Source: Haloterrigena turkmenica DSM 5511 (GTDB lineage: Archaea; Halobacteriota; Halobacteria; Halobacteriales; Natrialbaceae). From it: a stretch of 64,000 nt of DNA. The position numbers and the translations under genes were made by a program. The stretch is from positions 1,364,001-1,428,000 of the forward strand of contig NC_013743.1 of NCBI RefSeq assembly GCF_000025325.1, given 5' to 3'. A model generated the notes under the pieces. The model was not told the origin of the DNA and made no database searches. It worked only from the letters and a program-made list of their open reading frames with translations. Positions within the stretch are counted from its first letter, which is position 1, and every line of letters begins with the position of its first letter. Below, in pieces: positions 1 to 64,000 of this stretch.

Positions 1-1454
1 AGACCTGGCGCTTTCTCCCCTACGACTTCGAGATACGCTCGCGGACGATCGACGAGTACGGCGAGGAGAAGATCCCCGAGAACATGCAGCTCCAGGACTG
101 GGGGATCAGCTACGACGAGCTCGAGCCCTACTACGACGCGTTCGAGTACACCGCCGGCATCGCGGGCCAAGCGGGGAACATCGAGGGCGAAATCCAGGAG
201 TTGGGCAACCCGTACGAGGGGCCCCGCTCGCGGGAGTACCCGCTTCCGCCGATGATGGAGACCCCGGTCCTCGAGCGGTTCAAGGAGACGGCCGCCGAGA
301 TGGGATACGAGCCGTTTCAGGCGCCCTCGGCCAACCTCACGGAGCAGTACACGAACCCGGACGGCGTCCAGCAGGGCCAGTGTCAGTACTGTGGCTACTG
401 CGAGCGCTTCGGCTGCGAGTGGGGCGCGAAGGCCTCGCCGATCACGACCGTCCTGCCGGCCGCCCAGGAGACGGGGAACTTCGAACTGCGGACCCACTCC
501 GACGTGGTGGAGCTCCTCTATAACGAGGAGGCCCAGCAGGTCGAGGGCGTCCGATACGTCGACCGGAAGACCGACCAGGTGTACGAACAGCCGGCGGACG
601 TCGTCGCGCTGACCGCCTACGTGCTGAACAACGTCCGCCTCCTCCTGCTATCGGGGATCGGCGAACCGTACGATCCCGAGACCGGCGAGGGCACCGTCGG
701 GAAGAACTACTGCTACCAGAACTTCGGCGCCAGCGCGCGGGGCTTCTTCGACGAGGAGCAGTGGAACCTCTACATGGGCGCCGGCGCGCTCGGCGCGTCG
801 TTCGACGACCTGAACGGCGACAACTTCGACCACTCCGACCTGAACTTCCTCCACGGCGGCAACGTCGCGCTCAACCAGACCGGGGACCGACCGATCGCCA
901 ACAACCCGGTTCCGCCGGAGACGTCGTCGTGGGGCTCGGAGTTCAAGCAACAGAGCCTCGAGTACTACCACAGTTCGGTCTCGGTCGCCGCGCAGGGCGC
1001 GGTGTTGCCCTTCCGGGAGAACTACCTCGATCTCGACCCCAACTACACCGATCAGTACGGCCGACCGCTGCTGCGGATGACCTTCGACTGGCGCGAGCAG
1101 GACCGGAACCTCGTCGAACACATCGGGCCGCAACTCGAGGCGCTCATGGAGGAGATGGGCGCCGACACGATCGACGCGACCACGACGCTCGAGGGCAGTT
1201 TCGACATCACGCCCTACCAGTCGACCCACAACACGGGCGGCGCGATCATGGGGTCCGACCCCGCGGAGTCGGTCGTGAACAACTACCTGCAGTGTTGGGA
1301 GGCGAGCAACCTCTTCGTCCCCGGCGCCTCGGCGTTCGCGCACAACAGCGGCTACAACCCGACCGGCACCGTCGGTGCGCTGGCGTTCCGCGCGGCGGAG
1401 GGGATCCAGCAGTATCTGAACGAACCGGAGCAGCTGGCGGCACCCGAATCGTAG
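1..1454 (+). CDS. GMC-family oxidoreductase, C-terminal part (5' end outside window)
   Basis: The reading frame is open from base 3 (the first codons read TWRFLPYDFE) and ends with TAG at 1452-1454, so the true start lies upstream of the window. The C-terminal block NTGGAIMG followed by HNSGYNPTGTVGA is the GMC oxidoreductase C-terminal signature that carries the active-site His-Asn pair. A Cys-rich segment (CQYCGYCERFGC) matches gluconate/polyol dehydrogenase-like members of the family. Such enzymes oxidise alcohols or sugar acids with FAD and are often membrane or periplasm associated with a small partner subunit. The FAD-binding Rossmann motif, expected at the N-terminus, is not in the window. 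The substrate cannot be told from sequence. Confidence 0.88.
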   Translation, partial: TWRFLPYDFEIRSRTIDEYGEEKIPENMQLQDWGISYDELEPYYDAFEYTAGIAGQAGNIEGEIQELGNPYEGPRSREYPLPPMMETPVLERFKETAAEMGYEPFQAPSANLTEQYTNPDGVQQGQCQYCGYCERFGCEWGAKASPITTVLPAAQETGNFELRTHSDVVELLYNEEAQQVEGVRYVDRKTDQVYEQPADVVALTAYVLNNVRLLLLSGIGEPYDPETGEGTVGKNYCYQNFGASARGFFDEEQWNLYMGAGALGASFDDLNGDNFDHSDLNFLHGGNVALNQTGDRPIANNPVPPETSSWGSEFKQQSLEYYHSSVSVAAQGAVLPFRENYLDLDPNYTDQYGRPLLRMTFDWREQDRNLVEHIGPQLEALMEEMGADTIDATTTLEGSFDITPYQSTHNTGGAIMGSDPAESVVNNYLQCWEASNLFVPGASAFAHNSGYNPTGTVGALAFRAAEGIQQYLNEPEQLAAPES

Positions 1455-1577
1455 TCGGGCGCTGCAGCAGTTGGTTCCGTTTTTTCGTCGTGCGTGATCG
1501 CTCGAGACCGAGCGCCCGGGGGCTCGAGTCGCGACTGTTCACCGTCCCGCCTCGCCGACTCGCGCCCGCCGTCGGCC

Positions 1578-1712
1578 TCAGACGCCGAAGACGAACCGCA
1601 TCGCGAGGCCGATGAGGATCACGACGATTCCCGAAATCGTCGCGATGGGCGGAATGGGGATCAATAGGAGTACGATTCCGAGAAGGATGACGCCAGTCGA
1701 TAGTTTGACCAT
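1578..1712 (-). CDS. 44-aa membrane miniprotein
   Basis: A short ORF starts with ATG at 1712 and stops with TGA at 1578. The protein begins MVKLSTGVILLGIVLLLIPI, has a PIPP turn and then a second hydrophobic stretch (ISGIVVILIGLAM), so it forms two short transmembrane helices joined by a Pro-rich hinge. No catalytic residues are visible. It lies downstream of and convergent to the GMC gene. Small two-helix proteins of this kind are common in haloarchaea and have no assigned function. I rely on the clean hydrophobic pattern and codon bias; its expression is unproven. Confidence 0.6.
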   Translation of the reverse strand: MVKLSTGVILLGIVLLLIPIPPIATISGIVVILIGLAMRFVFGV

Positions 1713-1847
1713 ACGAAAAGATGGATTCGGCGACAGGTATCGCTGCGGCCGGCATCCCCAGCGCCGTTAAAAGCGTCGCCGACCCGGCCGTCCGCTAACC
1801 GGTCAGCGAGCGGTCACGTATAACCGGCCGCGGCCCGTGGGTAGCGT

Positions 1848-2639
1848 ATGGTCGACGCATCCGTCACGCCGATCGATCGCGGGACGATCACCGCCGACGC
1901 CAACAACATCGTCGAGGGCTTTACCCTGGGTTCGGCCGCCGATCCGAACCCCGAGACGGTGATGGCCGACGGCCCCGTCTACAACGTCGTCATCGACCAC
2001 CCCGAGGCGACGATCCTCTGGGACACCGGCTCCCACCCCGACGCCGCCGACGGTCACTGGCCCGAGGAGCTCTACGCCGCCTTCGAACACAGCGGCCTGC
2101 GACCGCTCGAGGACGACCTCGCCGACGCGGGCTACGACGTCGACGACATCGACGCGGTGATCCAGACCCACCTCCATCTCGATCACGCGGGCGGCCTCTA
2201 CGCCTTCGAGGGGACCGACGTGCCGATCTACGTCCACGAGCGCGAACTGAAGTACGCCTACTACAGCGCCAAGACCGACGCGGGCGACGAGGCCTACGTC
2301 GCCGGCGACTTCGACCGCGACCTGAACTGGAAGATCGTCCACGGCGACCGCGAGCGGCACTTCGCGGACCTCGAGTTCGTTCGCCTCCCCGGTCACACGC
2401 CGGGGCTGCTCGGCCTCGTCCTCGAACTCGAGGACGTCGGGACCGTCGTCCTCGCGGGCGATCAGGCCTACACGCGCTCGAACTATCACGACGAGCGGCC
2501 GATGGGGGGCCAACTGCTCTGGAGCAAACGCCACTGGCTCGAGAGCCTGCGGACCGTCCAGGAGATCGAACGCCGCCGCGACGCGACCGTGATCTGCGGC
2601 CACGACGGCGACGACCTCGAGACGCTTCGCGAATTGTGA
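1848..2639 (+). CDS. MBL-fold metallohydrolase (lactonase-like)
   Basis: This 263-aa protein has the metallo-beta-lactamase metal site: HLHLDH at residues 108-113, His183 in PGHTPG, Asp205 in AGDQAY and His252 near the C-terminus. The arrangement and length resemble the N-acyl-homoserine lactonase/AttM branch of Zn hydrolases, but a specific substrate cannot be inferred. It is probably a cytoplasmic hydrolase, as there is no signal peptide. It converges on the ABC operon with only 9 bp between the stop codons, and a second MBL hydrolase lies on the far side of that operon. ATG 1848 is the first start in frame. Confidence 0.88.
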   Translation: MVDASVTPIDRGTITADANNIVEGFTLGSAADPNPETVMADGPVYNVVIDHPEATILWDTGSHPDAADGHWPEELYAAFEHSGLRPLEDDLADAGYDVDDIDAVIQTHLHLDHAGGLYAFEGTDVPIYVHERELKYAYYSAKTDAGDEAYVAGDFDRDLNWKIVHGDRERHFADLEFVRLPGHTPGLLGLVLELEDVGTVVLAGDQAYTRSNYHDERPMGGQLLWSKRHWLESLRTVQEIERRRDATVICGHDGDDLETLREL

Positions 2640-2648
2640 GAACGAGAC

Positions 2649-3365
2649 TCAGTGAACGCCGACGTACGCCTCGCGGACGTACTCATTGTCGTGGAACTCC
2701 GCGGACGTGCCGGAGAGTTCGATCTCGCCGGTTTCGATCAGCGAGAGTCGTTCGGCGTGGTTCAGCGCGAACGTCGAGTTCTGCTCGGCGAGGAGGATCG
2801 TCAGTCCCTCCTCGTTCAGTCGCTCGAGCGCGTCGCCGATGTCCTGAATGATGACCGGCGCGAGCCCGAGCGTCGGCTCGTCGAGCATCAGGACGTCGGG
2901 GTCGCTCATGAGCGCGCGGCCGATGGCGAGCATCTGTTGCTCGCCGCCGCTCATCGTCTCGGCCTCCTGTTCGCGCCGGTCGTCGAGCCGCGGGAACAGG
3001 TCGTAGACCACGTCGAGGTCGGCCCGGACCCCGTCGCGATCGTCGCGGAACTGGGCGCCCATCAGCAGGTTCTCGTGGACCGAGAAGTACGGGAACAGGT
3101 CCCGGTCCTCGGTGCAGTAGATGAGGCCGTCCCTGACGATCTGCTGTGGGGGCACTCGAGCGAGGTCCGCGCCGTCGTACCTGATCGTCCCCTCGTACTC
3201 GGTGAAGCCGGCGACGGCGTTGAGCATGGTCGTTTTTCCGGCTCCGTTGGGGCCGATCACGCCGTAGATCTCGCCCGCCTCGATCGACAGCGAGACGCCT
3301 CTCAATGCGTGTGACTTGCCGTAGTAGACGTTGAGGTCGTCGATTTCGAGTATCGTGTCGGTCAT
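2649..3365 (-). CDS. livF: Branched-chain amino-acid-type ABC transporter, ATPase LivF
   Basis: A 238-aa ABC ATPase with Walker A GPNGAGKT (residues 38-45), an intact signature MSGGEQQ and Walker B LMLDEP followed by TLGLAP, which is typical of LivF. It energises the importer formed with LivH and LivM at the cytoplasmic face. It is the last gene of a five-gene operon; its ATG overlaps the livG stop codon by one base (TAATG), so the two are translationally coupled. The family imports hydrophobic amino acids, and relatives import urea or short amides; the ligand here is unknown. Confidence 0.94.
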   Translation of the reverse strand: MTDTILEIDDLNVYYGKSHALRGVSLSIEAGEIYGVIGPNGAGKTTMLNAVAGFTEYEGTIRYDGADLARVPPQQIVRDGLIYCTEDRDLFPYFSVHENLLMGAQFRDDRDGVRADLDVVYDLFPRLDDRREQEAETMSGGEQQMLAIGRALMSDPDVLMLDEPTLGLAPVIIQDIGDALERLNEEGLTILLAEQNSTFALNHAERLSLIETGEIELSGTSAEFHDNEYVREAYVGVH

Positions 3366-4093
3366 TACAGTCCCTCCCCGGCGAGGTACGCTTCCTGGAC
3401 GCGCTCGTTCTCGGCGATCGCGTCGGGGCTACCCGCCGCGAGGAAGTCGCCGTTGTTGAGCACGACGACGCGGTCGACCAGATCCATCAGGCCGCCCATG
3501 TTGTGGTCGACGACGACCATCGTCATCCCCTCCTCGCGGAAGCCTTCGATCTGGGCCGACAGCTCGGCGATCTCCGCCTGATTCATCCCGGCGAAGGGCT
3601 CGTCGAGCAACAACAGCTCGGGCTCGGTCGCCAACGCTTTGGCGATCTCGAGTCGGCGGACGTCGGCGTGGGGCAGTTCCCCCGGCATCTGATCGAGGTC
3701 GTCCTCGATATCGATGCGCGCGGCGTACTCGCGGATCTCCGCCTCGCTCGCGCCGCCGTACAACGAGAAGACGCTGTTCGGCAGCGTGAACAGCTCGATG
3801 TTGTCGGCGACCGACATCGAGTCGATCGGGTTCGACTCCTGGGAGACTCTCGAGAGGCCCTGATTGACCACCTCGTGGGTCGCGTCGTCGGTGATGTCCG
3901 CGCCGTCGAACCGGATCCGCCCCTCGGTGACGTCGTAGAGGCCCATGATGCAGTTGAACACCGTGGACTTCCCCGACCCGTTCGGCCCGATCAGGCCGAC
4001 GATCTCGCCGCGCTCGACGGAAAGCGAGAAGTCGTCGACGGCGACCAGGCCGCCGAACGTCTTCGTGAGGCCGTCGACCTCGAGGAGGCTCAC
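3365..4093 (-). CDS. livG: Branched-chain amino-acid-type ABC transporter, ATPase LivG
   Basis: A 242-aa ABC ATPase with Walker A GPNGSGKS (residues 36-43) and Walker B LLLLDEP followed by FAGMNQAE, the LivG hallmark. The signature segment, where LivG proteins normally have an LSxGxxRRLEIA form, reads LPHADVRRLEIAKAL: the family's RRLEIA tail is kept but the Ser-Gly core is replaced. The start is GTG at 4093, which overlaps the livM stop by four bases (GTGA). It pairs with LivF to form a heteromeric ATPase. Despite the unusual signature the rest of the protein is full length and well kept. Confidence 0.92.
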   Translation of the reverse strand: MSLLEVDGLTKTFGGLVAVDDFSLSVERGEIVGLIGPNGSGKSTVFNCIMGLYDVTEGRIRFDGADITDDATHEVVNQGLSRVSQESNPIDSMSVADNIELFTLPNSVFSLYGGASEAEIREYAARIDIEDDLDQMPGELPHADVRRLEIAKALATEPELLLLDEPFAGMNQAEIAELSAQIEGFREEGMTMVVVDHNMGGLMDLVDRVVVLNNGDFLAAGSPDAIAENERVQEAYLAGEGL

Positions 4094-5208
4094 TCGCGAT
4101 CACCTCCGACCGCGCCGACGGCGTGCCAGATCCAGCGGAAGAGCCCGTTGCGGGCGAACACGAGGACGAGCAGGACCAGCAGCCAGAGCATGACCCAGCG
4201 CGTCGAGTGGCCGAACCACAGCCGCAGGATCTCGTCGCGCAACAGCACGAAGAGGAACGCGCCGCCGATCGGGCCAAGTACGGAGCTCATGCCGCCGATG
4301 ACCGCCATCGCGATCATCTCGATGCTTCGGTCGACGACGACGAAGGTCGTGGGGTCGACGTTCCCGCCGAAGTGGGCCAGCAAGACGCCGCCGATCCCCA
4401 TCGTGATCGAACTGAGCGCGAACGACCAGAGCTTGAACTTCGTCGGGTCGAGCCCGGCCGCCGACACGGCGCGTTCGTTCTCGCGGATCGCGACGAGCAC
4501 AGTCCCGACGTTCGACCTGGCGACGACGGTGAGCGCGGCCGCGACGAGTAACATCGGGACGAGCATGAGGTAGTACCGCTCGGTGAAGTCCCAGGTGAAT
4601 ACCTCGACCGCCTGGAACCCGTTCTCGCCGCCGAGGGTCTCACTGAACCCGATCGTCAGCCGGTAGAACAGGAGCACGGCGACGAACGTGACGAGCGAGA
4701 AGTACGGCCCCGACAGGCGCAGCGAGGGCAGGCCGATGAGAAGGCCGAGCACCAGCGCCGCGAGGATCGAGACCGGGATGGTGACCCAGAAGCTCGGCAC
4801 CGGACTGAGGTTGACGGCTAACAGCGCCGTCGTGTAGCCGGCCGCGGCCGACAGCGCCGAGTGGCCGAAGCTGATGTAGCCGGTGTAGCCGCTCTGGATG
4901 TCCCAGCCCATCGCGAAGATCGACCAGATGCAGGCGACCGCGAGCGTCCGCATGTAGTTGCCGACGAACAGCGGCGCCCACATCGGAACGGTCGCGAGCG
5001 CGACGAGCGCCGCGACGAGCAGCCCCAGCTGGAGTCCCGTCACCTCGCCGACGTACGAGCCGAGGAACCGGTTGAAGAGGTTCGCGCCGGGTTGCAGCGC
5101 GCGGTCAATCGGCGAGAGGACGCGAGCGGCGGCCCGCCCGCTCGGGAGCAGGATCGATCGTCGAACCGTACTGCGCAGCCGTCCGATCCGTCTGACGCGT
5201 TCACTCAT
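4090..5208 (-). CDS. livM: Branched-chain amino-acid-type ABC transporter, permease LivM
   Basis: A 372-aa polytopic membrane protein. After an amphipathic N-terminal extension of about 60 residues come several hydrophobic segments, with the permease motif SGYTGYISFGHSALSAAAGY and the cytoplasmic EAA-like loop ENERAVSAAGLDPTKFKLW, both typical of LivM. It forms the transmembrane channel with LivH. ATG 5208 overlaps the livH stop codon by 8 bp and the stop overlaps livG by 4 bp, so translation is coupled along the operon. The N-terminal extension is longer than in bacterial LivM. Confidence 0.93.
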   Translation of the reverse strand: MSERVRRIGRLRSTVRRSILLPSGRAAARVLSPIDRALQPGANLFNRFLGSYVGEVTGLQLGLLVAALVALATVPMWAPLFVGNYMRTLAVACIWSIFAMGWDIQSGYTGYISFGHSALSAAAGYTTALLAVNLSPVPSFWVTIPVSILAALVLGLLIGLPSLRLSGPYFSLVTFVAVLLFYRLTIGFSETLGGENGFQAVEVFTWDFTERYYLMLVPMLLVAAALTVVARSNVGTVLVAIRENERAVSAAGLDPTKFKLWSFALSSITMGIGGVLLAHFGGNVDPTTFVVVDRSIEMIAMAVIGGMSSVLGPIGGAFLFVLLRDEILRLWFGHSTRWVMLWLLVLLVLVFARNGLFRWIWHAVGAVGGDRE

Positions 5209-6082
5209 GGACGTATTCCCTCCCGTACAGCCCCTGCGGTAACAGGAACAGTACGACCAGTAGGATGATCAGTGAGAGGATCCCGCGGAAGCTCTGGCCC
5301 AGCATCGAGACGGTCAGCGTCTCGGTGTAGCCGATCAGGTAGGCGGCGATGATCGACCCCTTGATCGAGCCGATGCCGCCGATCACCACGATGATGAAGG
5401 CCAGCGCGAGCGGGTTCAGCCACATCAGCGGCGTGGCGGCCTGGTCGCCGCCGAGGAAGATCCCCGCGAGGCCCGCGAGCCCGCCGGCGATCAGCCACGT
5501 GCGGGTCCGGACCGAGTGGAGGTCGACGCCGGTGAGCTGTGCCCCCCGCTCGCTCATCGACGCGGCGAGGATGGACCGACCGCCGTCGGTCTGGGTGATG
5601 TAGTACCACAGCAGCCCGATAGCGATCCAGGAGAGAACGAAGCCGGCCAGATCGTTGTACGAAACCGACGTGCCTGCAATGCCGACCTGGCCGCTGACGA
5701 CCGTGTAGGCGTACGGCTGGTCGCCGAAGATGCCGAGCGCGATTTCGGTCGTCATGGTGGCGACGACGACCGTCGCGAGGAACGTGATCACGGGATCGTC
5801 CTCGATGTAACGGACCAGACCGGCGTACAGCCCGTACGACGCCAGCCCGATAACCCCGACTGCGACCGGGAACACGACGAGTCGCGGTAAGGCGACCGAC
5901 TCCCAGATCACGTCGCGGTTGAGGATCACGAACACGTACGCGCCGGCCATGATGAGGGCGCCGTGAGCGAGGTTCAACACGCCGCCGACGCCGAAGATCA
6001 TGGTGAACCCGATGGCGATGAGCGCGTAGAGGGCGCTGATCATCGCGCCGGTAATCAGTATCGAGAGGAGCGAGTCGAGCAT
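5201..6082 (-). CDS. livH: Branched-chain amino-acid-type ABC transporter, permease LivH
   Basis: A 293-aa inner-membrane permease beginning MLDSLLSILITGAMISALYA with the LivH motif VLNLAHGALIMAGAY. The open frame continues upstream of 6082 into the livK region, but that part reads as Arg-rich low-complexity sequence and is a shadow of livK. The ATG at 6082 gives the normal family length and lies 2 bp after the livK stop. It is expected to have about eight membrane segments and to pair with LivM. Confidence 0.94.
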   Translation of the reverse strand: MLDSLLSILITGAMISALYALIAIGFTMIFGVGGVLNLAHGALIMAGAYVFVILNRDVIWESVALPRLVVFPVAVGVIGLASYGLYAGLVRYIEDDPVITFLATVVVATMTTEIALGIFGDQPYAYTVVSGQVGIAGTSVSYNDLAGFVLSWIAIGLLWYYITQTDGGRSILAASMSERGAQLTGVDLHSVRTRTWLIAGGLAGLAGIFLGGDQAATPLMWLNPLALAFIIVVIGGIGSIKGSIIAAYLIGYTETLTVSMLGQSFRGILSLIILLVVLFLLPQGLYGREYVHE

Positions 6083-6084
6083 GC

Positions 6085-7419
6085 CTAGCCCATCCACTCG
6101 GGTTGTATGTGGTCTGCCGTCCGGTACTGTTCGGGGTAGACGCACTCGAGGCCGTCCTCGGGGCGCCACTGCGTGATCGGGAAGTTGGTGATTTCGTCGT
6201 TCTCGCCGCGCTCCTCCTGGACGTCGTGGGGGTAGTCGTCGCCCTCGCCGTAGAACGAGATCTCGCCGGCGGTCCCCGTGTACTCCAGCCCCAGCATCGC
6301 GTCGACGATGGCGTCGAGGTCGCTCTCGTAGTCGGCCGTGCCGGCCTCCTCGACGGCCTCCCGGTACAGGTAGATCGCGTCGTAGGTGTTGAACCCCATG
6401 TACATCGGGAGGTCGGGTGCGTCGCCGTCGTCCTCGGTGAACGACTGGTACGCGTCGACGAAGTCGAGCGTCTTCTCCGTGATGTCGGTCGTGCCGGCGG
6501 CGCCCGACTGCGAGGTCGTCTCGAAGGTCGCGGCCCCCTCCGAGAGCTCGTAGAAGTCGGGCGTCATCGAGGCGACGTGGATCCCTTCGATACCGAACTC
6601 GGCCTGGCGCTGGTGCCAGCTCGCGAGCATATCGGTCGCGATGATGTGGGCGAAGAATCGGAAGACGGCGTCCGGCTCTTCGGACTCGAGATCGTCCATC
6701 ACCGTGCTGAAATCGTCGATCCCGGTCGACAGTTCGGACTCGTAGACGACGTCGTAGCCCCGCGATTCCAGTTCGCCCGGCAGGTTGTTCGTGAACGGGT
6801 CCGTCCACGCGGCGTCGTCCGCCAGATACGCGAACGAGTTCCAGCCGTGGTGGTCCGAGAGGTAGTCGGCGTAGCCGCCCATCGCCTCGGCCTGGAAGTA
6901 CGAGTTGATCGGGCCGGAGCGGAAGATGTTCTTGTTCGCCTCGTAGTCCGAGCCGGTCGAGTTCTCGATGATCGCCGGCGAGGCCGACCCGGTGACGATG
7001 TACGGGACGTCGTTCTCGGCGATCATATCCATGATGTTGAGCGAGACCTCGCTGGAGAACGTGCCGACGAGTAGATCGACGTTCTCCTGATTGATCAGCC
7101 GCGACGCCTCGTCCTGGGCCGTCGACGGATCGGAGCGCGTGTTCGCGCTGACGACTTCGATGTCCTCGTCTCGAATCCCACCGTCTTCGTTGATCTCTTC
7201 GGCGGCCAGTTCGGCGCTCCGCTCGGAGCCGATCCCCTGCGTGTTCTCCAGCGGAGCGAGATGACCGATCGTAACCCCCTCGTCGTCGCCACTCCCGATG
7301 CAGCCGGCCAACGTCGTCGCCACGGCGCCGGCACCCGCGGCGCCGATGAACCGCCGACGCCCGACGGACATTTTACCAGTTCTATCTGATCTGAGCGTAT
7401 TGTTATCGTCGTTATCCAT
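6085..7419 (-). CDS. livK: ABC transporter substrate-binding lipoprotein (LivK/J type)
   Basis: A 444-aa periplasmic-binding-protein-like receptor and the first gene of the liv operon. The N-terminus has a Tat motif GRRRFIG (residues 20-26), a hydrophobic stretch and the lipobox LAGC with Cys40, so it is probably exported folded and lipid-anchored outside the membrane. The mature part starts GVTIGHLAPLENTQG and matches type I binding proteins for branched-chain amino acids or amides. An alternative start at 7371 (MSVGRRRF) would still keep the whole Tat signal. It delivers substrate to LivH/LivM. The ligand is not predictable. Confidence 0.93.
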   Translation of the reverse strand: MDNDDNNTLRSDRTGKMSVGRRRFIGAAGAGAVATTLAGCIGSGDDEGVTIGHLAPLENTQGIGSERSAELAAEEINEDGGIRDEDIEVVSANTRSDPSTAQDEASRLINQENVDLLVGTFSSEVSLNIMDMIAENDVPYIVTGSASPAIIENSTGSDYEANKNIFRSGPINSYFQAEAMGGYADYLSDHHGWNSFAYLADDAAWTDPFTNNLPGELESRGYDVVYESELSTGIDDFSTVMDDLESEEPDAVFRFFAHIIATDMLASWHQRQAEFGIEGIHVASMTPDFYELSEGAATFETTSQSGAAGTTDITEKTLDFVDAYQSFTEDDGDAPDLPMYMGFNTYDAIYLYREAVEEAGTADYESDLDAIVDAMLGLEYTGTAGEISFYGEGDDYPHDVQEERGENDEITNFPITQWRPEDGLECVYPEQYRTADHIQPEWMG

Positions 7420-7577
7420 TGACTGTCACTCTGTTACCGATTCTCACCCAACACTTCAGATTCTCCAACAATAAAGGTGAGGGTAGTTAGCAAAGATCGA
7501 ACGACTAGTGGAAGCGTGTGAGTCACTACCTACTACCAAGATCGTACGGCCGCCGAAATCGAACGGAAGTAGACGCC

Positions 7578-8567
7578 TCAGACGATCTCTTCCGGAGAAA
7601 CGCTCTCGGTAACCAGTCGGTACCTCCCGTCGTCGACGGTAACCGCTCCTTCGTGACGGAGGTGATCGAGATGGGCGAAGGCCTCGCCTGGTCCGTGGAG
7701 GATGTGGATCCCCTCGAGGTCGCCGAACAGGTGGTCGCTCACCGTCCAGGCGTCGGCCGGGCCGTGCTCGTCGAGCACGTCGACGACTTTCTCGGCCCGC
7801 TCGCGGTGGTGGTCGATGATCTCGCGGGCGCGGGCGGTCGGGTCCTCGATCGGATCCCGGTGGCCGGGCCAGACGCGATCGTAGTCGCGGTCAGCTAATC
7901 GCTCGAGCGTGGTCAGATACTTCGCCAGCGGCCGATCGACGCGGACGTCGGCGCCCCCGACGTTGGGCGTGTACACCGGCAGGAGGGCGTCCCCGACGAC
8001 GGCCTCGCGGCCGCCGTCCAGTTCGAAACAACAGAGTCCCGCCGCGTGACCCGGCGCGTGAACCGTCTCGAGTCGATAGCCGCCGACCTCGAGGACGTCC
8101 CCGTCCGCGATCGGCGTGACGTCGGCTGGCTCGCCCTCGATGGTCGACGCCGCCTCGAGAAACTCCAGCAACTCGGCCCGCGCGTCCTCGGGGACGCCCC
8201 ACTCCTCGAGCAGTTCCTTGCGACGCCGGTCGACGGCGGCCATCGTGTCGGCGTCGCCCGCGACCAGCGGCGCGTCGGCCTCGTGGACGTAGACCGTCGC
8301 GTCACTCTCGGCCTGAATCTCGCCGGCCAGTCCCGCGTGATCGACGTGGAAGTGCGTCAGCACGATGTCGTCGACGTCCGCGAACGCGTAGCCGCGCTCG
8401 GCCAGTCCGTCCCGCAAGTCCTCGCGCACGCCTGGCGTCGCGATTCCGGTATCGACGAGCACGAGGTCGCCGCCGTCACGAGACACCTCCGGAGTCTCAC
8501 CGTCGACGAGAATGTAGGCGTTGTTTCGGCCCTCGAACTCCTCGTTACCCAGCCGTATTCGATCCAT
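7578..8567 (-). CDS. MBL-fold hydrolase with C-terminal winged-helix-like domain
   Basis: A 329-aa protein with the metal motif THFHVDH (residues 71-77), HAPGHAAG and WPGHRDPI, followed by an RxxxIxxHHxER stretch that matches the glyoxalase-II-like/LACTB2 branch and its C-terminal winged-helix region (DHLFGDLEGIHILHGPGEAF). It probably hydrolyses a thioester or phosphoester with two metal ions in the cytoplasm. I chose ATG 8567 rather than TTG 8579 because MDRIRLGNEEFEGRNNAY begins at the conserved fold. A decayed copy of its last 50 residues lies at 12196-12354. It faces the same way as the liv operon but is separated from it by about 160 bp. Confidence 0.88.
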   Translation of the reverse strand: MDRIRLGNEEFEGRNNAYILVDGETPEVSRDGGDLVLVDTGIATPGVREDLRDGLAERGYAFADVDDIVLTHFHVDHAGLAGEIQAESDATVYVHEADAPLVAGDADTMAAVDRRRKELLEEWGVPEDARAELLEFLEAASTIEGEPADVTPIADGDVLEVGGYRLETVHAPGHAAGLCCFELDGGREAVVGDALLPVYTPNVGGADVRVDRPLAKYLTTLERLADRDYDRVWPGHRDPIEDPTARAREIIDHHRERAEKVVDVLDEHGPADAWTVSDHLFGDLEGIHILHGPGEAFAHLDHLRHEGAVTVDDGRYRLVTESVSPEEIV

Positions 8568-8632
8568 ATCTGGACACAACTTGCTGATCGTTCATAATTC
8601 ACCGGGCTGCGAGGTCGGACGAGCGATTTTCG

Positions 8633-8940
8633 GTGCCTCGACTCGACGGCCCGTTCGATCTCGTCTTCCTCGACGCCATCAAGTCGGAGTACGAGGAGTA
8701 CCTGGCCGAGTCGCTGCCGCTGCTGACGGCGGGCGGGATGGTCGTCGCGGGCAACCTCCTTCGCAGCGGTCGGGTCGCCGCTGCGGCCGCGGACACCGAA
8801 ACCGACGTTATCGAGGGGAGTACGGCTCGTCGGCGGCCGCGCTTCGAGCGTTCAACGAGACGTTCGTCGATCACGACGACCTCGAGGCGATCATCACGCC
8901 CCAGGGCGACGGGACCGGCGCTGCCGTCAAAACCTCTTGA
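8633..8940 (+). pseudogene. O-methyltransferase remnant, truncated and frameshifted
   Basis: From 8633 the frame reads FDLVFLDAIKSEYEEY and later GGMVVAGNLLRSGR, which is the second half of a class I SAM-dependent O-methyltransferase (the typical family form is FDLVFLDADK ... GGLVVADNLL). At about 8815-8822, within a GGGG run, the match jumps by one base to another frame that reads ALRAFNETFVDHDDLEAII and ends QGDGTGAAVKTS with TGA at 8938-8940. The N-terminal SAM-binding half is missing, so the gene is 5'-deleted as well as frameshifted. The stop codon abuts a hairpin at 8945-8968 that may mark a mobile-element end. I infer a dead gene; a sequencing error could explain the frameshift but not the truncation. 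Confidence 0.72.
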
Positions 8941-8944
8941 CGTC

Positions 8945-8968
8945 CTCCCCGCGCCGAAGCGCGAGGAG
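8945..8968. repeat. GC-rich hairpin, candidate mobile-element end
   Basis: The arms CTCCCCGCGC and GCGCGAGGAG pair at nine of ten positions around a CGAA loop. The hairpin begins four bases after the stop codon of the O-methyltransferase remnant. Hairpins next to an edge are a feature of IS200/IS605-type elements and their non-autonomous derivatives in haloarchaea, and dispersed-repeat copies A and B follow within 400 bp. It could also simply be a terminator-like structure for the dead gene. Confidence 0.45.
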
Positions 8969-9074
8969 TCCTCGATGGGATAGTAAGCGCTGCTGAACTC
9001 GGTATCGCTCCAGACCGAACGAGGGACCCTGCGGTGGCGCGTACTGTCGACCGACCGAGCCTCGCGAGGGCGGT

Positions 9075-9174
9075 CGATGACACTGCGCGAGGGACGAGCA
9101 AGTGACCGAACGGGAACGAGCGAGTCGGCTGGGGAGGGGCGTGGAATCCCTTGTCGCCACGATAGCAAGACGCT
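9075..9174 (+). repeat. Dispersed repeat, copy A
   Basis: The core reads GAGTCGGCTGGGGAGGG, then a GTGG/AATCCC segment and GTCGCCACG, with GCAAGACGCTT after it. Copy B (9254-9330) is the same element in reverse orientation, and copy C at 33277-33372 shares both the core and the preceding CACT...CGCGAGGGA stretch. It has no start codon or coding bias of its own. The pattern fits a non-autonomous IS200/IS605-like (PATE-type) element or its end sequence, but no transposase gene is present. Confidence 0.6.
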
Positions 9175-9253
9175 TCGTTTCGTCACCAGTGCCTCGAGCA
9201 GACCGGTCTACAAGCATGTATATCGCTCGCCATTTCGATCAGAGCGGGGAGTA

Positions 9254-9330
9254 GAGAGAAGCATCTTGCTCCCGTGGCGACGGGGAATCGCCACGCCCTC
9301 CCCAGCCGACTCGCTCCCGCTGGTCGCTCG
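9254..9330 (-). repeat. Dispersed repeat, copy B (inverted relative to A)
   Basis: The reverse complement reads GGGAGCGAGTCGGCTGGGGA, then GGGCGTGGCGATTCCCC, GTCGCCACGGGAGCAAGA and TGCTTCTCT. It matches copy A nearly base for base over about 55 bp. A and B together form a large inverted repeat with about 80 bp between them, so a transcript across the region would fold into a long stem. No protein is encoded. Confidence 0.6.
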
Positions 9331-9470
9331 TCCATTGTCAGAACGAGTTCTGACACGCCTTCGTTCACTACGCTCACGAAGACCTCGCGCGAATTCGTCG
9401 GTCACCCTCGCTGTCGCTCGGCTGACCGACAGCGCGCGCCACCGTACACTGGGTTCTCAGTTCAGATCGC

Positions 9471-9505
9471 AAAGAAGCCGAACGTTCTCTTTGCTCGCGT
9501 TCGGC
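9471..9505 (-). terminator. Hairpin and T-rich tract after gatB
   Basis: On the minus strand, just past the gatB stop (TAA, 9508-9510), the arms GCCGAACG (9505-9498) and CGTTCGGC (9484-9477) are perfectly complementary over 8 bp and are followed by TTCTTT (9476-9471). This is a plausible 3' end for the gatB transcript. Haloarchaeal termination usually relies on T-tracts, so the hairpin may serve stability. Confidence 0.5.
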
Positions 9506-9507
9506 GG

Positions 9508-11004
9508 TTATCCGTCCAGTTCGGCCCGCAGCAACTGGTTGACGTCGCCGGGGTCAGCACTTCCGCCGGTCTTCTGCATGACCTGCCCGACGAGGAAGTT
9601 GATCGCGCCGTCGTCGCCGGACTCGTAGTCGTCGACGGCGTCGGGGTTCTCGTCGATGGCCTCGACGACGGCCTGCTGGACCTCGTCCTCGCCGGTCTTG
9701 CCCAGCCCTTCCTGTTCAACGATCTCGTCAGGCGCGTTGCCGTCGTCGAGCATCGATCGAAGCACGGTCTCGCGGGCGTTTTTCGCCGTGATCTCGTCCT
9801 CGGCGACGAGTTCGACGAGGCGGGAGACCTCCTCGAGGCGATCCGCGATGTCCGTGATCTCCATGTCGCGGTAGTTGAGTTCGCCCAGCAGGTTGTCCGC
9901 GACCCACGTCGCCGCGAGGTCGGGGTCGAATTCGCCGGCGACGTCCTCGTAGAAGTCGGCGACCTGCTTGGTCGAGGTGAGCTTCGAGGCGGCCTCCTCG
10001 CTCAGGCCGTACTCCTCCTGGAATCGCTCGCGGCGGGCCGAGGGGAGCTCCGGAATCGCGATCTCGTCCTTCCAGCCCGAGACGCGAAGCGGCGGCAGGT
10101 CGGCCTCCTCGAAGTACCGGTAGTCCTTCTCCTCTTCCTTCGAGCGCATCGAGACCGTGATCCCGCGGGACTCGTCCCAGTGACGGGTCTCCTGTTCGAC
10201 CGCGCGACCGCGCTGGATGGCGTTCTTCTGGCGCGTCTCCTCGTAGGCCAGGGCCTTCTCCGCGCCCTTGTGACTCGAGATGTTCTTGACTTCGGTGCGG
10301 TTGGCCGCGGCCAGCGCCTCTTCGCCGATCTCGTCGGTGTCGTCGCCGTCGATCTCCTCCTCGGGGATGATCGAGAGGTTGGCGTCGATGCGCAGGCTGC
10401 CGTCGCGTTCCGCGTCGAAGACGCCCAGGTACTCGAGCACTTCCTCGAGTTCGGCCAGGAAGGCCCGCACCTCCGCGGGGCTGCGGAAGTCCGGCGCCGT
10501 GACGATCTCCATCAGCGGCGTCCCCGCGCGGTTGTAGTCGACGAGGGTGTACTCCGCCGAATCGATGCCGCCACCGCCGCCGACGTGCTGGAGGCTGCCC
10601 GGGTCCTCCTCTAAGTGGGCCCGTTCGATCGCCACCGTGCGGCGCTCGCCCTCGACGGAGACCTCGAGTTCGCCGTCGGCGCAGATCGGCTCGTCGTACT
10701 GGGTGATCTGGAAGTTCTTGGGCAGGTCGGGGTAGTAGTAGTTCTTCCGGTGGAACCGAGTCTCCTCGGGGATGTCGGCGTCGATCGCCTTCCCGATCTT
10801 GACGGCGGCCTCGACGGCGGCCTCGTTCAAGACGGGCAGCGCGCCCGGCAGGCCGAGACAGACCGGGCAGACGTTCTCGTTGGGCTCGTCGGTCTGTTCG
10901 GTCGCACAGCCACAGAAGATCTTCGTGTCGGTCTCCAGCTGGACGTGGACCTCGAGGCCGATGACGGTCACGAGGTCGCCCTGCTGGACGGTCTGGGCAG
11001 TCAT
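9508..11004 (-). CDS. gatB: Asp-tRNA(Asn)/Glu-tRNA(Gln) amidotransferase subunit B
   Basis: A 498-aa GatB. It begins MTAQTVQQGDLVTVIGLEVH and carries the GatB signature VDYNRAGTPLMEIV and a Cys-containing zinc segment (CGCATEQ...CPVCLGLPGALP). The C-terminal YqeY-like tail ends NQLLRAELDG. In GatCAB, GatB binds tRNA and transamidates mischarged Asp-tRNA(Asn) and/or Glu-tRNA(Gln); GatA and GatC are not in this window. Start ATG 11004 was preferred over the upstream extension to 11085 because the family begins close to VIGLEVHVQL. Length is normal (about 480-500 aa). Confidence 0.95.
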   Translation of the reverse strand: MTAQTVQQGDLVTVIGLEVHVQLETDTKIFCGCATEQTDEPNENVCPVCLGLPGALPVLNEAAVEAAVKIGKAIDADIPEETRFHRKNYYYPDLPKNFQITQYDEPICADGELEVSVEGERRTVAIERAHLEEDPGSLQHVGGGGGIDSAEYTLVDYNRAGTPLMEIVTAPDFRSPAEVRAFLAELEEVLEYLGVFDAERDGSLRIDANLSIIPEEEIDGDDTDEIGEEALAAANRTEVKNISSHKGAEKALAYEETRQKNAIQRGRAVEQETRHWDESRGITVSMRSKEEEKDYRYFEEADLPPLRVSGWKDEIAIPELPSARRERFQEEYGLSEEAASKLTSTKQVADFYEDVAGEFDPDLAATWVADNLLGELNYRDMEITDIADRLEEVSRLVELVAEDEITAKNARETVLRSMLDDGNAPDEIVEQEGLGKTGEDEVQQAVVEAIDENPDAVDDYESGDDGAINFLVGQVMQKTGGSADPGDVNQLLRAELDG

Positions 11005-11081
11005 TGGGCCTCGATTCGGGCCGGGCGGGGTAAAACGTAACGACTGCCGTGCCGACGGCTTCGAGCCAGCGCGGGCGAGAG

Positions 11082-11378
11082 TCAACGCCGGTCAGCGTTC
11101 TCGACCGGTTCGTAAATCGCGACCGTTCCTTGCGCGTCGACGTCGACCACGTATCCGTTGTACCTGAATCGCAACTGACCCCGGGCCCGATCGGACTGAA
11201 ATACCGCGTTCAGATCGCCGGGAGGAACCGCGTGGTACAGCGGCGGTAAGTCGGTGAGCTCCGTGTCCGAGACCGCCGCGACCGCCCGGAGCACGACGTC
11301 GCTGTTCGTCTCCTCCTCGCCGACCGTGTACTCGAGTATCGGGAATCCGACCGCGGGATCCCGTATCGACTCGCCCAT
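11082..11378 (-). CDS. HalOD1 output-domain protein
   Basis: A 98-aa protein consisting of little more than a HalOD1 (halobacterial output domain 1) module: SDVVLRAVAAVSDTELTDLP, then LYHAVPPGDLNAVF, and a beta-strand end FRYNGYVVDVDAQGTVAI. HalOD1 modules occur alone or fused to response-regulator receivers in haloarchaea and are thought to be signal outputs, without a defined activity. It is transcribed divergently from the HTH_10 gene at 11453 across 74 bp, so the two may be co-regulated. ATG 11378 starts at the conserved domain; the extension to 11447 overlaps the neighbour's promoter. Confidence 0.85.
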   Translation of the reverse strand: MGESIRDPAVGFPILEYTVGEEETNSDVVLRAVAAVSDTELTDLPPLYHAVPPGDLNAVFQSDRARGQLRFRYNGYVVDVDAQGTVAIYEPVENADRR

Positions 11379-11420
11379 ACGACCGGTATGCTTCCGGCCC
11401 GGATACCCGGTATGGCTAGA

Positions 11421-11426
11421 ATTTAA
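11421..11426 (+). promoter_or_regulatory. TATA-like element of the HTH_10 gene at 11453
   Basis: ATTTAA is centred about 29 bp before ATG 11453, the spacing expected for a leaderless archaeal transcript. The octamer CCGGTATG occurs at 11383-11390 and again at 11407-11414 in the same intergenic region, ending 6 bp before this element. Confidence 0.5.
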
Positions 11427-11452
11427 CCCTCTCGCCAGCAGAGTCACCGACG

Positions 11453-12154
11453 ATGAGTACTCAGGAACCGGTATCGGAACCGGAGAGTTTCACGCGGGTC
11501 GAATTCTCCCTCTCGAACGCGGAGTATCCGTTCGTCGGTATCTCTACGATCGACGGCTGCCGAGCCGCACTGGAGGAGATACTCCCGCGCAGTGCGGGAT
11601 CGTACGCCGAATTCTTCGAGGTGAGCGGCGTCGAGTCCGAGCGCGTCCTCGAGATCGCGAGGACCCACGAGTCGGCCGAACCGACGTTGCTCGACGAGTA
11701 CGAATCGGAGAGCCTCTTCGAGTTTCGAGTGAGCCGTAACTGTCCCGCGGTCTTCCTGTGCGAGCGCGGAGCGTTACCGCGGGAAGTGTACAGCACCGAC
11801 GGACGTGGGCGTATCAGCGCGGAGATACCGCCGTCGGAGGACGCGGGAGAGATCGTCGACGCGTTCCTCGATTCGCATCCGGACGCGGAGCTACGGGCGA
11901 AGCGAGAGCAGTCGTCCGTCACCCCGCTGTTCGGTCACCGACAGTACAAACGGGTGCTGTCGGAGCGGCTCACGGACCGCCAGCGAGAGGTATTCACGGC
12001 GGCCTACGAGGCGGGATACTACGAGTGGCCGCGCGAGATCACGGCCGATGCACTCGCGACGGAACTGGACATTTCGACGTCGACCCTGCTCGATCACCTC
12101 CGATCCGTCGAGCAGATGTTCGTCCGGCTGTTTTTCGAACCGACGGACCGGTGA
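11453..12154 (+). CDS. HTH_10 (Bat-type) transcriptional regulator
   Basis: A 233-aa protein. Residues about 1-155 form the variable sensor-like domain found in Bat-related regulators. The C-terminus has LTDRQREVFTAAYEAGYYEW and then ALATELDISTSTLLDHLRSV, the HTH_10 signature of bacterio-opsin activator-like DNA-binding proteins. No PAS or GAF domain is present. It is probably a cytoplasmic one-component regulator. It is divergent from a HalOD1 gene, a common pairing of signalling genes in haloarchaea. Targets are unknown. Confidence 0.88.
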   Translation: MSTQEPVSEPESFTRVEFSLSNAEYPFVGISTIDGCRAALEEILPRSAGSYAEFFEVSGVESERVLEIARTHESAEPTLLDEYESESLFEFRVSRNCPAVFLCERGALPREVYSTDGRGRISAEIPPSEDAGEIVDAFLDSHPDAELRAKREQSSVTPLFGHRQYKRVLSERLTDRQREVFTAAYEAGYYEWPREITADALATELDISTSTLLDHLRSVEQMFVRLFFEPTDR

Positions 12155-12195
12155 AGACTCGGATTACAGCGGGAGCAGCGCGAAAGTCCACGACT

Positions 12196-12354
12196 TCAGT
12201 TGCGGGAGGTGTCTGAGGGTCGATATGACCCGTCTTCGACGGCGACCGCTCCTTCGCGATGGAGGGAATCGAGATGCACGAAGGCCTCGCCCGGTCCGTG
12301 GAGGATGCGAATCCCCTCGAGGGCCTCCTCGGTCCGCTCGCAGTGGTCAGCCAT
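12196..12354 (-). pseudogene. Decayed copy of the MBL hydrolase C-terminus
   Basis: The minus strand reads LEGIRILHGPGEAFVHLDSL and then EGAVAVEDGSYR, which matches LEGIHILHGPGEAFAHLDHL and EGAVTVDDGRYR at the end of the hydrolase encoded at 7578-8567. The residues before it (DHCERTEEAL) line up with that gene's DHHRERAEKVV segment, so about 25 residues between the two blocks have been deleted. An ATG at 12354 would give a 52-aa ORF, but the metallohydrolase domain is absent. I take it as a fragment left by duplication or by replacement of a paralogue; a short expressed winged-helix peptide cannot be excluded. Confidence 0.72.
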
Positions 12355-12429
12355 CGGAGACGATTCGGGTCCGCGAGGGGAACACGTAACGGGACAGTTC
12401 CGCGGACGTCGTCCCCAACGGCCCGACGA

Positions 12430-13701
12430 TCAGGGACCGATCGCGACCGCGCCCTCGCTGGTGTTCACGTACAGGCGGTCGTCGGCGATCGCCGGCGTGT
12501 GCGCAACATTGGCTCGTTCGCCGAGATCGAGCGTCCCGGACCCGACCGTCGATCCGTCGGCGGGATCGATCGCGACGATCCCGTCCAGATCCCAGCGGAC
12601 GGATCCGTCCTCGGCCTCGAGTCCGAAGAACGTCCGCTCGCCCCCCTCGAACCCGATTGCACAGATCGTCTCCGACTCCTCGAACACGAGCGGCAGTCCG
12701 GCGACGCCGGACCGGGACGCGGACGGACCGTTCCCGTCGGCGTCGGACTCGGTCGGGTCCGGCTGGAACGACCACAACTGATCGCCGTCATTCGTCGAGA
12801 GGGCGACGATGCCGCCCCCGGCATCGGCCCTGACGGAATCGCCGGCGATCGCGTAGACGGCGTCGTCCCCGACGACGGGCTGGGTGAGCGGGACCCCGCC
12901 GTCGTCGACTTTCGAATCGAACGGGGACTCGGCCGACCACAGCAGGGAGCCGTCGTCACGGTCCGTGGCGCGGAGCGTGTCCGCGACGCTGGCGTAGACG
13001 ACGTCCTCGGTGACCGTCGGCGGAAACTCGTTCGTTAACCGCTGGACCGAGCCGTCGCGTTCCCACTCGTACCGGCGCTCGAGGTCGCCGTCGTCGGCGT
13101 CGAAGACGGCGTAGGTCCGCTCGCCGGCGTACAGCGAGCCGCCGTCGGCCGTCAGCGGCGAGTAGAGCTGCCGCTCGATGGACGCCTGCCAGCGTTCGTC
13201 GCCGCTCTCCGGATCGAGGGCCCGGAGGGTGGGCCCTCCGTCGAGAGTCACGAGGTACACCGCGACCCCGTCGGACTCGAGCGTTCGGCTGGGCATCGCG
13301 GTCGCCGCGTTGCTCCCGTCAGGAGCCAGTTCGAAGGTCTCGCTCCAGTCTTGCTCGCCGGTCTCCCGGTCCACGGCGATGACGTGCGTCTCTCGGCTGA
13401 CGCCGCCGTCGAAGTCGAAGGCGACGATCACCCGCTCTCCGAGGACGAACGGACAGGAGAGCTCGCTCGGGTAGCCGTCGCCGGGCGGTTCGAGATCCTG
13501 TTTCCATGCGGTCTCGAGGTCGCCGTTCGGCCCAGCCGCGTCGGGGTTTCGGCCCGAGTTCGCCGCGTCGTATCGGTACGACGGCCAGCCCTCGAGCCGC
13601 GTCTGATCGTCGGAGAGGACGTCGAGACAGCCGGCCGCGCCGACCGCGCCGGCGCCGGCGATCGCTCCGAGGGTTTCTCGACGGGTAAGCGGGGATTCCA
13701 T
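12430..13701 (-). CDS. PQQ-like beta-propeller lipoprotein (BamB-like)
   Basis: A 423-aa protein. The N-terminus MESPLTRRETLGAIAGAGAV with lipobox AAGC is a Tat lipoprotein signal. The rest is made of repeated blades with motifs such as LRALDPESGDERWQASIE, VIAVDRETGEQDWSETF and LYVNTSEGAVAI, typical of PQQ/BamB-type propellers. It is probably anchored to the outer face of the membrane as a scaffold or binding protein; no PQQ-enzyme catalytic residues stand out. I chose ATG 13701 because it starts the Tat motif. It stands alone with no obvious operon partner. Confidence 0.88.
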   Translation of the reverse strand: MESPLTRRETLGAIAGAGAVGAAGCLDVLSDDQTRLEGWPSYRYDAANSGRNPDAAGPNGDLETAWKQDLEPPGDGYPSELSCPFVLGERVIVAFDFDGGVSRETHVIAVDRETGEQDWSETFELAPDGSNAATAMPSRTLESDGVAVYLVTLDGGPTLRALDPESGDERWQASIERQLYSPLTADGGSLYAGERTYAVFDADDGDLERRYEWERDGSVQRLTNEFPPTVTEDVVYASVADTLRATDRDDGSLLWSAESPFDSKVDDGGVPLTQPVVGDDAVYAIAGDSVRADAGGGIVALSTNDGDQLWSFQPDPTESDADGNGPSASRSGVAGLPLVFEESETICAIGFEGGERTFFGLEAEDGSVRWDLDGIVAIDPADGSTVGSGTLDLGERANVAHTPAIADDRLYVNTSEGAVAIGP

Positions 13702-13892
13702 ACGATTCCTACTGGGGTCCTTCAGAAAAGTGTTATTGAGCCTACTACTCGAGTGTGAATACAATCGATAGCGGCGAACGGCGCGTTCGGCCGTCCGCGA
13801 AACGGGCGTCCGGACGGCCTCGAGCGCGCCGTCCGTACGGTCGCTCCGCCCCCGCCTCGAATCACATCGCGCCGGCGCCGAGCGGGGCGGCG

Positions 13893-15977
13893 CTATCTGG
13901 CCGCCTCGAGTTCCTCGAGCGCCTCGGGGTTCTCGATGCTGCTCATGTCGCCCAAGTCCTCGCCCGTGTAGGTGGCTTCGATGGCCCGGCGAATGATCTT
14001 GCCCGACTGGGTCTTCGGGAGGTCGTCGACGAACAGGATCTCGCGCGGGCGGAACGGTTTGCCCAGTTCCTCGCCGACCTGGGCCCGCAGTTCCTCCTTG
14101 AGGTCGTCCGATTCCTCGTGGCCGTCCTCGAGGATGACGTAGGTGACGACCGCCGTCCCCGTCGTCTCGTCCGGCGCGCCGATGGCGGCGGCCTGGTTGA
14201 CGGCTTCGTGGTCGATGAGCGCGCCCTCCACTTCAGCGGGGCCGACTTTGCGCCCCGCCACGTTCAGCGCGTCGTCGGCCCGCCCGTGGAGGAACCAGAA
14301 GCCGTCTTCGTCCTTCTGGGCCCAGTCGCCGTGGTTCCACATCGGCGGGTCCTCGAAGGTCGACCAGTACTCGTTCAGGTAGCGCTCGTCGCCCGACCAC
14401 AGCGACTTGGTCATCGAGGGACAGGAGTCCCGCGCGACGAGGAAGCCCCGCTGGTTGTCCTCCCTGACGGAATTCCCGTCCCGATCGACGATATCGATGT
14501 CCATGCCGAGTCCGGGACCGCCGAGCGTACAGGGCTTCAACGGCTGGGTCGGCATCGGCATCAGGAAGCAGCCACAGATCTCGGTGCCGCCGGAGATGTT
14601 GATGATCGGCGCCTCGCCGCCGCCGACGTTCTCGTAGAACCAGCGCCACGATTCGGGGTCCCACGGCTCGCCCGTCGACCCGAGGAGCCGGAGCGACGAG
14701 AGGTCGTGCCCCTCGAGCCAGTCGTCCCCGTGCTTGCGCAGCGCTCGAATCGCCGTCGGTGAGATGCCGAACTGCGTCAGCTCGTGGCGGTCGATCATCT
14801 CCCAGAAGCGGTCGGGTTCGGGGTGGTCGGGCGCGCCCTCGTACATGAAGACGGTGCCGCCGAAAGTGTGGGTACCGATGAGCGTCCACGGCCCCATCAT
14901 CCAGCCGATGTCCGAAACCCAGAAGAACCGATCCGAGGGCTTGAGATCCATCCCGAAGTAGACCTCCTTGGCGCACTGGACCTGCACGCCCGCGTGGGTG
15001 TGGACGATCCCTTTGGGCTTGCCCGTCGTCCCCGACGAATAGAGGAGCATCGACTCCTGGCTCGAGTCCAGCGACTTCGTCTCGTACTCGTCGCGTTGCG
15101 TCTCGACGGCGTTGACCCACCACTCGTCGCGGTCGTCGGTCCAGGGGATCTCGCGTTCGCTGTGGCGGTCGCTGGATCCCAACCGATCGAAGACGATCGT
15201 GTGCTCGACGTGACCGGCCTCCTCGATCGCCTCGTCCGCGGCGGACTTGAGGAAGACGGGATCGCCGCGCCGATAGAAGCCGTCGCCCGTGAAGAGCACC
15301 GAGCACTCCGAGTCCGCGATCCGGGTCGCGGCCGCGTCGACGCCGAAGCCCGAGAAGATGGGGACCGCGATCGCACCGACCTTGAAACAGCCGTACAGAA
15401 TGGAGACGACCTCGGGCACCATCGGCATGTAGAGGCCGACCGTGTCGCCGGTCTCGATGCCCCGCTGCTCGAGGGCGTTGGCCACCTTGTTCGACTGCCG
15501 GCGCAATTCGTGGTAGGTCACCTCCCGAATCTCGCCGTCCTCGCCCTCCCAGATCGTCGCCACTTTGTTGCGTCGCTCCTCGTCGACGGCGGCGTGACGG
15601 TCGAGCACGTTGTGGGCGATATTGATCTCGCCGCCGGGGTACCAGTCGGTGAACTGCGGTCCACCGAGGCTCGCGGTTTCACCGCTCGCATCGTCCGAGG
15701 CGCTTCGCGCCTCGCTCTCGCTGTCGTCTCTGATCTCGTCGTACTCGTCGTAGAACTCGATCCCGAGGTAGTCGACGAGTTCGTCCCAGAACCAGTCGAC
15801 GCCGCTCTCGGGTTCGCCGTCGACCTCGCTCGTCGTCCGCTCGATGAGCTCGTCGTAGTCGTCGATCCCGTACGTCTCCATGAAATCGTAGACGTTCGTC
15901 GACTCGACGAACTCCCGGCTGGGGTCGTGGACGATCTCGTCGACGTCCTCGAGGGCCGGATCTGTTGCGTCGGACAT
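13893..15977 (-). CDS. AMP-forming acyl-CoA synthetase (acetyl/acetoacetyl-CoA synthetase-like)
   Basis: A 694-aa ANL-superfamily enzyme with the P-loop YSSGTTGKPKGIVHTH (about residues 313-328), the core motif GRADDALNVAGRKVGPAEVE and the C-terminal catalytic lysine (Lys660) in KTQSGKIIRR. It activates a carboxylic acid with ATP and CoA to acyl-CoA, AMP and PPi. An acidic N-terminal region of about 100 residues precedes the ACS-like start at QFTDWYPGGEINIAHNVLDR. The next gene upstream (3-hydroxybutyrate dehydrogenase-like) ends 2 bp away, so they share a transcript. Context suggests acetoacetate or a related short acid as substrate; this is inference. Confidence 0.9.
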   Translation of the reverse strand: MSDATDPALEDVDEIVHDPSREFVESTNVYDFMETYGIDDYDELIERTTSEVDGEPESGVDWFWDELVDYLGIEFYDEYDEIRDDSESEARSASDDASGETASLGGPQFTDWYPGGEINIAHNVLDRHAAVDEERRNKVATIWEGEDGEIREVTYHELRRQSNKVANALEQRGIETGDTVGLYMPMVPEVVSILYGCFKVGAIAVPIFSGFGVDAAATRIADSECSVLFTGDGFYRRGDPVFLKSAADEAIEEAGHVEHTIVFDRLGSSDRHSEREIPWTDDRDEWWVNAVETQRDEYETKSLDSSQESMLLYSSGTTGKPKGIVHTHAGVQVQCAKEVYFGMDLKPSDRFFWVSDIGWMMGPWTLIGTHTFGGTVFMYEGAPDHPEPDRFWEMIDRHELTQFGISPTAIRALRKHGDDWLEGHDLSSLRLLGSTGEPWDPESWRWFYENVGGGEAPIINISGGTEICGCFLMPMPTQPLKPCTLGGPGLGMDIDIVDRDGNSVREDNQRGFLVARDSCPSMTKSLWSGDERYLNEYWSTFEDPPMWNHGDWAQKDEDGFWFLHGRADDALNVAGRKVGPAEVEGALIDHEAVNQAAAIGAPDETTGTAVVTYVILEDGHEESDDLKEELRAQVGEELGKPFRPREILFVDDLPKTQSGKIIRRAIEATYTGEDLGDMSSIENPEALEELEAAR

Positions 15978-15979
15978 TG

Positions 15980-16837
15980 TTACTCGTAGGTAAGGGTCAT
16001 GCCACCATCAAACAACAGGTCGCCGCCGTCGAGGTGTCGGCCGAGATCCGAGAAGCCGAGCAGGAAGAGGTTGGCGACGTCGATCGGTTCCATCATCTCC
16101 TTGACGCGGGACTGGCCGAGCATGACGTCCTCGATCACCTCGTCGACCGAGATCCCGCGCTGTTCGGCGGTATCCTCGAGTTGATCGGTCACCAGCGGCG
16201 TCTTCACGTAGCCGGTGCTGATCGAGTAGGCGCGAATCTCCCCCTCGCCCTCGGCGGCGATCGACTGTGTCAGGCCGCGCAGGCCGAACTTCGAGACGTT
16301 GTAACCGACCTTGTCGCTGGTGACGTAGTGGCCGTGGACCGAACCCATGTTGCCGACGCAGCCCCGCCCGTCCTCGGTCTCCCGGAAGTGCGGAATGCAG
16401 AGCTTCGAGAGGTACAGCGGCGCCCGGAGCATGATTCGGTGCATCGTATCGTAGGTCTCCATCGGGAAGTTCTCGATCGAGTCGATGTGTTGCATCCCGG
16501 CGACGTTAGCGAGGTACTTGATATCGCCCAGTTCGGCCGCCTCGTCGACGATCCGCTCTAAGTCGTCGTCCTCGGTCAGATCGCCGACGACCGTCTCGAT
16601 GTCGCCCTCGAGGCCGAGTTCTTCGCCCCGGTCGACGGTCCCGGCGAGGCCGTCCTCGTCGATGTCCGTCGCCGCGACGGTGAGGCCGTTCCCGGCGGCG
16701 GCGAGCGCGGTCGCGCGACCGATCCCCGACCCGGCGCCGGTCACGAGACAGACGTTGCGGTCGGTAAAGGCGTCGTCGTCGATCCGGTGAATCTCCTCGG
16801 CGGTCACGGTCGGTGGCGTCACCTGGTCCTGTGACAT
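15980..16837 (-). CDS. Short-chain dehydrogenase, 3-hydroxybutyrate dehydrogenase-like
   Basis: A 285-aa SDR with NAD-binding motif TGAGSGIG (33-40) and catalytic triad Ser166 (MGSVHG), Tyr179 and Lys183 (YNVSK). The stretch KVGYNVSKFGLRGLTQSIAA and the C-terminal substrate-loop order resemble D-3-hydroxybutyrate dehydrogenases, which oxidise 3-hydroxybutyrate to acetoacetate. A 25-residue N-terminal extension is present. It is the first gene of a two-gene operon with the acyl-CoA synthetase. Haloarchaea commonly make PHB-type polyesters, so a role in recycling that polymer is plausible but unproven. Confidence 0.87.
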   Translation of the reverse strand: MSQDQVTPPTVTAEEIHRIDDDAFTDRNVCLVTGAGSGIGRATALAAAGNGLTVAATDIDEDGLAGTVDRGEELGLEGDIETVVGDLTEDDDLERIVDEAAELGDIKYLANVAGMQHIDSIENFPMETYDTMHRIMLRAPLYLSKLCIPHFRETEDGRGCVGNMGSVHGHYVTSDKVGYNVSKFGLRGLTQSIAAEGEGEIRAYSISTGYVKTPLVTDQLEDTAEQRGISVDEVIEDVMLGQSRVKEMMEPIDVANLFLLGFSDLGRHLDGGDLLFDGGMTLTYE

Positions 16838-16861
16838 TTCGTATGGCTACCCTCGGAACGC

Positions 16862-16869
16862 GCTAAAAG
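16862..16869 (-). promoter_or_regulatory. TATA-like element of the SDR/acyl-CoA synthetase operon
   Basis: On the minus strand CTTTTAGC is centred about 29 bp before ATG 16837, which fits a leaderless transcript for the dehydrogenase gene. Confidence 0.45.
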
Positions 16870-16937
16870 ACGCGCGTTAACATATCAACGGGCGCTCGAG
16901 GAGGCGCTTCGATCGTCGCGGTGCCGATCAGTGCCGG

Positions 16938-17003
16938 CCGATTTCGATCGGTAATCTCCGATTTCGAGCGGATCGCGCTCGCGAACGGGTGAAGATATTA
17001 ATA
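16938..17003 (+). promoter_or_regulatory. Direct repeats plus TATA-like element before HTH_10 gene
   Basis: The decamer CCGATTTCGA occurs at 16938-16947 and again at 16958-16967, exactly 20 bp (two helical turns) apart. An AT-rich element GATATTAATA follows at 16994-17003, about 32 bp before ATG 17030. The layout is that of a regulator site upstream of a promoter. The region is shared with the divergent SDR operon, so one factor could control both sides. Confidence 0.5.
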
Positions 17004-17029
17004 CGCTGTGTGTGGTTCACTCGCTAGGA

Positions 17030-17752
17030 ATGATCGATCTCGATATCGACATGCGCCAGTACGACTGCCCGTTCATCGATACGACCGACGATGTCGAGAT
17101 CGCCTTCTCGGCCGTCCAGTGGCAACTCGATACCGACGACGAACAGCTCGAGACCCGACTCATCGCGCGGGGGGAGTCGACGGGCGCCCTCGAGGACGGG
17201 CTCCACGCGCTTCGGGACCACCCGAACATGCGCGAGTGTTACATCCTCTCGAAGCGGGAGAACGTCGCCGAGATCGGGACGACGATCGAGGAGACCAACG
17301 CGATGCGGACGATCCAGCGAAACGGCGGCTACATCACCGGCCCCTTCCACATCGAGGACGGCCACGAGCGGTGGCACGTCGGCTTCGACGACGACGCCGA
17401 CGAGGATCACGCGTTGGCCGAACTCGAGCGCCACAACGACTACACCGTCGCGGACCGCGACCAGTTCGGCCCGACGGAACTGTTCGACCTCCTCGAGAAT
17501 TCCGACAGCGCGCTCCGCCTGCTCGAGGGCTGTCGGTCGCTGACCGAGACCGAACGAGAGACTTTCGAGACGGCCGCCCGGGAGGGCTACTACGAGACGC
17601 CACGGGCGACGACCCTCGAGGAGCTCTCGAACCACTTCGACGTCTCGAAGACGGCCGTCTCGATGAACCTCCGCCGGAGCGAACGCAAGGTCCTGCAGGC
17701 GGCGCTGTCGGCGCTCGAGAACATGGACGAGACGGTGACGCAGACGCGCTGA
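17030..17752 (+). CDS. HTH_10 (Bat-type) transcriptional regulator
   Basis: A 240-aa protein with a Bat-type N-terminal region (about residues 1-165) and the C-terminal HTH_10 module LTETERETFETAAREGYYET then LEELSNHFDVSKTAVSMNLR. ATG 17030 was chosen over GTG 17012 because the TATA-like element lies about 30 bp upstream, consistent with leaderless translation. It is divergent from the SDR/acyl-CoA synthetase operon across 192 bp and is its most likely regulator, though the sequence does not prove this. Confidence 0.87.
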   Translation: MIDLDIDMRQYDCPFIDTTDDVEIAFSAVQWQLDTDDEQLETRLIARGESTGALEDGLHALRDHPNMRECYILSKRENVAEIGTTIEETNAMRTIQRNGGYITGPFHIEDGHERWHVGFDDDADEDHALAELERHNDYTVADRDQFGPTELFDLLENSDSALRLLEGCRSLTETERETFETAAREGYYETPRATTLEELSNHFDVSKTAVSMNLRRSERKVLQAALSALENMDETVTQTR

Positions 17753-17903
17753 CCGTCGACTGCACTGAGCGGACAGTCACTTCTACTTCCGTACTGGCGG
17801 GTCGGCCGCAACTGCCCTGTCTCCGTTCGTTTCGTCCGAAAACGCGACTAGCAACGAGCCGACCGGCCGGGAGTGAGCGATCGGTAACCGTTTTTCGCAC
17901 CGT

Positions 17904-18803
17904 TCAGGCCTCGAGGATGTCGTCGTCTTCGTCCTCGGGGACGGCCAGCGAGCCGTCGAGCACCGTCACGCCGCGACCGCCGACGCGGACGTCCTCGCCG
18001 ATCCGAACGCGGACCTGCCCCGGACGGTCGACGTAGTGGCCCTGCTCGAGGCGGAGTTCCTCGGGGAAGTCGTCGTCGAACGCGCCGAAGCGATCGAGGT
18101 AGGCGCCGACGGCGCCGCTGGCGGTGCCCGTGACCGGATCCTCGGGGACGCCGGCTCCCGGCGCGAACATCCGGCCGTGCAGGGTCGACTCCCGGCCGAG
18201 CGCGTCGAAGGTAAAGCAGTAGACGCCGGTCGCGTCGACCTCGTCCGTGAGCTCCTCGATCGCCCGCATATCGGGCTCGGCGCTCCCGAGATCCGAGAGG
18301 TACGTGATCGGCGCGATCAGGAAGGGGAGGCCGGTCGAGGAGACCGCCAGCGGGATGTCGTCGCTCGCCCCCTCGAGGGCGGCCGCGTCGACGCCGAGCG
18401 CGTCGGCGACCCGGTCGTAGCCGACGTCGACCTCGCGGATGCGGGGCTCGTCTTGGGTCATCCAGACCGTACCATCCGAGTCGACCTCGATCTCGAGTTC
18501 GCCAACGTTCGTCTCGAGCGCGTAGGTGCCGGCCTCGAGGCCCTCGTCGCGGAGGTGGGCGAACGAACCGATCGTCGCGTGGCCACAGAGATCGACCTCC
18601 TGAGTCGGCGTGAAGTAGCGAATTCGGTAGTCGGCCGTCTCGCTGGGGCGGAGAAACGCCGTCTCGCTGACGGCCAGTTCGGCGGCGATCGACTGCATCT
18701 GGTCGTCCGAGAGCCCGCCCGCGTCGGGGACGACGCCGGCCGGGTTCCCGGCCAGCGGCTCGTCCGTGAAGGCGTCGACCTGCAGGGTCCGGATCGTGTC
18801 CAT
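17904..18803 (-). CDS. PhzF-family isomerase-like protein
   Basis: A 299-aa protein with the PhzF fold signature: VDAFTDEPLAGNPAGVV near the N-terminus, SETAFL with the family's catalytic Glu region, LCGHATIGSFAHL, and the C-terminal EDPVTGTASGAVGAYL. PhzF relatives are cofactor-free isomerases with two diaminopimelate-epimerase-like halves; in most archaea they have no phenazine role and an unknown substrate. ATG 18803 gives the usual length of about 300 aa. No biosynthetic partners lie nearby. Confidence 0.9.
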   Translation of the reverse strand: MDTIRTLQVDAFTDEPLAGNPAGVVPDAGGLSDDQMQSIAAELAVSETAFLRPSETADYRIRYFTPTQEVDLCGHATIGSFAHLRDEGLEAGTYALETNVGELEIEVDSDGTVWMTQDEPRIREVDVGYDRVADALGVDAAALEGASDDIPLAVSSTGLPFLIAPITYLSDLGSAEPDMRAIEELTDEVDATGVYCFTFDALGRESTLHGRMFAPGAGVPEDPVTGTASGAVGAYLDRFGAFDDDFPEELRLEQGHYVDRPGQVRVRIGEDVRVGGRGVTVLDGSLAVPEDEDDDILEA

Positions 18804-18897
18804 ACGACGGTGGTGGGCCGAACGACGTATCAATCCTCGGTCATCGTCACGACGCCTCGAGCCGGTCGCCGCCCGCCCGCTCGAGCGGAGCGGTCGC

Positions 18898-20340
18898 TCA
18901 GTCGTCGCCCGGCTGTTCGACCCGTTCGCCGTCACTGACCGACGGGAGGTCGCCCGACTCGTGGGTCCCCACGGGCGGCCGGTTGACCTCGGCAGCCGGC
19001 GAGGCCTCGAGGTCGGTACCGCCGTCCTCGTCGCTCGTCAGCGACTCCATCTCACCGCCCTCGCGTGCGTCCTGATCGATCCGCATCGAGCAGAACTCGA
19101 CCCCGCACATTGAGCAGAAGCGGGCCTCCTTGTAGTTGTCACCGGGCAGCGTCTGGTCGTGGTACTCGCGAGCGCGGTCGGGATCGAGCGCGAGGTCGAA
19201 CTGCTCGCGCCAGTCGAACTCGTAGCGGGCTTCCGAAAGGGCGTCGTCCCAGTCGCGTGCGCCCGGCCGTTCATTGCCGACGTCGCCCGCGTGGGCGGCG
19301 ATCCGGTAGGCCGCGAGGCCGTCGCGGACGTCCTCCTCGTCGGGCAGGCCGAGGTGCTCTTTGGGCGTGACGTAACAGAGCATCGCGGCGCCGGCCTGGG
19401 CCGCCATCGCGGCGCCGATGGCGCTCGTGATGTGGTCGTAGCCCGGCGCGACGTCGGTCACCAGCGGCCCGAGGACGTAGAAGGGGGCGCCGTCGCAGAC
19501 CTCCTGCTGGCGCTCGACGTTCTCGGCTACTTTGTGCATCGGGACGTGGCCCGGGCCCTCGACCATCACCTGGACGTCATATTCCCAGGCGCGGCGGGTG
19601 AGTTCGCCCAGCGTGTCGAGTTCGGCGTACTGGGCCTCGTCGCAGGCGTCGGCCAGACAGCCCGGCCGGAGGCTGTCGCCGAGACTGAAGGTAACGTCGT
19701 GCTCGGCGAAGATCTCGCAGATCTCGTCGTACACCTGAAAGAGCGGGTTCTGCTCGCCGTGGGTCTCCATCCACGAGGCCATGATCGAACCGCCCCGCGA
19801 GACGATTCCCGTCTTGCGGCCGTCGGTCAGCGGCAGGTGTTCGGCGAGGATACCGGCGTGGATCGTCATGTAGTCGACGCCCTGCTCGGCCTGTTTTTCG
19901 ATGACCTCGAGCAGCAGGTCTTTCGTCAGTTCTTCGGGTCCGCCGGCCCGCTTGACGGCTTCGTACAGCGGCACCGTCCCGAGGGGCACCGGCGAGTGTT
20001 CGACGTGGGTCTCGCGGATCTCGTCCAAGTCGCTGCCGGTGCCGAGGTCCATCACCGTGTCCGCGCCGTAGTGGACCGCGGTGTGGAGCTTCTCGAGTTC
20101 CGTCTCGAGGTCGCTGGTCTCCTCGCTGTTACCGATGTTCGCGTTGACCTTCGTCGCGAACTCGCGGCCGATGATCATCGGGTCGAGCGACTCGTGGTTG
20201 ACGTTCGCCGGAATCACGGCCTGTCCGTCGGCGACCTGCTCTCGGACGAACTCCGGGTCGCGGTTCTCGCGCTCGGCGACTCGCTCCATCGCGTCGGTGA
20301 CCGTCCCCTCGCGGGCGGCTTGGATCTGGGTTCGCGCCAT
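18898..20340 (-). CDS. thiC: Phosphomethylpyrimidine synthase ThiC
   Basis: A 480-aa ThiC. It has the family core ([40 protein letters not shown]) and the C-terminal non-canonical radical-SAM cluster motif CSMCGVEFC (C-x2-C-x4-C). It converts aminoimidazole ribotide to hydroxymethylpyrimidine phosphate for thiamine synthesis. An acidic tail of about 55 residues follows the cluster and is typical of halophilic versions. It stands alone; a TATA-like element 28 bp upstream of ATG 20340 suggests a leaderless mRNA, which leaves no room for a 5' riboswitch. Confidence 0.95.
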
Positions 20341-20363
20341 CGATAACTAGGTTGTATCATCGA

Positions 20364-20382
20364 GTTATATAGCGCTTGCGCT
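20364..20382 (-). promoter_or_regulatory. thiC promoter with overlapping palindrome
   Basis: On the minus strand GCTATATAAC (20373-20364) is centred 28 bp before ATG 20340. Immediately upstream and overlapping by three bases is AGCGCAAGCGCT (arms AGCGC/GCGCT). A dyad at the BRE position is well placed to control transcription initiation of a thiamine gene. Confidence 0.55.
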
Positions 20383-20619
20383 GGGAGACGTTCGAACGGG
20401 AGCCGTGCGACGACGGGAGTCACCGTTCGACGGGAGGTGACGGTGATCGAACGAGGAACTCCGCCGCCGCTACGTCGGTCGTTCGTGCGACCGATCACGG
20501 TAGTCGGAATAGCTAACGGTCAGATAGCGACGCTGAGATGGCGATGAACGATAGTTACGATTAATTCGAATCCACGTGGTTTTTTATAGTATGGTGTTGG
20601 CCACTTCGCAAGGCAATCC

Positions 20620-20919
20620 ATGGCGACGGAACATCATCGAAACGATATTGGGGGAAATAGCTCGACGGACGAACAGACGTACGTCTTCTCGCCCGAGAAG
20701 GCGCCGTCGCTCGCCGTGGTCGAAGCTGTCGCATCCGCGTCGGAGACCGACCCCACGGCGATCCCGCCGCTGTACGATGCGATCGAACCTGACGCGCTCG
20801 ATGCGACGTTCGAGTCGGCGTCGTCGCAACCGGGGGCGACACGACGCGTTTCGTTTTCCTACGACGGGTTCGACGTCACCGTCGACGGCGGGCCGGCCGT
20901 CACGGTCACACTCGAGTAA
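20620..20919 (+). CDS. HalOD1 output-domain protein
   Basis: A 99-aa protein with one HalOD1 module: LAVVEAVASASETDPTAIPP, then LYDAIEPDALDATFES and the beta end VSFSYDGFDVTVDGGPAV. It resembles the protein at 11082-11378 in layout. No receiver or sensor is fused to it, so it would have to act with a partner. An AT-rich TATA-like run (TTTTTATA, 20581-20588) lies about 34 bp before ATG 20620. It is divergent from thiC but 280 bp away. Confidence 0.83.
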   Translation: MATEHHRNDIGGNSSTDEQTYVFSPEKAPSLAVVEAVASASETDPTAIPPLYDAIEPDALDATFESASSQPGATRRVSFSYDGFDVTVDGGPAVTVTLE

Positions 20920-21039
20920 TCGACCGACTGGCGGTCCAACCGGGGGAGCCGTCGACGAGGAACGTGTTACCGATCGGCGCGAATCGTCCGAATACGCATC
21001 GTTTAAGCGCCGCTGATCCGTGGTACGTCCTGAAACACG

Positions 21040-21738
21040 ATGTCCGACTTACCGGACGACTTCGACTGTACGATCACTACCTGGGAGTACATCTACGGCC
21101 TCTGTCGCGACGTCAGCGACGAGGTCCGCGACGACGAGTTCGAACCCGATGTCGTCGTCGCGCTGGCCCGGGGCGGCTGGTTCGCAGGTCGGTGTCTCTG
21201 TGATTTCCTCGGGTTGGACGACCTGACGAGCCTGAAGATGGAACACTACGTCGGCACCGCCGAGAAGAGCGGCGAGCCGTCCGTTCGGTACCCGATGCCC
21301 GAGGGCAGCGTCGAGGGGAAGGACGTCCTGATCATCGACGACATCGCCGACACCGGGGGCTCCATCGAGCGCGCCCACGAGTACGTCACCGACCGCGACG
21401 CCGGCGAGGTCCGCACGGCGACGCTGCAGTTGCTCGGCACCAGCGAGTACCAGCCGGATTACGTCGGCGAACACCTAGAAGAGTGGACCTGGATCGTCTA
21501 CCCCTGGAACTTCATCGAAGACATGGTCGACCTCGTCTCCAGCGTCATGGAGCAGGCCGAGCAGGAGTCGTTCACCCGGGAGGAGATTCGCCACTACCTC
21601 GCCGAGTTCCACGGGATCGACCGCATCGAGATGGAGATCGCCCAGCCCGACCGCATTCCCGAAGTGCTGACCGAGATGGAGCGACGCGACGTCCTCGAGT
21701 CGGCCGGCCCCGGAGAGTGGACGCTGGCCGCCGACTGA
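21040..21738 (+). CDS. Purine-type phosphoribosyltransferase with C-terminal extension
   Basis: A 232-aa type I phosphoribosyltransferase with the PRPP motif VLIIDDIADTGGSI (residues 96-109) and the ALARGGWFAGRCLCDFLG loop typical of xanthine/guanine-type PRTases. It transfers phosphoribosyl from PRPP to a purine base; the exact base is unclear. About 65 residues follow the PRTase domain and look helical (FTREEIRHYLAEFHG ... VLTEMERRDVLES) with a winged-helix-like pattern, common to this archaeal subfamily and of unknown role. No neighbours in the same pathway. Confidence 0.88.
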   Translation: MSDLPDDFDCTITTWEYIYGLCRDVSDEVRDDEFEPDVVVALARGGWFAGRCLCDFLGLDDLTSLKMEHYVGTAEKSGEPSVRYPMPEGSVEGKDVLIIDDIADTGGSIERAHEYVTDRDAGEVRTATLQLLGTSEYQPDYVGEHLEEWTWIVYPWNFIEDMVDLVSSVMEQAEQESFTREEIRHYLAEFHGIDRIEMEIAQPDRIPEVLTEMERRDVLESAGPGEWTLAAD

Positions 21739-21756
21739 GCGAGCCATTGAGTCCGT

Positions 21757-22383
21757 CTAGTTCTCGAGTCGCCCCGCGACGTACACCCAGCGTTCGTCCT
21801 CGCATAGCGTCCCGGAGACGCCCCGCTCGTCGACGATTTCGAACCCCGTCTCGCGCAACTGCGTTCGCGTCGTCGCCGCCCCAGCGACGTGCCACTGCAT
21901 TTCGACCCCGGTCTCGAGCCAGTCCGGGTTCTCGCCGCGCCACTCCTCCAGTCCCTCGGAGACCAGTACCCGCCCGCCGGGCCGTAGGACCCGCGCGCAC
22001 TCCTCGAGGACTGTCCGGTGATCGTCGAGAGGCACGTGAATCAACGAGTGGAGGGCGATCACGGCGTCGAAGACGCCGTCGTGAAAGGGCAGGTCCGTCA
22101 GGTCCCCCTGAACGAGCGACGCCATCGGTGCGTTCGCCGCTGCCAGTTCGAGCTGCTCCCGAGAGAAATCGATGCCGACCGCCGCTACGGCTCCGTCCTC
22201 GCTTCCCCGCTGCAGAACCGGCGTCCCCTGTCCGCAGCCGGCGTCGAGAACCGTCGGCGACGCCGGCAGCGATTCGAAAAACGCCTCGAGGGCCGCCCGC
22301 TCGCGATCCTCCTCTGATCGTTCGGCGGCGTACGTTTCCGCCAGTTCGTCGTATCCTCGGCGGACGACGTCCTTGTCGACCAT
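21757..22383 (-). CDS. Class I SAM-dependent methyltransferase
   Basis: A 208-aa protein with motif I VLDAGCGQG (45-53), motif II region AAVGIDFSREQLELA, and VFDAVIALHSLIHVP followed by VLRPGGRVLVSEGL, typical of methyltransferase type 11/25 domains. It uses S-adenosylmethionine; the acceptor is not predictable. It converges on the phosphoribosyltransferase with 18 bp between stops. Monocistronic as far as can be seen. Confidence 0.87.
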   Translation of the reverse strand: MVDKDVVRRGYDELAETYAAERSEEDRERAALEAFFESLPASPTVLDAGCGQGTPVLQRGSEDGAVAAVGIDFSREQLELAAANAPMASLVQGDLTDLPFHDGVFDAVIALHSLIHVPLDDHRTVLEECARVLRPGGRVLVSEGLEEWRGENPDWLETGVEMQWHVAGAATTRTQLRETGFEIVDERGVSGTLCEDERWVYVAGRLEN

Positions 22384-22526
22384 CGACGAGGGATTCCGAG
22401 TCCTCCCTCTTCAATCGTCGTGCCGGACGCCGACGGACGTGTCCCTCGAGGCTCGCTCGCCGCCGTTCGCTCCGGTCCCGAAACCGCGTCCGAGCGTCGA
22501 TCGGTCGGTCGTAGATTCGACGCGGC

Positions 22527-22718
22527 TTACGCCCGCCGGAGCGCCGGCGGCACCTCGAGGGCGACGACCTCGTGTCGCGTCTTCTGTTGATGGTCGGTGC
22601 CGATCGCCATCGCCTCGTCTCGGTCGTCGGCCGTGTGTTCGAACGAACAGCCCTCGCACTGGACCAGGAACTGTTTCAGGCCGCCGTCGGTCTCGGTCGA
22701 CTCCCTGTTCGTGAGCAT
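22527..22718 (-). CDS. 63-aa zinc-finger-like protein
   Basis: The protein has CEGC at residues 21-24 followed by His43 and His49, spaced like a degenerate C2H2 finger (with another His at 28). The rest is acidic and predicted soluble. ATG 22718 begins a family-like sequence; the upstream frame to 22793 is Arg-rich and was left out. Haloarchaea encode many such small zinc proteins (several tied to biofilm or motility), but I cannot place this one in a named family. Confidence 0.68.
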   Translation of the reverse strand: MLTNRESTETDGGLKQFLVQCEGCSFEHTADDRDEAMAIGTDHQQKTRHEVVALEVPPALRRA

Positions 22719-22986
22719 ATCCACCCGTTCACCGCGTGATCGCTTGAGCCGTTTTCCAAAATGGTTTGGCATGCAGTCACATTGGCTTGTCACCAGAAGT
22801 GGGGGACTTGGCTCTCGCCCGCGCGCTTGACCCCGGTTATCTAGTCACCGATCGACGATAGATCACGACGAGCGACGGTCGTCCTGACGCGATCGACGCG
22901 GCGTCGCCCGGCGCGAGCGCAGTCGCCGCCGCGAGACGCGTCCCGATGAGAAGGTAGATATCAATCGACTGTGACGTAGTCGGCGT

Positions 22987-23712
22987 ATGAAACGTATCCT
23001 ATCGAGCCTCGGTATCGGGGCAGCAACGGTCGATACGATCCTTCCGACGACGCTCACGGCGGGCGAAACCGTCGACGCGCGCGTCGACGTCACCGGCGGG
23101 AACGACGCGCAGGAGGTCGACGGCATCTACTTCGCGCTCGAGACGCGCTACGAGACCGACGAGAGCGCGCGGACGGGGACGATCGACTCGTTCCGCATCG
23201 CGGACCCGTTTACGATCGAACCCGACGAGGACAGGTCGTTCTCCGTGTCGATCGACGTGCCCTACCACACGCCCGTGACGATGGGGAAGACGGAGGTCTG
23301 GCTCGACACCGGCCTCGACATCGACTGGGCTGTCGATCCGGACGACACCGATCCCGTCGAGATCGAGCCGGATCCGCTCCGCCGAACGCTGTTTGACGCC
23401 GTCGAGTCGCTCGGGTTTACGCTCCGGACTGCAAAGTGTGAGGCCAGCGAGTCGCTGTTCTCGAACCACCGGTTCGTCCAGGAGTTCGAGTTCGTCCCCC
23501 GATCGGGCCCGTTCGCCGGCGAACTCGATGAACTCGAGATCGTTCCGCTGCCGGAGGGCGAGGGCTTCGACCTGCTGGTCGAAGTCGACCGCCGCGGCGG
23601 TCTGCTGGCCGAACACTTCGACGCCGACGAGAGCCACGAGCGCCTCTCGCTCGACGCGACGACGACCGACCTCGAACGTCAGCTGCGCTCGACGATCGAG
23701 CGCAACCTCTGA
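22987..23712 (+). CDS. Spo0M-like (SpoOM/arrestin-fold) protein
   Basis: A 241-aa protein matching the sporulation-control Spo0M family: start MKRILSSLGIGAATVDTILP, then TAGETVDARVDVTGGNDAQE and the domain split near PLRRTLFDAVESLGF. Spo0M relatives have an arrestin-like beta-sandwich and are not sporulation-specific outside Bacillus. Probably cytoplasmic; no enzyme motif. It precedes and converges on the MATE exporter gene. Function in archaea is unknown. Confidence 0.87.
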   Translation: MKRILSSLGIGAATVDTILPTTLTAGETVDARVDVTGGNDAQEVDGIYFALETRYETDESARTGTIDSFRIADPFTIEPDEDRSFSVSIDVPYHTPVTMGKTEVWLDTGLDIDWAVDPDDTDPVEIEPDPLRRTLFDAVESLGFTLRTAKCEASESLFSNHRFVQEFEFVPRSGPFAGELDELEIVPLPEGEGFDLLVEVDRRGGLLAEHFDADESHERLSLDATTTDLERQLRSTIERNL

Positions 23713-23748
23713 GGCGTCCGGAGGGGCGAGAACGAACCGCTCGACCCC

Positions 23749-25194
23749 TCACTCGGCGTCGGTCGCTCGGCCCGTCCCGTCCGCCGCCTCACCCGGTTCG
23801 TCCTCGTCGATCAGCGATCCCTTCCACGTGCCCCGCGAGAACCACGCGACGGCGGCGATAGCGCCGACGATGTCGCCGGCGACGACGCCGGTCCAGATCC
23901 CCCGCGGCCCCCACTCGGCGACGAACAGCAGGGCGTAGGTCACGGGGACGCGGACGAGCCACAGGCCCAGCACGGAGAAGGCCAGCGCCGTCTTCGTGTT
24001 GCCGGCGCCGCGGAAGGCGCCCAGCACGACCTGCATGACGCCCATGAAGACGAAGCCGACCGCGGCGAACCGGAGGTAAGTGGAGCCGTAGGCGATCGTC
24101 TCCGCGCGACCCGCCTCCTCGGCCGTCACGAACACCGAGACGAACGGTTCCGGGAAGAGTGCGGCCAGCAGCGCCGCGACGGCCATGATCCCCGCGATAG
24201 TGCCCCCGGCGATCCGCGTCGCTCTCTCGGCGCGGTCGCCCTTCCCCGCGCCCAGGTTCTGACCGACGATCGAGTCCGTCGCCTGTCCCATCCCCATCGC
24301 CGGCAGGAAGGCCAGCGAGATCAGCCGGTTGCCCAGCCCGTAGGCCGCGACGACCGCCGGCTGGAAGGTGACGACCATCGCCGTCATCGCGACCAGCGCC
24401 AGCGCCGACATCGACTGCTCGAGCGCCGTCGGGACGCCCAGACGGACGATTTCGGTGACGTACTCGAGCCGGGGCCGGAGATGTTCCGGGCGGATCTCGG
24501 GGCCGACGTCGCCGTAGTACAGTAGGTAGAAGCCGATGGCCGTCGCCAGCCCCCGCGAGAAGACGGTCGCGACGGCCGCGCCGGCGATACCGAGGCTTGG
24601 AAGCGGTCCCACGCCGAAGATCAATAGCGGATCGATGACGAGGTTGAGCAGGACGCTGACGACCATCACCCGCATCGGCGCGCGGGTGTTGCCGTACCCC
24701 CGCATGAGCGCGGCGAAGACGAAGAAGCCGAACACGAAGGGGATCCCGAGGAAGAAGATACGCAGGTAGTCGGCGGCGAGCGGGATGATCGCGGCCTGGG
24801 TCTCCGGATCGGCGGGCAACGCGGCGAGCATCGAGTCCGTCGCGACGAAGCCGATGAGGCCGAGCGCGACCGCGACGATCGAGATGAACGAGATCGTCTG
24901 GCCAGCGATCAGACCGCCCTCGCCGCTCTCGGCGCCGGTGTGCTGGGCGAGCAAGATCGAGCCCGCGGTCGTGAAGCCGCCGCCGACGGAGATCACCAGA
25001 AAGAGCAGCGGAAAGGCGAGACTCACCGCGCCGACGGCGTCGGGCGAGAGCGCCCCGAGCCAGAAGGTGTCGCCGACGTTGTAGGTGACCTGTAGCAACT
25101 GGATGACCACGAGCGGCCACGCCAGTTCGAACATCGGCCGGACGAGCGACCCGTCGGTGAGGTTGCTCGCGTCCGGCGCTGAGCCGGAGGACAT
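23749..25194 (-). CDS. MATE-family multidrug/sodium-type exporter
   Basis: A 481-aa integral membrane protein with about 12 hydrophobic helices in two MatE halves. The first half begins LVRPMFELAWPLVVIQLLQV with GDTFWLGAL, and the second half contains MGQATDSIVGQNLGAGKGDR, a conserved MATE loop. It would export cationic compounds using an ion gradient (Na+ or H+). A hydrophilic acidic C-terminal tail (DEDEPGEAADG) follows the last helix. A second, different MATE gene is at 50260-51690. The substrate is unknown. Confidence 0.92.
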   Translation of the reverse strand: MSSGSAPDASNLTDGSLVRPMFELAWPLVVIQLLQVTYNVGDTFWLGALSPDAVGAVSLAFPLLFLVISVGGGFTTAGSILLAQHTGAESGEGGLIAGQTISFISIVAVALGLIGFVATDSMLAALPADPETQAAIIPLAADYLRIFFLGIPFVFGFFVFAALMRGYGNTRAPMRVMVVSVLLNLVIDPLLIFGVGPLPSLGIAGAAVATVFSRGLATAIGFYLLYYGDVGPEIRPEHLRPRLEYVTEIVRLGVPTALEQSMSALALVAMTAMVVTFQPAVVAAYGLGNRLISLAFLPAMGMGQATDSIVGQNLGAGKGDRAERATRIAGGTIAGIMAVAALLAALFPEPFVSVFVTAEEAGRAETIAYGSTYLRFAAVGFVFMGVMQVVLGAFRGAGNTKTALAFSVLGLWLVRVPVTYALLFVAEWGPRGIWTGVVAGDIVGAIAAVAWFSRGTWKGSLIDEDEPGEAADGTGRATDAE

Positions 25195-25295
25195 ACCTCA
25201 TCACAACCTCCCGAGCGACTTGATCATTCGCGAGGTGTGATACCTTCGGGCACGATCCGCGTCGATCCGCCGCTCGCTCTCGCGTCCCCGCGGAC

Positions 25296-26006
25296 TTACG
25301 GTCGTCCGTCCTCGAAGGCGCGTTCGACCTCGAGTGCGGCCGTTCGGTCGCTCAGATCGACGCGCCGAGCGATCTCGGTTCCGGGGCCGGAACCGGAGTC
25401 GTCGCGCTGCCAGTCGTTCGGATCGGTCTCGTCGACCGTCGCGGCGCCGCCGGCCGGCGTCGAGTTCGACCGCGATACGGTGGCCTCGGCCGTCACCGTG
25501 CCGTACTCCGATGTCGGTCCGCGCCCGGCGTCGCCGACCGTGTGACGGGCGCGGCCGGCGTCCGGGTGTTGCGTCCACCCGGGAGCGCGCCCCGCGCCCG
25601 CCCCGATACCGAGACAGTCCCGACAGATGTCGTTGCTGCCCCACGCGAGCGTGTAGAGCGGGACGCCCAGAATCACGACCTGCCGGGCGTAGCGGCGGTG
25701 CACGCCGTCGTCGATGACCCGCTCGCAGTGGACGCAGCGCTGGGTCCCGGACTCGAGCGGCCGATCCTCGAAGCGGTACTCCAGCCCGAACGTGTGGGCC
25801 GGATACAGCGGGAGCCCCTCGAGCGTCCAGAGGACGAACAGACTCACGCAGAACAGGGCTGCCGAGTACCACATCGCGACGCGCGGTTCGGCGACGGTCA
25901 TCGGCCCGGCGAACGATCCGACGAGGATCGCGATGGGGAGCAGCCGCCGTATCAGCGCGAATATCTCGACGTGGATGCGGATCACTGCGTCGTCGGGCCG
26001 TTCCAT
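25296..26006 (-). CDS. Membrane protein with CxxC zinc-ribbon-like motif
   Basis: A 236-aa protein. Two hydrophobic segments lie near the N-terminus (about residues 17-45 and 47-65), followed by a C-x2-C (CVHC) at about 91-94 and a second C-x2-C (CRDC), split by a hydrophobic stretch VVILGVPLYTLAWG, a pattern that suggests a zinc ribbon or disulfide pair interrupted by a helix. The last 95 residues are low complexity and hydrophilic. I do not recognise the family. ATG 26006 gives the hydrophobic start. It sits 78 bp downstream of scpA on the same strand and could be co-transcribed. Confidence 0.7.
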   Translation of the reverse strand: MERPDDAVIRIHVEIFALIRRLLPIAILVGSFAGPMTVAEPRVAMWYSAALFCVSLFVLWTLEGLPLYPAHTFGLEYRFEDRPLESGTQRCVHCERVIDDGVHRRYARQVVILGVPLYTLAWGSNDICRDCLGIGAGAGRAPGWTQHPDAGRARHTVGDAGRGPTSEYGTVTAEATVSRSNSTPAGGAATVDETDPNDWQRDDSGSGPGTEIARRVDLSDRTAALEVERAFEDGRP

Positions 26007-26084
26007 CGACTCGACGTTCGGACAGCGACTGGTAAACGTTTGTGGCAGATTTTCACCCCGCTGTCACGAGTGGCGCCGTCGGAC

Positions 26085-27245
26085 TCAGTCAGCGATCGCT
26101 TCGTCCGCGTCCGTCTCCGCGGCGGCATTCTGGATCCAGAGGTCGCCGAACAGGTCGTCCTGCTCGAGACGGATCCGGCCGCGGTGGGCGAGAAAGAGCA
26201 GCGCCAGGTAGGTCATCACGCGCGTCCCGCCGACGGCCTCGATTTCGGCGTACAGCACCTCCTCGCGGCCCTCGTCGTACTGGACCTCGAGTTCTGCCTC
26301 GACGTCGTCGATGACGGCCTCGATGTCCTCCTCGTGGGTCGTGTGGGTGACGTCGTCGCTGGTCGGTTCGTCGTCGACCCGGAAGTCGTCGTTGGCGTGG
26401 TAGTCGAGTTCTTGGACGCCCCGATCGTACCCCTGGGGCGACTCGCTCGTGTCGTAACTGCGCGATTCCTTCCACCAGGAGTCGCGCTCGGCCGACCGCA
26501 GCTCTCGGACGAGTTCGTCCAGCGTCTCTGGCTTGCCGCGTGCCTGTTTGCGCTCGAGGCGCCGTTCCATCTCGGCCTCGAGGCTCTCGACGGGGTCGAA
26601 TCCGGGCGGGTGCGCGCCGCCGTCGTCGCCCTCGGGTTCCATCGCTCCCTCGTCGGCGAAGGGTGCCTCCCACGGCGGCAGTTCCTCCTCCTCGGGCTCG
26701 TCGGTGGCGAACAGTTCGTCGCTTTTCATCCGGAGGAGGACGCTCGCGTAGAACAGCGCCCGCCCTGACGTGCGCAGGTCGGCGTCCTCGATCGCCTCGA
26801 GGAACTTGTCGGTCACCCGTACGACGTCGATGTCCCACGGATCGATCTCGCCGTCCTTGGCGAGTTGCACCAGTAACTCGACGGGCTCGACTTCGTCGTC
26901 GTCCGCATCGTCACCCGCTTCGTCCGCGTCGACATCGGCGTCCGACGCCTCGTCCTCCGAGAACTCGAGGACCGACGCCTCTGACTCGGCGTCTCGAGGC
27001 GTGTCGCCCGCGCTCGAGTCCGTCTCCGAACTCGATTCTCCGGGCGGCTCCCGTTCCTCGTGACCGGTGATGTTCAGGGGGATATCGTCCCGTCCCCCGT
27101 CCGTATAGAACTCGTCGTGATCACCGTCTCTCGGGTCGCTTCGTTCGCGCCTCGCATCGCTCGGCTTTTCGGAGTCGCGTGGCGACTCTCTGCTCGCGCC
27201 TTCGGCGCTCGCATTCTCCGAGCCGCGTGGCGGCTCGCTAGTCAC
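26085..27245 (-). CDS. scpA: Segregation and condensation protein A (kleisin)
   Basis: A 386-aa ScpA-type kleisin. The body (EPVELLVQLAKDGEIDPWDI, VTDKFLEAIEDADLRTSGRA, LFYASVLLRMKSDELF) is a clear ScpA N-terminal domain, and the end has the winged helix GGTRVMTYLALLFLAHRGRI. It links the two heads of the SMC dimer in chromosome condensation. GTG 27245 overlaps the smc stop codon by 8 bp. The first 90 residues are a disordered acidic/Arg-rich stretch encoded by three perfect palindromes (27172-27237); the conserved domain starts only at about residue 130. Confidence 0.92.
   Translation of the reverse strand: MTSEPPRGSENASAEGASRESPRDSEKPSDARRERSDPRDGDHDEFYTDGGRDDIPLNITGHEEREPPGESSSETDSSAGDTPRDAESEASVLEFSEDEASDADVDADEAGDDADDDEVEPVELLVQLAKDGEIDPWDIDVVRVTDKFLEAIEDADLRTSGRALFYASVLLRMKSDELFATDEPEEEELPPWEAPFADEGAMEPEGDDGGAHPPGFDPVESLEAEMERRLERKQARGKPETLDELVRELRSAERDSWWKESRSYDTSESPQGYDRGVQELDYHANDDFRVDDEPTSDDVTHTTHEEDIEAVIDDVEAELEVQYDEGREEVLYAEIEAVGGTRVMTYLALLFLAHRGRIRLEQDDLFGDLWIQNAAAETDADEAIAD
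27172..27237. repeat. Three perfect palindromes within the scpA start region
   Basis: GAGTCGC-GTG-GCGACTC (27172-27188), GCGCC-TTC-GGCGC (27196-27208) and CGAGCCGC-GTG-GCGGCTCG (27219-27237) follow each other within 66 bp, just inside scpA after the smc stop. They share the GTG loop in two cases. In RNA they would make three adjacent hairpins between the smc and scpA coding regions. Confidence 0.7.
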
Positions 27246-30200
27246 TAACAGGCACCTCCTCACCACCGGCGTCTTCGCCGTCGCTCAGATCGATCCCGGT
27301 GACGGCGCTGACGTTATCCTGTTGCATCGTGACGCCGATGGCCCGCTCGGAGCGGTCGAGCATCGCCGAGCGATGGGAGACGACGACGAACTGGGCCTCG
27401 TCGGCGAGTTCGTCGACCATCTCGCCGATGCGCTCGGCGTTAACGGCGTCGAGGAAGGCGTCGACCTCGTCTAGGGCGTAGAACGGCGCCGGATTGTGCC
27501 GCTGGATCGCGAAGATAAACGCCAGCGCGGTCAGCGACTTCTCGCCGCCGGACATCGCGTCCAGTCGCTGAATGGGCTTGTCGCCCGGCTGGGCCTTCAT
27601 CGTCAGCCCGCCGTCGAAGGGGTCCGCCTCGTTCTCTAAGTGCAGCGTGCCGGTCCCCTCCGAGAGCTTCTCGAAGATCTCGGTAAACTGCGCGGCGATC
27701 TCGTCGTAGGAGTCCATGAACGTCGCCTTCTTCTGGGTCTCGTACTGCTCGATCCGGTCGCGGATCCCCTCCGCCTCCTCGACCAGCGTCGCCCTCGCGT
27801 CCTCGAGTTCCTCGAGGTCGCTGCGAACCTCGTCGTACTCGTCGATCGCGAGCATGTTCACCGGCTCCATCGCCTCCATATCTGCTCCCAGGAGGTCGAT
27901 CATCTCGAGGACGGTCTCGTGGTCGGGGACGTCCTCGGGGTCGTAGTCGCCGACCTCCGACTCGAGGCTCTCGATCTCCCACTCGAGGTCGCTGACGCGG
28001 TTGCGACAGTCCTCGAGTTTGCTCTCGACGGCGTTGACCCGGTCCTGTTGCTGGTCGCGTTCGGCCCGCGCGTCGGCGAGTTCGTCCTTGAGTTCGCTAC
28101 GTTCTTCCTTGAGTTCGGTGAGCTCTTCCTCTAGCTCCGCGACGGCCTCGCGTTTCTCCTCGAGTTTGTCTTCCTTCGCCTCGATTTCGTCCTCGAACTC
28201 CTCGATCTGCTCCTCGTGTTCGGCCTTGCGGTTCTGGGCCGCCTCGATCTCGTCGTGGCGGTCCTCGATGGCGTCCTCGGCGTACTCCTTCTCCAAGCTC
28301 AGCTCGTTGAGTTTGCTGTCGAGGTCGGCGATCTGGTCCTCGCGGTCGTCGATCTCGGCCTCGAGTTCCTCGATCTGAGCGGTGAGTTCGGGGATCTTCG
28401 AGTCCTCGAGTTCGGTCTCGAGGTCTGCGATGTCGGCCTCGATCTCCTCGACCGCGGCGGTCTTCTCCTCGATCTCCCCGGAAATTTCGGTCATCCGCTC
28501 GTCGACGGACTCCCGTTCGTCCTCCAGATCGTCGAGGTCCTCTTCGAGGGCCTCGATCTCGGCCTCGATGGTGTCTCGCTTTTCCTCGAGATTCTCGCGT
28601 TCGTTCTCGATCGACCGCACCTCGTCGGTCGCGTCGGTCTTGCGGTCGCGGGCGTCGTCCAGCCGTTCTTCGACGTCGCGTAGCTCCTCGCGGAGGGACT
28701 CGCGCTCCTCCTGGAGTTCGGTGATCTGCTTGGCGACGCGCTCGAGTTGGCCCTCGCCGCCGCCGGTAAAGGAATACCGGGAGCCGCTGCCGGAACCGCC
28801 GGTCATCGCGCCGCTCTTCTCGACCAGGTCGCCGTCGAGGGTGACCATGCGGTAGTCGCCCATGTACGAACGGGCCGTCTCGAGGTCCTCGACCACGAGG
28901 GTGTCGCCGAGCACGTACGAGAAGACGCCGGCGAACTGGTCGTCGAAGTCGACGAGGTTGTACGCGAAGTCGACGACGCCCGGATCGCTCGGCGCCGACG
29001 GGAGTCGGCGCTGGCTCATGTCCGTCAGCGGGAGGAACGTCGCCCGACCCGCGTTGCGCGACTTGAGGTGGTCGATACACTGCTGGCCGACGACATCGTC
29101 GTTGACGACCACGTTCGCGAGGCGTCCGCCCGCCGCGGTCTCGCAGGCGACGGCGTACTCGCCCGGCACCGATCCCAGCTGGGCGACGGCGCCGTGGACG
29201 CCGTTGATCCCCGCGTTGAGGATCGTCGTCACCGCGCGGCCGAAGGAGGTGTCGCCGCTCTCACCCGCGTTGGCCTCGAGTTCGGCGTACTCCTGTTGTT
29301 TAGCCTGAATCTCGTCGTCCAGTTCGTCGACGTCGGACTGGATGCGGCGCTTCTCGCTTTTGAGGTCGTCGACGACGCCCGCGATGTTCTCGCGGTTCTT
29401 CTCGGCCTTCTCGAGTTCCCGCTCGAGATCGTTGCGTCGGCTCTCGATCTCGGGGATCTCCTCGCGTTTCGCCTCGATCGCCGCCTCCTTCTCCTCGATT
29501 TCGGTCGAGCGGCGTCGGGCCTCGTCGAGCAGTCGGTCCTGCTCGCGCTGGAGGTCGTTCTTCTCGGTTTTCGCTTCCTCGAGGTCGTCCTTGCGCTCGG
29601 CGAGTTCGGCCTTCAGTTCGTCGAACTCGGTGTCGACAGCTTCGATCTCGGCCTCGAGTTCGTCGCGCTCGGCCGCCCGTTCCTGAATTTCGCTCTTGAG
29701 GGAGGCCTTCTCGAGTTTGTGCTCGCGCATCTCGCTCTCGAGGTCGTCGATCTGCTCCTGCTTGCGGTCGATCTCGACGAACGCCTCGCGGCGGTTCGAT
29801 TCGGCCTCCTCGATGGCGGCCTCGCTGGCTTCGATCTTGTCCTCGAACCGGGAGATCTCGCCTTTGATCTCCTCGATTTCGCTTTTGATCCGGAGCTGTT
29901 CGTCCTCGCCTTTGCGTTCGATTTCGGCGTTTAAATCCTCCAGATCCTCCTGGAGGCGGACGACCGTGCCCTGGCGCTCGTCGAGTTCGCGCTGAAGGTC
30001 CTCGAGTTCGCCCTCGAGTTCGGCGGCCGTCTCCTCGGCGTCGGCGAGCTCGTCGCGTTTCTCCTCGAGCTCGCTGGCCTTCTTGTAGCCCTCGTACTCC
30101 TCCTTCTCGCGGCGCAGCCGGCGGTAGCGCATGGCCTGCCGGCGTTCGTCGGCGAGCTGGTCGAGGCGGTCGCGTTTCTCCTCGATGCGCAGTTCGGCCT

Positions 30201-30828
30201 CGTCGATGCGTTCCTCGACGACCTCGAGTTCCTCGAAGGCGTCCTCCTTCTTCGCGTCGAACTCGGCGACGCCGGCGATCTCGTCGATGATCTCTCGGCG
30301 AGCGTGGGGCGTCATGTTGATGATCTCGGTGACGTCGCCCTGCATGACGACGTTGTACCCCTCCGGCGTGACGCCCGCCTGCGCGAGGAGATCCTGAATG
30401 TCCGAGAGGTTGACCGCGCGATCGTTCAGATAGTAGTAGGAGTAGTAGTTGTCCTCGGTTTCCTTAACCCGGCGGCGGATGCGGATCTCGTCGACATCGC
30501 CGACGTCCTCGCTGCCGGCGGCGTTGACGACCTGCGACCGGGTGAGCGTTCCGTCGGAATTATCGAGGATGACCTCGACGGTCGCCTCGCGAGGGCCGCC
30601 GGAGCTATCGCCGTCGTCGTGACCGGGGTTGTAGATGAGATCGGTCAGCTTCTCCGCGCGGATCCCGCGGGTACGGGCCAGTCCGAGCGCGAAGAGGACG
30701 GCGTCGATGATGTTCGACTTGCCCGAGCCGTTCGGGCCCGTGATAACCGTAAAGTCCTCGTAGAACGGAATTTTCGTCTTGCGGCCGAAGCTCTTGAAAT
30801 TGTCCAGAACGAGTGCCTTGATATACAT
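27238..30828 (-). CDS. smc: Chromosome partition protein Smc
   Basis: A 1196-aa SMC ATPase: Walker A GPNGSGKS (31-38), two very long acidic coiled-coil arms (about 170-500 and 680-1020), a hinge domain with VTTILNAGINGVHGAVAQLG around 520-680, and a C-terminal head with LDAMSGGEKSLTALAFIFAI and Walker B ALDEVDAFLDAVN. It organises and condenses the chromosome with ScpA. ATG 30828 (MYIKALVLDNFKSFGRKT) is the conserved start; the frame to 30870 is a spurious extension. It is downstream of a small coiled-coil gene and tfs, on one strand. Confidence 0.96.
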   Translation of the reverse strand: MYIKALVLDNFKSFGRKTKIPFYEDFTVITGPNGSGKSNIIDAVLFALGLARTRGIRAEKLTDLIYNPGHDDGDSSGGPREATVEVILDNSDGTLTRSQVVNAAGSEDVGDVDEIRIRRRVKETEDNYYSYYYLNDRAVNLSDIQDLLAQAGVTPEGYNVVMQGDVTEIINMTPHARREIIDEIAGVAEFDAKKEDAFEELEVVEERIDEAELRIEEKRDRLDQLADERRQAMRYRRLRREKEEYEGYKKASELEEKRDELADAEETAAELEGELEDLQRELDERQGTVVRLQEDLEDLNAEIERKGEDEQLRIKSEIEEIKGEISRFEDKIEASEAAIEEAESNRREAFVEIDRKQEQIDDLESEMREHKLEKASLKSEIQERAAERDELEAEIEAVDTEFDELKAELAERKDDLEEAKTEKNDLQREQDRLLDEARRRSTEIEEKEAAIEAKREEIPEIESRRNDLERELEKAEKNRENIAGVVDDLKSEKRRIQSDVDELDDEIQAKQQEYAELEANAGESGDTSFGRAVTTILNAGINGVHGAVAQLGSVPGEYAVACETAAGGRLANVVVNDDVVGQQCIDHLKSRNAGRATFLPLTDMSQRRLPSAPSDPGVVDFAYNLVDFDDQFAGVFSYVLGDTLVVEDLETARSYMGDYRMVTLDGDLVEKSGAMTGGSGSGSRYSFTGGGEGQLERVAKQITELQEERESLREELRDVEERLDDARDRKTDATDEVRSIENERENLEEKRDTIEAEIEALEEDLDDLEDERESVDERMTEISGEIEEKTAAVEEIEADIADLETELEDSKIPELTAQIEELEAEIDDREDQIADLDSKLNELSLEKEYAEDAIEDRHDEIEAAQNRKAEHEEQIEEFEDEIEAKEDKLEEKREAVAELEEELTELKEERSELKDELADARAERDQQQDRVNAVESKLEDCRNRVSDLEWEIESLESEVGDYDPEDVPDHETVLEMIDLLGADMEAMEPVNMLAIDEYDEVRSDLEELEDARATLVEEAEGIRDRIEQYETQKKATFMDSYDEIAAQFTEIFEKLSEGTGTLHLENEADPFDGGLTMKAQPGDKPIQRLDAMSGGEKSLTALAFIFAIQRHNPAPFYALDEVDAFLDAVNAERIGEMVDELADEAQFVVVSHRSAMLDRSERAIGVTMQQDNVSAVTGIDLSDGEDAGGEEVPVSD

Positions 30829-30911
30829 TCTCTTAGCGCGCCCTCCATCCGTGCGGGGAATCGTGGTCACCGCGGTCGCGATATCGGTGCGACCGAGCCG
30901 TGACCACGCGG

Positions 30912-31223
30912 TTATGCGACAATAATATCGTCGCTACCTGAGTCTTCCGCTTCGTCGGTCGTCGACTCCTCGTCCGGCTCGGCGTCGGCCGCGGCCTCAG
31001 CGACCTCGTCCGGCTCGGCCTCGGCAGTCACGTCGACGTCCGCTTCGCTCTCTCCCTCGGAGACGCGCCGGTTGGGAACGCGAGTCGGCGTCTCGGCGTC
31101 GAGTTCGGCCTCGAGAACGCGAATGCGCTCCTTGGCCTCGATCAGTTCGTCCGTCAGTCCCTCCACCGTCGACTCGAGTTCCGCAACCGTCGATTCGAGC
31201 TCTTCGACGCGGTTGTTCGACAT
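30912..31223 (-). CDS. Small acidic coiled-coil protein (DUF7518-like)
   Basis: A 103-aa protein. Residues 1-45 form a leucine-zipper-like coiled coil (VEELESTVAELESTVEGLTD), and the remainder is a very acidic, Ala/Glu/Asp-rich tail. It resembles a haloarchaea-specific bZIP-like family of unknown function (DUF7518, assignment from memory). It lies between tfs and smc, 83 bp upstream of smc, on the same strand, so a link with nucleoid or transcription proteins is possible. No enzyme motif. Confidence 0.75.
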   Translation of the reverse strand: MSNNRVEELESTVAELESTVEGLTDELIEAKERIRVLEAELDAETPTRVPNRRVSEGESEADVDVTAEAEPDEVAEAAADAEPDEESTTDEAEDSGSDDIIVA

Positions 31224-31350
31224 ACCTTCTAGCGGTCTGTCTGGACACATAAACGTACGTCAGACAATACTAGTTGTTCTGGTACCTTCCGATCGCCGAT
31301 TACCGTCGGACCGTGCAACGAGCCGACGACGCCGGGACGGCCGCCGGCGC

Positions 31351-31659
31351 TCAGTTATCGTCTTCGCGCCACTTGTGCTCGCATTCGGTACAGATGAAGA
31401 ATCGAGTCTCGGACTCGTCGGCCGAGCGGATCTGTTGCATGTACCAGTGGGCGCGGTCGTTACCGCACTCGGGACAGTGGGCGTCGGTCTCGGGCAGCGA
31501 GGTCTCGCCGGAGGACTCGATAATCTCACTGGCCTCCTGGCTGTCAGTCACGACGTACTCATCCGCGTCGCCCTTGGGTTCAGTGTAGCCGCAGCTTCCG
31601 CACTTCCAGAGGCCGTCGTCGGCTTTCATCATCGAACCGCATTCGTCACAAAATTCCAT
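31351..31659 (-). CDS. tfs: Transcription factor S (TFIIS/Rpo M-like cleavage factor)
   Basis: A 102-aa protein with two zinc ribbons: Cys4, Cys7, Cys20, Cys23 and Cys62, Cys65, Cys90, Cys93. The C-terminal ribbon carries the acidic pair Asp81-Glu82 in RSADESETRFFIC, which is inserted into the RNA polymerase secondary channel to stimulate cleavage of backtracked RNA. Length matches archaeal TFS (about 100-110 aa). ATG 31659 is the only sensible start. It leads the tfs/coiled-coil/smc/scpA direction on the minus strand. Confidence 0.95.
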   Translation of the reverse strand: MEFCDECGSMMKADDGLWKCGSCGYTEPKGDADEYVVTDSQEASEIIESSGETSLPETDAHCPECGNDRAHWYMQQIRSADESETRFFICTECEHKWREDDN

Positions 31660-31802
31660 CGTTGTCCGGGATACGTCGGCCGAGCGACTTAAGCCACCCG
31701 TTCCGTTCCCCGACCGTCGGCGACGGCGTCACGGCCGTCGGTTTTCCTCGGCTCGCGGAACCGCGATACACCTTCTCTCACACGGGCGGACGGGATTCCT
31801 GT

Positions 31803-31810
31803 TTTTATAT
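31803..31810 (+). promoter_or_regulatory. TATA box of the phosphohexomutase gene
   Basis: TTTTATAT is centred about 28 bp before ATG 31834, which indicates a leaderless transcript and supports that start over GTG 31819. Confidence 0.6.
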
Positions 31811-31833
31811 AGCCGGTTGTGATACGCTCGGGT

Positions 31834-33174
31834 ATGTTCGGAACGAGCGGTATCAGGGGAGCGGTGGGCGACGAGGTGACGGCCGAGCTGGCGCTGTCGG
31901 TCGGCCGAGCGCTCGCCACCGAGGGGTACGAACGAGTCGTCGTCGGCCGCGACGTCCGCGAGAGCGGGACGGTTCTGGTCGACGCGCTTTCCGCCGGCGT
32001 CCGCGAGTGCGGCGGAGACGTCGTCGAGGTCGGCGTCGTGCCGACGCCGACGGTCGCCCGCGGCGTCGACTGGCTCGAGGCCGACGCGGGCGTCGTGATC
32101 ACGGCCTCGCACAACCCGGCCACGGACAACGGCATCAAACTCTGGTCGCCCTCCGGCCAGGCCTTCGACACCGAACGCCGCGAGACCATCGCGAGCCGCG
32201 TCGAGACCGACCGGTACGACCTCGCGGCCTGGGACGGCCTCGGGAACCGAAGCCGGGACGACGGACTGCTCGAGCGCCACGTCGAGGCGATTACCGACCG
32301 CGTCGACGACCTCGAGGGGCTGGAGGTCGTCGTCGACGTCGGCAACGGCGCCGGGAGCGTGACCGCCGACGCCCTCCTCGAGTTGGGCGCGTCAGTCCGC
32401 ACCCTGAACGCCCAGCAGGACGGCCGGTTCCCCGGACGGCCCAGCGAACCCAACGAGGAGACGCTCGGGGACCTCCAGGAACTCGTCGGTGCGACCGACG
32501 CCGATCTGGGCGTGGCCCACGACGGCGACGGCGACCGGATGGTGGCCGTCGACGAGCGCGGCCGGTTCGTCCCGAAGGACCTCCTGCTCGCGCTGTTCGC
32601 CCGCGACGCGGTCGGCACCGGCGACCGGGTCGCCGCGCCCGTGGACACGAGCCTTGCCGTCGACGACGCGCTCGCGGACGTCGGCGCCTCGGTGACCCGC
32701 ACCGCCGTCGGCGACGTCTACGTCGCCGAGCGGGCGACCGAACCCGACGTCGTCTTCGGCGGCGAACCCAGCGGCGCGTGGATCTGGCCCGACGAGACGC
32801 TCTGCCCCGACGGCCCGCTGGCGGCCGCCAAACTCGCGGCGATGGCCGCCGACGAGGGCTCGCTCGCGAGTCTGGTCGACGACCTCGAGACCTACCCCAT
32901 CCGCCGGACCTCGATCGAGGTCGACGACAAGGAGCGGGTCATGGAAACCGTCGAGTCGACGGTCCGCGAGCGCTACGACGAGATCGACGCCCTCGACGGG
33001 GTCCGCATCGATCACGGCGACGGCTGGACGCTCGTTCGCCCCAGCGGCACCGAACCCGTGGTCCGCATCACCGCCGAAGCCCGCGACGACGAGCGCGCCG
33101 AGGCGCTGTTCGAGGACGCCCGCGAAATCGTCCTCGAGGCGAACGAGGAATCGGATGTGGCGCCCGCCGAATGA
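31834..33174 (+). CDS. glmM: Phosphoglucosamine/phosphohexomutase (GlmM/ManB type)
   Basis: A 446-aa alpha-D-phosphohexomutase. It has the phosphoserine loop TASHNP (90-95, Ser92), the metal-binding loop DGDGDR (230-235), sugar-specificity loop GGEPSGAW and phosphate-binding RPSGTEPVVRI. It interconverts sugar 1- and 6-phosphates; GlmM (glucosamine phosphates) and mannose/glucose mutases cannot be told apart with certainty. Start ATG 31834 was chosen over GTG 31819 because of the TATA box 28 bp upstream. It stands alone, with tfs divergent. Confidence 0.9.
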   Translation: MFGTSGIRGAVGDEVTAELALSVGRALATEGYERVVVGRDVRESGTVLVDALSAGVRECGGDVVEVGVVPTPTVARGVDWLEADAGVVITASHNPATDNGIKLWSPSGQAFDTERRETIASRVETDRYDLAAWDGLGNRSRDDGLLERHVEAITDRVDDLEGLEVVVDVGNGAGSVTADALLELGASVRTLNAQQDGRFPGRPSEPNEETLGDLQELVGATDADLGVAHDGDGDRMVAVDERGRFVPKDLLLALFARDAVGTGDRVAAPVDTSLAVDDALADVGASVTRTAVGDVYVAERATEPDVVFGGEPSGAWIWPDETLCPDGPLAAAKLAAMAADEGSLASLVDDLETYPIRRTSIEVDDKERVMETVESTVRERYDEIDALDGVRIDHGDGWTLVRPSGTEPVVRITAEARDDERAEALFEDAREIVLEANEESDVAPAE

Positions 33175-33519
33175 GGTACTTCACACGGCGGATACGTCGT
33201 CACGCCGTGCGCTGAACTGACGAGATACCTGTGCGGCGGCGTGCGCTGTCGATCGTATCCGAACGCGAGTGAGGATCGATCGCCACTACCGCGCGAGGGA
33301 TGAGTGAGTGAGCATAGCGAGCGAACGAATCGGCTGGGGAGGAAGTGGAAATCCCCGTTGCCAGAGTCGCACACCGCTCGAGAAGAACCGACTCTCGAGT
33401 CGCACACCGAGTATCTTCACCAGTCTCACGTCCGAGTCTCAACGGTCTCGAGCACGTCGCAGCCCGGCCGAGTAGTGACGTTCCCCTTCTCACTCGAGTC
33501 TACGCTCGCCGACTATTGA
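33175..33519. other. Gene-free interval between phosphohexomutase and DHH genes
   Basis: These 345 bp hold dispersed-repeat copy C and, after it, a 13-bp direct repeat GAGTCGCACACCG (33364-33376 and 33397-33409). I see no convincing ORF; the open frames are Arg/Ser-rich on either strand. Both flanking genes end here (convergent), so no promoter is expected. Confidence 0.55.
33277..33372 (+). repeat. Dispersed repeat, copy C
   Basis: Core AATCGGCTGGGGAGG followed by AAGTGGAAATCCCCGTTGCC, preceded by CACTACCGCGCGAGGGATGA. Both parts match copies A and B at 9.1-9.3 kb with substitutions, so it belongs to the same dispersed family but is more diverged. It lies between the ends of two convergent genes, as is usual for tolerated insertions. 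Confidence 0.55.
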
Positions 33520-34701
33520 CTACCGTTCGCCGGACATCGCCGAGAACAGCCGCTGCTCGAACTCGTCCCTCGAGATGCCCTCGGAGGTACCGATCCCGTC
33601 CATGTGATCGACCGAGACCTGGCCGCCGCCCATCCGGGCGTGGCCGCCCGCGTTCGCCATCGGAATGTCGCTGATGGCGTGGCGGAGCGTCTCGCCCATG
33701 TGGACCCGATCGTCCCGGGAGCGCCCCGAGAGGTGGATCGTCCCGTCGCGTTCGCCGTAGACGACGACCGCCGTCACGCCCTCTAACTGCATCAGTTCGT
33801 CTGCGGCCTGCGGGATCGCGTCGACGTTCGAGATTTCGCCGACGTCGCAGACGGCGAAGGGGCCCTCGACGCGTTTCTCGGTGATCGCCGTCGCCTTGAC
33901 CTGCAGGACGTCGTCGCTGACCTGCGGGTTGGCGACCCGATCGAGCAGGTCCTCGTCGATCGCGCCGAACAGCGCCGCGCAGGCGTCGAACTCCGCCCGC
34001 GAGCAGCCGTTGGTCAGGTGCTTCGTGTCCGACTGGATGCCGTAGAGCAGCCCGGTCGCCAGCTCCGGCGAGACCTCGAGGCCGTCCCCGCCGTTCATCG
34101 TCGCGCCGAGTTCGTCGAGATACTCGACGATGATGGTCGAGGCGGCGCCGTACCCCGTCCGGACGTCGGTGAACTCCGTCCCCGCGCCGTTGCCGGGATG
34201 GTGGTCGATCACCGCGATCGGTTCGACGGTCTGGGAGCCCGCGAACCCGCGAGGCGTGTTGTGATCGACGAGGACGACGGCGTCGGCGGCCAGTTCCGAA
34301 CTCGCCTCGATGGCCTCGAGGTCCAGATCGAGGACGGTCCGAAACGCTCGGTTCTCCTGGTGGCGGATCTCGCCGGCGTACTGCAGCGTCGCCTCGGTGT
34401 CGACGGTCTCGGCGATCCGGGCGACGCCCATCGCACAGGACATCGCGTCGGGGTCCGGATTCGGGTGCATCACCACCGCGACGTGGTCGTACTCCCCCAG
34501 CAGCCGCTGGAAGCGAACGCCCGGCGGCCGCCGGAACCAGCTGACGACCCACCAGCCGCCGACGGCGACCGCGACGGTCGCCACCACGAACAGCGAGAGC
34601 ATCAGCGGCTCGAGGGACTCGAGGAACTCGCGGACCGGCCCGACCAGCGCCGTACCCGACCGGCGGAACGTGCCGCTGGTCGAGCCGTTCCGAACGATCA
34701 T
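33520..34701 (-). CDS. Membrane-anchored DHH/DHHA1 phosphoesterase
   Basis: A 393-aa protein. One transmembrane helix (about residues 34-54, LMLSLFVVATVAVAVGGWWV) is followed by a DHH domain with HPNPDPDA (79-86), VDHNTP and VIDHHPG (164-170), and a C-terminal DHHA1 domain ending in GGHARMGGGQ. DHH proteins cleave phosphodiesters; NrnA-like ones degrade oligoribonucleotides and relatives hydrolyse cyclic dinucleotides. The membrane anchor suggests a surface-near nucleotide or nanoRNA hydrolase. Two metal-binding clusters look complete. Confidence 0.87.
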   Translation of the reverse strand: MIVRNGSTSGTFRRSGTALVGPVREFLESLEPLMLSLFVVATVAVAVGGWWVVSWFRRPPGVRFQRLLGEYDHVAVVMHPNPDPDAMSCAMGVARIAETVDTEATLQYAGEIRHQENRAFRTVLDLDLEAIEASSELAADAVVLVDHNTPRGFAGSQTVEPIAVIDHHPGNGAGTEFTDVRTGYGAASTIIVEYLDELGATMNGGDGLEVSPELATGLLYGIQSDTKHLTNGCSRAEFDACAALFGAIDEDLLDRVANPQVSDDVLQVKATAITEKRVEGPFAVCDVGEISNVDAIPQAADELMQLEGVTAVVVYGERDGTIHLSGRSRDDRVHMGETLRHAISDIPMANAGGHARMGGGQVSVDHMDGIGTSEGISRDEFEQRLFSAMSGER

Positions 34702-34854
34702 ACGTCACCATTAAATCGAATCGACAAGAAATTTCCCCCTCTAACGACCGACTCGGACGGTCTCGAGGCGGGTTTCCGGTCGACTCCCTCGAACTGCCGG
34801 CAGTCGGCCCGCCTTCGCGTTCCGCAGAGCGCAGTGCGACCGCTCTCGAGCGGC

Positions 34855-35757
34855 TCAGATCCCTCGCTCGCCGTCCCGGTAGGCCTCGATCGCGTCCCGA
34901 TACCCCTCGCGGTAGGTCGGATACGCGAACTCGTAGCCCAGATCGCGCAGTTTCTCGTTGGCACAGCGCTTGCTCGTCAGGATGCGCCGCTTGCCGGCCT
35001 CGGAGACGTCGTCGTCGGCCAGTCGCTCCGCCTTCGTCTGTTTGGGCGGCTGCTCGACCTCGCACCGCTCGGCCAGCCAGTCCGCGAACTCCCACTTGTG
35101 GGCGGGTTCGTCGTCGACAACCTGAACGACTTCCCCGCGCGCGAGGTCCTCCTCGAGCAGATAGCGGACGGCCCCCGCGGCGTCGTCGCGGTGGACCATG
35201 TTCAGGTAGCCCTCGGTGACGGGCCCCTCGAGATAGCGCTCGAGGCGGTAGCGGCCGGGGCCGTAGAGGCCGGCGTAGCGCGCGACGGTGCCCTCGAAGC
35301 CGTACTCGGCGGGCGACTCGCGGGCGATCCGTTCGGCCTCGGCGAGCACCTCGGTCTTCTCGGTGGTGGGCTCGATCGGCGTCGCCTCGTCGACCCAGTC
35401 GCCGTCGTGGTCGCCGTGGACGCCCGTCGAGGAGGTGTAGACCAGTCGCTCGGGCCCGTTCTCGCGCTCGCCGAACTGCTCGACGGCCGTCCGGAGCCCC
35501 TCGACGTAGACCTCGCGGGCCGCCTCCGCCCCGCGGCCGCCGCTGCTGGCCGCGAAGACGATGGCGTCGACGTCCGGAACGGCCGCGAGTCCCTCGCGGT
35601 CGGTGACGTCGGCCTGCACGGCCTCGAAGCCGGCATCTTCGATCGCCTCAACCCCCTCGTCCGATCGGCGCACGCCGATCGCCTCGTGGCCGCGGTCGGT
35701 CAGTTGGCGGCCCAACTCGAGGCCGACGTGCCCACAGCCCAGAATTGCAATGTTCAT
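34855..35757 (-). CDS. NAD(P)-binding epimerase/SDR-like protein
   Basis: A 300-aa extended SDR-type protein with N-terminal Rossmann loop MNIAILGCGHVGLELGRQL and later VYTSSTGVHG, the epimerase Ser-containing strand, then ARYAGLYGPGRYRLERYLEG. It resembles the YeeZ/SDR_a4-like group (NAD-dependent epimerase family) of unknown substrate. A YxxxK pair is not evident in the usual position, so its catalytic ability is unclear. It is expected to be a cytoplasmic nucleotide-sugar- or cofactor-related protein. Monocistronic. Confidence 0.82.
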   Translation of the reverse strand: MNIAILGCGHVGLELGRQLTDRGHEAIGVRRSDEGVEAIEDAGFEAVQADVTDREGLAAVPDVDAIVFAASSGGRGAEAAREVYVEGLRTAVEQFGERENGPERLVYTSSTGVHGDHDGDWVDEATPIEPTTEKTEVLAEAERIARESPAEYGFEGTVARYAGLYGPGRYRLERYLEGPVTEGYLNMVHRDDAAGAVRYLLEEDLARGEVVQVVDDEPAHKWEFADWLAERCEVEQPPKQTKAERLADDDVSEAGKRRILTSKRCANEKLRDLGYEFAYPTYREGYRDAIEAYRDGERGI

Positions 35758-35909
35758 ACGTCGACTCGCGGGTGAGCGACCATAATATCACTGCTCGAGG
35801 AGACGTTTATCGGATTCTTCACGGCGTAGCGAACGGAGTGTGTAGCGCACGCGGGTCGCGCGTCGCAGCGATCGTCGTCGATCACCGTCGTCGATCGCTG
35901 CGTCCCGAC

Positions 35910-36335
35910 TCAGGGCGCCCCGTCGGCGATCACGTACTGGATGTGGACGAACTCCTCGAAGGACATCGGCGCGCGCCGCTCGATCTTCTGCTGGACCTCC
36001 TTCGCGTCCATCTCGATCGCGAGCTCGCTCTCGACGGCGTCGACGTCGAGGACGGCGGTGGTCATCCCCAACAGGAGGTGGTCGCAGGCGATCTCGACCA
36101 TCTCGTCGGGCTCGGGCTCGCCGTCCGCGAGCGCCTGGATCTGGGCCGCTTCGGGGAGCGTGAGATCAGGCGAGTCCCCCTCGAGGAGCGCGTTGGCGGT
36201 TTCGCGGTCGACATCTGTCTGGTCGGCGACGGCGTCGACGCCGTGCTGGGTGACGACCGCCCGGAGGTCGTCCTCGTACTCGGCGCGGAGGTCGGCGGGC
36301 GACTCCGGGGCGTTCATCCGTTGTTCGTAGAACAT
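35910..36335 (-). CDS. DUF5791-family protein
   Basis: A 141-aa soluble acidic protein beginning MFYEQRMNAPESPADLRAEY and ending FEEFVHIQYVIADGAP, matching the haloarchaeal DUF5791 family as I recall it. Its middle has a helix-turn-helix-like stretch (VADQTDVDRETANALLEGDS). No function is known. It is divergent from cetZ across about 140 bp, and an AT-rich TATA-like element (TAATAATACC, minus strand, about 36364-36372) precedes it. The start at 36335 fits the family; the upstream extension to 36431 is a shadow. Confidence 0.8.
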   Translation of the reverse strand: MFYEQRMNAPESPADLRAEYEDDLRAVVTQHGVDAVADQTDVDRETANALLEGDSPDLTLPEAAQIQALADGEPEPDEMVEIACDHLLLGMTTAVLDVDAVESELAIEMDAKEVQQKIERRAPMSFEEFVHIQYVIADGAP

Positions 36336-36476
36336 GCCGGGAAGAACGGGCATCGCGTTGAAAGGTATTATTATCGAGCCCGCCGGCAGCCTGCCGACGG
36401 ATATCGGCTCGAGCCACCGCGTTCGCTGCAATTGTCCACCGGAACGTTCAACTGGGCATACTTACATGAGCGTGAT

Positions 36477-37565
36477 ATGAAAGTTGCCCTGATCGGTGTT
36501 GGTCAGGCCGGTGGCAAGGTCGCTGAACGGCTCGCCCGCTTCGACGCGGAGATGGGGTTCGGAGCCGTTCAGGGCGCGCTGGCCGTCAACTCCGCCGAAC
36601 CGGACCTCCAGTCCCTCGAGTACGTCGACACGCAGTTGATCGGCGCCGACCGCGTCAACGGCCACGGCGTCGGCGGCGACAACGAACTCGGGACCGAGAT
36701 CATGCAGGCGGACATCCAGCAGGTGCTGGACTCGATCGACGGCCGCGTCACCTCCAAAGCGGAGGGAATCTTCGTCGTCGCCGGCCTCGGCGGCGGCACC
36801 GGTAGCGGCGGCGCGCCGGTCGTCGTCCACCACCTCCAGCAGATCTACGACGTCCCCGTCTACGCGCTCGGGGTCCTCCCGGGACGCAACGAGGGCGCGC
36901 TCTATCAGGCCAACGCGGGTCGGTCGCTGAAGACGATCGTCCGCGAGGCCGACGCGACGCTGCTGGTCGACAACGACGCCTGGCACGAACAGGGCGAGAG
37001 CGTCGAGAGCGCCTTCGAGACGATCAACGAGCGGATCGCCAAGCGAGTCGGCCTGCTCTTCGCCTCCGGCGAGGCCGTCGAAGGTGTGGGTGAGAGCGTG
37101 GTCGACTCGAGCGAGGTCATCAACACGCTTCGAGCGGGCGGGATCGCCGCCCTGGGGTACGCCACCGAGGTCGCCAGCGAGGACAGCGCCGAGAACGTCA
37201 ACACGGCCATGAGCGTCTCGCGACAGGCGCTGCTGACGGGCACCAGCCTCCCGGACGCGACGACGGCCGACTCGGCCCTGCTGGTCATCGCCGGCGAACC
37301 CGATCGCATCCCGCGCAAGGGCGTCGAACGCGCCCGCCGCTGGCTCGAGGACGAGACCGGCAGCATGCAGGTCCGGGGCGGGGACTTCCCGCTCGAGAGC
37401 GAGCGACTGGGCGCGCTCGTCCTGTTGGGCGGTGCGGAACGCTCCGATCGCATTGGTGAGTTCGTGGAGCGCGCACGCGAGGCCAACAAGGCCCAGGAGC
37501 GCGAGGAGGAGAAGACCGATCCGGCCGAACAGTTCGCCGACGACCGGCTCGAGGACCTCTTTTAG
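36477..37565 (+). CDS. cetZ: Tubulin-superfamily cell-shape protein CetZ
   Basis: A 362-aa CetZ. It has the N-terminal nucleotide-binding MKVALIGVGQAGGKVAERL, the tubulin/FtsZ GTP signature GGGTGSG (105-111), and CetZ-like GVGGDNELGTEIMQADIQ. The C-terminal tail is acidic and charged (EKTDPAEQFADDRLEDLF), as in CetZ proteins that assemble into filaments at the cell envelope and control cell shape and motility in haloarchaea. ATG 36477 starts the conserved MKVALIGVG; the longer open frame upstream is a shadow. GTP hydrolysis residues seem present, but polymerisation must be assumed. Confidence 0.95.
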   Translation: MKVALIGVGQAGGKVAERLARFDAEMGFGAVQGALAVNSAEPDLQSLEYVDTQLIGADRVNGHGVGGDNELGTEIMQADIQQVLDSIDGRVTSKAEGIFVVAGLGGGTGSGGAPVVVHHLQQIYDVPVYALGVLPGRNEGALYQANAGRSLKTIVREADATLLVDNDAWHEQGESVESAFETINERIAKRVGLLFASGEAVEGVGESVVDSSEVINTLRAGGIAALGYATEVASEDSAENVNTAMSVSRQALLTGTSLPDATTADSALLVIAGEPDRIPRKGVERARRWLEDETGSMQVRGGDFPLESERLGALVLLGGAERSDRIGEFVERAREANKAQEREEEKTDPAEQFADDRLEDLF

Positions 37566-38019
37566 CTCTCGGAGCCGACGACCGTTCGGACGGGCGCTCT
37601 CTTCGGATTCGAGACCGGTCGCGGGCGCCACTCGTCCGGGCCCGTCGCCGATCGACGGGACGACCCGCCAGCGAGACGACGCACGACGGGCGGTGTCATT
37701 TATAAGTATTCTCGGAACCCATGACACAGTCCATCACAGTACGAGGGCGCCCCTGGCAACGGTTTTCAGGGGGTTGTGGACCGGTAGGTTTAAATTGAAG
37801 GCGCCAATAGGTACGGCTACCAGAACGCCACCGGGGCGCGTATCGCTCGACGATCGATGACAGGAAATCTTATTCACCGAGGTTTCGCAGATCGTGAGCA
37901 GATGCTGTGTACAGCCGCTCGTTTTCGTTCGACGGCACCCGTCCGACCGACGGGCGTCCCCGTCTGTGAAACGAGCGAACATCCCCGGTGCGGGTATGGC
38001 ACAGAGGTTTGAATAACAC
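37566..38019. other. Long gene-free interval upstream of coiled-coil gene
   Basis: No ORF looks real in these 454 bp. TATA-like elements are at 37699-37706 (TTTATAAG) and 37789-37796 (TTTAAATT). A GGCGCC block occurs at 37746-37751 and again at 37800-37805 and could pair across a 48-nt loop. The next start codon (38020) is about 290 nt beyond the first promoter, so the region may encode a long 5' leader or a small RNA. No riboswitch family is recognised. Confidence 0.45.
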
Positions 38020-38901
38020 ATGGTAGACGAATCAAAGAACATCGAACTGACGGAAGACGACCTCGAAAACAAATCGAAAGGGCAGCTCATCAAGATGGCT
38101 GGTCAACTGCGGGACCGGCGAAACGAGCTGAACCAGATGGCCTCCGAGCGAGCCTCCAAGCGCGACGACCTCAACGCGAAGACACGCGAGAAGGTCGACG
38201 AGGCACAGGAGCACCGCGAGAAACGCGACGAGCTCAACGAGCAGGTCCAAGAACACAAGGAGAGCCGCAACGAGCTCAACGCCGAGGCCAACGAGCTGTT
38301 CGACAAGGTCGAGAAGCTCAAGTCCGACATGGAGCTCGACGAGGGCAAGGACTTAGAAGAGCTCGAGGAGGAGATCGAGGAACTCGAGTTCAAGCAGCAG
38401 ACCGAGGTCCTCTCGAGCGAGGAGGAGAAGGAGCTCATCGAGAAGATCGAGTCCAAGCGCGAGGAGTACGAGGATCGAAAGGGGAAACTCGAGCAGAACG
38501 AGGATCTCGAGGAGCTCGTCGAGGAAGCCGAGGAAGTGCGATCGGAAGCCTCCCAGCACCACCAGAAGGTGACGGAGCTCGCTGACAAGGCCCAGGAGCA
38601 CCACAACCAGATGATCGAGGCCTATCGGGAGGCCGACGACATCCGCGACGAGGCCGACGAGATGCACGAGAAGTTCGTCGAGGCCCAGGAGGCCGCCGAC
38701 CAGCACCACGAGGACTTCGTCCGCGTCCAGAAGCGCCTGCGCGAACTGGACAAGAAAGAGGAGAAGGAGCGCAAGTCCGAGCGCGACAAGAAGAAAGAAG
38801 AGGCCAAGGAAGAGGCCGAGGAGATCTATCAGAAGTTCAAGGAGGGCGAGACGCTCGACACCGAGGACCTGATGAAGCTCCAGAAGACCGGTCTGCTCTA
38901 G
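38020..38901 (+). CDS. Euryarchaeal coiled-coil protein
   Basis: A 293-aa acidic/charged protein that is almost entirely coiled coil, with heptad-like stretches such as NELNAEANELFDKVEKLKSD and EEKELIEKIESKREEYEDRK. The tail EGETLDTEDLMKLQKTGLL is a conserved motif of an archaeal family that is sometimes mislabelled as phosphoserine phosphatase; no phosphatase motif exists here. It is likely a structural or scaffold protein. It lies downstream of cetZ on the same strand after a 454-bp gap with its own putative promoter. Confidence 0.82.
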   Translation: MVDESKNIELTEDDLENKSKGQLIKMAGQLRDRRNELNQMASERASKRDDLNAKTREKVDEAQEHREKRDELNEQVQEHKESRNELNAEANELFDKVEKLKSDMELDEGKDLEELEEEIEELEFKQQTEVLSSEEEKELIEKIESKREEYEDRKGKLEQNEDLEELVEEAEEVRSEASQHHQKVTELADKAQEHHNQMIEAYREADDIRDEADEMHEKFVEAQEAADQHHEDFVRVQKRLRELDKKEEKERKSERDKKKEEAKEEAEEIYQKFKEGETLDTEDLMKLQKTGLL

Positions 38902-39165
38902 GTCGGTCTCGTCTACCGGCGGTTCGGTTTTCTCTCTTTGCTGCGGTTTCGACGCCGACGTCTCGAGACGAGAGTCCGACCAGCGCGCGCTCGAGACCGG
39001 TGCCGTGAGTCGTCGATCGGAGACCGAGCCGCTGCCTCAGGACCTCTCGTGCTCGAGATCGACCGCGTTCAGCTCGTTCACTTCGGTCGCAAGGACATTC
39101 TCAGGGCGTGTAAGCAGGGTGAGCTATTTTAGTGCCGGCCGGGGTCGAGTGTAGACGAGCGCGTA

Positions 39166-39474
39166 ATGGATACGGAAACGAATCGAGTAGCCGAGCGACC
39201 GACCGGTCGCGACACCACCACTGGGTTCGGCGGCGGACTCGATCGCCGCGGAACGGAGTACAGGAGTCGAGACGATCCGGGAGCGGCGGTCGTCGATGGC
39301 GTTCGGAGGACGGTCGCCGCGGACGGTGATCGTTCCGCGCGAAGCTATACGGGTCTCGGGGCCGTCGTCGAGACCGTCGCTGCGTCCGCCCGCGATTCGG
39401 TGGCGCCCCCGCAGTCGCGTCCGGATCGATTCGTCGAGACCGACCACGAACGGCGGGTATTCGGTCCCTACTAG
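39166..39474 (+). CDS. Hypothetical 102-aa Arg/Asp-rich protein
   Basis: A possible gene from ATG 39166 to TAG 39474, with haloarchaeal codon bias, an Arg-rich composition, no hydrophobic segment, and motifs such as TETNRVAERPTG and GGLDRRGTEYRSRDD. I recognise no family. It precedes the ATP-grasp ligase by about 60 bp on the same strand and might be co-transcribed. Low-complexity composition means a chance frame cannot be excluded. Confidence 0.4.
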   Translation: MDTETNRVAERPTGRDTTTGFGGGLDRRGTEYRSRDDPGAAVVDGVRRTVAADGDRSARSYTGLGAVVETVAASARDSVAPPQSRPDRFVETDHERRVFGPY

Positions 39475-39535
39475 TGCGCCCGTGGAATCGACCGACCGAT
39501 AGCAGACACCGATTCGAGTTAGTGAGCCTATACCG

Positions 39536-40885
39536 ATGACAGCTGATCACAATTCTTCGAGCATGGATCGACACGACGACGATGCGGGCGTCCTGATACC
39601 CGGTATCGATGCGCCGAGTACCGTCGCCTGTCTCCGTTCGCTGCGACCGCGCGGCATCCGTACGATCGTCGGCTCCGAGTCGTCGACGACCCCGGCGGCC
39701 CGATCGACGTACTGTGACGAGTTCGTCGAACTGCCGGATCCGACCGACGATCTGTCCGCCTACGGCGACGCGTTGCTCGAGGTCGCCAAGCGATCGGACG
39801 TTCGGACGATTATCCCGGTCCGCGAGGAGGACGTCTACGCCCTCGCCGATCGCAAGGCGGCGTTCGCCGACGTGGTCGACACGAACTGGCCCGACTTCGA
39901 AACGCTCCGACGGGTTCAGGATCGCGTCGAACTCTTCGCCGCCGCCGACGCGGCCGACGTGGCGGTCCCGGAGACCGCGCTGTTAGACCAGTGGACCGAC
40001 TGGGACCAGGAAACGATCGTGAAGCCCCGATACACGGTCGCCGCACCCGCCTATCTCGATCCGGGCGCCGACGAGATCGAGATCGGCTCGACGGAGTACC
40101 AGCAGCCGGGCACGCCGCCGGACCTCCAGACCGTCGTCGAGCGCCGCGGCCACGTCCCGCTGGTCCAGGAACGGATCCCCGACTCCCGCGAGTTCGGCTT
40201 CTTCGCCCTCTACGACCGCGGCGATCCGGTGGCCACCTTCCAGCACTGCCAGCGCCGCGGCTGGGAGTACTGCGGCGGCCCCAGCGCCTACCGCGAGTCG
40301 GTGTACGATCCGGACCTCGAGGCGGCCGGCCGGGCGCTGCTGGACGAACTCGAGTGGCACGGCCTCGCGATGGTCGAGTTCCTCCGCGATCCCGACGACG
40401 AGGAGTACAAGCTCATGGAGATCAACCCTCGCTTCTGGTCGTCGCTGCCGTTTTCCGTCCGCGCGGGCGCGGACTTTCCCCGCTACTACTGGCAGCAGGC
40501 GATCGGCGACCCGATCGCGTCCGACGACACCTACGAGGTCGGGATCGGCGGCCACCTGCTCCGTGGGGAGCTCAGCTACCTCCACAGCGTGGCGACCAAG
40601 GAGTACCCGATGGTCGAACGCCCGTCGCTCGCGGGCGCGGTGCGCGACGTCGCGACGTCGCTCGTCAGTCAGCCGCGGTTCGACTACGCGGTGGCCGACG
40701 ATCCGATGCCGTTCGTCCGCGACGGCATCAACCTGGTCGAAGCGTACCGCGAGAGTCGATCATCGTCGGATTCGGCCGACGACTCGAGCGAGGCCGACGA
40801 CCGCGATCCGACGGACGTACCGCCACAATCGACGCGTTCGCACGGGGCGTCGCCGTCGCAGACGTCCCAGGGACTCGACGACTGA
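39536..40885 (+). CDS. ATP-grasp carboxylate-amine ligase-like protein
   Basis: A 449-aa ATP-grasp protein of the orphan carbamoyl-phosphate-synthase-like type. It has a pre-ATP-grasp Rossmann half (VLIPGIDAPSTVACLRSLRP), the lysine-containing strand ETIVKPRYTVAA, LVQERIPDSREFGFFALYDR, and the catalytic end LMEINPRFWSSLPFSVRAGA. It would join a carboxylate to an amine through an acylphosphate. The last 50 residues are disordered. Substrates are unknown and no adjacent gene defines a pathway. ATG 39563 is an alternative start. Confidence 0.87.
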   Translation: MTADHNSSSMDRHDDDAGVLIPGIDAPSTVACLRSLRPRGIRTIVGSESSTTPAARSTYCDEFVELPDPTDDLSAYGDALLEVAKRSDVRTIIPVREEDVYALADRKAAFADVVDTNWPDFETLRRVQDRVELFAAADAADVAVPETALLDQWTDWDQETIVKPRYTVAAPAYLDPGADEIEIGSTEYQQPGTPPDLQTVVERRGHVPLVQERIPDSREFGFFALYDRGDPVATFQHCQRRGWEYCGGPSAYRESVYDPDLEAAGRALLDELEWHGLAMVEFLRDPDDEEYKLMEINPRFWSSLPFSVRAGADFPRYYWQQAIGDPIASDDTYEVGIGGHLLRGELSYLHSVATKEYPMVERPSLAGAVRDVATSLVSQPRFDYAVADDPMPFVRDGINLVEAYRESRSSSDSADDSSEADDRDPTDVPPQSTRSHGASPSQTSQGLDD

Positions 40886-40994
40886 ATCGGTACGTCGCTC
40901 GCAACTCACGGGACCGTGAGGCGATAGGTCGCCGGAATCGCCAACGCTTACCGGGTACCGTACGGAGATGGTCGTATGAGACGAGGTGTCTGCT

Positions 40995-41990
40995 ATGGTC
41001 GATAGCGAACGGATCGAGCGACTGCTGATCGTCGTCGCCGGCGTCGTCGCCTTCGCCGCGGCCGGGTTCGCCCTGTTCGTCGTCTATCCAGACTCGTTAG
41101 CAGAGCTACTCGGCGTGCTCGTCGCGCTCGCGGTCGCGGCGCTCGGCGTTCGCTTCTCGAGCAATATCGCCGCGTCGCTGTACCCCGACTACGACGTCGC
41201 CGAGGTCGCCGTCGAGGGCCCCATCACGCGCGACGGTGGCGGGGGATCGCTGCCCTCGAGTCCGCGGGGAACGCCGGCCGACGACATCGTCGACCAGATC
41301 GACCGGGCCGACGAGGACGACAGCGTCGACGCGCTCCTGGTGAAACTCAATACGCCCGGCGGCGAGGTCGTCCCCAGCGACGACATCCGGCTGGCGGCCG
41401 AACGGTTCGACGGGCCGACGATCGCCTACGCGACCGACGTCTGCGCCAGCGGCGGCTACTGGATCGCCAGCGGCTGCGACGAACTCTGGGCCCGCGAGGG
41501 CTCGATCGTCGGTTCGATCGGCGTCATCGGCTCCCGGGTCAACGCCAGCGATCTCGCCGAGAAGGTCGGTCTCTCCTACGAGCGCTTCGCCGCCGGCGAC
41601 TACAAGGACGCCGGCACCCCGCTGAAGGAGATGGACGAGGACGAGCGCGCGTACCTGCAGGGGCTGATCGACGACTACTACGACACGTTCGTCGAGCGGG
41701 TCAGCGACGGCCGCGACCTCGATTCGGAGTTCGTCCGCGACACCGAGGCGCGGATCTACCTCGGCGAGCAGGCCCGCGAACTGGAGCTCGTCGATCGCCT
41801 CGGCACCCGCCGGGAGATCGAGGACGAACTGGCCGACCGCCTCGAGCGCGACGAGATCAGCGTCGAGGAGTTCGAGCCCGAGCGGCCGCTGATGGCCCGC
41901 GTCGGCGCCGGCGCACAGCGAGTAGCCTACGCCTTCGGAGCCGGCATCTCGGGGCTCGCCGGGGACCGGGAGTTCCGCCTGCGGACCTGA
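40995..41990 (+). CDS. sppA: Signal peptide peptidase SppA-type (S49) protease
   Basis: A 331-aa S49 peptidase with two N-terminal hydrophobic segments (about residues 8-30 and 33-51), then the protease domain with LVKLNTPGGEVVPSDDIR, catalytic serine in DVCASGGYWIASGCD and the catalytic lysine in AAGDYKDAGTP. It digests leftover signal peptides in the membrane. ATG 40995 was chosen over GTG 40986. The architecture (one domain, about 330 aa) matches archaeal and Gram-positive SppA. Confidence 0.92.
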   Translation: MVDSERIERLLIVVAGVVAFAAAGFALFVVYPDSLAELLGVLVALAVAALGVRFSSNIAASLYPDYDVAEVAVEGPITRDGGGGSLPSSPRGTPADDIVDQIDRADEDDSVDALLVKLNTPGGEVVPSDDIRLAAERFDGPTIAYATDVCASGGYWIASGCDELWAREGSIVGSIGVIGSRVNASDLAEKVGLSYERFAAGDYKDAGTPLKEMDEDERAYLQGLIDDYYDTFVERVSDGRDLDSEFVRDTEARIYLGEQARELELVDRLGTRREIEDELADRLERDEISVEEFEPERPLMARVGAGAQRVAYAFGAGISGLAGDREFRLRT

Positions 41991-42055
41991 TCGAACGCTC
42001 GCGGGCCGTTCTCGCCGATCGCTCGGCATCCCGATCGCGTCGAACGAGTAAGTGG

Positions 42056-42061
42056 TTTTAT
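42056..42061 (+). promoter_or_regulatory. TATA-like element of the DUF373 gene
   Basis: TTTTAT is centred about 28 bp before GTG 42087, which supports the GTG start as the first base of a leaderless transcript. Confidence 0.5.
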
Positions 42062-42086
42062 CGTCACACGGAATGCATCGCCTACC

Positions 42087-43394
42087 GTGACAACGCTGGT
42101 CGTCTGTCTCGACCGGACCGACGACGTCGGTCGCAAGACCGGGCTGCACTCTCCAGTCGTCGGCTGGGAGGCGGTTCGTGCGCTCGTGACCGACGTCGGA
42201 CTGGCGGATCCGGAGGATTCGGGGGTCAACTCCCTGCTCGAGACGTTGCGCGTCGCCCAGAACCTCCGCGACGAGAACGAGGAGGTCGTCGTCGCGGTCG
42301 TCTCGGGCGACCGAGAGTCGATGGTCTCGGCGGACAGAGCCGTCGCGACGCAACTGGACGAACTCGTCGCCGAGTACGATCCCGACTCCGCGGTCGTCGT
42401 CATCGACAGCGCGGAGGACGAGCGACTGGTCCCTATCGTCGAGAGCCGCGTCCGGGTCGATTCGGTCGACCGCGTCGTCGTCCGACAGGCCCGGGACATC
42501 GAGTCGACCTACTACCTGCTCAAGCAGTTCCTCGCCGACGAGGAACTGCGCCAGACCGTTCTCGTCCCGATCGGGCTGACGCTGCTGGTCTTCCCGATGC
42601 TCGCGAGTTTCGTCGGGCCTGCGGAGGGCGCCGCCGCGATCACGACCGTCATCGGCGTCTTCCTGCTCTATAAGGGGTTCAATATCGACGAGCTGGTGAC
42701 CGGTCTCATCCATCAGGTGCGCGAATCGCTGTACTCCGGACAGGTCTCGGTCGTCACCTACGTCGTCGCCGCGGGGCTGACCCTCGTCGGCCTCTTCGCC
42801 GGCGCCCTGGGTGTTTCGGCGCTCGAGGACACCCCCGGCGTCGTGGTGCCGACGATGCAGTTCGCTTTCGACAGCGTCCCCTGGCTCGCGATGGCCGCGC
42901 TGACGGCCAGCGCCGGCCGCCTGCTCGACGAGGCCATCGGAGACGGACCGATCCGCAGTTCGTATCTCAATCTCCCCTTTATCGTTATCGCCGTCGGGCT
43001 GGTCGTCCGGGGCTTCTCGGCGTATTTCCTCGAGCAACAGCGCGTGATCGACCCGTTCGTGGTGCCGGCCTACGAGTTCGGCGTTATTTCGAACGAGCAG
43101 TTCGTGGTGTCGGCCGGCGAACGGCTCGCGCTGTTCGTCGTGACCGGGATCGTGGTCAGTCTCGTCGGCGCCCACGTCGCGTCGTACTTCAGCACCAGTC
43201 GAGAGGAGGGAGAACTCGCCGACGGCGGCCCCGAGACGCCGGCGGCGGGCGAGAGGGCGTCGGAGCCGTCCACGGGCGCCGAGTCGACGTCCGAACTCAC
43301 CGACGGCGGGCCGCCGACGTCCCGAACGGACGCGACTGACGACGCTGCCGACGCCGATTCGTCCTCGAGTACCGACGCCGATTCGAGCGAGTGA
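42087..43394 (+). CDS. DUF373 integral membrane protein
   Basis: A 435-aa protein of the DUF373 family, which is nearly confined to archaea. A soluble N-terminal domain of about 145 residues (TTLVVCLDRTDDVGRKTGLH ... VVVIDSAEDERLVPIVESRV) precedes about six hydrophobic helices and an acidic, Ser/Thr/Asp-rich C-terminal tail of about 60 residues. Function is unknown. The start is GTG 42087; a TATA-like element 28 bp upstream supports it. Confidence 0.88.
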   Translation: MTTLVVCLDRTDDVGRKTGLHSPVVGWEAVRALVTDVGLADPEDSGVNSLLETLRVAQNLRDENEEVVVAVVSGDRESMVSADRAVATQLDELVAEYDPDSAVVVIDSAEDERLVPIVESRVRVDSVDRVVVRQARDIESTYYLLKQFLADEELRQTVLVPIGLTLLVFPMLASFVGPAEGAAAITTVIGVFLLYKGFNIDELVTGLIHQVRESLYSGQVSVVTYVVAAGLTLVGLFAGALGVSALEDTPGVVVPTMQFAFDSVPWLAMAALTASAGRLLDEAIGDGPIRSSYLNLPFIVIAVGLVVRGFSAYFLEQQRVIDPFVVPAYEFGVISNEQFVVSAGERLALFVVTGIVVSLVGAHVASYFSTSREEGELADGGPETPAAGERASEPSTGAESTSELTDGGPPTSRTDATDDAADADSSSSTDADSSE

Positions 43395-43448
43395 GCCGTC
43401 GGCAGTCGGACTCGTCACCCATATACTCCTCTGGAGCAACGGTCACCC

Positions 43449-44174
43449 ATGAGCGACGCAGACGGGACGTGGGTGAGCCTCTTCTCGGGCGGCAAGGACT
43501 CCTCGTGGGCGCTGTACCGGGCCCTCGAGTCGGGACGCGACGTCTCTCACCTCGTGACGGTCCACCCGACGGGCGACTCGTATATGTACCACGTGCCCGC
43601 GACGGAGCTGGCGGTGCTGGCCGCCGAGAGCATCGGGGTTCCGCTGATCGACGTCGAACCCGACGACTTCGAGGCCGCTGCCGCCGCGGACTCCGGCGTA
43701 CAGGGCGACGACGAACTCGAGCCCCTCGAGGCCGCCCTGGCCGCCCTCGACGCGGACCTCGAGGGCGGCATCGCCGGCGTCACCGCGGGCGCCGTCGAGA
43801 GCGAGTACCAGACGAGCCGCATTCAGGGGATGTGCGACCGACTGGGCTGTGAGCTGTTCGCCCCGCTCTGGCAGGAAGACCCCCGAGAGCTCGCCGACGC
43901 GATGCTCGAGGCCGGCTTCGAAATCAAGATCATCCAGGTCGCCGCCGGCGGTCTCGACGAGTCGTGGCTCGGCCGGACGCTCGACGAGGACGCGCTCGAG
44001 GAACTCGAGGCGCTCAACGAGGAGTACGGCGTCCACATCCTCGGGGAGGGCGGCGAGTTCGAGACGTTGGTCGTCGACGGGCCTCACATGGATCGGCGGA
44101 TCGATCTCGAGTACGAGCGAGAGTGGGAGGGGACGCGCGGACGGTTGCGGATTACGGATGCAGAGCTAGTGTAA
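43449..44174 (+). CDS. dph6: Diphthine--ammonia ligase
   Basis: A 241-aa member of the ATP-PPase (adenine nucleotide alpha hydrolase-like) Dph6 family with SGGKDSSWALY (residues 13-23) binding ATP, GLDESWLGRTLDEDALEEL and the conserved EGGEFETLVVDGP. It converts diphthine to diphthamide on translation elongation factor aEF2, the last step of that modification. Length and motifs match archaeal Dph6. The gene ends in TAA at 44172-44174; the same frame then stays open until 44435. Confidence 0.92.
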   Translation: MSDADGTWVSLFSGGKDSSWALYRALESGRDVSHLVTVHPTGDSYMYHVPATELAVLAAESIGVPLIDVEPDDFEAAAAADSGVQGDDELEPLEAALAALDADLEGGIAGVTAGAVESEYQTSRIQGMCDRLGCELFAPLWQEDPRELADAMLEAGFEIKIIQVAAGGLDESWLGRTLDEDALEELEALNEEYGVHILGEGGEFETLVVDGPHMDRRIDLEYEREWEGTRGRLRITDAELV

Positions 44175-44225
44175 GTACTGCGAGAACGCGAACGGGCGTG
44201 TAGCGCCCGTGAGCGAGCGAAGCGA

Positions 44226-44435
44226 GTGAGCGGCTTTTTGGTCCAGATTTTTGCTCGAGCGGTCAGCCGAAGGCTGATCCGAGAGGAAAAGGTGGGCCTC
44301 GAGATCACGAAACTCGAGACGTTGCTGACGCTGGCCGACCGGATGGACCTGCCCGCCGAGGTCGTCGACCCGCTCGAGCAGACGAAAGCCGAGGCGGAAA
44401 ACGGGCTCGAGAGCGTCCGGACGTTGACGGCCTGA
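44226..44435 (+). CDS. Possible small protein or gene remnant after dph6
   Basis: GTG 44226 opens a 69-aa frame whose last 50 residues (EEKVGLEITKLETLLTLADR then DLPAEVVDPLEQTK) look genuinely coding and helical, while the first 18 residues (SGFLVQIFARAV) fall in a GC-rich palindromic tract. It is in the same frame as dph6 beyond its stop codon. I recognise no family. It may be a small real gene, or the tail of a lost gene joined to a repeat. Confidence 0.42.
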   Translation: MSGFLVQIFARAVSRRLIREEKVGLEITKLETLLTLADRMDLPAEVVDPLEQTKAEAENGLESVRTLTA

Positions 44436-44622
44436 GTCGCCGCACGGACTCACCTGCGGGACGTCAGACCGGTAGAGAGGGAGCGATCGATATACCTGAT
44501 TCTCGAAAAGTCGGCATCGGTATCCGATCGCGTATCATTCTCCCGAACGGCCGAACCGTCGATCCAGCCGTGAGGGCGGCGATACGGGCGTTCGGTACTG
44601 ACGGTAACTCATTGCCAGAACA

Positions 44623-44630
44623 ATTTTATG
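44623..44630 (+). promoter_or_regulatory. TATA-like element of the lipoprotein gene at 44655
   Basis: ATTTTATG is centred about 29 bp before ATG 44655, supporting that start and a leaderless transcript. Confidence 0.5.
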
Positions 44631-44654
44631 GTTATACTGACTTTCACGAAGAGA

Positions 44655-45578
44655 ATGCAATCGAGACGAGACGTACTTCGAACGGCGGCCGGGGGGACGA
44701 GCGTCGGGTTGCTGGCTGCGCTCGCCGGCTGTAGCGACGAGACCAGTGCGGACGGGGAGAACGGGAACGATGACGATGACGACGACGGTGAAAACGGCGG
44801 TGAGACCGTCGACGAGGCCGGCGCGCTCGAGTACACCGATTGGGCCTACGACCCCGACGAATTGTCTCGGGACTCGATCGTTGCCATGGAGATGGACATC
44901 AGCGCGCTCCTCGAGGCGAAGCCGTCGTACGCGGAGGAGTTCCGTTCGGACCTGACGGAGCGCTACCACGAGAGCCTCGAAGCCGAGGAGATCGACGCCG
45001 TCGTCAGCGCGGGTGACGCCGAGATTCTCGCCGGTTCGTTCGATCCCGGAGCGATCATCGACGAAATGTCGGTCTCCGAGGCGGAGGGCTACGAAGGGTT
45101 CGACCTCTACGATGACGAGGAGTCGTCCGTTACCGTCGCGACCGACGGAGACTATCTCATCAGATCGGAGCCGAGCCCCTACCAGTCGTTCGACGCCCAC
45201 GAGGAGATCGAGCTCCTGATCGATACCAACGCCGGAGACGCGGCTCGACTCGCCGACGAGAGCGATTTCTTCGCGCAGCTCTCCGGGGGGAACGCCGACG
45301 GTGACATGGAGTTCGTCCACGTACAGACCGAGTCGGTCACCGAAAGCGCGTCCGACGACGCGGTCGTCGCGAGACGCGAGACGGCAACCATCGAGAGCGC
45401 AGAGACGACCATCGAGCAACGCGATCTGTACAAGAGCGAAGCCGGGATCGACCTCGACGAAATCGAATCGCGGTATCAGTCGGCGGACCTCGAGCTGGAC
45501 GACATCTCCCAGGACGGTCGAACCGTGACGATCGTATTTCAGGTGTCGACCGACGAGTATCTGAGCACCGAGGGCTAA
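44655..45578 (+). CDS. Tat-exported lipoprotein of unknown function
   Basis: A 307-aa protein. N-terminus MQSRRDVLRTAAGGTSVGLL, then lipobox LAGC with Cys26, is a Tat lipoprotein signal, so the mature protein is anchored on the cell surface. A very acidic linker (GNDDDDDDGENGG) follows; the body (DSIVAMEMDISALLEAKPSY) is mixed alpha/beta with no known domain. ATG 44655 gives the signal and lies about 29 bp from a TATA-like element. Similar lipoproteins are common in haloarchaea; the ligand is unknown. Confidence 0.78.
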   Translation: MQSRRDVLRTAAGGTSVGLLAALAGCSDETSADGENGNDDDDDDGENGGETVDEAGALEYTDWAYDPDELSRDSIVAMEMDISALLEAKPSYAEEFRSDLTERYHESLEAEEIDAVVSAGDAEILAGSFDPGAIIDEMSVSEAEGYEGFDLYDDEESSVTVATDGDYLIRSEPSPYQSFDAHEEIELLIDTNAGDAARLADESDFFAQLSGGNADGDMEFVHVQTESVTESASDDAVVARRETATIESAETTIEQRDLYKSEAGIDLDEIESRYQSADLELDDISQDGRTVTIVFQVSTDEYLSTEG

Positions 45579-45703
45579 CGCGCTCGGTCCGACCCAGTCT
45601 CAACTCGAGAGTGGGCGTTCTCGTCGTGAATCGATGCGATCCGTTCTGTTCGTCCGGTAGTACTCGTTCGCTCCGAGACGACCCGCCGGCACTCGAGCAC
45701 CGT

Positions 45704-46429
45704 CTATTCGCAGTCACTTCCGCGGTCGGCCGGCGAGCCGTGGACCTCGAGGACGGCCGCGCGGTCGTCGGCGTCCGTATTCGTCCACCAGGCGAGCCGA
45801 TCGATCTCGAGGGCGGAGTACGACGACTCGAGGGCCAGCCACTCGCCCGACGCGATCGTCCGGCGATCGCTCGCGGTGTCCAGCGGCGACGACTCGAGGT
45901 CGTCTGCGACGGCGTCGAGCAACCGGACGACGGCCGGATCCGCCCTGATCGTCTCGACGCCAGCGAGCTGGCGCAGGTACTGAAACGTCGAGGGGCCGAC
46001 GCCGGCGATCTCGCCGATGGGATCCTCGTCGTAGCGGTAGTGGTCGGCCGTTTCCGCCCACGCGACCAGCGCGCCCAGATCCTCGCTCTCCGGACGGCCC
46101 GCGAGCACGGCGGCGGCCTCGAGCAGAACGTGTCGTTTGCGCTTGGCGCCGACGGCCGCGACGAGGGCGTCGTCCTCGAGGTCGACGGCGGCGAGATCGG
46201 CCAGCGACTCGATCCGGTCGGTCGCGACGAACGCCTCGCGGAACCGCTCGACGATCGGTTTGACACCGCCGAGAAAGCGCTGGCCGGTCGTCGACGCGGC
46301 CGCTTCGGCGAGCAATAGCCGCGGATCGTCGCCGGTCCAGCGGCGGCGCTCGCGGAAGGCGGCCGCGAGTTCCGCGCAGGGAACGCCCTCGGCGTACCAG
46401 TAGAGAACCGACTGGACCGCCCGTGACAT
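45704..46429 (-). CDS. HhH-domain protein (DNA-glycosylase-like fold?)
   Basis: A 241-aa protein with a helix-hairpin-helix stretch DPIGEIAGVGPSTFQYLRQL at about residues 142-161 and flanking helices that look like the HhH-GPD all-helical fold. The Lys/Asp pair of DNA glycosylases and the FeS cysteines of endonuclease III are not evident, so it may be a non-catalytic DNA-binding relative. ATG 46429 (MSRAVQSVLYWYAEG) was preferred to GTG 46444. It neighbours the nucleotidyltransferase gene but shares no clear function. Confidence 0.7.
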   Translation of the reverse strand: MSRAVQSVLYWYAEGVPCAELAAAFRERRRWTGDDPRLLLAEAAASTTGQRFLGGVKPIVERFREAFVATDRIESLADLAAVDLEDDALVAAVGAKRKRHVLLEAAAVLAGRPESEDLGALVAWAETADHYRYDEDPIGEIAGVGPSTFQYLRQLAGVETIRADPAVVRLLDAVADDLESSPLDTASDRRTIASGEWLALESSYSALEIDRLAWWTNTDADDRAAVLEVHGSPADRGSDCE

Positions 46430-46557
46430 GTGCGTTGTCGGCACACATCACACGGGTGACTGATAGCTGTATCGACTAGTTCAGTTCGAAAACCGATGTA
46501 CGCTCGTCCGGCCCCACCGGACGACACCGCCGTGCGACGCAGGCGAGCGACTCTCTG

Positions 46558-47532
46558 TCACTCCGTGGGGCCGTTCGTAATCGTCGTGTGGGCGCCGATG
46601 AGCGCACCCGCGAGATCCAGTTCCTCGAGATGCGTTCCCTCGTCGATGATCGATCGGCGGATGTCGGCGTCCCGGACCGTCGCGTCGGGGAAGATCACGG
46701 CGTGGTCGAGATCGGTGTTCTCGAGGGTGACGTCGCCCATGACGTGGACGTTGTCGCCGATCGAGGCGTTCTCGAGGGTCGCCGAGTCGGCGACCAGCGA
46801 GTCGCCGTCGAGGTGCCAGCCGACGGCGTCGAGATAGCTCTCGGGGGTGCCGATGTCGAACCAGGCGCCGTCGAAGGTGTAGGCGTAGGTCGCCTCGTGG
46901 TTCTGGAGCCACTGGATGAACCAGCCCGGCTCGTCGGGGTTGTTCCCCTCCTCGAGGTACGTGGGAAACAGGGACAGCGAGTCCTGCGGGAACGCGTAAC
47001 AGGCGATCGAGACCAGTGTGCTGTTGGGATCGTCCGGTTTCTCCTGGAAGTCGACGACCCGGTCGTCCTCGAGTTCGACCAGGCCGTAAGATGTGGCCTT
47101 TTCGCGGGAGCCGACGTCGTAGGCGGCAAGCGTCGGCGCGCCGTGGTCCTCGAAGTAGTCCACGAAGTCAGCGACGTCGAAGCTGATCAGATTGTCGCCG
47201 GCGATAACCAGCAGATCGTCGTCGACGTTCTCGCGGTCGATCAACTGCGCGAGCGCGCCGACGACGCCGAACTTGTCGTCCTCCTCGGTCGTGTCCTCGA
47301 CCGATAGCCGCGGTTTCTCGAACTCGCTGTCGGCGAGGTGGGCCTCGAAGTCGGGTGCGAACCGCTCGTTGGTGCTGACGAAGACCTCGTCGATTCGGTC
47401 GTCAGCCTCGAGTTCGGCGAAGATGCGATCGATGACGGTGGAGTCGCCGATCGGGAGGAACATCTTGGGCCGGTGTTTCGTGATCGGCCACATACGAGTC
47501 GCGTACCCGCCGGCGAGGACGACGGCTTTCAT
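46558..47532 (-). CDS. NDP-sugar pyrophosphorylase with left-handed beta-helix
   Basis: A 324-aa nucleotidyltransferase with MKAVVLAGGYATRMWPITKHRPK (NTP-binding signature and Lys), VIAGDNLISFDVADFVDYF, and a C-terminal left-handed beta-helix of hexapeptide repeats (ATLENASIGDNVHVMGDVTL). It makes an activated sugar (dTDP-glucose, GDP-mannose or UDP-GlcNAc type) for envelope glycans. No adjacent glycan gene clarifies which. It is divergent from a small regulator gene. Confidence 0.87.
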   Translation of the reverse strand: MKAVVLAGGYATRMWPITKHRPKMFLPIGDSTVIDRIFAELEADDRIDEVFVSTNERFAPDFEAHLADSEFEKPRLSVEDTTEEDDKFGVVGALAQLIDRENVDDDLLVIAGDNLISFDVADFVDYFEDHGAPTLAAYDVGSREKATSYGLVELEDDRVVDFQEKPDDPNSTLVSIACYAFPQDSLSLFPTYLEEGNNPDEPGWFIQWLQNHEATYAYTFDGAWFDIGTPESYLDAVGWHLDGDSLVADSATLENASIGDNVHVMGDVTLENTDLDHAVIFPDATVRDADIRRSIIDEGTHLEELDLAGALIGAHTTITNGPTE

Positions 47533-47675
47533 GGCTCGTCATTCATCTGCCTATGATAAGTGGTTTACCCTTTCAGGGATCGCGTCGCCGTCGTCGGATT
47601 CCGGAGTCGGGCGCGACCGAGGTCGACGGTGTGACGACCGATAGGCTAACGGTCGGACGGGCGTTTGTCGGACGT

Positions 47676-47972
47676 ATGCGCGAGGCCGACGAAACGACGC
47701 GACAGCGACTCGCCGACGCCCTCCGAGACGAGCCCGCGACGCCCAGCGAACTCGCGGTCCGACTCGATCTGACGCCGGAATCGGTGGTTCGCCACGCCGA
47801 ACACGTCTCCCGATCGATCGACGGGAACGACGCGGACGAACAGCTACTCGTCGCGCCGCCGGCGTGTCGAGACTGCGGCTTCGACGACTTCGACGACCTG
47901 CTGAACCTCCCCTCACGGTGTCCCAGTTGCAAGAGCGAGTCCGTCACCGAACCGACCCTGACGATCGGGTGA
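47676..47972 (+). CDS. Small HTH-plus-zinc-ribbon regulator (COG3357-like)
   Basis: A 98-aa protein with an N-terminal winged-helix segment (TRQRLADALRDEPATPSELA then VRLDLTPESVVRHAEHV) and a C-terminal zinc ribbon CRDCGFDDF ... CPSCKSESV (C-x2-C twice). The combination fits the archaeal family of predicted regulators with an HTH fused to a Zn ribbon (COG3357). ATG 47676 was chosen over the longer frame, which is Arg-rich. Targets are unknown. Confidence 0.83.
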   Translation: MREADETTRQRLADALRDEPATPSELAVRLDLTPESVVRHAEHVSRSIDGNDADEQLLVAPPACRDCGFDDFDDLLNLPSRCPSCKSESVTEPTLTIG

Positions 47973-48176
47973 TCGGGACGGTCTCGAAACGGTGATAGTC
48001 GTCCCAGATGAGACAGCTGAGTCGGATTCGATACTAATATTTACTGCGCCCCCGAGAAATCGGTACATACCCTCGAGCGAACGGACGGTCGATCCGCTGT
48101 CCCATCGGCGCCTACCCCGCTCTCGTCTCTCCAGCGCAGGCGTCCGTCCGTTTCGAGAGGCCAATGGAGGTTACGA

Positions 48177-48539
48177 ATGACTGCCACACCCCACTCCGAG
48201 TCCGACTGTGTCGACTTCGTGCTGGCGGTCCTCGACGAACTCGAGGGCTGCGACGCGTCAGCCGAAACGGTCGACGACGCGTTCGGACTGCTGGCCGCTC
48301 AGCGCCGCCGACTGCTGCTGTCGGTCATGCGAACCTACGGCGAGTCGCTGACGCTGCCCGACGCCGCCGAGGAGGTCGCCGTCCGGGAAACCGGCTGCCA
48401 GGTCCCGAACATCTCCGCCGAGCGCGTCCACGAAATCTATCTCTCGCTGTATCACGACCACCTGCCACGACTGGTCGACGCCGGCCTGCTCGAGTACGAT
48501 CAGGAGCGCGACCTCGTCGTCCCGATCGCCCTCGAGTAG
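48177..48539 (+). CDS. DUF7344 helix-turn-helix protein
   Basis: A 120-aa protein with one DUF7344 winged-helix domain: DDAFGLLAAQRRRLLLSVMR, then IYLSLYHDHLPRLVDAGLLE at the end. DUF7344 is a haloarchaeal HTH family that occurs alone or in tandem. The same pattern appears twice in the protein at 58191-59453. A regulatory role is inferred from the fold only. It stands alone, with a 200-bp upstream region containing an AT-rich promoter-like stretch near 48035. Confidence 0.82.
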   Translation: MTATPHSESDCVDFVLAVLDELEGCDASAETVDDAFGLLAAQRRRLLLSVMRTYGESLTLPDAAEEVAVRETGCQVPNISAERVHEIYLSLYHDHLPRLVDAGLLEYDQERDLVVPIALE

Positions 48540-48578
48540 CGGCGGCGCACCCGAACTCCCGGAGAGACCCGAACTGGC

Positions 48579-49034
48579 CTAGATTTTGACGTTAGAACTC
48601 GAGGAGAGGTCGTCATCGTCGTCGACCGGTCCCGCACCGACGTACTCGTAGTCGTCATCGGTCAGGTAGACCGTACCGTCGTGGACCGTCACCTCGAGAT
48701 CGGTGAGGTAGGCGCCCTCGCAGGGGCCGTACGTACACTCCCCGGAGCCGGCGTCGAAGTAGGCGCCGTGGTTGGCACAGACGAGTTCCCCGTTTCGCAT
48801 CGAAGCGCCGGAGCCCTTGTCGATCTTGATGTGGGTGAGATGTTGGCAGTAGTTCAGCCAGCAGGCGAGTCGATCCTCGTCGGTCTCGCCGTCAATCCCG
48901 TCGCCGCCGGTCCCGTTCTCGGTGGCAACGAGAATCGCCTCCTGTTCGCCGTCGGAGCCGTCGGTCACGCGAAAGAGCACCGTCGACTCTGCCGGCACGT
49001 CCTCGAGCGCGGTGATCCGTTGGGACGCGTCCAT
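48579..49034 (-). CDS. Rieske-type [2Fe-2S] protein
   Basis: A 151-aa protein with the cluster ligands Cys63-x-His65 (CQHLTH) and Cys86-x2-His89 (CANHGAYF), consistent with a Rieske ferredoxin-like fold. It has no membrane helix, so it is a soluble electron carrier rather than a respiratory subunit. The C-terminus is acidic with a Ser run (DDDDDLSSSSNVKI). Standalone Rieske ferredoxins often serve oxygenases; no oxygenase is next to it here. Confidence 0.87.
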   Translation of the reverse strand: MDASQRITALEDVPAESTVLFRVTDGSDGEQEAILVATENGTGGDGIDGETDEDRLACWLNYCQHLTHIKIDKGSGASMRNGELVCANHGAYFDAGSGECTYGPCEGAYLTDLEVTVHDGTVYLTDDDYEYVGAGPVDDDDDLSSSSNVKI

Positions 49035-49125
49035 CGCCCGCTCGGTTACGGGTCCGCCGTGGTGAACGTTTCGATCGCCCGAACGTCTGACGCAGATTTA
49101 ACATCCCGAGCGCCAAACGACGGCT

Positions 49126-50256
49126 ATGGACTCCCTTCTCATCTACGGCTCCTACGGCTACACCGGCCGACTGATCGCTCGCGAAGCCGTCTCTCGAGGA
49201 GGGTCCCCGGTCGTCGCCGGTCGCAACGGTCGCGCCGTCTCCCGACAAGCGGACGAACTCGGTGTCGAAGGGCGAACCTTCGACCTGAGCGACGCCGCGG
49301 ACGTCGCCGCCCACCTCCGATCGTTCGACGCCGTGTTGAACTGCGCCGGGCCGTTCGTGAACACGGTCGACCCGCTCGTCGACGCCTGCCTCGAGACGGA
49401 CACCGACTACCTCGACATCAGCGGCGAGTTCCAGGCGTTCGAACGGCTCCGCCGACGGGACGAAGCGGCCCGCGCGGCGGGGATCACGCTCCTGCCGGGC
49501 GTCGGCTTCGACGTCGTCCCCACCGACTGTCTGGCAGCGTTTCTCCACGCACAACTGCCGGACGCGACCGCCCTTTCGCTTGCGATCAAGGGCGGCGGCG
49601 GGCTCTCGCGGGGCACCGCCCGAACGCTCGTCGAACACATCGGCGACGACGGTGTGATCCGGCGAAACGGCCGGCTCATCAAGGTCCCGATGGCCTACCG
49701 GAGCCGCGAGATCGACTTCGGCGACGGCCCCGAACACGCCGTCACGATCCCGTGGGGCGACGTCGTCACCGCCGCCCACAGCACGGGCATCGACTCGATC
49801 GAAGTCTACGCGGCCGCGCCGTCGTGGGCGACCCGCGCGCTCTCGGCCGTCGACTCGCTGGGCTGGCTGCTCGAGCGCCGGCCGGTCGAAACGGTACTCA
49901 AGCGCCTCGTCGACGCTCGAGTCGACGGTCCCGACGACGCGGCCCGCTCGACCGGCGCCGCGACCGTCTGGGGCGAGGCCGTCGACGAGACGACCGGGCG
50001 TCGCGCCAGTGCCCGACTTCGGACCCCGAACCCCTACGCGCTGACGGCCGAGGCCGCGGTGAGCGCCGCCGAACGCGTCATCGGCTGGGGCGAGCGGGGC
50101 CGGAGCGGCCGCGGTCGCCTGCCGGCCGGCTTCCAGACGCCCTCCTCGGCGTTCGATTCCGAGTTCGTCCTCGAGTTGTCAGGAACCGACCGCGAACTCC
50201 TCGAGGCGCCGGCCGAGTCGGACGACCCCGAACGGGCGGCTCTCGAGTCCGACTGA
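49126..50256 (+). CDS. Saccharopine-dehydrogenase-like NAD(P) reductase
   Basis: A 376-aa protein with Rossmann motif GSYGYTG (8-14) at the N-terminus, followed by VLNCAGPFVNTVDPLVDACL and LLPGVGFDVVPTDCLAAFLH. These match the saccharopine dehydrogenase/trans-acting enoyl-reductase family, whose best studied member works in mycobacterial lipid synthesis. The substrate in haloarchaea is unknown, although a link to isoprenoid lipid saturation can be imagined. It is divergent from the Rieske protein gene at 48579 (91 bp) and convergent with the MATE gene (4 bp between the ends). Confidence 0.85.
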   Translation: MDSLLIYGSYGYTGRLIAREAVSRGGSPVVAGRNGRAVSRQADELGVEGRTFDLSDAADVAAHLRSFDAVLNCAGPFVNTVDPLVDACLETDTDYLDISGEFQAFERLRRRDEAARAAGITLLPGVGFDVVPTDCLAAFLHAQLPDATALSLAIKGGGGLSRGTARTLVEHIGDDGVIRRNGRLIKVPMAYRSREIDFGDGPEHAVTIPWGDVVTAAHSTGIDSIEVYAAAPSWATRALSAVDSLGWLLERRPVETVLKRLVDARVDGPDDAARSTGAATVWGEAVDETTGRRASARLRTPNPYALTAEAAVSAAERVIGWGERGRSGRGRLPAGFQTPSSAFDSEFVLELSGTDRELLEAPAESDDPERAALESD

Positions 50257-50259
50257 CGG

Positions 50260-51690
50260 TCAGTCCTCGCTCGGCGCGCTGCCGCGCTCGTCCATCATCG
50301 TCCGCGTCCGTTCGACCCAGCCGCCCCGATAGTAGCCGACGGCGACGTAGATCATCGCCCAGACGTAGAAGACGACGATCGAGGCGTACACCGCCGACAT
50401 TCCGTAGTCGAGGTAGATCCCGCCGACGGCCGAGACGCCGAGCATGCCGACGGCCATCCCCGAGACGCGAGCGACAAAGGGCGTCCGCGTGTCGCTGCCG
50501 CTGGTGAGCGCGCCCGAGAGCACGACGTAGAGGATCGTCACCGGCGCCGCGAGGGCGTACGCGCGAGCGAAGCCGGCCGCGTAGCCGATCGTCGACGGAT
50601 CGTCGGTGAAGAGGCCGACGATCCTCTCGGCGCCGACGAATATCACGCCGCCGAGCGAGCCGACGGTCAGGAGTCCGAGCAGGGCCGCGGCCCAGCCGTT
50701 GTACCGCGCCCCCGCGGGATCGCCGTCGCCGAGCGTCTGTCCGACGACGATGCTCGTCCCGGTCCGGTACCCCCGCGAGATCGGGCTGGTCAGTTGCTGA
50801 TAGACTCGCCGCCCGATCTGGTAGGCTGCGTTGACGTCCGTCCCGAAGACCAGCAGGATCGAATTAAAGGGGAACTCGAGGACGGTCGTCACCAGCCCCT
50901 CCGCGATCCGCGGGGCGCTGATCGCGAGCAGTTGCTTCGTGACCGTCCACTGGCGAGGGCGGACGAAGCCGGCCGGCGTCCACGGACCGCGGATCGCGGC
51001 GACGAGCGCGAGCGCGGAGAAGACGTTGCCGAAGGCGGTCGCGATGCCGACGCCGAGGATGTGGAGCCGCGGCGCGGGCCCCAACCCCAACCCGAGAACG
51101 AGCGTCCCGACGATGTTGAGGCCGTTCGAGACGACGTTGAGGTACATCGGCGTCCGCGTGTCGCCGGCCCCCTGCATCGACCGCGCGGCGACCAGCGCGA
51201 CGTGGCGGGCTGGGCTGGTCGCGAAGATGATCGCGAGGTAGAGCCCGCCCATGCGGGCCACCGCCGACTCGGCGCCGAGCACGCCGATCGCTCGCTCTCC
51301 GAAGAGAACGCCGAACAGCACGAACGGGAGCCCGGCGACCGCGCCGAGCAGTATCGCCTGCGTGATCGCCTCGTCCCGGTTGCCCGTCGCGCCGCTGCCC
51401 GTGTCCTGACTCAAGAGGGCGATAACGCCGCTTCCCAGGCCCAGCCCGATCCGTAGCGGCAACCGCGCATACAGGTCCGCCAGCCCGACGGCCGCGACCG
51501 CCGCGGGCGAGAACAGTCCGGTGACGACGACGTCCGTCGTTCGCATCATCGTCCGGAGGAACTGCTCGATCATCACCGGCCACGAGAGATCGAACACGCG
51601 CCGCCAGACGTCGAACAGTCGCCGTCGCCCTCCGGAGAGCACGATTCTGAATTCGGGGCGTCCGGTGCTTGAACTTGTTGCAATCGGCAC
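50260..51690 (-). CDS. MATE-family exporter (second paralogue)
   Basis: A 476-aa membrane protein of the MATE type: WPVMIEQFLRTMMRTTDVVV near the N-terminus, with a VGQTLGDGDPAGARYNGW loop in the second half. About 12 hydrophobic segments are expected. It is only distantly similar to the exporter at 23749-25194, so the two probably differ in substrate. The C-terminal tail is short and hydrophilic (MDERGSAPSED). Confidence 0.9.
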   Translation of the reverse strand: MPIATSSSTGRPEFRIVLSGGRRRLFDVWRRVFDLSWPVMIEQFLRTMMRTTDVVVTGLFSPAAVAAVGLADLYARLPLRIGLGLGSGVIALLSQDTGSGATGNRDEAITQAILLGAVAGLPFVLFGVLFGERAIGVLGAESAVARMGGLYLAIIFATSPARHVALVAARSMQGAGDTRTPMYLNVVSNGLNIVGTLVLGLGLGPAPRLHILGVGIATAFGNVFSALALVAAIRGPWTPAGFVRPRQWTVTKQLLAISAPRIAEGLVTTVLEFPFNSILLVFGTDVNAAYQIGRRVYQQLTSPISRGYRTGTSIVVGQTLGDGDPAGARYNGWAAALLGLLTVGSLGGVIFVGAERIVGLFTDDPSTIGYAAGFARAYALAAPVTILYVVLSGALTSGSDTRTPFVARVSGMAVGMLGVSAVGGIYLDYGMSAVYASIVVFYVWAMIYVAVGYYRGGWVERTRTMMDERGSAPSED

Positions 51691-51781
51691 TCGAGGGAAC
51701 GTCCGCTCGCTCGAGACGGCGCGACGACGGTGCGGTTCGCGACACGCTTATCAGCTTGCTATCCGAAGTGATGACTGAAAA

Positions 51782-51979
51782 ATGAGCGAGTGGATCGCCC
51801 GGAACATCGCGCTCTCGTTCGTGTTCTGGGCGATTGTCGCCTTCGTTCTCATCGGCGGCCTCGAGGTCCTCGTCTTCGATCGGTTCGAACCGCTCGAGTA
51901 CGTCGGTTCCACGATCGGACTCGGGATCGGATTCACGGTCGGGATGCCGCCGGTTCCGCTGCGGACCGCGGATACGTGA
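51782..51979 (+). CDS. 65-aa membrane protein
   Basis: A short protein with two hydrophobic segments: NIALSFVFWAIVAFVLIGGL and TIGLGIGFTVGMPPV, separated by a charged linker (FDRFEPLEYVG). It is a two-helix membrane protein with no known family. It begins at ATG 51782 and is divergent from the MATE exporter. I think it is real because the hydrophobic pattern is clean and the codon use fits. Confidence 0.6.
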   Translation: MSEWIARNIALSFVFWAIVAFVLIGGLEVLVFDRFEPLEYVGSTIGLGIGFTVGMPPVPLRTADT

Positions 51980-52003
51980 GGCAGTCGCGATCGCCTCGCG
52001 GAG

Positions 52004-52927
52004 CTATCTCGACGAGTAACAGGCCTGCTCGACGCGTTCGTCGTACAGCCGCGAGAGTCGCTCCGTAACAGGTCCGCCGCCGATCTCCCGGTCGTCCAGC
52101 GTCGCGATCGGTCGCAGCTCCCAGGTCCGGTTCGTCAGAAACGCCTCGTCGGCCCCGCGGACGTCTGTAAGATCGTACCGCCCCTCTCGAGTCGGAATTC
52201 CCTCCTCGGCAGCCAGTTCGAGGACGATCTCGCGGGTGATTCCCGGTAGCACGTCTCCGTCGGTCGTCGGCGTGTGGAGGGTGCCGTCGCGGACGAAAAA
52301 CAGGTTGCTCGTCGCGCCCTCCGCGACCGACCCCTCGAGGTCGCGCATGAGCGCCTCGTCGGCCGCCGTTCCGTCCTCGGTCTCGGTGCCGGCCCCACTC
52401 TCGCCCCGATGCAGTTCCGCGCGCGCGAGGATTCCGTTCAGGTAATTGTGTGTCTTCGCCCCAGCGGGGATCGCCTCGTCGGGCACTCGGCGCGTCTCGA
52501 CGGTCCGCACGGTCGCGGGCTCGTCCCAGACCGAGGTCCCCTCGAGCCCCCCGCGTGGGAGCGGTTTCGCGTAAATCACGACCGTCGGATCGACCTCGGG
52601 TCGGGGCGTCAGCTTCCCCGGCTGGACGCCGCGCGTAATCGAGAGCCGAACGTAGGCGTCCGCGAGGTCGTTCGCGGCAAGGGTCTCGTCGATCCGTCCG
52701 CGGAGATCGGTCCTGGTCAAATTATGTGCGAGCGACAGGGCGTCGCAGGTGGACTTGAGGCGCTCGAGATGGCGCTCCCACGCGAAGACCGTCCCGCCGT
52801 AGGCTCGAATGGTCTCGAAGGCGGCGTCGCCGTACCGAAAGCCTCGGTCGTCGACGCTAACGGTCGCCCCGCTCGCGGGCGCGATCTCGCCGTCGACGTG
52901 GTAGTAGCGATCACCTTCGTCAGTCAT
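52004..52927 (-). CDS. pabC: Class IV aminotransferase, aminodeoxychorismate lyase-like
   Basis: A 307-aa PLP fold-type IV enzyme with the phosphate-cup and lysine signatures: RGFRYGDAAFETIRAYGG and AKTHNYLNGILARAEL (Lys158, the Schiff-base lysine), and EGATSNLFFVRDG. It could be a branched-chain aminotransferase or 4-amino-4-deoxychorismate lyase (PabC). The latter is favoured because it overlaps pabA by 8 bp, in an operon with pabB. PabC releases p-aminobenzoate and pyruvate for folate/methanopterin-type cofactors. Confidence 0.85.
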   Translation of the reverse strand: MTDEGDRYYHVDGEIAPASGATVSVDDRGFRYGDAAFETIRAYGGTVFAWERHLERLKSTCDALSLAHNLTRTDLRGRIDETLAANDLADAYVRLSITRGVQPGKLTPRPEVDPTVVIYAKPLPRGGLEGTSVWDEPATVRTVETRRVPDEAIPAGAKTHNYLNGILARAELHRGESGAGTETEDGTAADEALMRDLEGSVAEGATSNLFFVRDGTLHTPTTDGDVLPGITREIVLELAAEEGIPTREGRYDLTDVRGADEAFLTNRTWELRPIATLDDREIGGGPVTERLSRLYDERVEQACYSSR

Positions 52928-53627
52928 CCTGCGTCTCCTCCGTCGCCGTCGCTTCCGCGGCGAATCGACAGAAGTTCGCTATCATGCGTTTCCCGACCCG
53001 CAGCGAGATGCCGTCGTCACCGGCCGCGTCGTCGTGGCCCCGCGTCAGAATGCTCTCGGGGTGGAACTGGACGCCGACGTGGGGTTTCTCGCGGTGACGG
53101 ACAGCCATCAACACGCCGCGCTCGTCGGTCGTCCGCGCCGTCTCGAGTAGCGAATCGGGCAGGTCCGCGCGGTCGACCGCCAGCGAGTGATACCGCCCGA
53201 CCTGGAACGTCTCCGGCAACGCCGCGAAGATGCCGTCCCCGTCGTGCTCGACCGTCGAGGGCTTGCCGTGGACGACGTGGGGCGCGTGCACCACCGGCGC
53301 GCCGTTGGCCGCACAGAGGGCCTGATGGCCGAGACAGACGCCCAGAATCGGGTAGTCGGTCTCGGCGAACAGCGGAACCGAGATTCCCGCTTCCTCGGGC
53401 GTACCCGGCCCCGGCGAGACGACGATGCCAGTGGGATCGATCGACTCGAGATCGGCGAGACCGATCTCGTCGTTGCGCCGGACCACGACCTCGTCCGCCA
53501 CCTCGCCGACGTACTGGACGAGGTTGTACGCGAACGAATCGTAGTTGTCGACCACCAACACCCTGTCGCTGCGGTCGCTCGCTGTCGCTCGCTCCCGGGT
53601 GCTACCTCCGTCACTCACGCTGCTCAC
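52920..53627 (-). CDS. pabA: Glutamine amidotransferase, aminodeoxychorismate/anthranilate synthase component II
   Basis: A 235-aa class I glutamine amidotransferase with Cys98 ([10 protein letters not shown]), His189 and Glu191 (FHPES), and start region [19 protein letters not shown]. It supplies ammonia to the chorismate-binding subunit. About 20 extra residues precede the conserved start, encoded from GTG 53627, and overlap the end of pabB by 17 bp, so translation is coupled. TrpG and PabA are nearly indistinguishable; the operon (pabB-pabA-pabC) favours p-aminobenzoate synthesis. Confidence 0.88.
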
Positions 53628-55224
53628 CTCTGCCTTCAGCCTCGAGCGCCATTCCGGCCCGCTCGCCCAGTGCCTCGTCGACGGCCGCGATCAGCGCGCG
53701 GGCCTTGTCGAGGGTCTCGTCGTACTCGCGGTAGGGATCGGAGTCGTGGACGATCCCGGCGCCGACGCGGAGGTGGTACTCCTCGGCGTGGCGGACGAGC
53801 GTCCGGATGACGATGTTCAGCGTCGCCCGCCCGTCGAAACCGAAGATTCCGACGCTGCCCGTGTAGGGGCCCCGACGGGTCGCCTCAAGTTCGTCGATGA
53901 TTTCCATCGTCCGCGGCTTCGGCGCGCCGGTGATCGTACCGCCCGGGAAGACCGCCGCGATAGCGTCGGCCAGCGACTCGTCGTCGCGCAGTCGTCCGGT
54001 CACGTTCGAGACGAGGTGCATCACCTCCGAGTAGCGGTCGATCCGCCGGTACTCGTCGACCGTCACGGAGCCGTACTCGCAGACCTTCCCGAGGTCGTTA
54101 CGTTCCAGATCGACCAACATTGCGTGTTCGGCGCGTTCCTTCTCGTCGGTCAGGAGGTCCTCCTCGAGTTCTCGGTCGTCTTCGGCCGTCTCGCCGCGCG
54201 GTCGCGTGCCCGCGATGGGTTCCGTCCGGACGAAGTCGCCATTTCGTTCCAGTAATAGCTCGGGACTCGCGCTCACCAGATCGGCCGCACGAAACTCGAG
54301 GAGCCCCGAGTACGGCGCGGGGTTGACCCGTCGGAGGGCGTCGTAGGCCGCGACGGGGTGGACCGCCGCGGGGGCGACCAGCCGCTGGGAGACGTTCGCC
54401 TGAAAGGTGTCGCCGTCACGGACGTACTCCTTGACTCGACGGACGCGCTCGGCGAACGCCTCGCGGCCGCAGTCGCTCTCGAACGTCGCTTCGGACGTCG
54501 CGACTGGCGGCTCGTCGACCGCGGGATCGCCCTCGAGGGCGGCCCGCGCGAGCTCGAGCGCCCGGTCGCGGCCGCGTTCGTAGGCCGCCTCGAGCGTCTC
54601 GTCGGAGCGGCCGTCGCCGACCGCGATTCGCGGACAGGCCGTCACCCGCAGCGTCACCTCACCGTCGTCGGTCGGCGCTTCCCAGGCCGCCAGCCGGTCG
54701 TAGACGCCGATCTCGAGGCGGGGAAGCCCCCGATCGTCGACGGCCGACTCGGGAAGGGACTCGAGTTCGCGGGCGACGTCGTAGGAGAGCCAGCCGATCG
54801 CCCCGCAGGGGTAGGGGACCGAACAGTCGCCGCGAACCAGCTGGTCCTGCTCGAGGAGCCCCTCGAGGGCCGCCAGCGTCGGAGAATCCTCGTCGTCAGT
54901 TCGCGCGACCGCGTCGGGCCCGACCGTCAGCCGGTCGACGGGGTCGACGCCGAAGTAGCCCCAGCCGGGCTGGCCGCCGGTCGTCTCGAGGAAGGCGCCG
55001 CCCGCGTCGGCATCGCGCGCCCGTCGATAGGCGAGAAACGGATCGTCGACGGCGACGCGGACTTCGATTGGAATTCGAACGTCGGGTTCTCGTGACGTCG
55101 CGACGTCGGTCGTCACGTTGTCAGCCGGCGCATTATCGGTCGGTGTGGCGTCGTCACCCTCGAGCAGCTCATGGGCGGCGGCTCGAAACGACGCGAGCGA
55201 GGTAACGACGCGCGGATCGCTCAT
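53611..55224 (-). CDS. pabB: Aminodeoxychorismate/anthranilate synthase component I
   Basis: A 537-aa chorismate-binding enzyme: [37 protein letters not shown], and [20 protein letters not shown] are the family signatures. It aminates chorismate at C4 (aminodeoxychorismate) or C2 (anthranilate) with ammonia from the pabA product. The PIAGT motif has Ala where E. coli PabB has Lys (PIKGT); TrpE has Ala there, so the chemistry is not settled from this residue alone. The following class IV aminotransferase, and the lack of other trp genes, favour PabB. Confidence 0.87.
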
Positions 55225-55353
55225 ACCCCTTGGAAGGGAGCGAGCGCCTAATCCTCTTGCGGTTTCGAGAGTAGCGGAAAACGAGAGGCCGAGAGTAGCC
55301 GTCGGGAGAGTGGGAGGTCGGACAGTCGTGCGTGGGAACGAGGGCGTCGACGA

Positions 55354-56172
55354 CTAGCGGACGTCCGCGCGGTCGATCCAGCCCTGAATGCGCGTTTCAG
55401 AGATGTCGGTCTGCTCGGACAGGTCGTCGGCGTCGGCGTCGGCGAGTTCGCCGACCGTTTCGACGCCCGCAGCGGCGAGGCGATCCGCGTAGGCCGGGCC
55501 GATCCCCTTGATCGAGTCGACCGGCTCCTGGTTGGTTTCGTCGTCGGCCGCCTCCTCCGGTTCGGACGCCGTCTCCGCGTCCGTCGCCGCGGATTCGTCG
55601 GCTGTCTCCGGCTCGATGGATTCCTCCTCGGGTTCCGCGGCGGCCGTCGGCTCCGGTTCTGGTTCGGTCGTCGCATCCGCGTCGGTCGAGTTGTCCGGCT
55701 CCGCCTCCTCGATGGCGGCGTCCGCAGCGCTGTCGGGCAGGTCCTCGACGTCCGGCGTTTCGTCCGCCGTGTCGGCAGCGGTCGCCTCCTCAGAGTCGTC
55801 AGCCGACGATCCGGCCGACTCGGCGGCTGCCGATTCCTCGGTTTCGACGGTCGACTCGTCAGCGTCAACGGCTGACTCCTCGGTATCGACGGCCGGCTCC
55901 TCGGTTTCGACAGCCGGCTCCTCAGTTCCGGCGGTCGACTCCTCGGTCCCGGTGGTCGTTTCGTCCGCGCCGCTCGTCGAACTCGAGGGCGCCGGCGTTT
56001 CGGTTGCCGCCGGCGTTTCCGTCGTCGATTCCGTCTCGGTCGGTTTGGCGTCGGCCTCGTCCTCCCGTGACCCTTCCCGTTCGACCGTTACCCCGACCTC
56101 TCGACCGCGTCCTCGCTCCGGGTCCGAATCGCCGAACCCGAGCAGCGACTTCAGCTTTTGGAGGATTGCCAT
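55354..56172 (-). CDS. Helix-hairpin-helix protein with long acidic repeat linker
   Basis: A 272-aa protein in three parts: a short basic N-terminus (MAILQKLKSLLGFGDSD), a Glu/Thr/Ala-rich disordered linker of about 185 residues including seven-residue repeats at 76-117 (TEEPAVE, TEEPAVD, TEESAVD), and a C-terminal HhH module (about 218-272: VDSIKGIGPAYADRLAAAGV). The HhH end resembles DNA-binding DUF4332/HhH domains. Related haloarchaeal proteins are often longer and involved in DNA contact, but no activity is known. ATG 56172 was chosen as the start of the conserved N-terminus. Confidence 0.8.
   Translation of the reverse strand: MAILQKLKSLLGFGDSDPERGRGREVGVTVEREGSREDEADAKPTETESTTETPAATETPAPSSSTSGADETTTGTEESTAGTEEPAVETEEPAVDTEESAVDADESTVETEESAAAESAGSSADDSEEATAADTADETPDVEDLPDSAADAAIEEAEPDNSTDADATTEPEPEPTAAAEPEEESIEPETADESAATDAETASEPEEAADDETNQEPVDSIKGIGPAYADRLAAAGVETVGELADADADDLSEQTDISETRIQGWIDRADVR
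55822..55947 (-). repeat. 21-bp tandem repeats coding heptapeptides
   Basis: Residues 76-117 of the HhH protein are six imperfect heptads (TEESTAG, TEEPAVE, TEEPAVD, TEESAVD, ADESTVE, TEESAAA), encoded by imperfect 21-bp tandem units. They could change in number between strains by slippage or recombination. Confidence 0.6.
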
Positions 56173-56252
56173 TGTGGCGATATAGTCGGCTCCATCACTT
56201 AAATTCGCCTGATACTCGGATCTCGACCGTCGATTCCGGCCGCAGACCCGGC

Positions 56253-57068
56253 TCAGAGCCGATCGCGAAGCGCCGCGTTCATCGCGTCGACCGGCGCCTC
56301 TCGCCCGGTCCAGCGCTCGAACGCTTCGACGCCCTGGTAGAGCAACATCCACGCGCCGTCGACGGTCGTCGCCCCGGCCGCGGTCGCGTCCCGAAGGAGT
56401 CGCGTCTCGAGCGGGCGGTAGACCGCGTCCAGCACGGCTAGGTCGCCGTGGAGCGCGTCGGCCGGCACCGGCGTCTCGTCTTCCTCCATGCCGACGCTGG
56501 TGGCGTTGACGAGCACGTCGGCGTCGGAAAGCAGGTCGACGAGCGTCTCGTCCTCGAGGCCGTGACCCGTCGCGCCAGGCACCTCGTCGGCGAGGTCGCG
56601 GGCCGTCGACGCGGTCCGGTTGGCGATCTCGACGGTCGCGCCCGCGTCAGCGAGGCCGAAGGCGACGGCCCGGCCAGCGCCGCCGGCGCCGACGACGACC
56701 GCGCGTGCGCCGTCGACTGACACGCCGTGATCGCGCAGGGCACGCAGGGCACCGACCGCGTCGGTGTTGTGGCCCGTCGGGGCGCCCTCGCCCGTGAAAT
56801 CGATCGTGTTGACGGCGCCGATCCGGGTCGCCAGTTCGTCCGCCTCGACGCACTCGAGGACGTCCTGCTTGAACGGAATCGTCACGTTCAGTCCCGCGAT
56901 ACCCAGCGCGTCGGCGCCGTCGATCGCGTCCTCGATCGCCGAGGGCTCGGGCTCGAAGGTGACGTAGCGAGCCTCGAGGCCGAGTTCGTCGTAGGCGGCT
57001 TCGTGCATCGGCGGCGACAGCGAGTGTCCGACCGGGTTGCCGAGCAACCCGAAGACGTCCATAGCCAT
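56253..57068 (-). CDS. aroE: Shikimate dehydrogenase
   Basis: A 271-aa AroE: N-terminal [20 protein letters not shown] (shikimate-binding SLSPPMH), catalytic Lys in [12 protein letters not shown] and Asp in [13 protein letters not shown], then the NADP loop [12 protein letters not shown]. It reduces 3-dehydroshikimate in the route to chorismate, which feeds the nearby pab operon. ATG 57068 (MAMDVFG) lies about 28 bp from the TATA-like element (57092-57099) and is preferred to the ATG six bases later. It stands alone, as aroE does in many archaea. Confidence 0.94.
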
Positions 57069-57091
57069 ACCACACAGTCGCGTCGAGGGGA

Positions 57092-57099
57092 CTATAATC
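57092..57099 (-). promoter_or_regulatory. TATA-like element of aroE
   Basis: On the minus strand GATTATAG is centred about 28 bp before ATG 57068, indicating a leaderless transcript and supporting that start. Confidence 0.5.
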
Positions 57100-57202
57100 G
57101 GTGCGACTTCGGCGACGGAGCGTCCGCGCGCGATCCACAACCGACTCGCCGACGCGAGATGCTTTCGGATTTCTTTTACCCCCCTCTCGAGTAGCCGCCG
57201 CT

Positions 57203-58150
57203 ATGCTCTCCGGCATTCCGCTGTATCTCGTCCTACTCGCGGCCGGTATCGTCGCGCTCTACGGCGGCGCGGAACTGCTCGTCGCCGGCGCCGGCCGGCT
57301 CGCGCTGGGGATCGGCCTCCGGGCGGCGACCGTCGGCGTGACGGTAGTCGCCTTCGCGACGACCGCGCCGGAACTGTTCGTCTCGACGATCGGCGCGCTG
57401 AACGTCTCGACAGATATCGGCCTCGGCGCGGTCATCGGCTCGAACATCGCCAACATCGGGCTGGTGCTCGGCATCTCGGCGCTCATCAAACCCCTCCAGG
57501 TCAGTTCGATCGTCATGCGCCGCCACGTTCCGTTCATGGTGTTCGCCGCGATACTGCTGGTCGCCCTCGGCGCCAACGGGACGATCGGCCGCCTCGAGGG
57601 CGCGGTCTTCCTGCTGGTACTGGCCGGTTTCACCGGCTATCTGCTCTACTACGTCAACGCCGACCCGGCGCCGATGATGGACGATCCGGACGCCGGCGAG
57701 GGGATCTCGCCCCGGGACGTCGCGCTCGTCGTCGGCGGGCTGATTGCGCTCGTCATCGGCTCGCGGTGGCTGGTCTCTGGCGGCACCGGGCTGTTGTCGG
57801 CGCTCGGCTTTTCGGACCTCTTTATCGGCCTGACGGTGCTCGCACTCGGCACCTCACTGCCGGAGCTGGCGGCGTCGGTCGTCAGTGCCGTCCGCGGCGA
57901 GACCGCGTTCTCCATCGGCAACGTCGTCGGCTCGAACATCTACAACATCCTCGCGGTGCTGGGGATCGTCGCCCTGATCACGCCGATCGAGATCGCCTCG
58001 AGCACGTTCCGGCTCGAACTCCCGTTCCTGCTCGCCTTCACGGTCGTCCTGGTCGCAATGATGGGGTACGGGCGGCGGCTCACGAGACTCGACGGCGCCG
58101 CGCTCGTCGTCGGCTACGCCGGATTCATCTACCTGCTGTTCCCGTCCTAG
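57203..58150 (+). CDS. CaCA-family sodium/calcium exchanger
   Basis: A 315-aa membrane protein in two inverted halves with the CaCA alpha repeats: TAPELFVSTIGAL and GSNIANIGLVLG in the first half, LGTSLPELAASVVSAV and GSNIYNILAVLG in the second. It exchanges Na+ or H+ for Ca2+ across the membrane; about ten helices are expected. The acidic loop between halves (NADPAPMMDDPDAGEG) is cytoplasmic. It is divergent from aroE. ATG 57203 gives the family length. Confidence 0.93.
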   Translation: MLSGIPLYLVLLAAGIVALYGGAELLVAGAGRLALGIGLRAATVGVTVVAFATTAPELFVSTIGALNVSTDIGLGAVIGSNIANIGLVLGISALIKPLQVSSIVMRRHVPFMVFAAILLVALGANGTIGRLEGAVFLLVLAGFTGYLLYYVNADPAPMMDDPDAGEGISPRDVALVVGGLIALVIGSRWLVSGGTGLLSALGFSDLFIGLTVLALGTSLPELAASVVSAVRGETAFSIGNVVGSNIYNILAVLGIVALITPIEIASSTFRLELPFLLAFTVVLVAMMGYGRRLTRLDGAALVVGYAGFIYLLFPS

Positions 58151-58190
58151 AAGAGTCCGTTAGGATGACCGCGAGAATCGGCGAAAACGT

Positions 58191-59453
58191 CTAGAGTGGT
58201 GTCGACTCTGTATTCCCGGTCGCGTCGGCACACTGTGACTGCAGTTGATCCAGTCGCGGCCCGACGTGTTCGCGGACGATCCGTACCAGCGCGTTCTCCG
58301 GGCCGTCGCCGGTGATGGCGGTCGTCCGCGACGGCGGCGACGATTCCTCGTCGGCCGTGACGAGCATCACGCGCTCGCGATCGGCGAAGACGACGTGCCC
58401 GTGGTGGTTCCAGCCGGTGGGGAGGTTCAGCCAGTCGCACTGGGGCTCGCAGATCGTCGCCCCGGGAACGGCCGACCTGACGGTGTCCCGAACGCGGGGC
58501 GACTGCGAGCCGACGTAGACGTCGACCCCGCGGTCGGCGGCGGCTTGCCAGCGCTCGAGACAGCGCCGCCCGAGCAGTCCCGCGTCGGGCACCGTCACGA
58601 CCAATTCTTCCTCGGCGCTGTCCGCGATCTCGTGGCCCCTGGCGACGACGCGTTCGGTCCCCTCGAGCGTCCGGCAGCCGCCCGCGTCCGTCGAGACGCC
58701 CGCGGTTTCGCTCCCCGCGCCGACGCCGTCAGTCTCCGACTGTCCGTCGGCCGTTCGCAGAAGCGTGCACACGTCCGCGAGCGGTCCATCGGCCAGCCAC
58801 TCGGCTTGCCACTGAGCCGCGTCCGTCTCGATCGAGGCGATTCCGTCGGCTCGATCGTACGCGACGAGACCGGCGTCCTCGAGCGCGGGCAGGTCGTCGT
58901 GGGCGAGTCGCGTCTCGATCGGTGCCCGTGCCGATTCGTCGACGTCGACGAGCCGCGTTTCCTCGCTTCGCGCCACGAGGGTCGCGGCGAGGTCGGCGAC
59001 GGCGAGCCCCTCGGGGTGTCTCGCGAGGACGCGACAGACCTCGCGGCGACGGGCGGGACACAGCGCCTCGAGCGTTCGGTTCACCCGCTGTTCGTCCCAC
59101 TCCGTGCCGCCGGTCGGGTTCTCGAGCAGGAACGTCACCCAGTCGGCGTCGAACAGCGGCCGGTCGGCGAGGGCGAGCCACCGTGTTTCGTCGTCCGGTT
59201 CCCGCTCGATCAGCAGGTCGGCCTCGAGCAGCCGGGGGACGTGGTTGTGAACGAGTTCGATGTGCGCGGTCCGGACCTGCTCGGTGGTGACGATCGGCGA
59301 TGCGTGTTCGCGAACGGCCACCTCCGTCGCGAGCGTTTCCAGCGACGTGGGCTCTCGACGGTCGAAGAGGACCGAGAGGAGATACCGCCGTCGGGGGGCG
59401 GCGAGACCATCGAACGCGGTGGTTATCTGTTCAGTAGCGGAGCCGGGATTCAT
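58191..59453 (-). CDS. Tandem DUF7344 protein with C-terminal sensor-like domain
   Basis: A 420-aa protein. Two DUF7344 winged-helix domains (LAAPRRRYLLSVLFDRREPT at about 17-110, and LCPARRREVCRVLARHPEGL at about 131-215) are followed by a TrmB-like/PLD-like region (EELVVTVPDAGLLGRRCLER; VDVYVGSQSPRVRDTVRSAV). It looks like a one-component regulator with a ligand-binding C-terminus. ATG 59453 was chosen; upstream residues to 59705 are a shadow of the neighbouring gene. It is 82 bp downstream of the PAS/Bat gene on the same strand and may share its operon. Confidence 0.82.
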   Translation of the reverse strand: MNPGSATEQITTAFDGLAAPRRRYLLSVLFDRREPTSLETLATEVAVREHASPIVTTEQVRTAHIELVHNHVPRLLEADLLIEREPDDETRWLALADRPLFDADWVTFLLENPTGGTEWDEQRVNRTLEALCPARRREVCRVLARHPEGLAVADLAATLVARSEETRLVDVDESARAPIETRLAHDDLPALEDAGLVAYDRADGIASIETDAAQWQAEWLADGPLADVCTLLRTADGQSETDGVGAGSETAGVSTDAGGCRTLEGTERVVARGHEIADSAEEELVVTVPDAGLLGRRCLERWQAAADRGVDVYVGSQSPRVRDTVRSAVPGATICEPQCDWLNLPTGWNHHGHVVFADRERVMLVTADEESSPPSRTTAITGDGPENALVRIVREHVGPRLDQLQSQCADATGNTESTPL

Positions 59454-59535
59454 TACTCGATAGAGAGGATTGACGCGGGAAAGGACTGTACCAGCGTGCT
59501 CTGGTATGACCGAGAGATACCGCGACGGAATCCTC

Positions 59536-62040
59536 TCATCCTCCCCGTAGCTCGCGTTTAGCGCCGGTCCCGCCCTCGAAGTACGCCGTGAGGACCTTCG
59601 CCTGAGCGACCCGGAGGTGCTGGTGGAACGTCTGGCGGGCGATCCCGAGTCGATCGGCGATCTCACCGGCGTCGCTGCTTCGCGTCGGCCACTCGAAGTA
59701 GCCACCGTAGAAGGCCGCCTCGAGGGCCGTCCGCTGTTTCTCGGTCAACTCTTCGGCGACCCGCCGCCGGAAGTCGCCGCCGGTCTCGACCGGCTGCTCG
59801 ACGGTCCGTTTCGACACGAACTCCGTCTCGGGGTAGGCCGCGGTGACGGCGTCGACGAGGTCGCGGACCTCGATATCGGGACTGGCCTGGACGACCGTCG
59901 TCGAGACCCCGCGGTCGGCGACTCGCGAGCGCACCCGGGCTCCGTAATCCGCGAGCAAGCCGGTGATCGTCGGCCCGGCGACGACGACCTCCCAGTGGCT
60001 TTCGTCCGCGTCGGTATCGACCAACCGGAGCTCCTCGACCGCGTCGTAGTCGGTCACGACCGCCCGGATCCGCTCGGGATCGGCGTCGGTGACGGTCACG
60101 TAGTGGACGAACCGCTCGTCGGTCAGCGGTAACACGTGACCGATCGAGAGCCGGCAGTCGAGGCGGGCCGAGCAGTCGACGTAGACGTCCCGCGGGTCGG
60201 TGGACTCGAACTCGAGTTCGACGACGATGTCCTGATAAAGGAGGCGCCGGACCGCCATCGCGTTGATCGCGTGTCCGATCGTGCCGCCAAACTCCTGAAG
60301 GACCTCTCGCTCGCGGTCGGTAAACGCCGCGGACTCGGCGGCGCCGACGACGAGCAGCCCGTAGGTGCGACCGCTCGCGGTGATCGGGACGACCGCGACC
60401 GCGCCGTAGTCGCGCTCGCGGGCGTCGCGGCGCCAGTCGTCGACGTCGCTCTCGCGGAGGTCGTGATAACACCGCACGGACTCCATCTCGAGCGTCGGTT
60501 CGTCCGAGTCGTCGTCCGGGGGCCCGACGAACGACGGGAGGACGGTCTCGACCGCGTCCGCGTCGATCCCGTCCCACGCCTGGGGTTCCCACGGCTGCCG
60601 GCCGCTCGTCACGACCGGGTCGACCCGACCGATGGCGGCGAATCGGTAGGCGTCCGCGTCGGCGAACGTCTCGACGATCGCCGACTCGACCTCGTCGCGG
60701 GTCTCGGCCGTGACCATCGCCTCGTCGATCGTCCTGATCGTCGCGTTGAGCCGCTCCAGGCGCTCGAGTTCCCGCTCACGGGCCTTGCGACCGGTGATGT
60801 CGCGGCCGACGCCGGTAAAGCCGAGCACGGAGCCGGTGTCGTCAGTGATCCGCGCGCTGTTGAACTCGTAGGGAACGATCTCGCCGTCGCTCGTCAGTAA
60901 CCCTCCCTCGGCGGTAACGCGGTCGCCGTCCTCGAGGATTCGCTCGATGGCGTCGGCGATGTGATCGCGGTCAGACGGGGCGATGAACTCGAGCGGGTTC
61001 CTTTCCTCGAGTTCGCCCGACTCGTAGCCCGTCGCCTGCTCGAACCGTTCGTTCCAGTGGATCAGCTTCCCCTCAGTGTCGTAGGCGTAGAGCATGTCCG
61101 GCTGGGCCTCGAAGATGCTCTCGGTCAGCGCCTTCTCCTCGCGGAGTTCCCGCTCGCGGGCCTTGCGGTCGCTGACGTCGCGACCGACGCCGGTAAAGCC
61201 CAGGACGGACCCGGTCTCGTCGGTGATCCGTGCCGTGTTGAACTCGTAGGGGATCCGCCGCCCGTCCTTCGTGAGCAGCTCCGCTTCGACGGAAACGTAC
61301 GGGGATTCCTCGAGGATTCGCTGGAGGGCGTCGGCGACCCGTTCGCGGTGGTCCGGGGCGACGAACTCGAGGGGCTCCATCTCGGCCAGTTCCGACTCCG
61401 CGTACCCCGTCACCTCCGGAACGCGGTCGTTCCACTTGAGGAAGGTCCCCTCCGCATCGAAGGCGTAGACGACGTCCGGTTGGGCCTCGAAGATGCTCTC
61501 CGAGAACGTCTTCTCCTCGCGGAGGTTCCGTTCGCGTTCGTACTCGTCGGTCCGGTCCTGGAGGACGTTCGCGTAGGCCACGACGTCGCCGGCCGACTCG
61601 TCCGTACCGGCGCTCGAGGTCGCGTCGGGGTCGAACGTCCCCGAGTCGGCGACCTCGTCCCCGCGGATCGGAACGACCACCTCGCGAGCCCAGAACCGGC
61701 TGCCGTCGCTCCGGTGTCGCCAGCCCTCGTCTTCGACGCGCCCCTGGGTTCGCGCGTGCTCGAGCACCTTCGCCGGCCGGCCGGTCGTGCGCTCTTCGGC
61801 TGGGAAGAAGATGCGATAGTGACGACCCACGACCTCGGCTTCCTCGTATCCCGTGAGCTCTCGGACGCTCTCGTTCCACGCGGCGACGCGACCGTCGGCG
61901 TCGAGTATCGACACCCCGTGATCGGGGAGGCGCGTCGCCAGCCGGCGAACGTCGAGGGTGAACTCGAGGCGGTCGTCTCCGTTCGGTCCGGTCTCCGATT
62001 CGTTCGCCCCACCGTTACACTCCGAGGATGAGTCCGTCAT
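59536..62040 (-). CDS. Bat-like PAS-GAF-HTH_10 sensor regulator
   Basis: An 834-aa regulator with three PAS domains (about 25-145, 190-310 and 315-425; each shows GYEEAEV/GYAESELAEMEPL/GYESGELEERNPL motifs and a PAC end with GFTGVGRDV or similar), a GAF-type domain (about 440-600), the Bat-associated region and a C-terminal HTH_10 (LTEKQRTALEAAFYGGYFEW then IADRLGIARQTFHQHLRV). Such proteins sense oxygen, redox or light and control target genes directly; the founder is the bacterio-opsin activator. No bop gene is nearby. It may work with the tandem DUF7344 gene downstream. Confidence 0.9.
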   Translation of the reverse strand: MTDSSSECNGGANESETGPNGDDRLEFTLDVRRLATRLPDHGVSILDADGRVAAWNESVRELTGYEEAEVVGRHYRIFFPAEERTTGRPAKVLEHARTQGRVEDEGWRHRSDGSRFWAREVVVPIRGDEVADSGTFDPDATSSAGTDESAGDVVAYANVLQDRTDEYERERNLREEKTFSESIFEAQPDVVYAFDAEGTFLKWNDRVPEVTGYAESELAEMEPLEFVAPDHRERVADALQRILEESPYVSVEAELLTKDGRRIPYEFNTARITDETGSVLGFTGVGRDVSDRKARERELREEKALTESIFEAQPDMLYAYDTEGKLIHWNERFEQATGYESGELEERNPLEFIAPSDRDHIADAIERILEDGDRVTAEGGLLTSDGEIVPYEFNSARITDDTGSVLGFTGVGRDITGRKARERELERLERLNATIRTIDEAMVTAETRDEVESAIVETFADADAYRFAAIGRVDPVVTSGRQPWEPQAWDGIDADAVETVLPSFVGPPDDDSDEPTLEMESVRCYHDLRESDVDDWRRDARERDYGAVAVVPITASGRTYGLLVVGAAESAAFTDREREVLQEFGGTIGHAINAMAVRRLLYQDIVVELEFESTDPRDVYVDCSARLDCRLSIGHVLPLTDERFVHYVTVTDADPERIRAVVTDYDAVEELRLVDTDADESHWEVVVAGPTITGLLADYGARVRSRVADRGVSTTVVQASPDIEVRDLVDAVTAAYPETEFVSKRTVEQPVETGGDFRRRVAEELTEKQRTALEAAFYGGYFEWPTRSSDAGEIADRLGIARQTFHQHLRVAQAKVLTAYFEGGTGAKRELRGG

Positions 62041-62240
62041 TGGTTGGTGTATTCAGAACACGTTCGCGCTGGCCGTGTTCAGGCCAGTGGTTCCCGTTAC
62101 CAGTTACCACTCAGAACGTGGAAAAACCGACGGTGACCTGTGCCACGTATTTATGTTTATTTTTCGTTTATGGTGCCGGAGTGACCAATTCTGGGACGAG
62201 AACCGACGACGTTACTGGGTCCCAGCCCGGTCGACCGAGT

Positions 62241-63575
62241 ATGAGCGACCTCGCGATCGTCGAGAGCCGGGCCGACCGCGCGTCGGTCCACGTCTGCGAC
62301 CAGCTCCGCGACCTCGCCGACTGGGAGGCCCTCGAGGACGGCTCCCGACCCGACGCCGACGGCGGCGGGACCTACTACCGTCTCGAGGGCGCCGAACTCC
62401 GGTCGTTCGAGGACTTCCACCTAGAACTCGAGTCCCCCGTCGACGCCTTCGACTGCGACCCCGACGTGCTGGTGTTCGCCTCCCGCCACTCCGGCGACAC
62501 GGGACCGCTGCTGACGGGCCACTTCACGGGCAATTTCGGCCCCGCGGAGTTCGGCGGCGAGCCTAACGCCGTCGCAGACGCGTGTCCCCACGCGCTGGCG
62601 CGCCTGCTCGAGGCCTTCGACGAGCACGCCCCCGAAGGATACGACGTCGGGATGGAGTGTACCCACCACGGCCCGACCGACGTCGGCTGTCCGTCGCTGT
62701 TCGCGGAACTGGGCAGCGGCGACGAGCAGTGGGACGACCCCGCCGGCGCCGAGGCGGTCGCCCGAGCGATTCTGGATCTGCGCGGCGTCGATCCCCACCG
62801 CTCGCGGCAGATCGTCGGCTTCGGCGGCAACCACTACGCGCCGCGGTTCGAGCGCGTCGTCCGCGAGACCGAGTGGGCAGTCGGCCACGTCGCGGCCGAC
62901 TGGGCCCTCGAGTCGATGGCCCACCCGACGACCCACCCCGACGTGCTCGCGGCCGCGTTCGAGGCCAGCGAGGCTGAGATCGCGCTCGTCGACGGCGAGT
63001 GGCCGGTCCTCGAGGAGACGCTCGAAGAACTTGGTCATCGGCTCGTCAGCGAGACGTGGCTCCGCGAGGTGGGTGACCGACCGCTCGAGGTGGTCGACGC
63101 CGTCGAGTCCGATCTCGGGCGCGTCGACGACGGAATCCGGTTCGGCGACCGACGCGCGGACGCGTTCGACGTCGTCGACCTGCCGGCCGATCTGGTCGCC
63201 ACCGCACAGGGGATCGATCCCGACCGCGTGCGAGAAATCGTCGCATCGAACGCCGTCGCCTTCGCGACGGAGAACGGCGGCAGTCGCGTCGGATCGCGCG
63301 TCGCGATTCCGGCCGAAGACGAAGACACCGCCCGCGAAACGATCGTTGCGGAGCTCGCAACCGTCCTCGAGGAGAAGTACGACGACGTGACCGTCGCGGA
63401 CGACGCGGTCGTCGCCGAGCGGACGGCGTTCGATCCCAACCTCGCGCGCGAGGTCGGCGTCCCCGAGGGGCCGAAATTCGGCGCGCTCGCCGACGGCGAG
63501 TCCGTCACCGTCGACGGAGAAACGGTCAGTCCGCAGAGAGTTCAGCGTCAGGAAACCGATCGGTTCTCGAAGTAA
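62241..63575 (+). CDS. dtdA: Archaeal D-aminoacyl-tRNA deacylase DtdA (DTD2/GEK1 type)
   Basis: A 444-aa DtdA: conserved VFASRHSGDTGPLLTGHFTG, MECTHHGPTDVGCPSLFAEL and FGGNHYAPRF blocks with His residues that bind zinc. It hydrolyses D-aminoacyl-tRNAs to protect translation. Archaeal and plant members are about 300 aa; halophilic ones carry an extra C-terminal domain of about 150 residues, visible here from about 290. ATG 62241 starts the conserved MSDLAIVESRADRAS. The gene lies 157 bp upstream of ftsZ1 in the same direction, as in several haloarchaea. Confidence 0.92.
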   Translation: MSDLAIVESRADRASVHVCDQLRDLADWEALEDGSRPDADGGGTYYRLEGAELRSFEDFHLELESPVDAFDCDPDVLVFASRHSGDTGPLLTGHFTGNFGPAEFGGEPNAVADACPHALARLLEAFDEHAPEGYDVGMECTHHGPTDVGCPSLFAELGSGDEQWDDPAGAEAVARAILDLRGVDPHRSRQIVGFGGNHYAPRFERVVRETEWAVGHVAADWALESMAHPTTHPDVLAAAFEASEAEIALVDGEWPVLEETLEELGHRLVSETWLREVGDRPLEVVDAVESDLGRVDDGIRFGDRRADAFDVVDLPADLVATAQGIDPDRVREIVASNAVAFATENGGSRVGSRVAIPAEDEDTARETIVAELATVLEEKYDDVTVADDAVVAERTAFDPNLAREVGVPEGPKFGALADGESVTVDGETVSPQRVQRQETDRFSK

Positions 63576-63667
63576 CCGGACAGAACGAACGCAGTAATCG
63601 CCGGCTACCGGGTCAGGGGACGGGATTCACGGCATCGAGTAGGTGACAGATACTCACTCCCGATCGT

Positions 63668-63706
63668 GTCAGACATACGTCTGACGTGTAGGGGAAAGGT
63701 AATTAT
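63668..63706 (+). promoter_or_regulatory. ftsZ1 promoter with upstream inverted repeat
   Basis: A TATA-like AATTAT (63701-63706) is centred about 29 bp before ATG 63733. Fifteen bases upstream is a perfect inverted repeat GTCAGAC-ATAC-GTCTGAC (63668-63685). The dyad ends just before the BRE/TATA zone, a good position for a regulator of ftsZ1. Confidence 0.6.
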
Positions 63707-63732
63707 GCTCCATCTTCTAGACAGTGCCAAGA

Positions 63733-64000
63733 ATGGACTCCATCATCGACGATGCGATCGACGAGGCCGAAACCGGGGAGCAGTCCGAAGTCCCCGACGA
63801 CGCTCCGCTTCAGGACGACCAGTCCGCGGGCGGCGACGCGTCGGACGGCCACCAGACAGGAACGATGACCGACGACGAACTCGAGGACGTTCTCCAGGAC
63901 CTCCAAACCGATATCACCGTCGTCGGCTGTGGCGGCGCCGGCGGGAACACGGTCAACCGCATGCACGAGGAGGGGATCCACGGCGCGAAACTCGTCGCCG
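63733..64000 (+). CDS. ftsZ1: Cell-division protein FtsZ1, N-terminal part (3' end outside window)
   Basis: The first 89 codons of a FtsZ. The acidic N-terminus [20 protein letters not shown] is typical of haloarchaeal FtsZ1, and [20 protein letters not shown] is the FtsZ nucleotide-binding start. FtsZ1 forms the division ring scaffold with FtsZ2. The gene runs off the window at 64000, so GTPase and C-terminal motifs cannot be checked. ATG 63733 lies about 29 bp after the TATA-like element. Confidence 0.93.

Follow-up and report, generated by a model that had tools for sequence, protein, structure and literature searches.

The repeat copies A, B and C in the window, the whole stretch of 64,000 nucleotides of Haloterrigena turkmenica DSM 5511 that was analysed, appear to belong to a chromosomal, intergenic, REP/REPIN-like repeat family of the Halobacteria, which has about 92 copies in this genome. 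We give an even chance to the reading that this family is a folded single-stranded DNA element, inherited with the chromosome, whose stems are exchanged among copies. The features of the three copies and of the neighbouring remnants are listed in Table 1.

Exact matches to the 13-nt core TCGGCTGGGGAGG occurred three times in the window, once in each copy, including the core that the earlier note had assigned to copy C. All three copies lie where that note had located them, but the lengths it gave did not hold, as it had covered only the right-hand portion of every copy. The inverted pair that it described is made up of copies A and B, with arms of 59 nt each separated by 81 nt; at 80% complementarity, however, the arms are not near-identical as it had stated. 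Copy B is longer because it carries an extra two-hairpin module, with the hairpins TCTTCG..GAAGG and TGTCAGAAC..GTTCTGACA. Copy C sits 3' of a phosphoglucomutase/phosphomannomutase-family gene, and another copy (L003) likewise adjoins a paralogue of this family. A tRNA search of the window found none.

Table 1. Repeat copies, their parts and adjacent remnants in the window (positions counted from the first nucleotide of the window)
Feature	Position	Strand	Details
Copy A, complete basic element	9031–9179	+	covariance model R1, 135.4 bits, E 4.7e-39
Copy A, left end	9031–9046	+	GCGGTGGCGCGTACTG; columns 1–16 of alignment A1
Copy A, hairpin H1	9038–9089	+	GA/GA internal loop throughout the family
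Copy A, zipper hairpin H2	9093–9126	+	3 bp outermost; inside these, 2-bp steps and tandem GA/GA in alternation
Copy A, core	9125–9137	+	TCGGCTGGGGAGG
Copy A, right-end hairpin region	9127–9157	+	alternative pairings
Copy B, complete element with additional two-hairpin module	9255–9445	-	98.4 bits, E 5.7e-28
Copy B, core	9297–9309	-	TCGGCTGGGGAGG
Copy B, extra hairpin module	9336–9383	-	between GCGAGG and GGACGAG
Copy C, complete basic element	33233–33383	+	119.4 bits, E 3e-34
Copy C, core	33330–33342	+	TCGGCTGGGGAGG
Relic of an IS605-type (TnpB) right end, outside the repeat family	8937–8985	-	TTGACGTCCTCCCCGCGC..GCGCGAGGAGTCC
O-methyltransferase gene remnant (PF01596)	8633–8940	+	lacks about 545 bp of the 5' part; frame disrupted

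The genome of this strain comprises 5,440,782 bp, with a chromosome of 3,889,038 bp and six plasmids (PMC3035258). The exact core was found 46 times in it, compared with 0 occurrences of the reversed-pattern control. The left end GTGGCGCGCGCTG was present in 45 of these 46 copies at a modal distance of 89–94 nt from the core, and the right end of the extracted copies was GTGGC..CCCCGTTGCCACGATAGCAG. Because both ends are common to the extracted copies, the basic element is about 150 bp long, with fixed ends (TGCGGTGGCGCGCGC... and ...GTGGCNNTCCCCGTTGCCACGATAGCAG) and the invariant core, and it has no room for a transposase gene. The termini match each other only briefly (GGTGGC/GCCAC, helix 1), and a hairpin lies directly inside the left end as a near-terminal palindrome. 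A covariance model built from 43 copies (alignment A1) gave 106 matches in the genome; after split matches were merged, about 92 elements remained at 77 sites, whose spacing was near-random (variance/mean 0.89). The earlier description of a dispersed, non-coding, palindrome-bearing repeat with common boundaries is thus borne out, and so is its statement that the copies lie outside genes: all 46 exact-core copies here and all 40 examined in other genera were intergenic, by gene contexts that come from a simple home-made gene prediction with a hexamer scorer.

Close pairs were convergent inverted doublets in 15 of 15 cases, with the right ends facing and gaps of -9 to 143 bp; this count contrasts convergent with divergent pairs only, same-strand close matches having been merged beforehand. 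Extra modules resembling that of copy B lengthen other copies, so that the distance from left end to core reaches about 360 nt. Nested hairpin modules recur upstream of the core in the long copies L007, L011, L019, L031, L035 and L042, one example being GCGGGACC..GGTCCCGCGAACCATGCGAACGGGCGC..GCGCCCGTGAGCAGA.

The family was almost confined to the chromosome, on which 105 of the 106 covariance-model matches fell; the sole plasmid match was very weak (E 6e-4). As the chromosome makes up 71.5% of the genome, an even distribution would place roughly a quarter of the copies on plasmids. The TnpB genes of the same genome number 5 on the chromosome and 8 off it, and chromosomal placement differed significantly between the repeat and TnpB (Fisher p 6e-7). 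Exact cores also fell on contig 1 throughout in three other genomes (G003, 56/56; G004, 29/29; G388, 60/60), where contig 1 of the assemblies as deposited was assumed from its size to be the main chromosome. Related copies, few but real, were found on some large plasmids in other genera; across the class, the restriction is therefore strong without being absolute. A further copy (L454) was found on CP031304.1, labelled Natrinema thermotolerans 'plasmid unnamed6'; because this copy lies amid the genes for ribosomal proteins S11, S4 and S13 and RNA polymerase subunit D, the contig is probably chromosomal DNA.

Copy A consists, in order, of the left end, hairpin H1, zipper hairpin H2, the core and the right end. 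The family consensus of the left end is TGCGGTGGCGCGCGCTG, with a GTGG head immediately 5' of the hairpin, and GTGG precedes H1 in most of the 43 aligned copies. The layout of H2 is GAT-(GA-NN)n-loop-(NN-GA)n-ATC, with short closing loops that are often GNA. Analysis of covariation with RNAalifold and pair counting showed that 94.5% of the cells in H1 and H2 were paired and that two-sided changes numbered 145, compared with 44 expected in shuffles and at most 31 in slid controls. Because structure and counts derive from one alignment in which related copies are counted more than once, the comparison with shuffles exaggerates independence, and the diversity of stem sequences supports the structure better than this figure does.

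The two hairpins also distinguish the strands. Two-by-two loops of the H1 type were GA/GA in 53 of 59 cases and TC/TC in 2 of 59, and most GA steps had a pyrimidine 5' and a purine 3'; the complementary strand would hold T.C mismatches at the GA steps. In all 38 copies compared, the core-bearing strand gave the better fold of the two, under RNA as well as DNA parameters. This strand bias of the GA/GA steps, together with the better folding of the top strand, assigns the structure to one strand in single-stranded form, on which the tandem G.A/A.G steps stabilise the long hairpin H1 and the zipper hairpin H2.

A single strand of this kind could also be an RNA, that is, a 3'-UTR or an independent small RNA transcribed from the top strand, whose hairpins influence protein binding, termination or the stability of mRNA. 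RNA typically shows covariation through G-U intermediates and tandem sheared G.A steps, and H1 contains many G-U pairs; the gap in folding energy between the strands was bigger with RNA parameters, and convergent gene pairs are common neighbours, flanking 16 of the 46 copies. Signals of transcription were scarce, however: an AT-rich, promoter-like box (AT run of at least 6 within 60 nt upstream) was found in 0 of 46 copies, a terminator-like T4 tract downstream in just 6 of 46, and no Rfam match in the window at the gathering threshold. The right-hand neighbour gene was directed toward the element in 35 of 46 copies, a bias that was not clear in other genera, and the left-hand neighbour was co-oriented with the top strand in 24 of 46 and not in the other 22; the 40 copies from other genera had no consistent orientation relative to their neighbour genes. 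A strict 3'-UTR position was rejected on the left-neighbour count and the lack of clear bias elsewhere. The lack of association with promoter boxes and T tracts and the 22 left neighbours that do not transcribe the top strand favour DNA, and we regard the RNA reading as unlikely, if still a serious contender.

The family would then act and turn over as a folded single strand that is most likely DNA, and comparison of sites among relatives points to vertical inheritance at many of them. Site C was occupied in five congeners (G001–G005) and empty in G009, and when ten further sites were compared with four congeners, 19 of the 40 cases read as occupied, in the same place and orientation. Over 22 orthologous comparisons, identity was 0.86–0.88 in the ends and core, 0.69–0.73 in the flanks and 0.52–0.57 in H1 and H2. 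At the site of copy L015, the flanks and a right-end variant are common to the orthologues and the hairpins are wholly different. Because the identity of H1 and H2 is below that of the flanks and of the ends and core, the hairpins are replaced faster than the surrounding sequence, and from these sequence mosaics we infer block exchange among copies. Whole blocks of hairpin stem would pass from copy to copy through conversion or template switching, with the ends and core retained.

The A/B site differs in its history. Three congeners (G001, G002, G004) lack both copies and have the O-methyltransferase gene and gatB a few bases apart, whereas about 570 bp are inserted in the window. The pair does abut a broken gene, as had been noted earlier, namely the O-methyltransferase remnant, and the truncation of this gene and the A/B region possibly reflect a coupled deletion/insertion event. 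The remnant region, also given as 8606–8940, is frameshifted and about 545 bp shorter relative to the same three congeners. A search for precise empty sites found none with exact boundaries or a target motif; the element-free orthologous sites have rearranged spacers.

Across the class, the distribution was patchy. The core was present in 208 of 391 Halobacteria genomes at 0 to 96 copies per genome, the range inside one genus was 0 to 60, many close relatives had zero copies, and the covariance model gave like patchiness in relatives. The core itself is unchanged across families. In viral contigs, a 14-base pattern gave numerous matches, as chance would produce, and was not informative, and an 18-base pattern gave none; no match was found in phages. 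Such strong differences in copy number between relatives are not predicted by an indispensable function.

A transposase was sought in several ways. The core was absent, with one mismatch allowed, from all 44 TnpA/TnpB loci of this and other genomes, so that no TnpA/TnpB gene with matching ends was found, and a BLAST search of A, B and C against the 14 TnpA/TnpB loci of this genome gave no significant match. The genome has a single Y1 transposase (PF01797) match, a 38-aa remnant that contains a stop. The genome holds thirteen TnpB-type matches (G000, L381–L393) and no intact Y1 TnpA. Y1 transposase is entirely absent from seven high-copy genomes (G388, G344, G254, G027, G001, G002 and G004) and present in 8 of 9 zero-copy genomes, and over 25 further genomes copy number showed no positive association with Y1 transposase. 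No gene family recurred beside copies across genomes beyond shared sites, and no common flanking transposase was found. No RAYT-like gene was found in this genome, which leaves the propagation step without a candidate enzyme. Within the preferred reading of an exchanged, folded single-stranded DNA, new copies and doublets may come from single-strand copying or processing, which would need no IS200/RAYT (Y1) transposase in this genome.

If an HUH or other nuclease that has escaped recognition moved the family in trans, following the logic of REP and RAYT with an enzyme outside PF01797, the family would be a non-autonomous single-strand transposon. The GTGG head that immediately precedes a GC-rich hairpin compares with the REP head GT(A/G)G (PMC2817692), and the intergenic placement, the inverted doublets, the patchy class-wide spread and the large differences in copy number would all suit such an element. 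Set against these are the avoidance of plasmids, the failure to see a precise insertion and the lack of a recurrent gene family beside the copies beyond shared sites, and we think this reading improbable, although it is, with the RNA reading, the chief rival. A role as a chromosomal site bound by an architectural or replication protein, which would recognise the 13-nt core in the setting of the hairpins, is in our view quite unlikely: the chromosome restriction, the near-random spacing of the 77 sites and the invariance of the core across families would agree with it, but many close relatives have zero copies, which argues against an essential organiser, and a duplex palindrome site does not need GA/GA steps on one strand.

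The earlier note had judged the core to fit the PATEs, whose defining feature is near-terminal palindromes with a relationship to IS605-type transposons (PMC3119063). An IS605-type relic does lie in the window: by BLAST, the stretch beside copy A matches the 3' ends of the TnpB loci L382 (E 4e-6) and L387 (E 2e-5), and it adjoins copy A and the methyltransferase remnant while differing from copy A in sequence. The family shares with PATEs the near-terminal palindromes, the short, non-coding form and the haloarchaeal host, but a degenerate IS200/IS605-type element with IS605 ends, moved by TnpA in trans, is very improbable in view of the core at 0 of 44 TnpA/TnpB loci, the lone Y1 fragment, the distribution of Y1 transposase over high-copy and zero-copy genomes, and the orthologous sites kept across species.

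Among known systems, the bacterial REP, BIME and REPIN sequences with their RAYT (PMC2817692, PMC6006769) come closest, being short, intergenic, high-copy and hairpin-forming, with inverted doublets, compensatory changes in the stem and the same type of head in front of a GC-rich palindrome. The REP/REPIN palindrome is single and 20–40 nt long, whereas the repeat described here has two hairpins and a fixed 13-nt core in about 150 bp; unlike REP/REPIN, it has tandem GA/GA steps in its hairpins, is archaeal and occurs in a genome without RAYT. In Archaea, a survey detected no TnpA other than the IS200 type (subclass 1.1; PMC6006769). The family is therefore filed here as REP-like rather than as a demonstrated REP/RAYT system. 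The PATEs of Haloquadratum walsbyi also resemble it in the heterogeneity of their copies (PMC3119063); their palindromes are related to IS605-type transposons, whereas no such relation was found for this repeat, which avoids plasmids. SMR-A of Haloquadratum (PMC3119063) is likewise short and has no known transposase, and its nesting inside palindromes resembles the extra modules seen here; as described, it differs from this repeat in its length of about 110 bp and its conspicuous inverted terminal repeats. Nesting of hairpins within copies can further be likened to the GC clusters and self-nesting palindromes of organelles, a comparison of our own. The GC clusters of yeast organelles are GC-rich palindromes repeated between genes and are suspected of being selfish DNA. 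Similarly, the self-nesting palindromes of Volvox organelles are GC-rich, palindromic and intergenic and are suspected selfish DNA (PMC2670323). The fixed ends, the core and the strand-specific GA steps are peculiar to the haloarchaeal repeat in this comparison. A search of the open-access PMC literature by sequence and by concept found no description of the haloarchaeal repeat.

REP-type repeats and their single-strand enzymes have been described from bacteria, and a REP-like family in Halobacteria, with many high-copy genomes that lack Y1 transposase, raises the question of what copies the repeat. A wider reading, which we consider possible but doubtful, is that of a class-wide archaeal repeat of folded single-stranded DNA built on tandem sheared G.A steps, which propagates and exchanges whole hairpins within chromosomes independently of a transposase or through an undescribed single-strand nuclease, and which is kept off plasmids; if true, this would be a REP-like system of Archaea driven by a new engine. 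Hairpin turnover has left a readable record in the conserved, strand-specific G.A steps and in whole stems replaced at unchanged sites, and its near-absence from plasmids makes the repeat naturally suited to mark processes that are confined to the main chromosome. The family would also account for many unannotated intergenic stretches in haloarchaeal genomes. In the copies L076, L089, L106 and L117, from genomes of Halosimplex, Halolamina and related organisms, a different haloarchaeal repeat, GTGGGACTGAAAGGG(C)...GGGGGCTTTC, lies directly to the right of the core.
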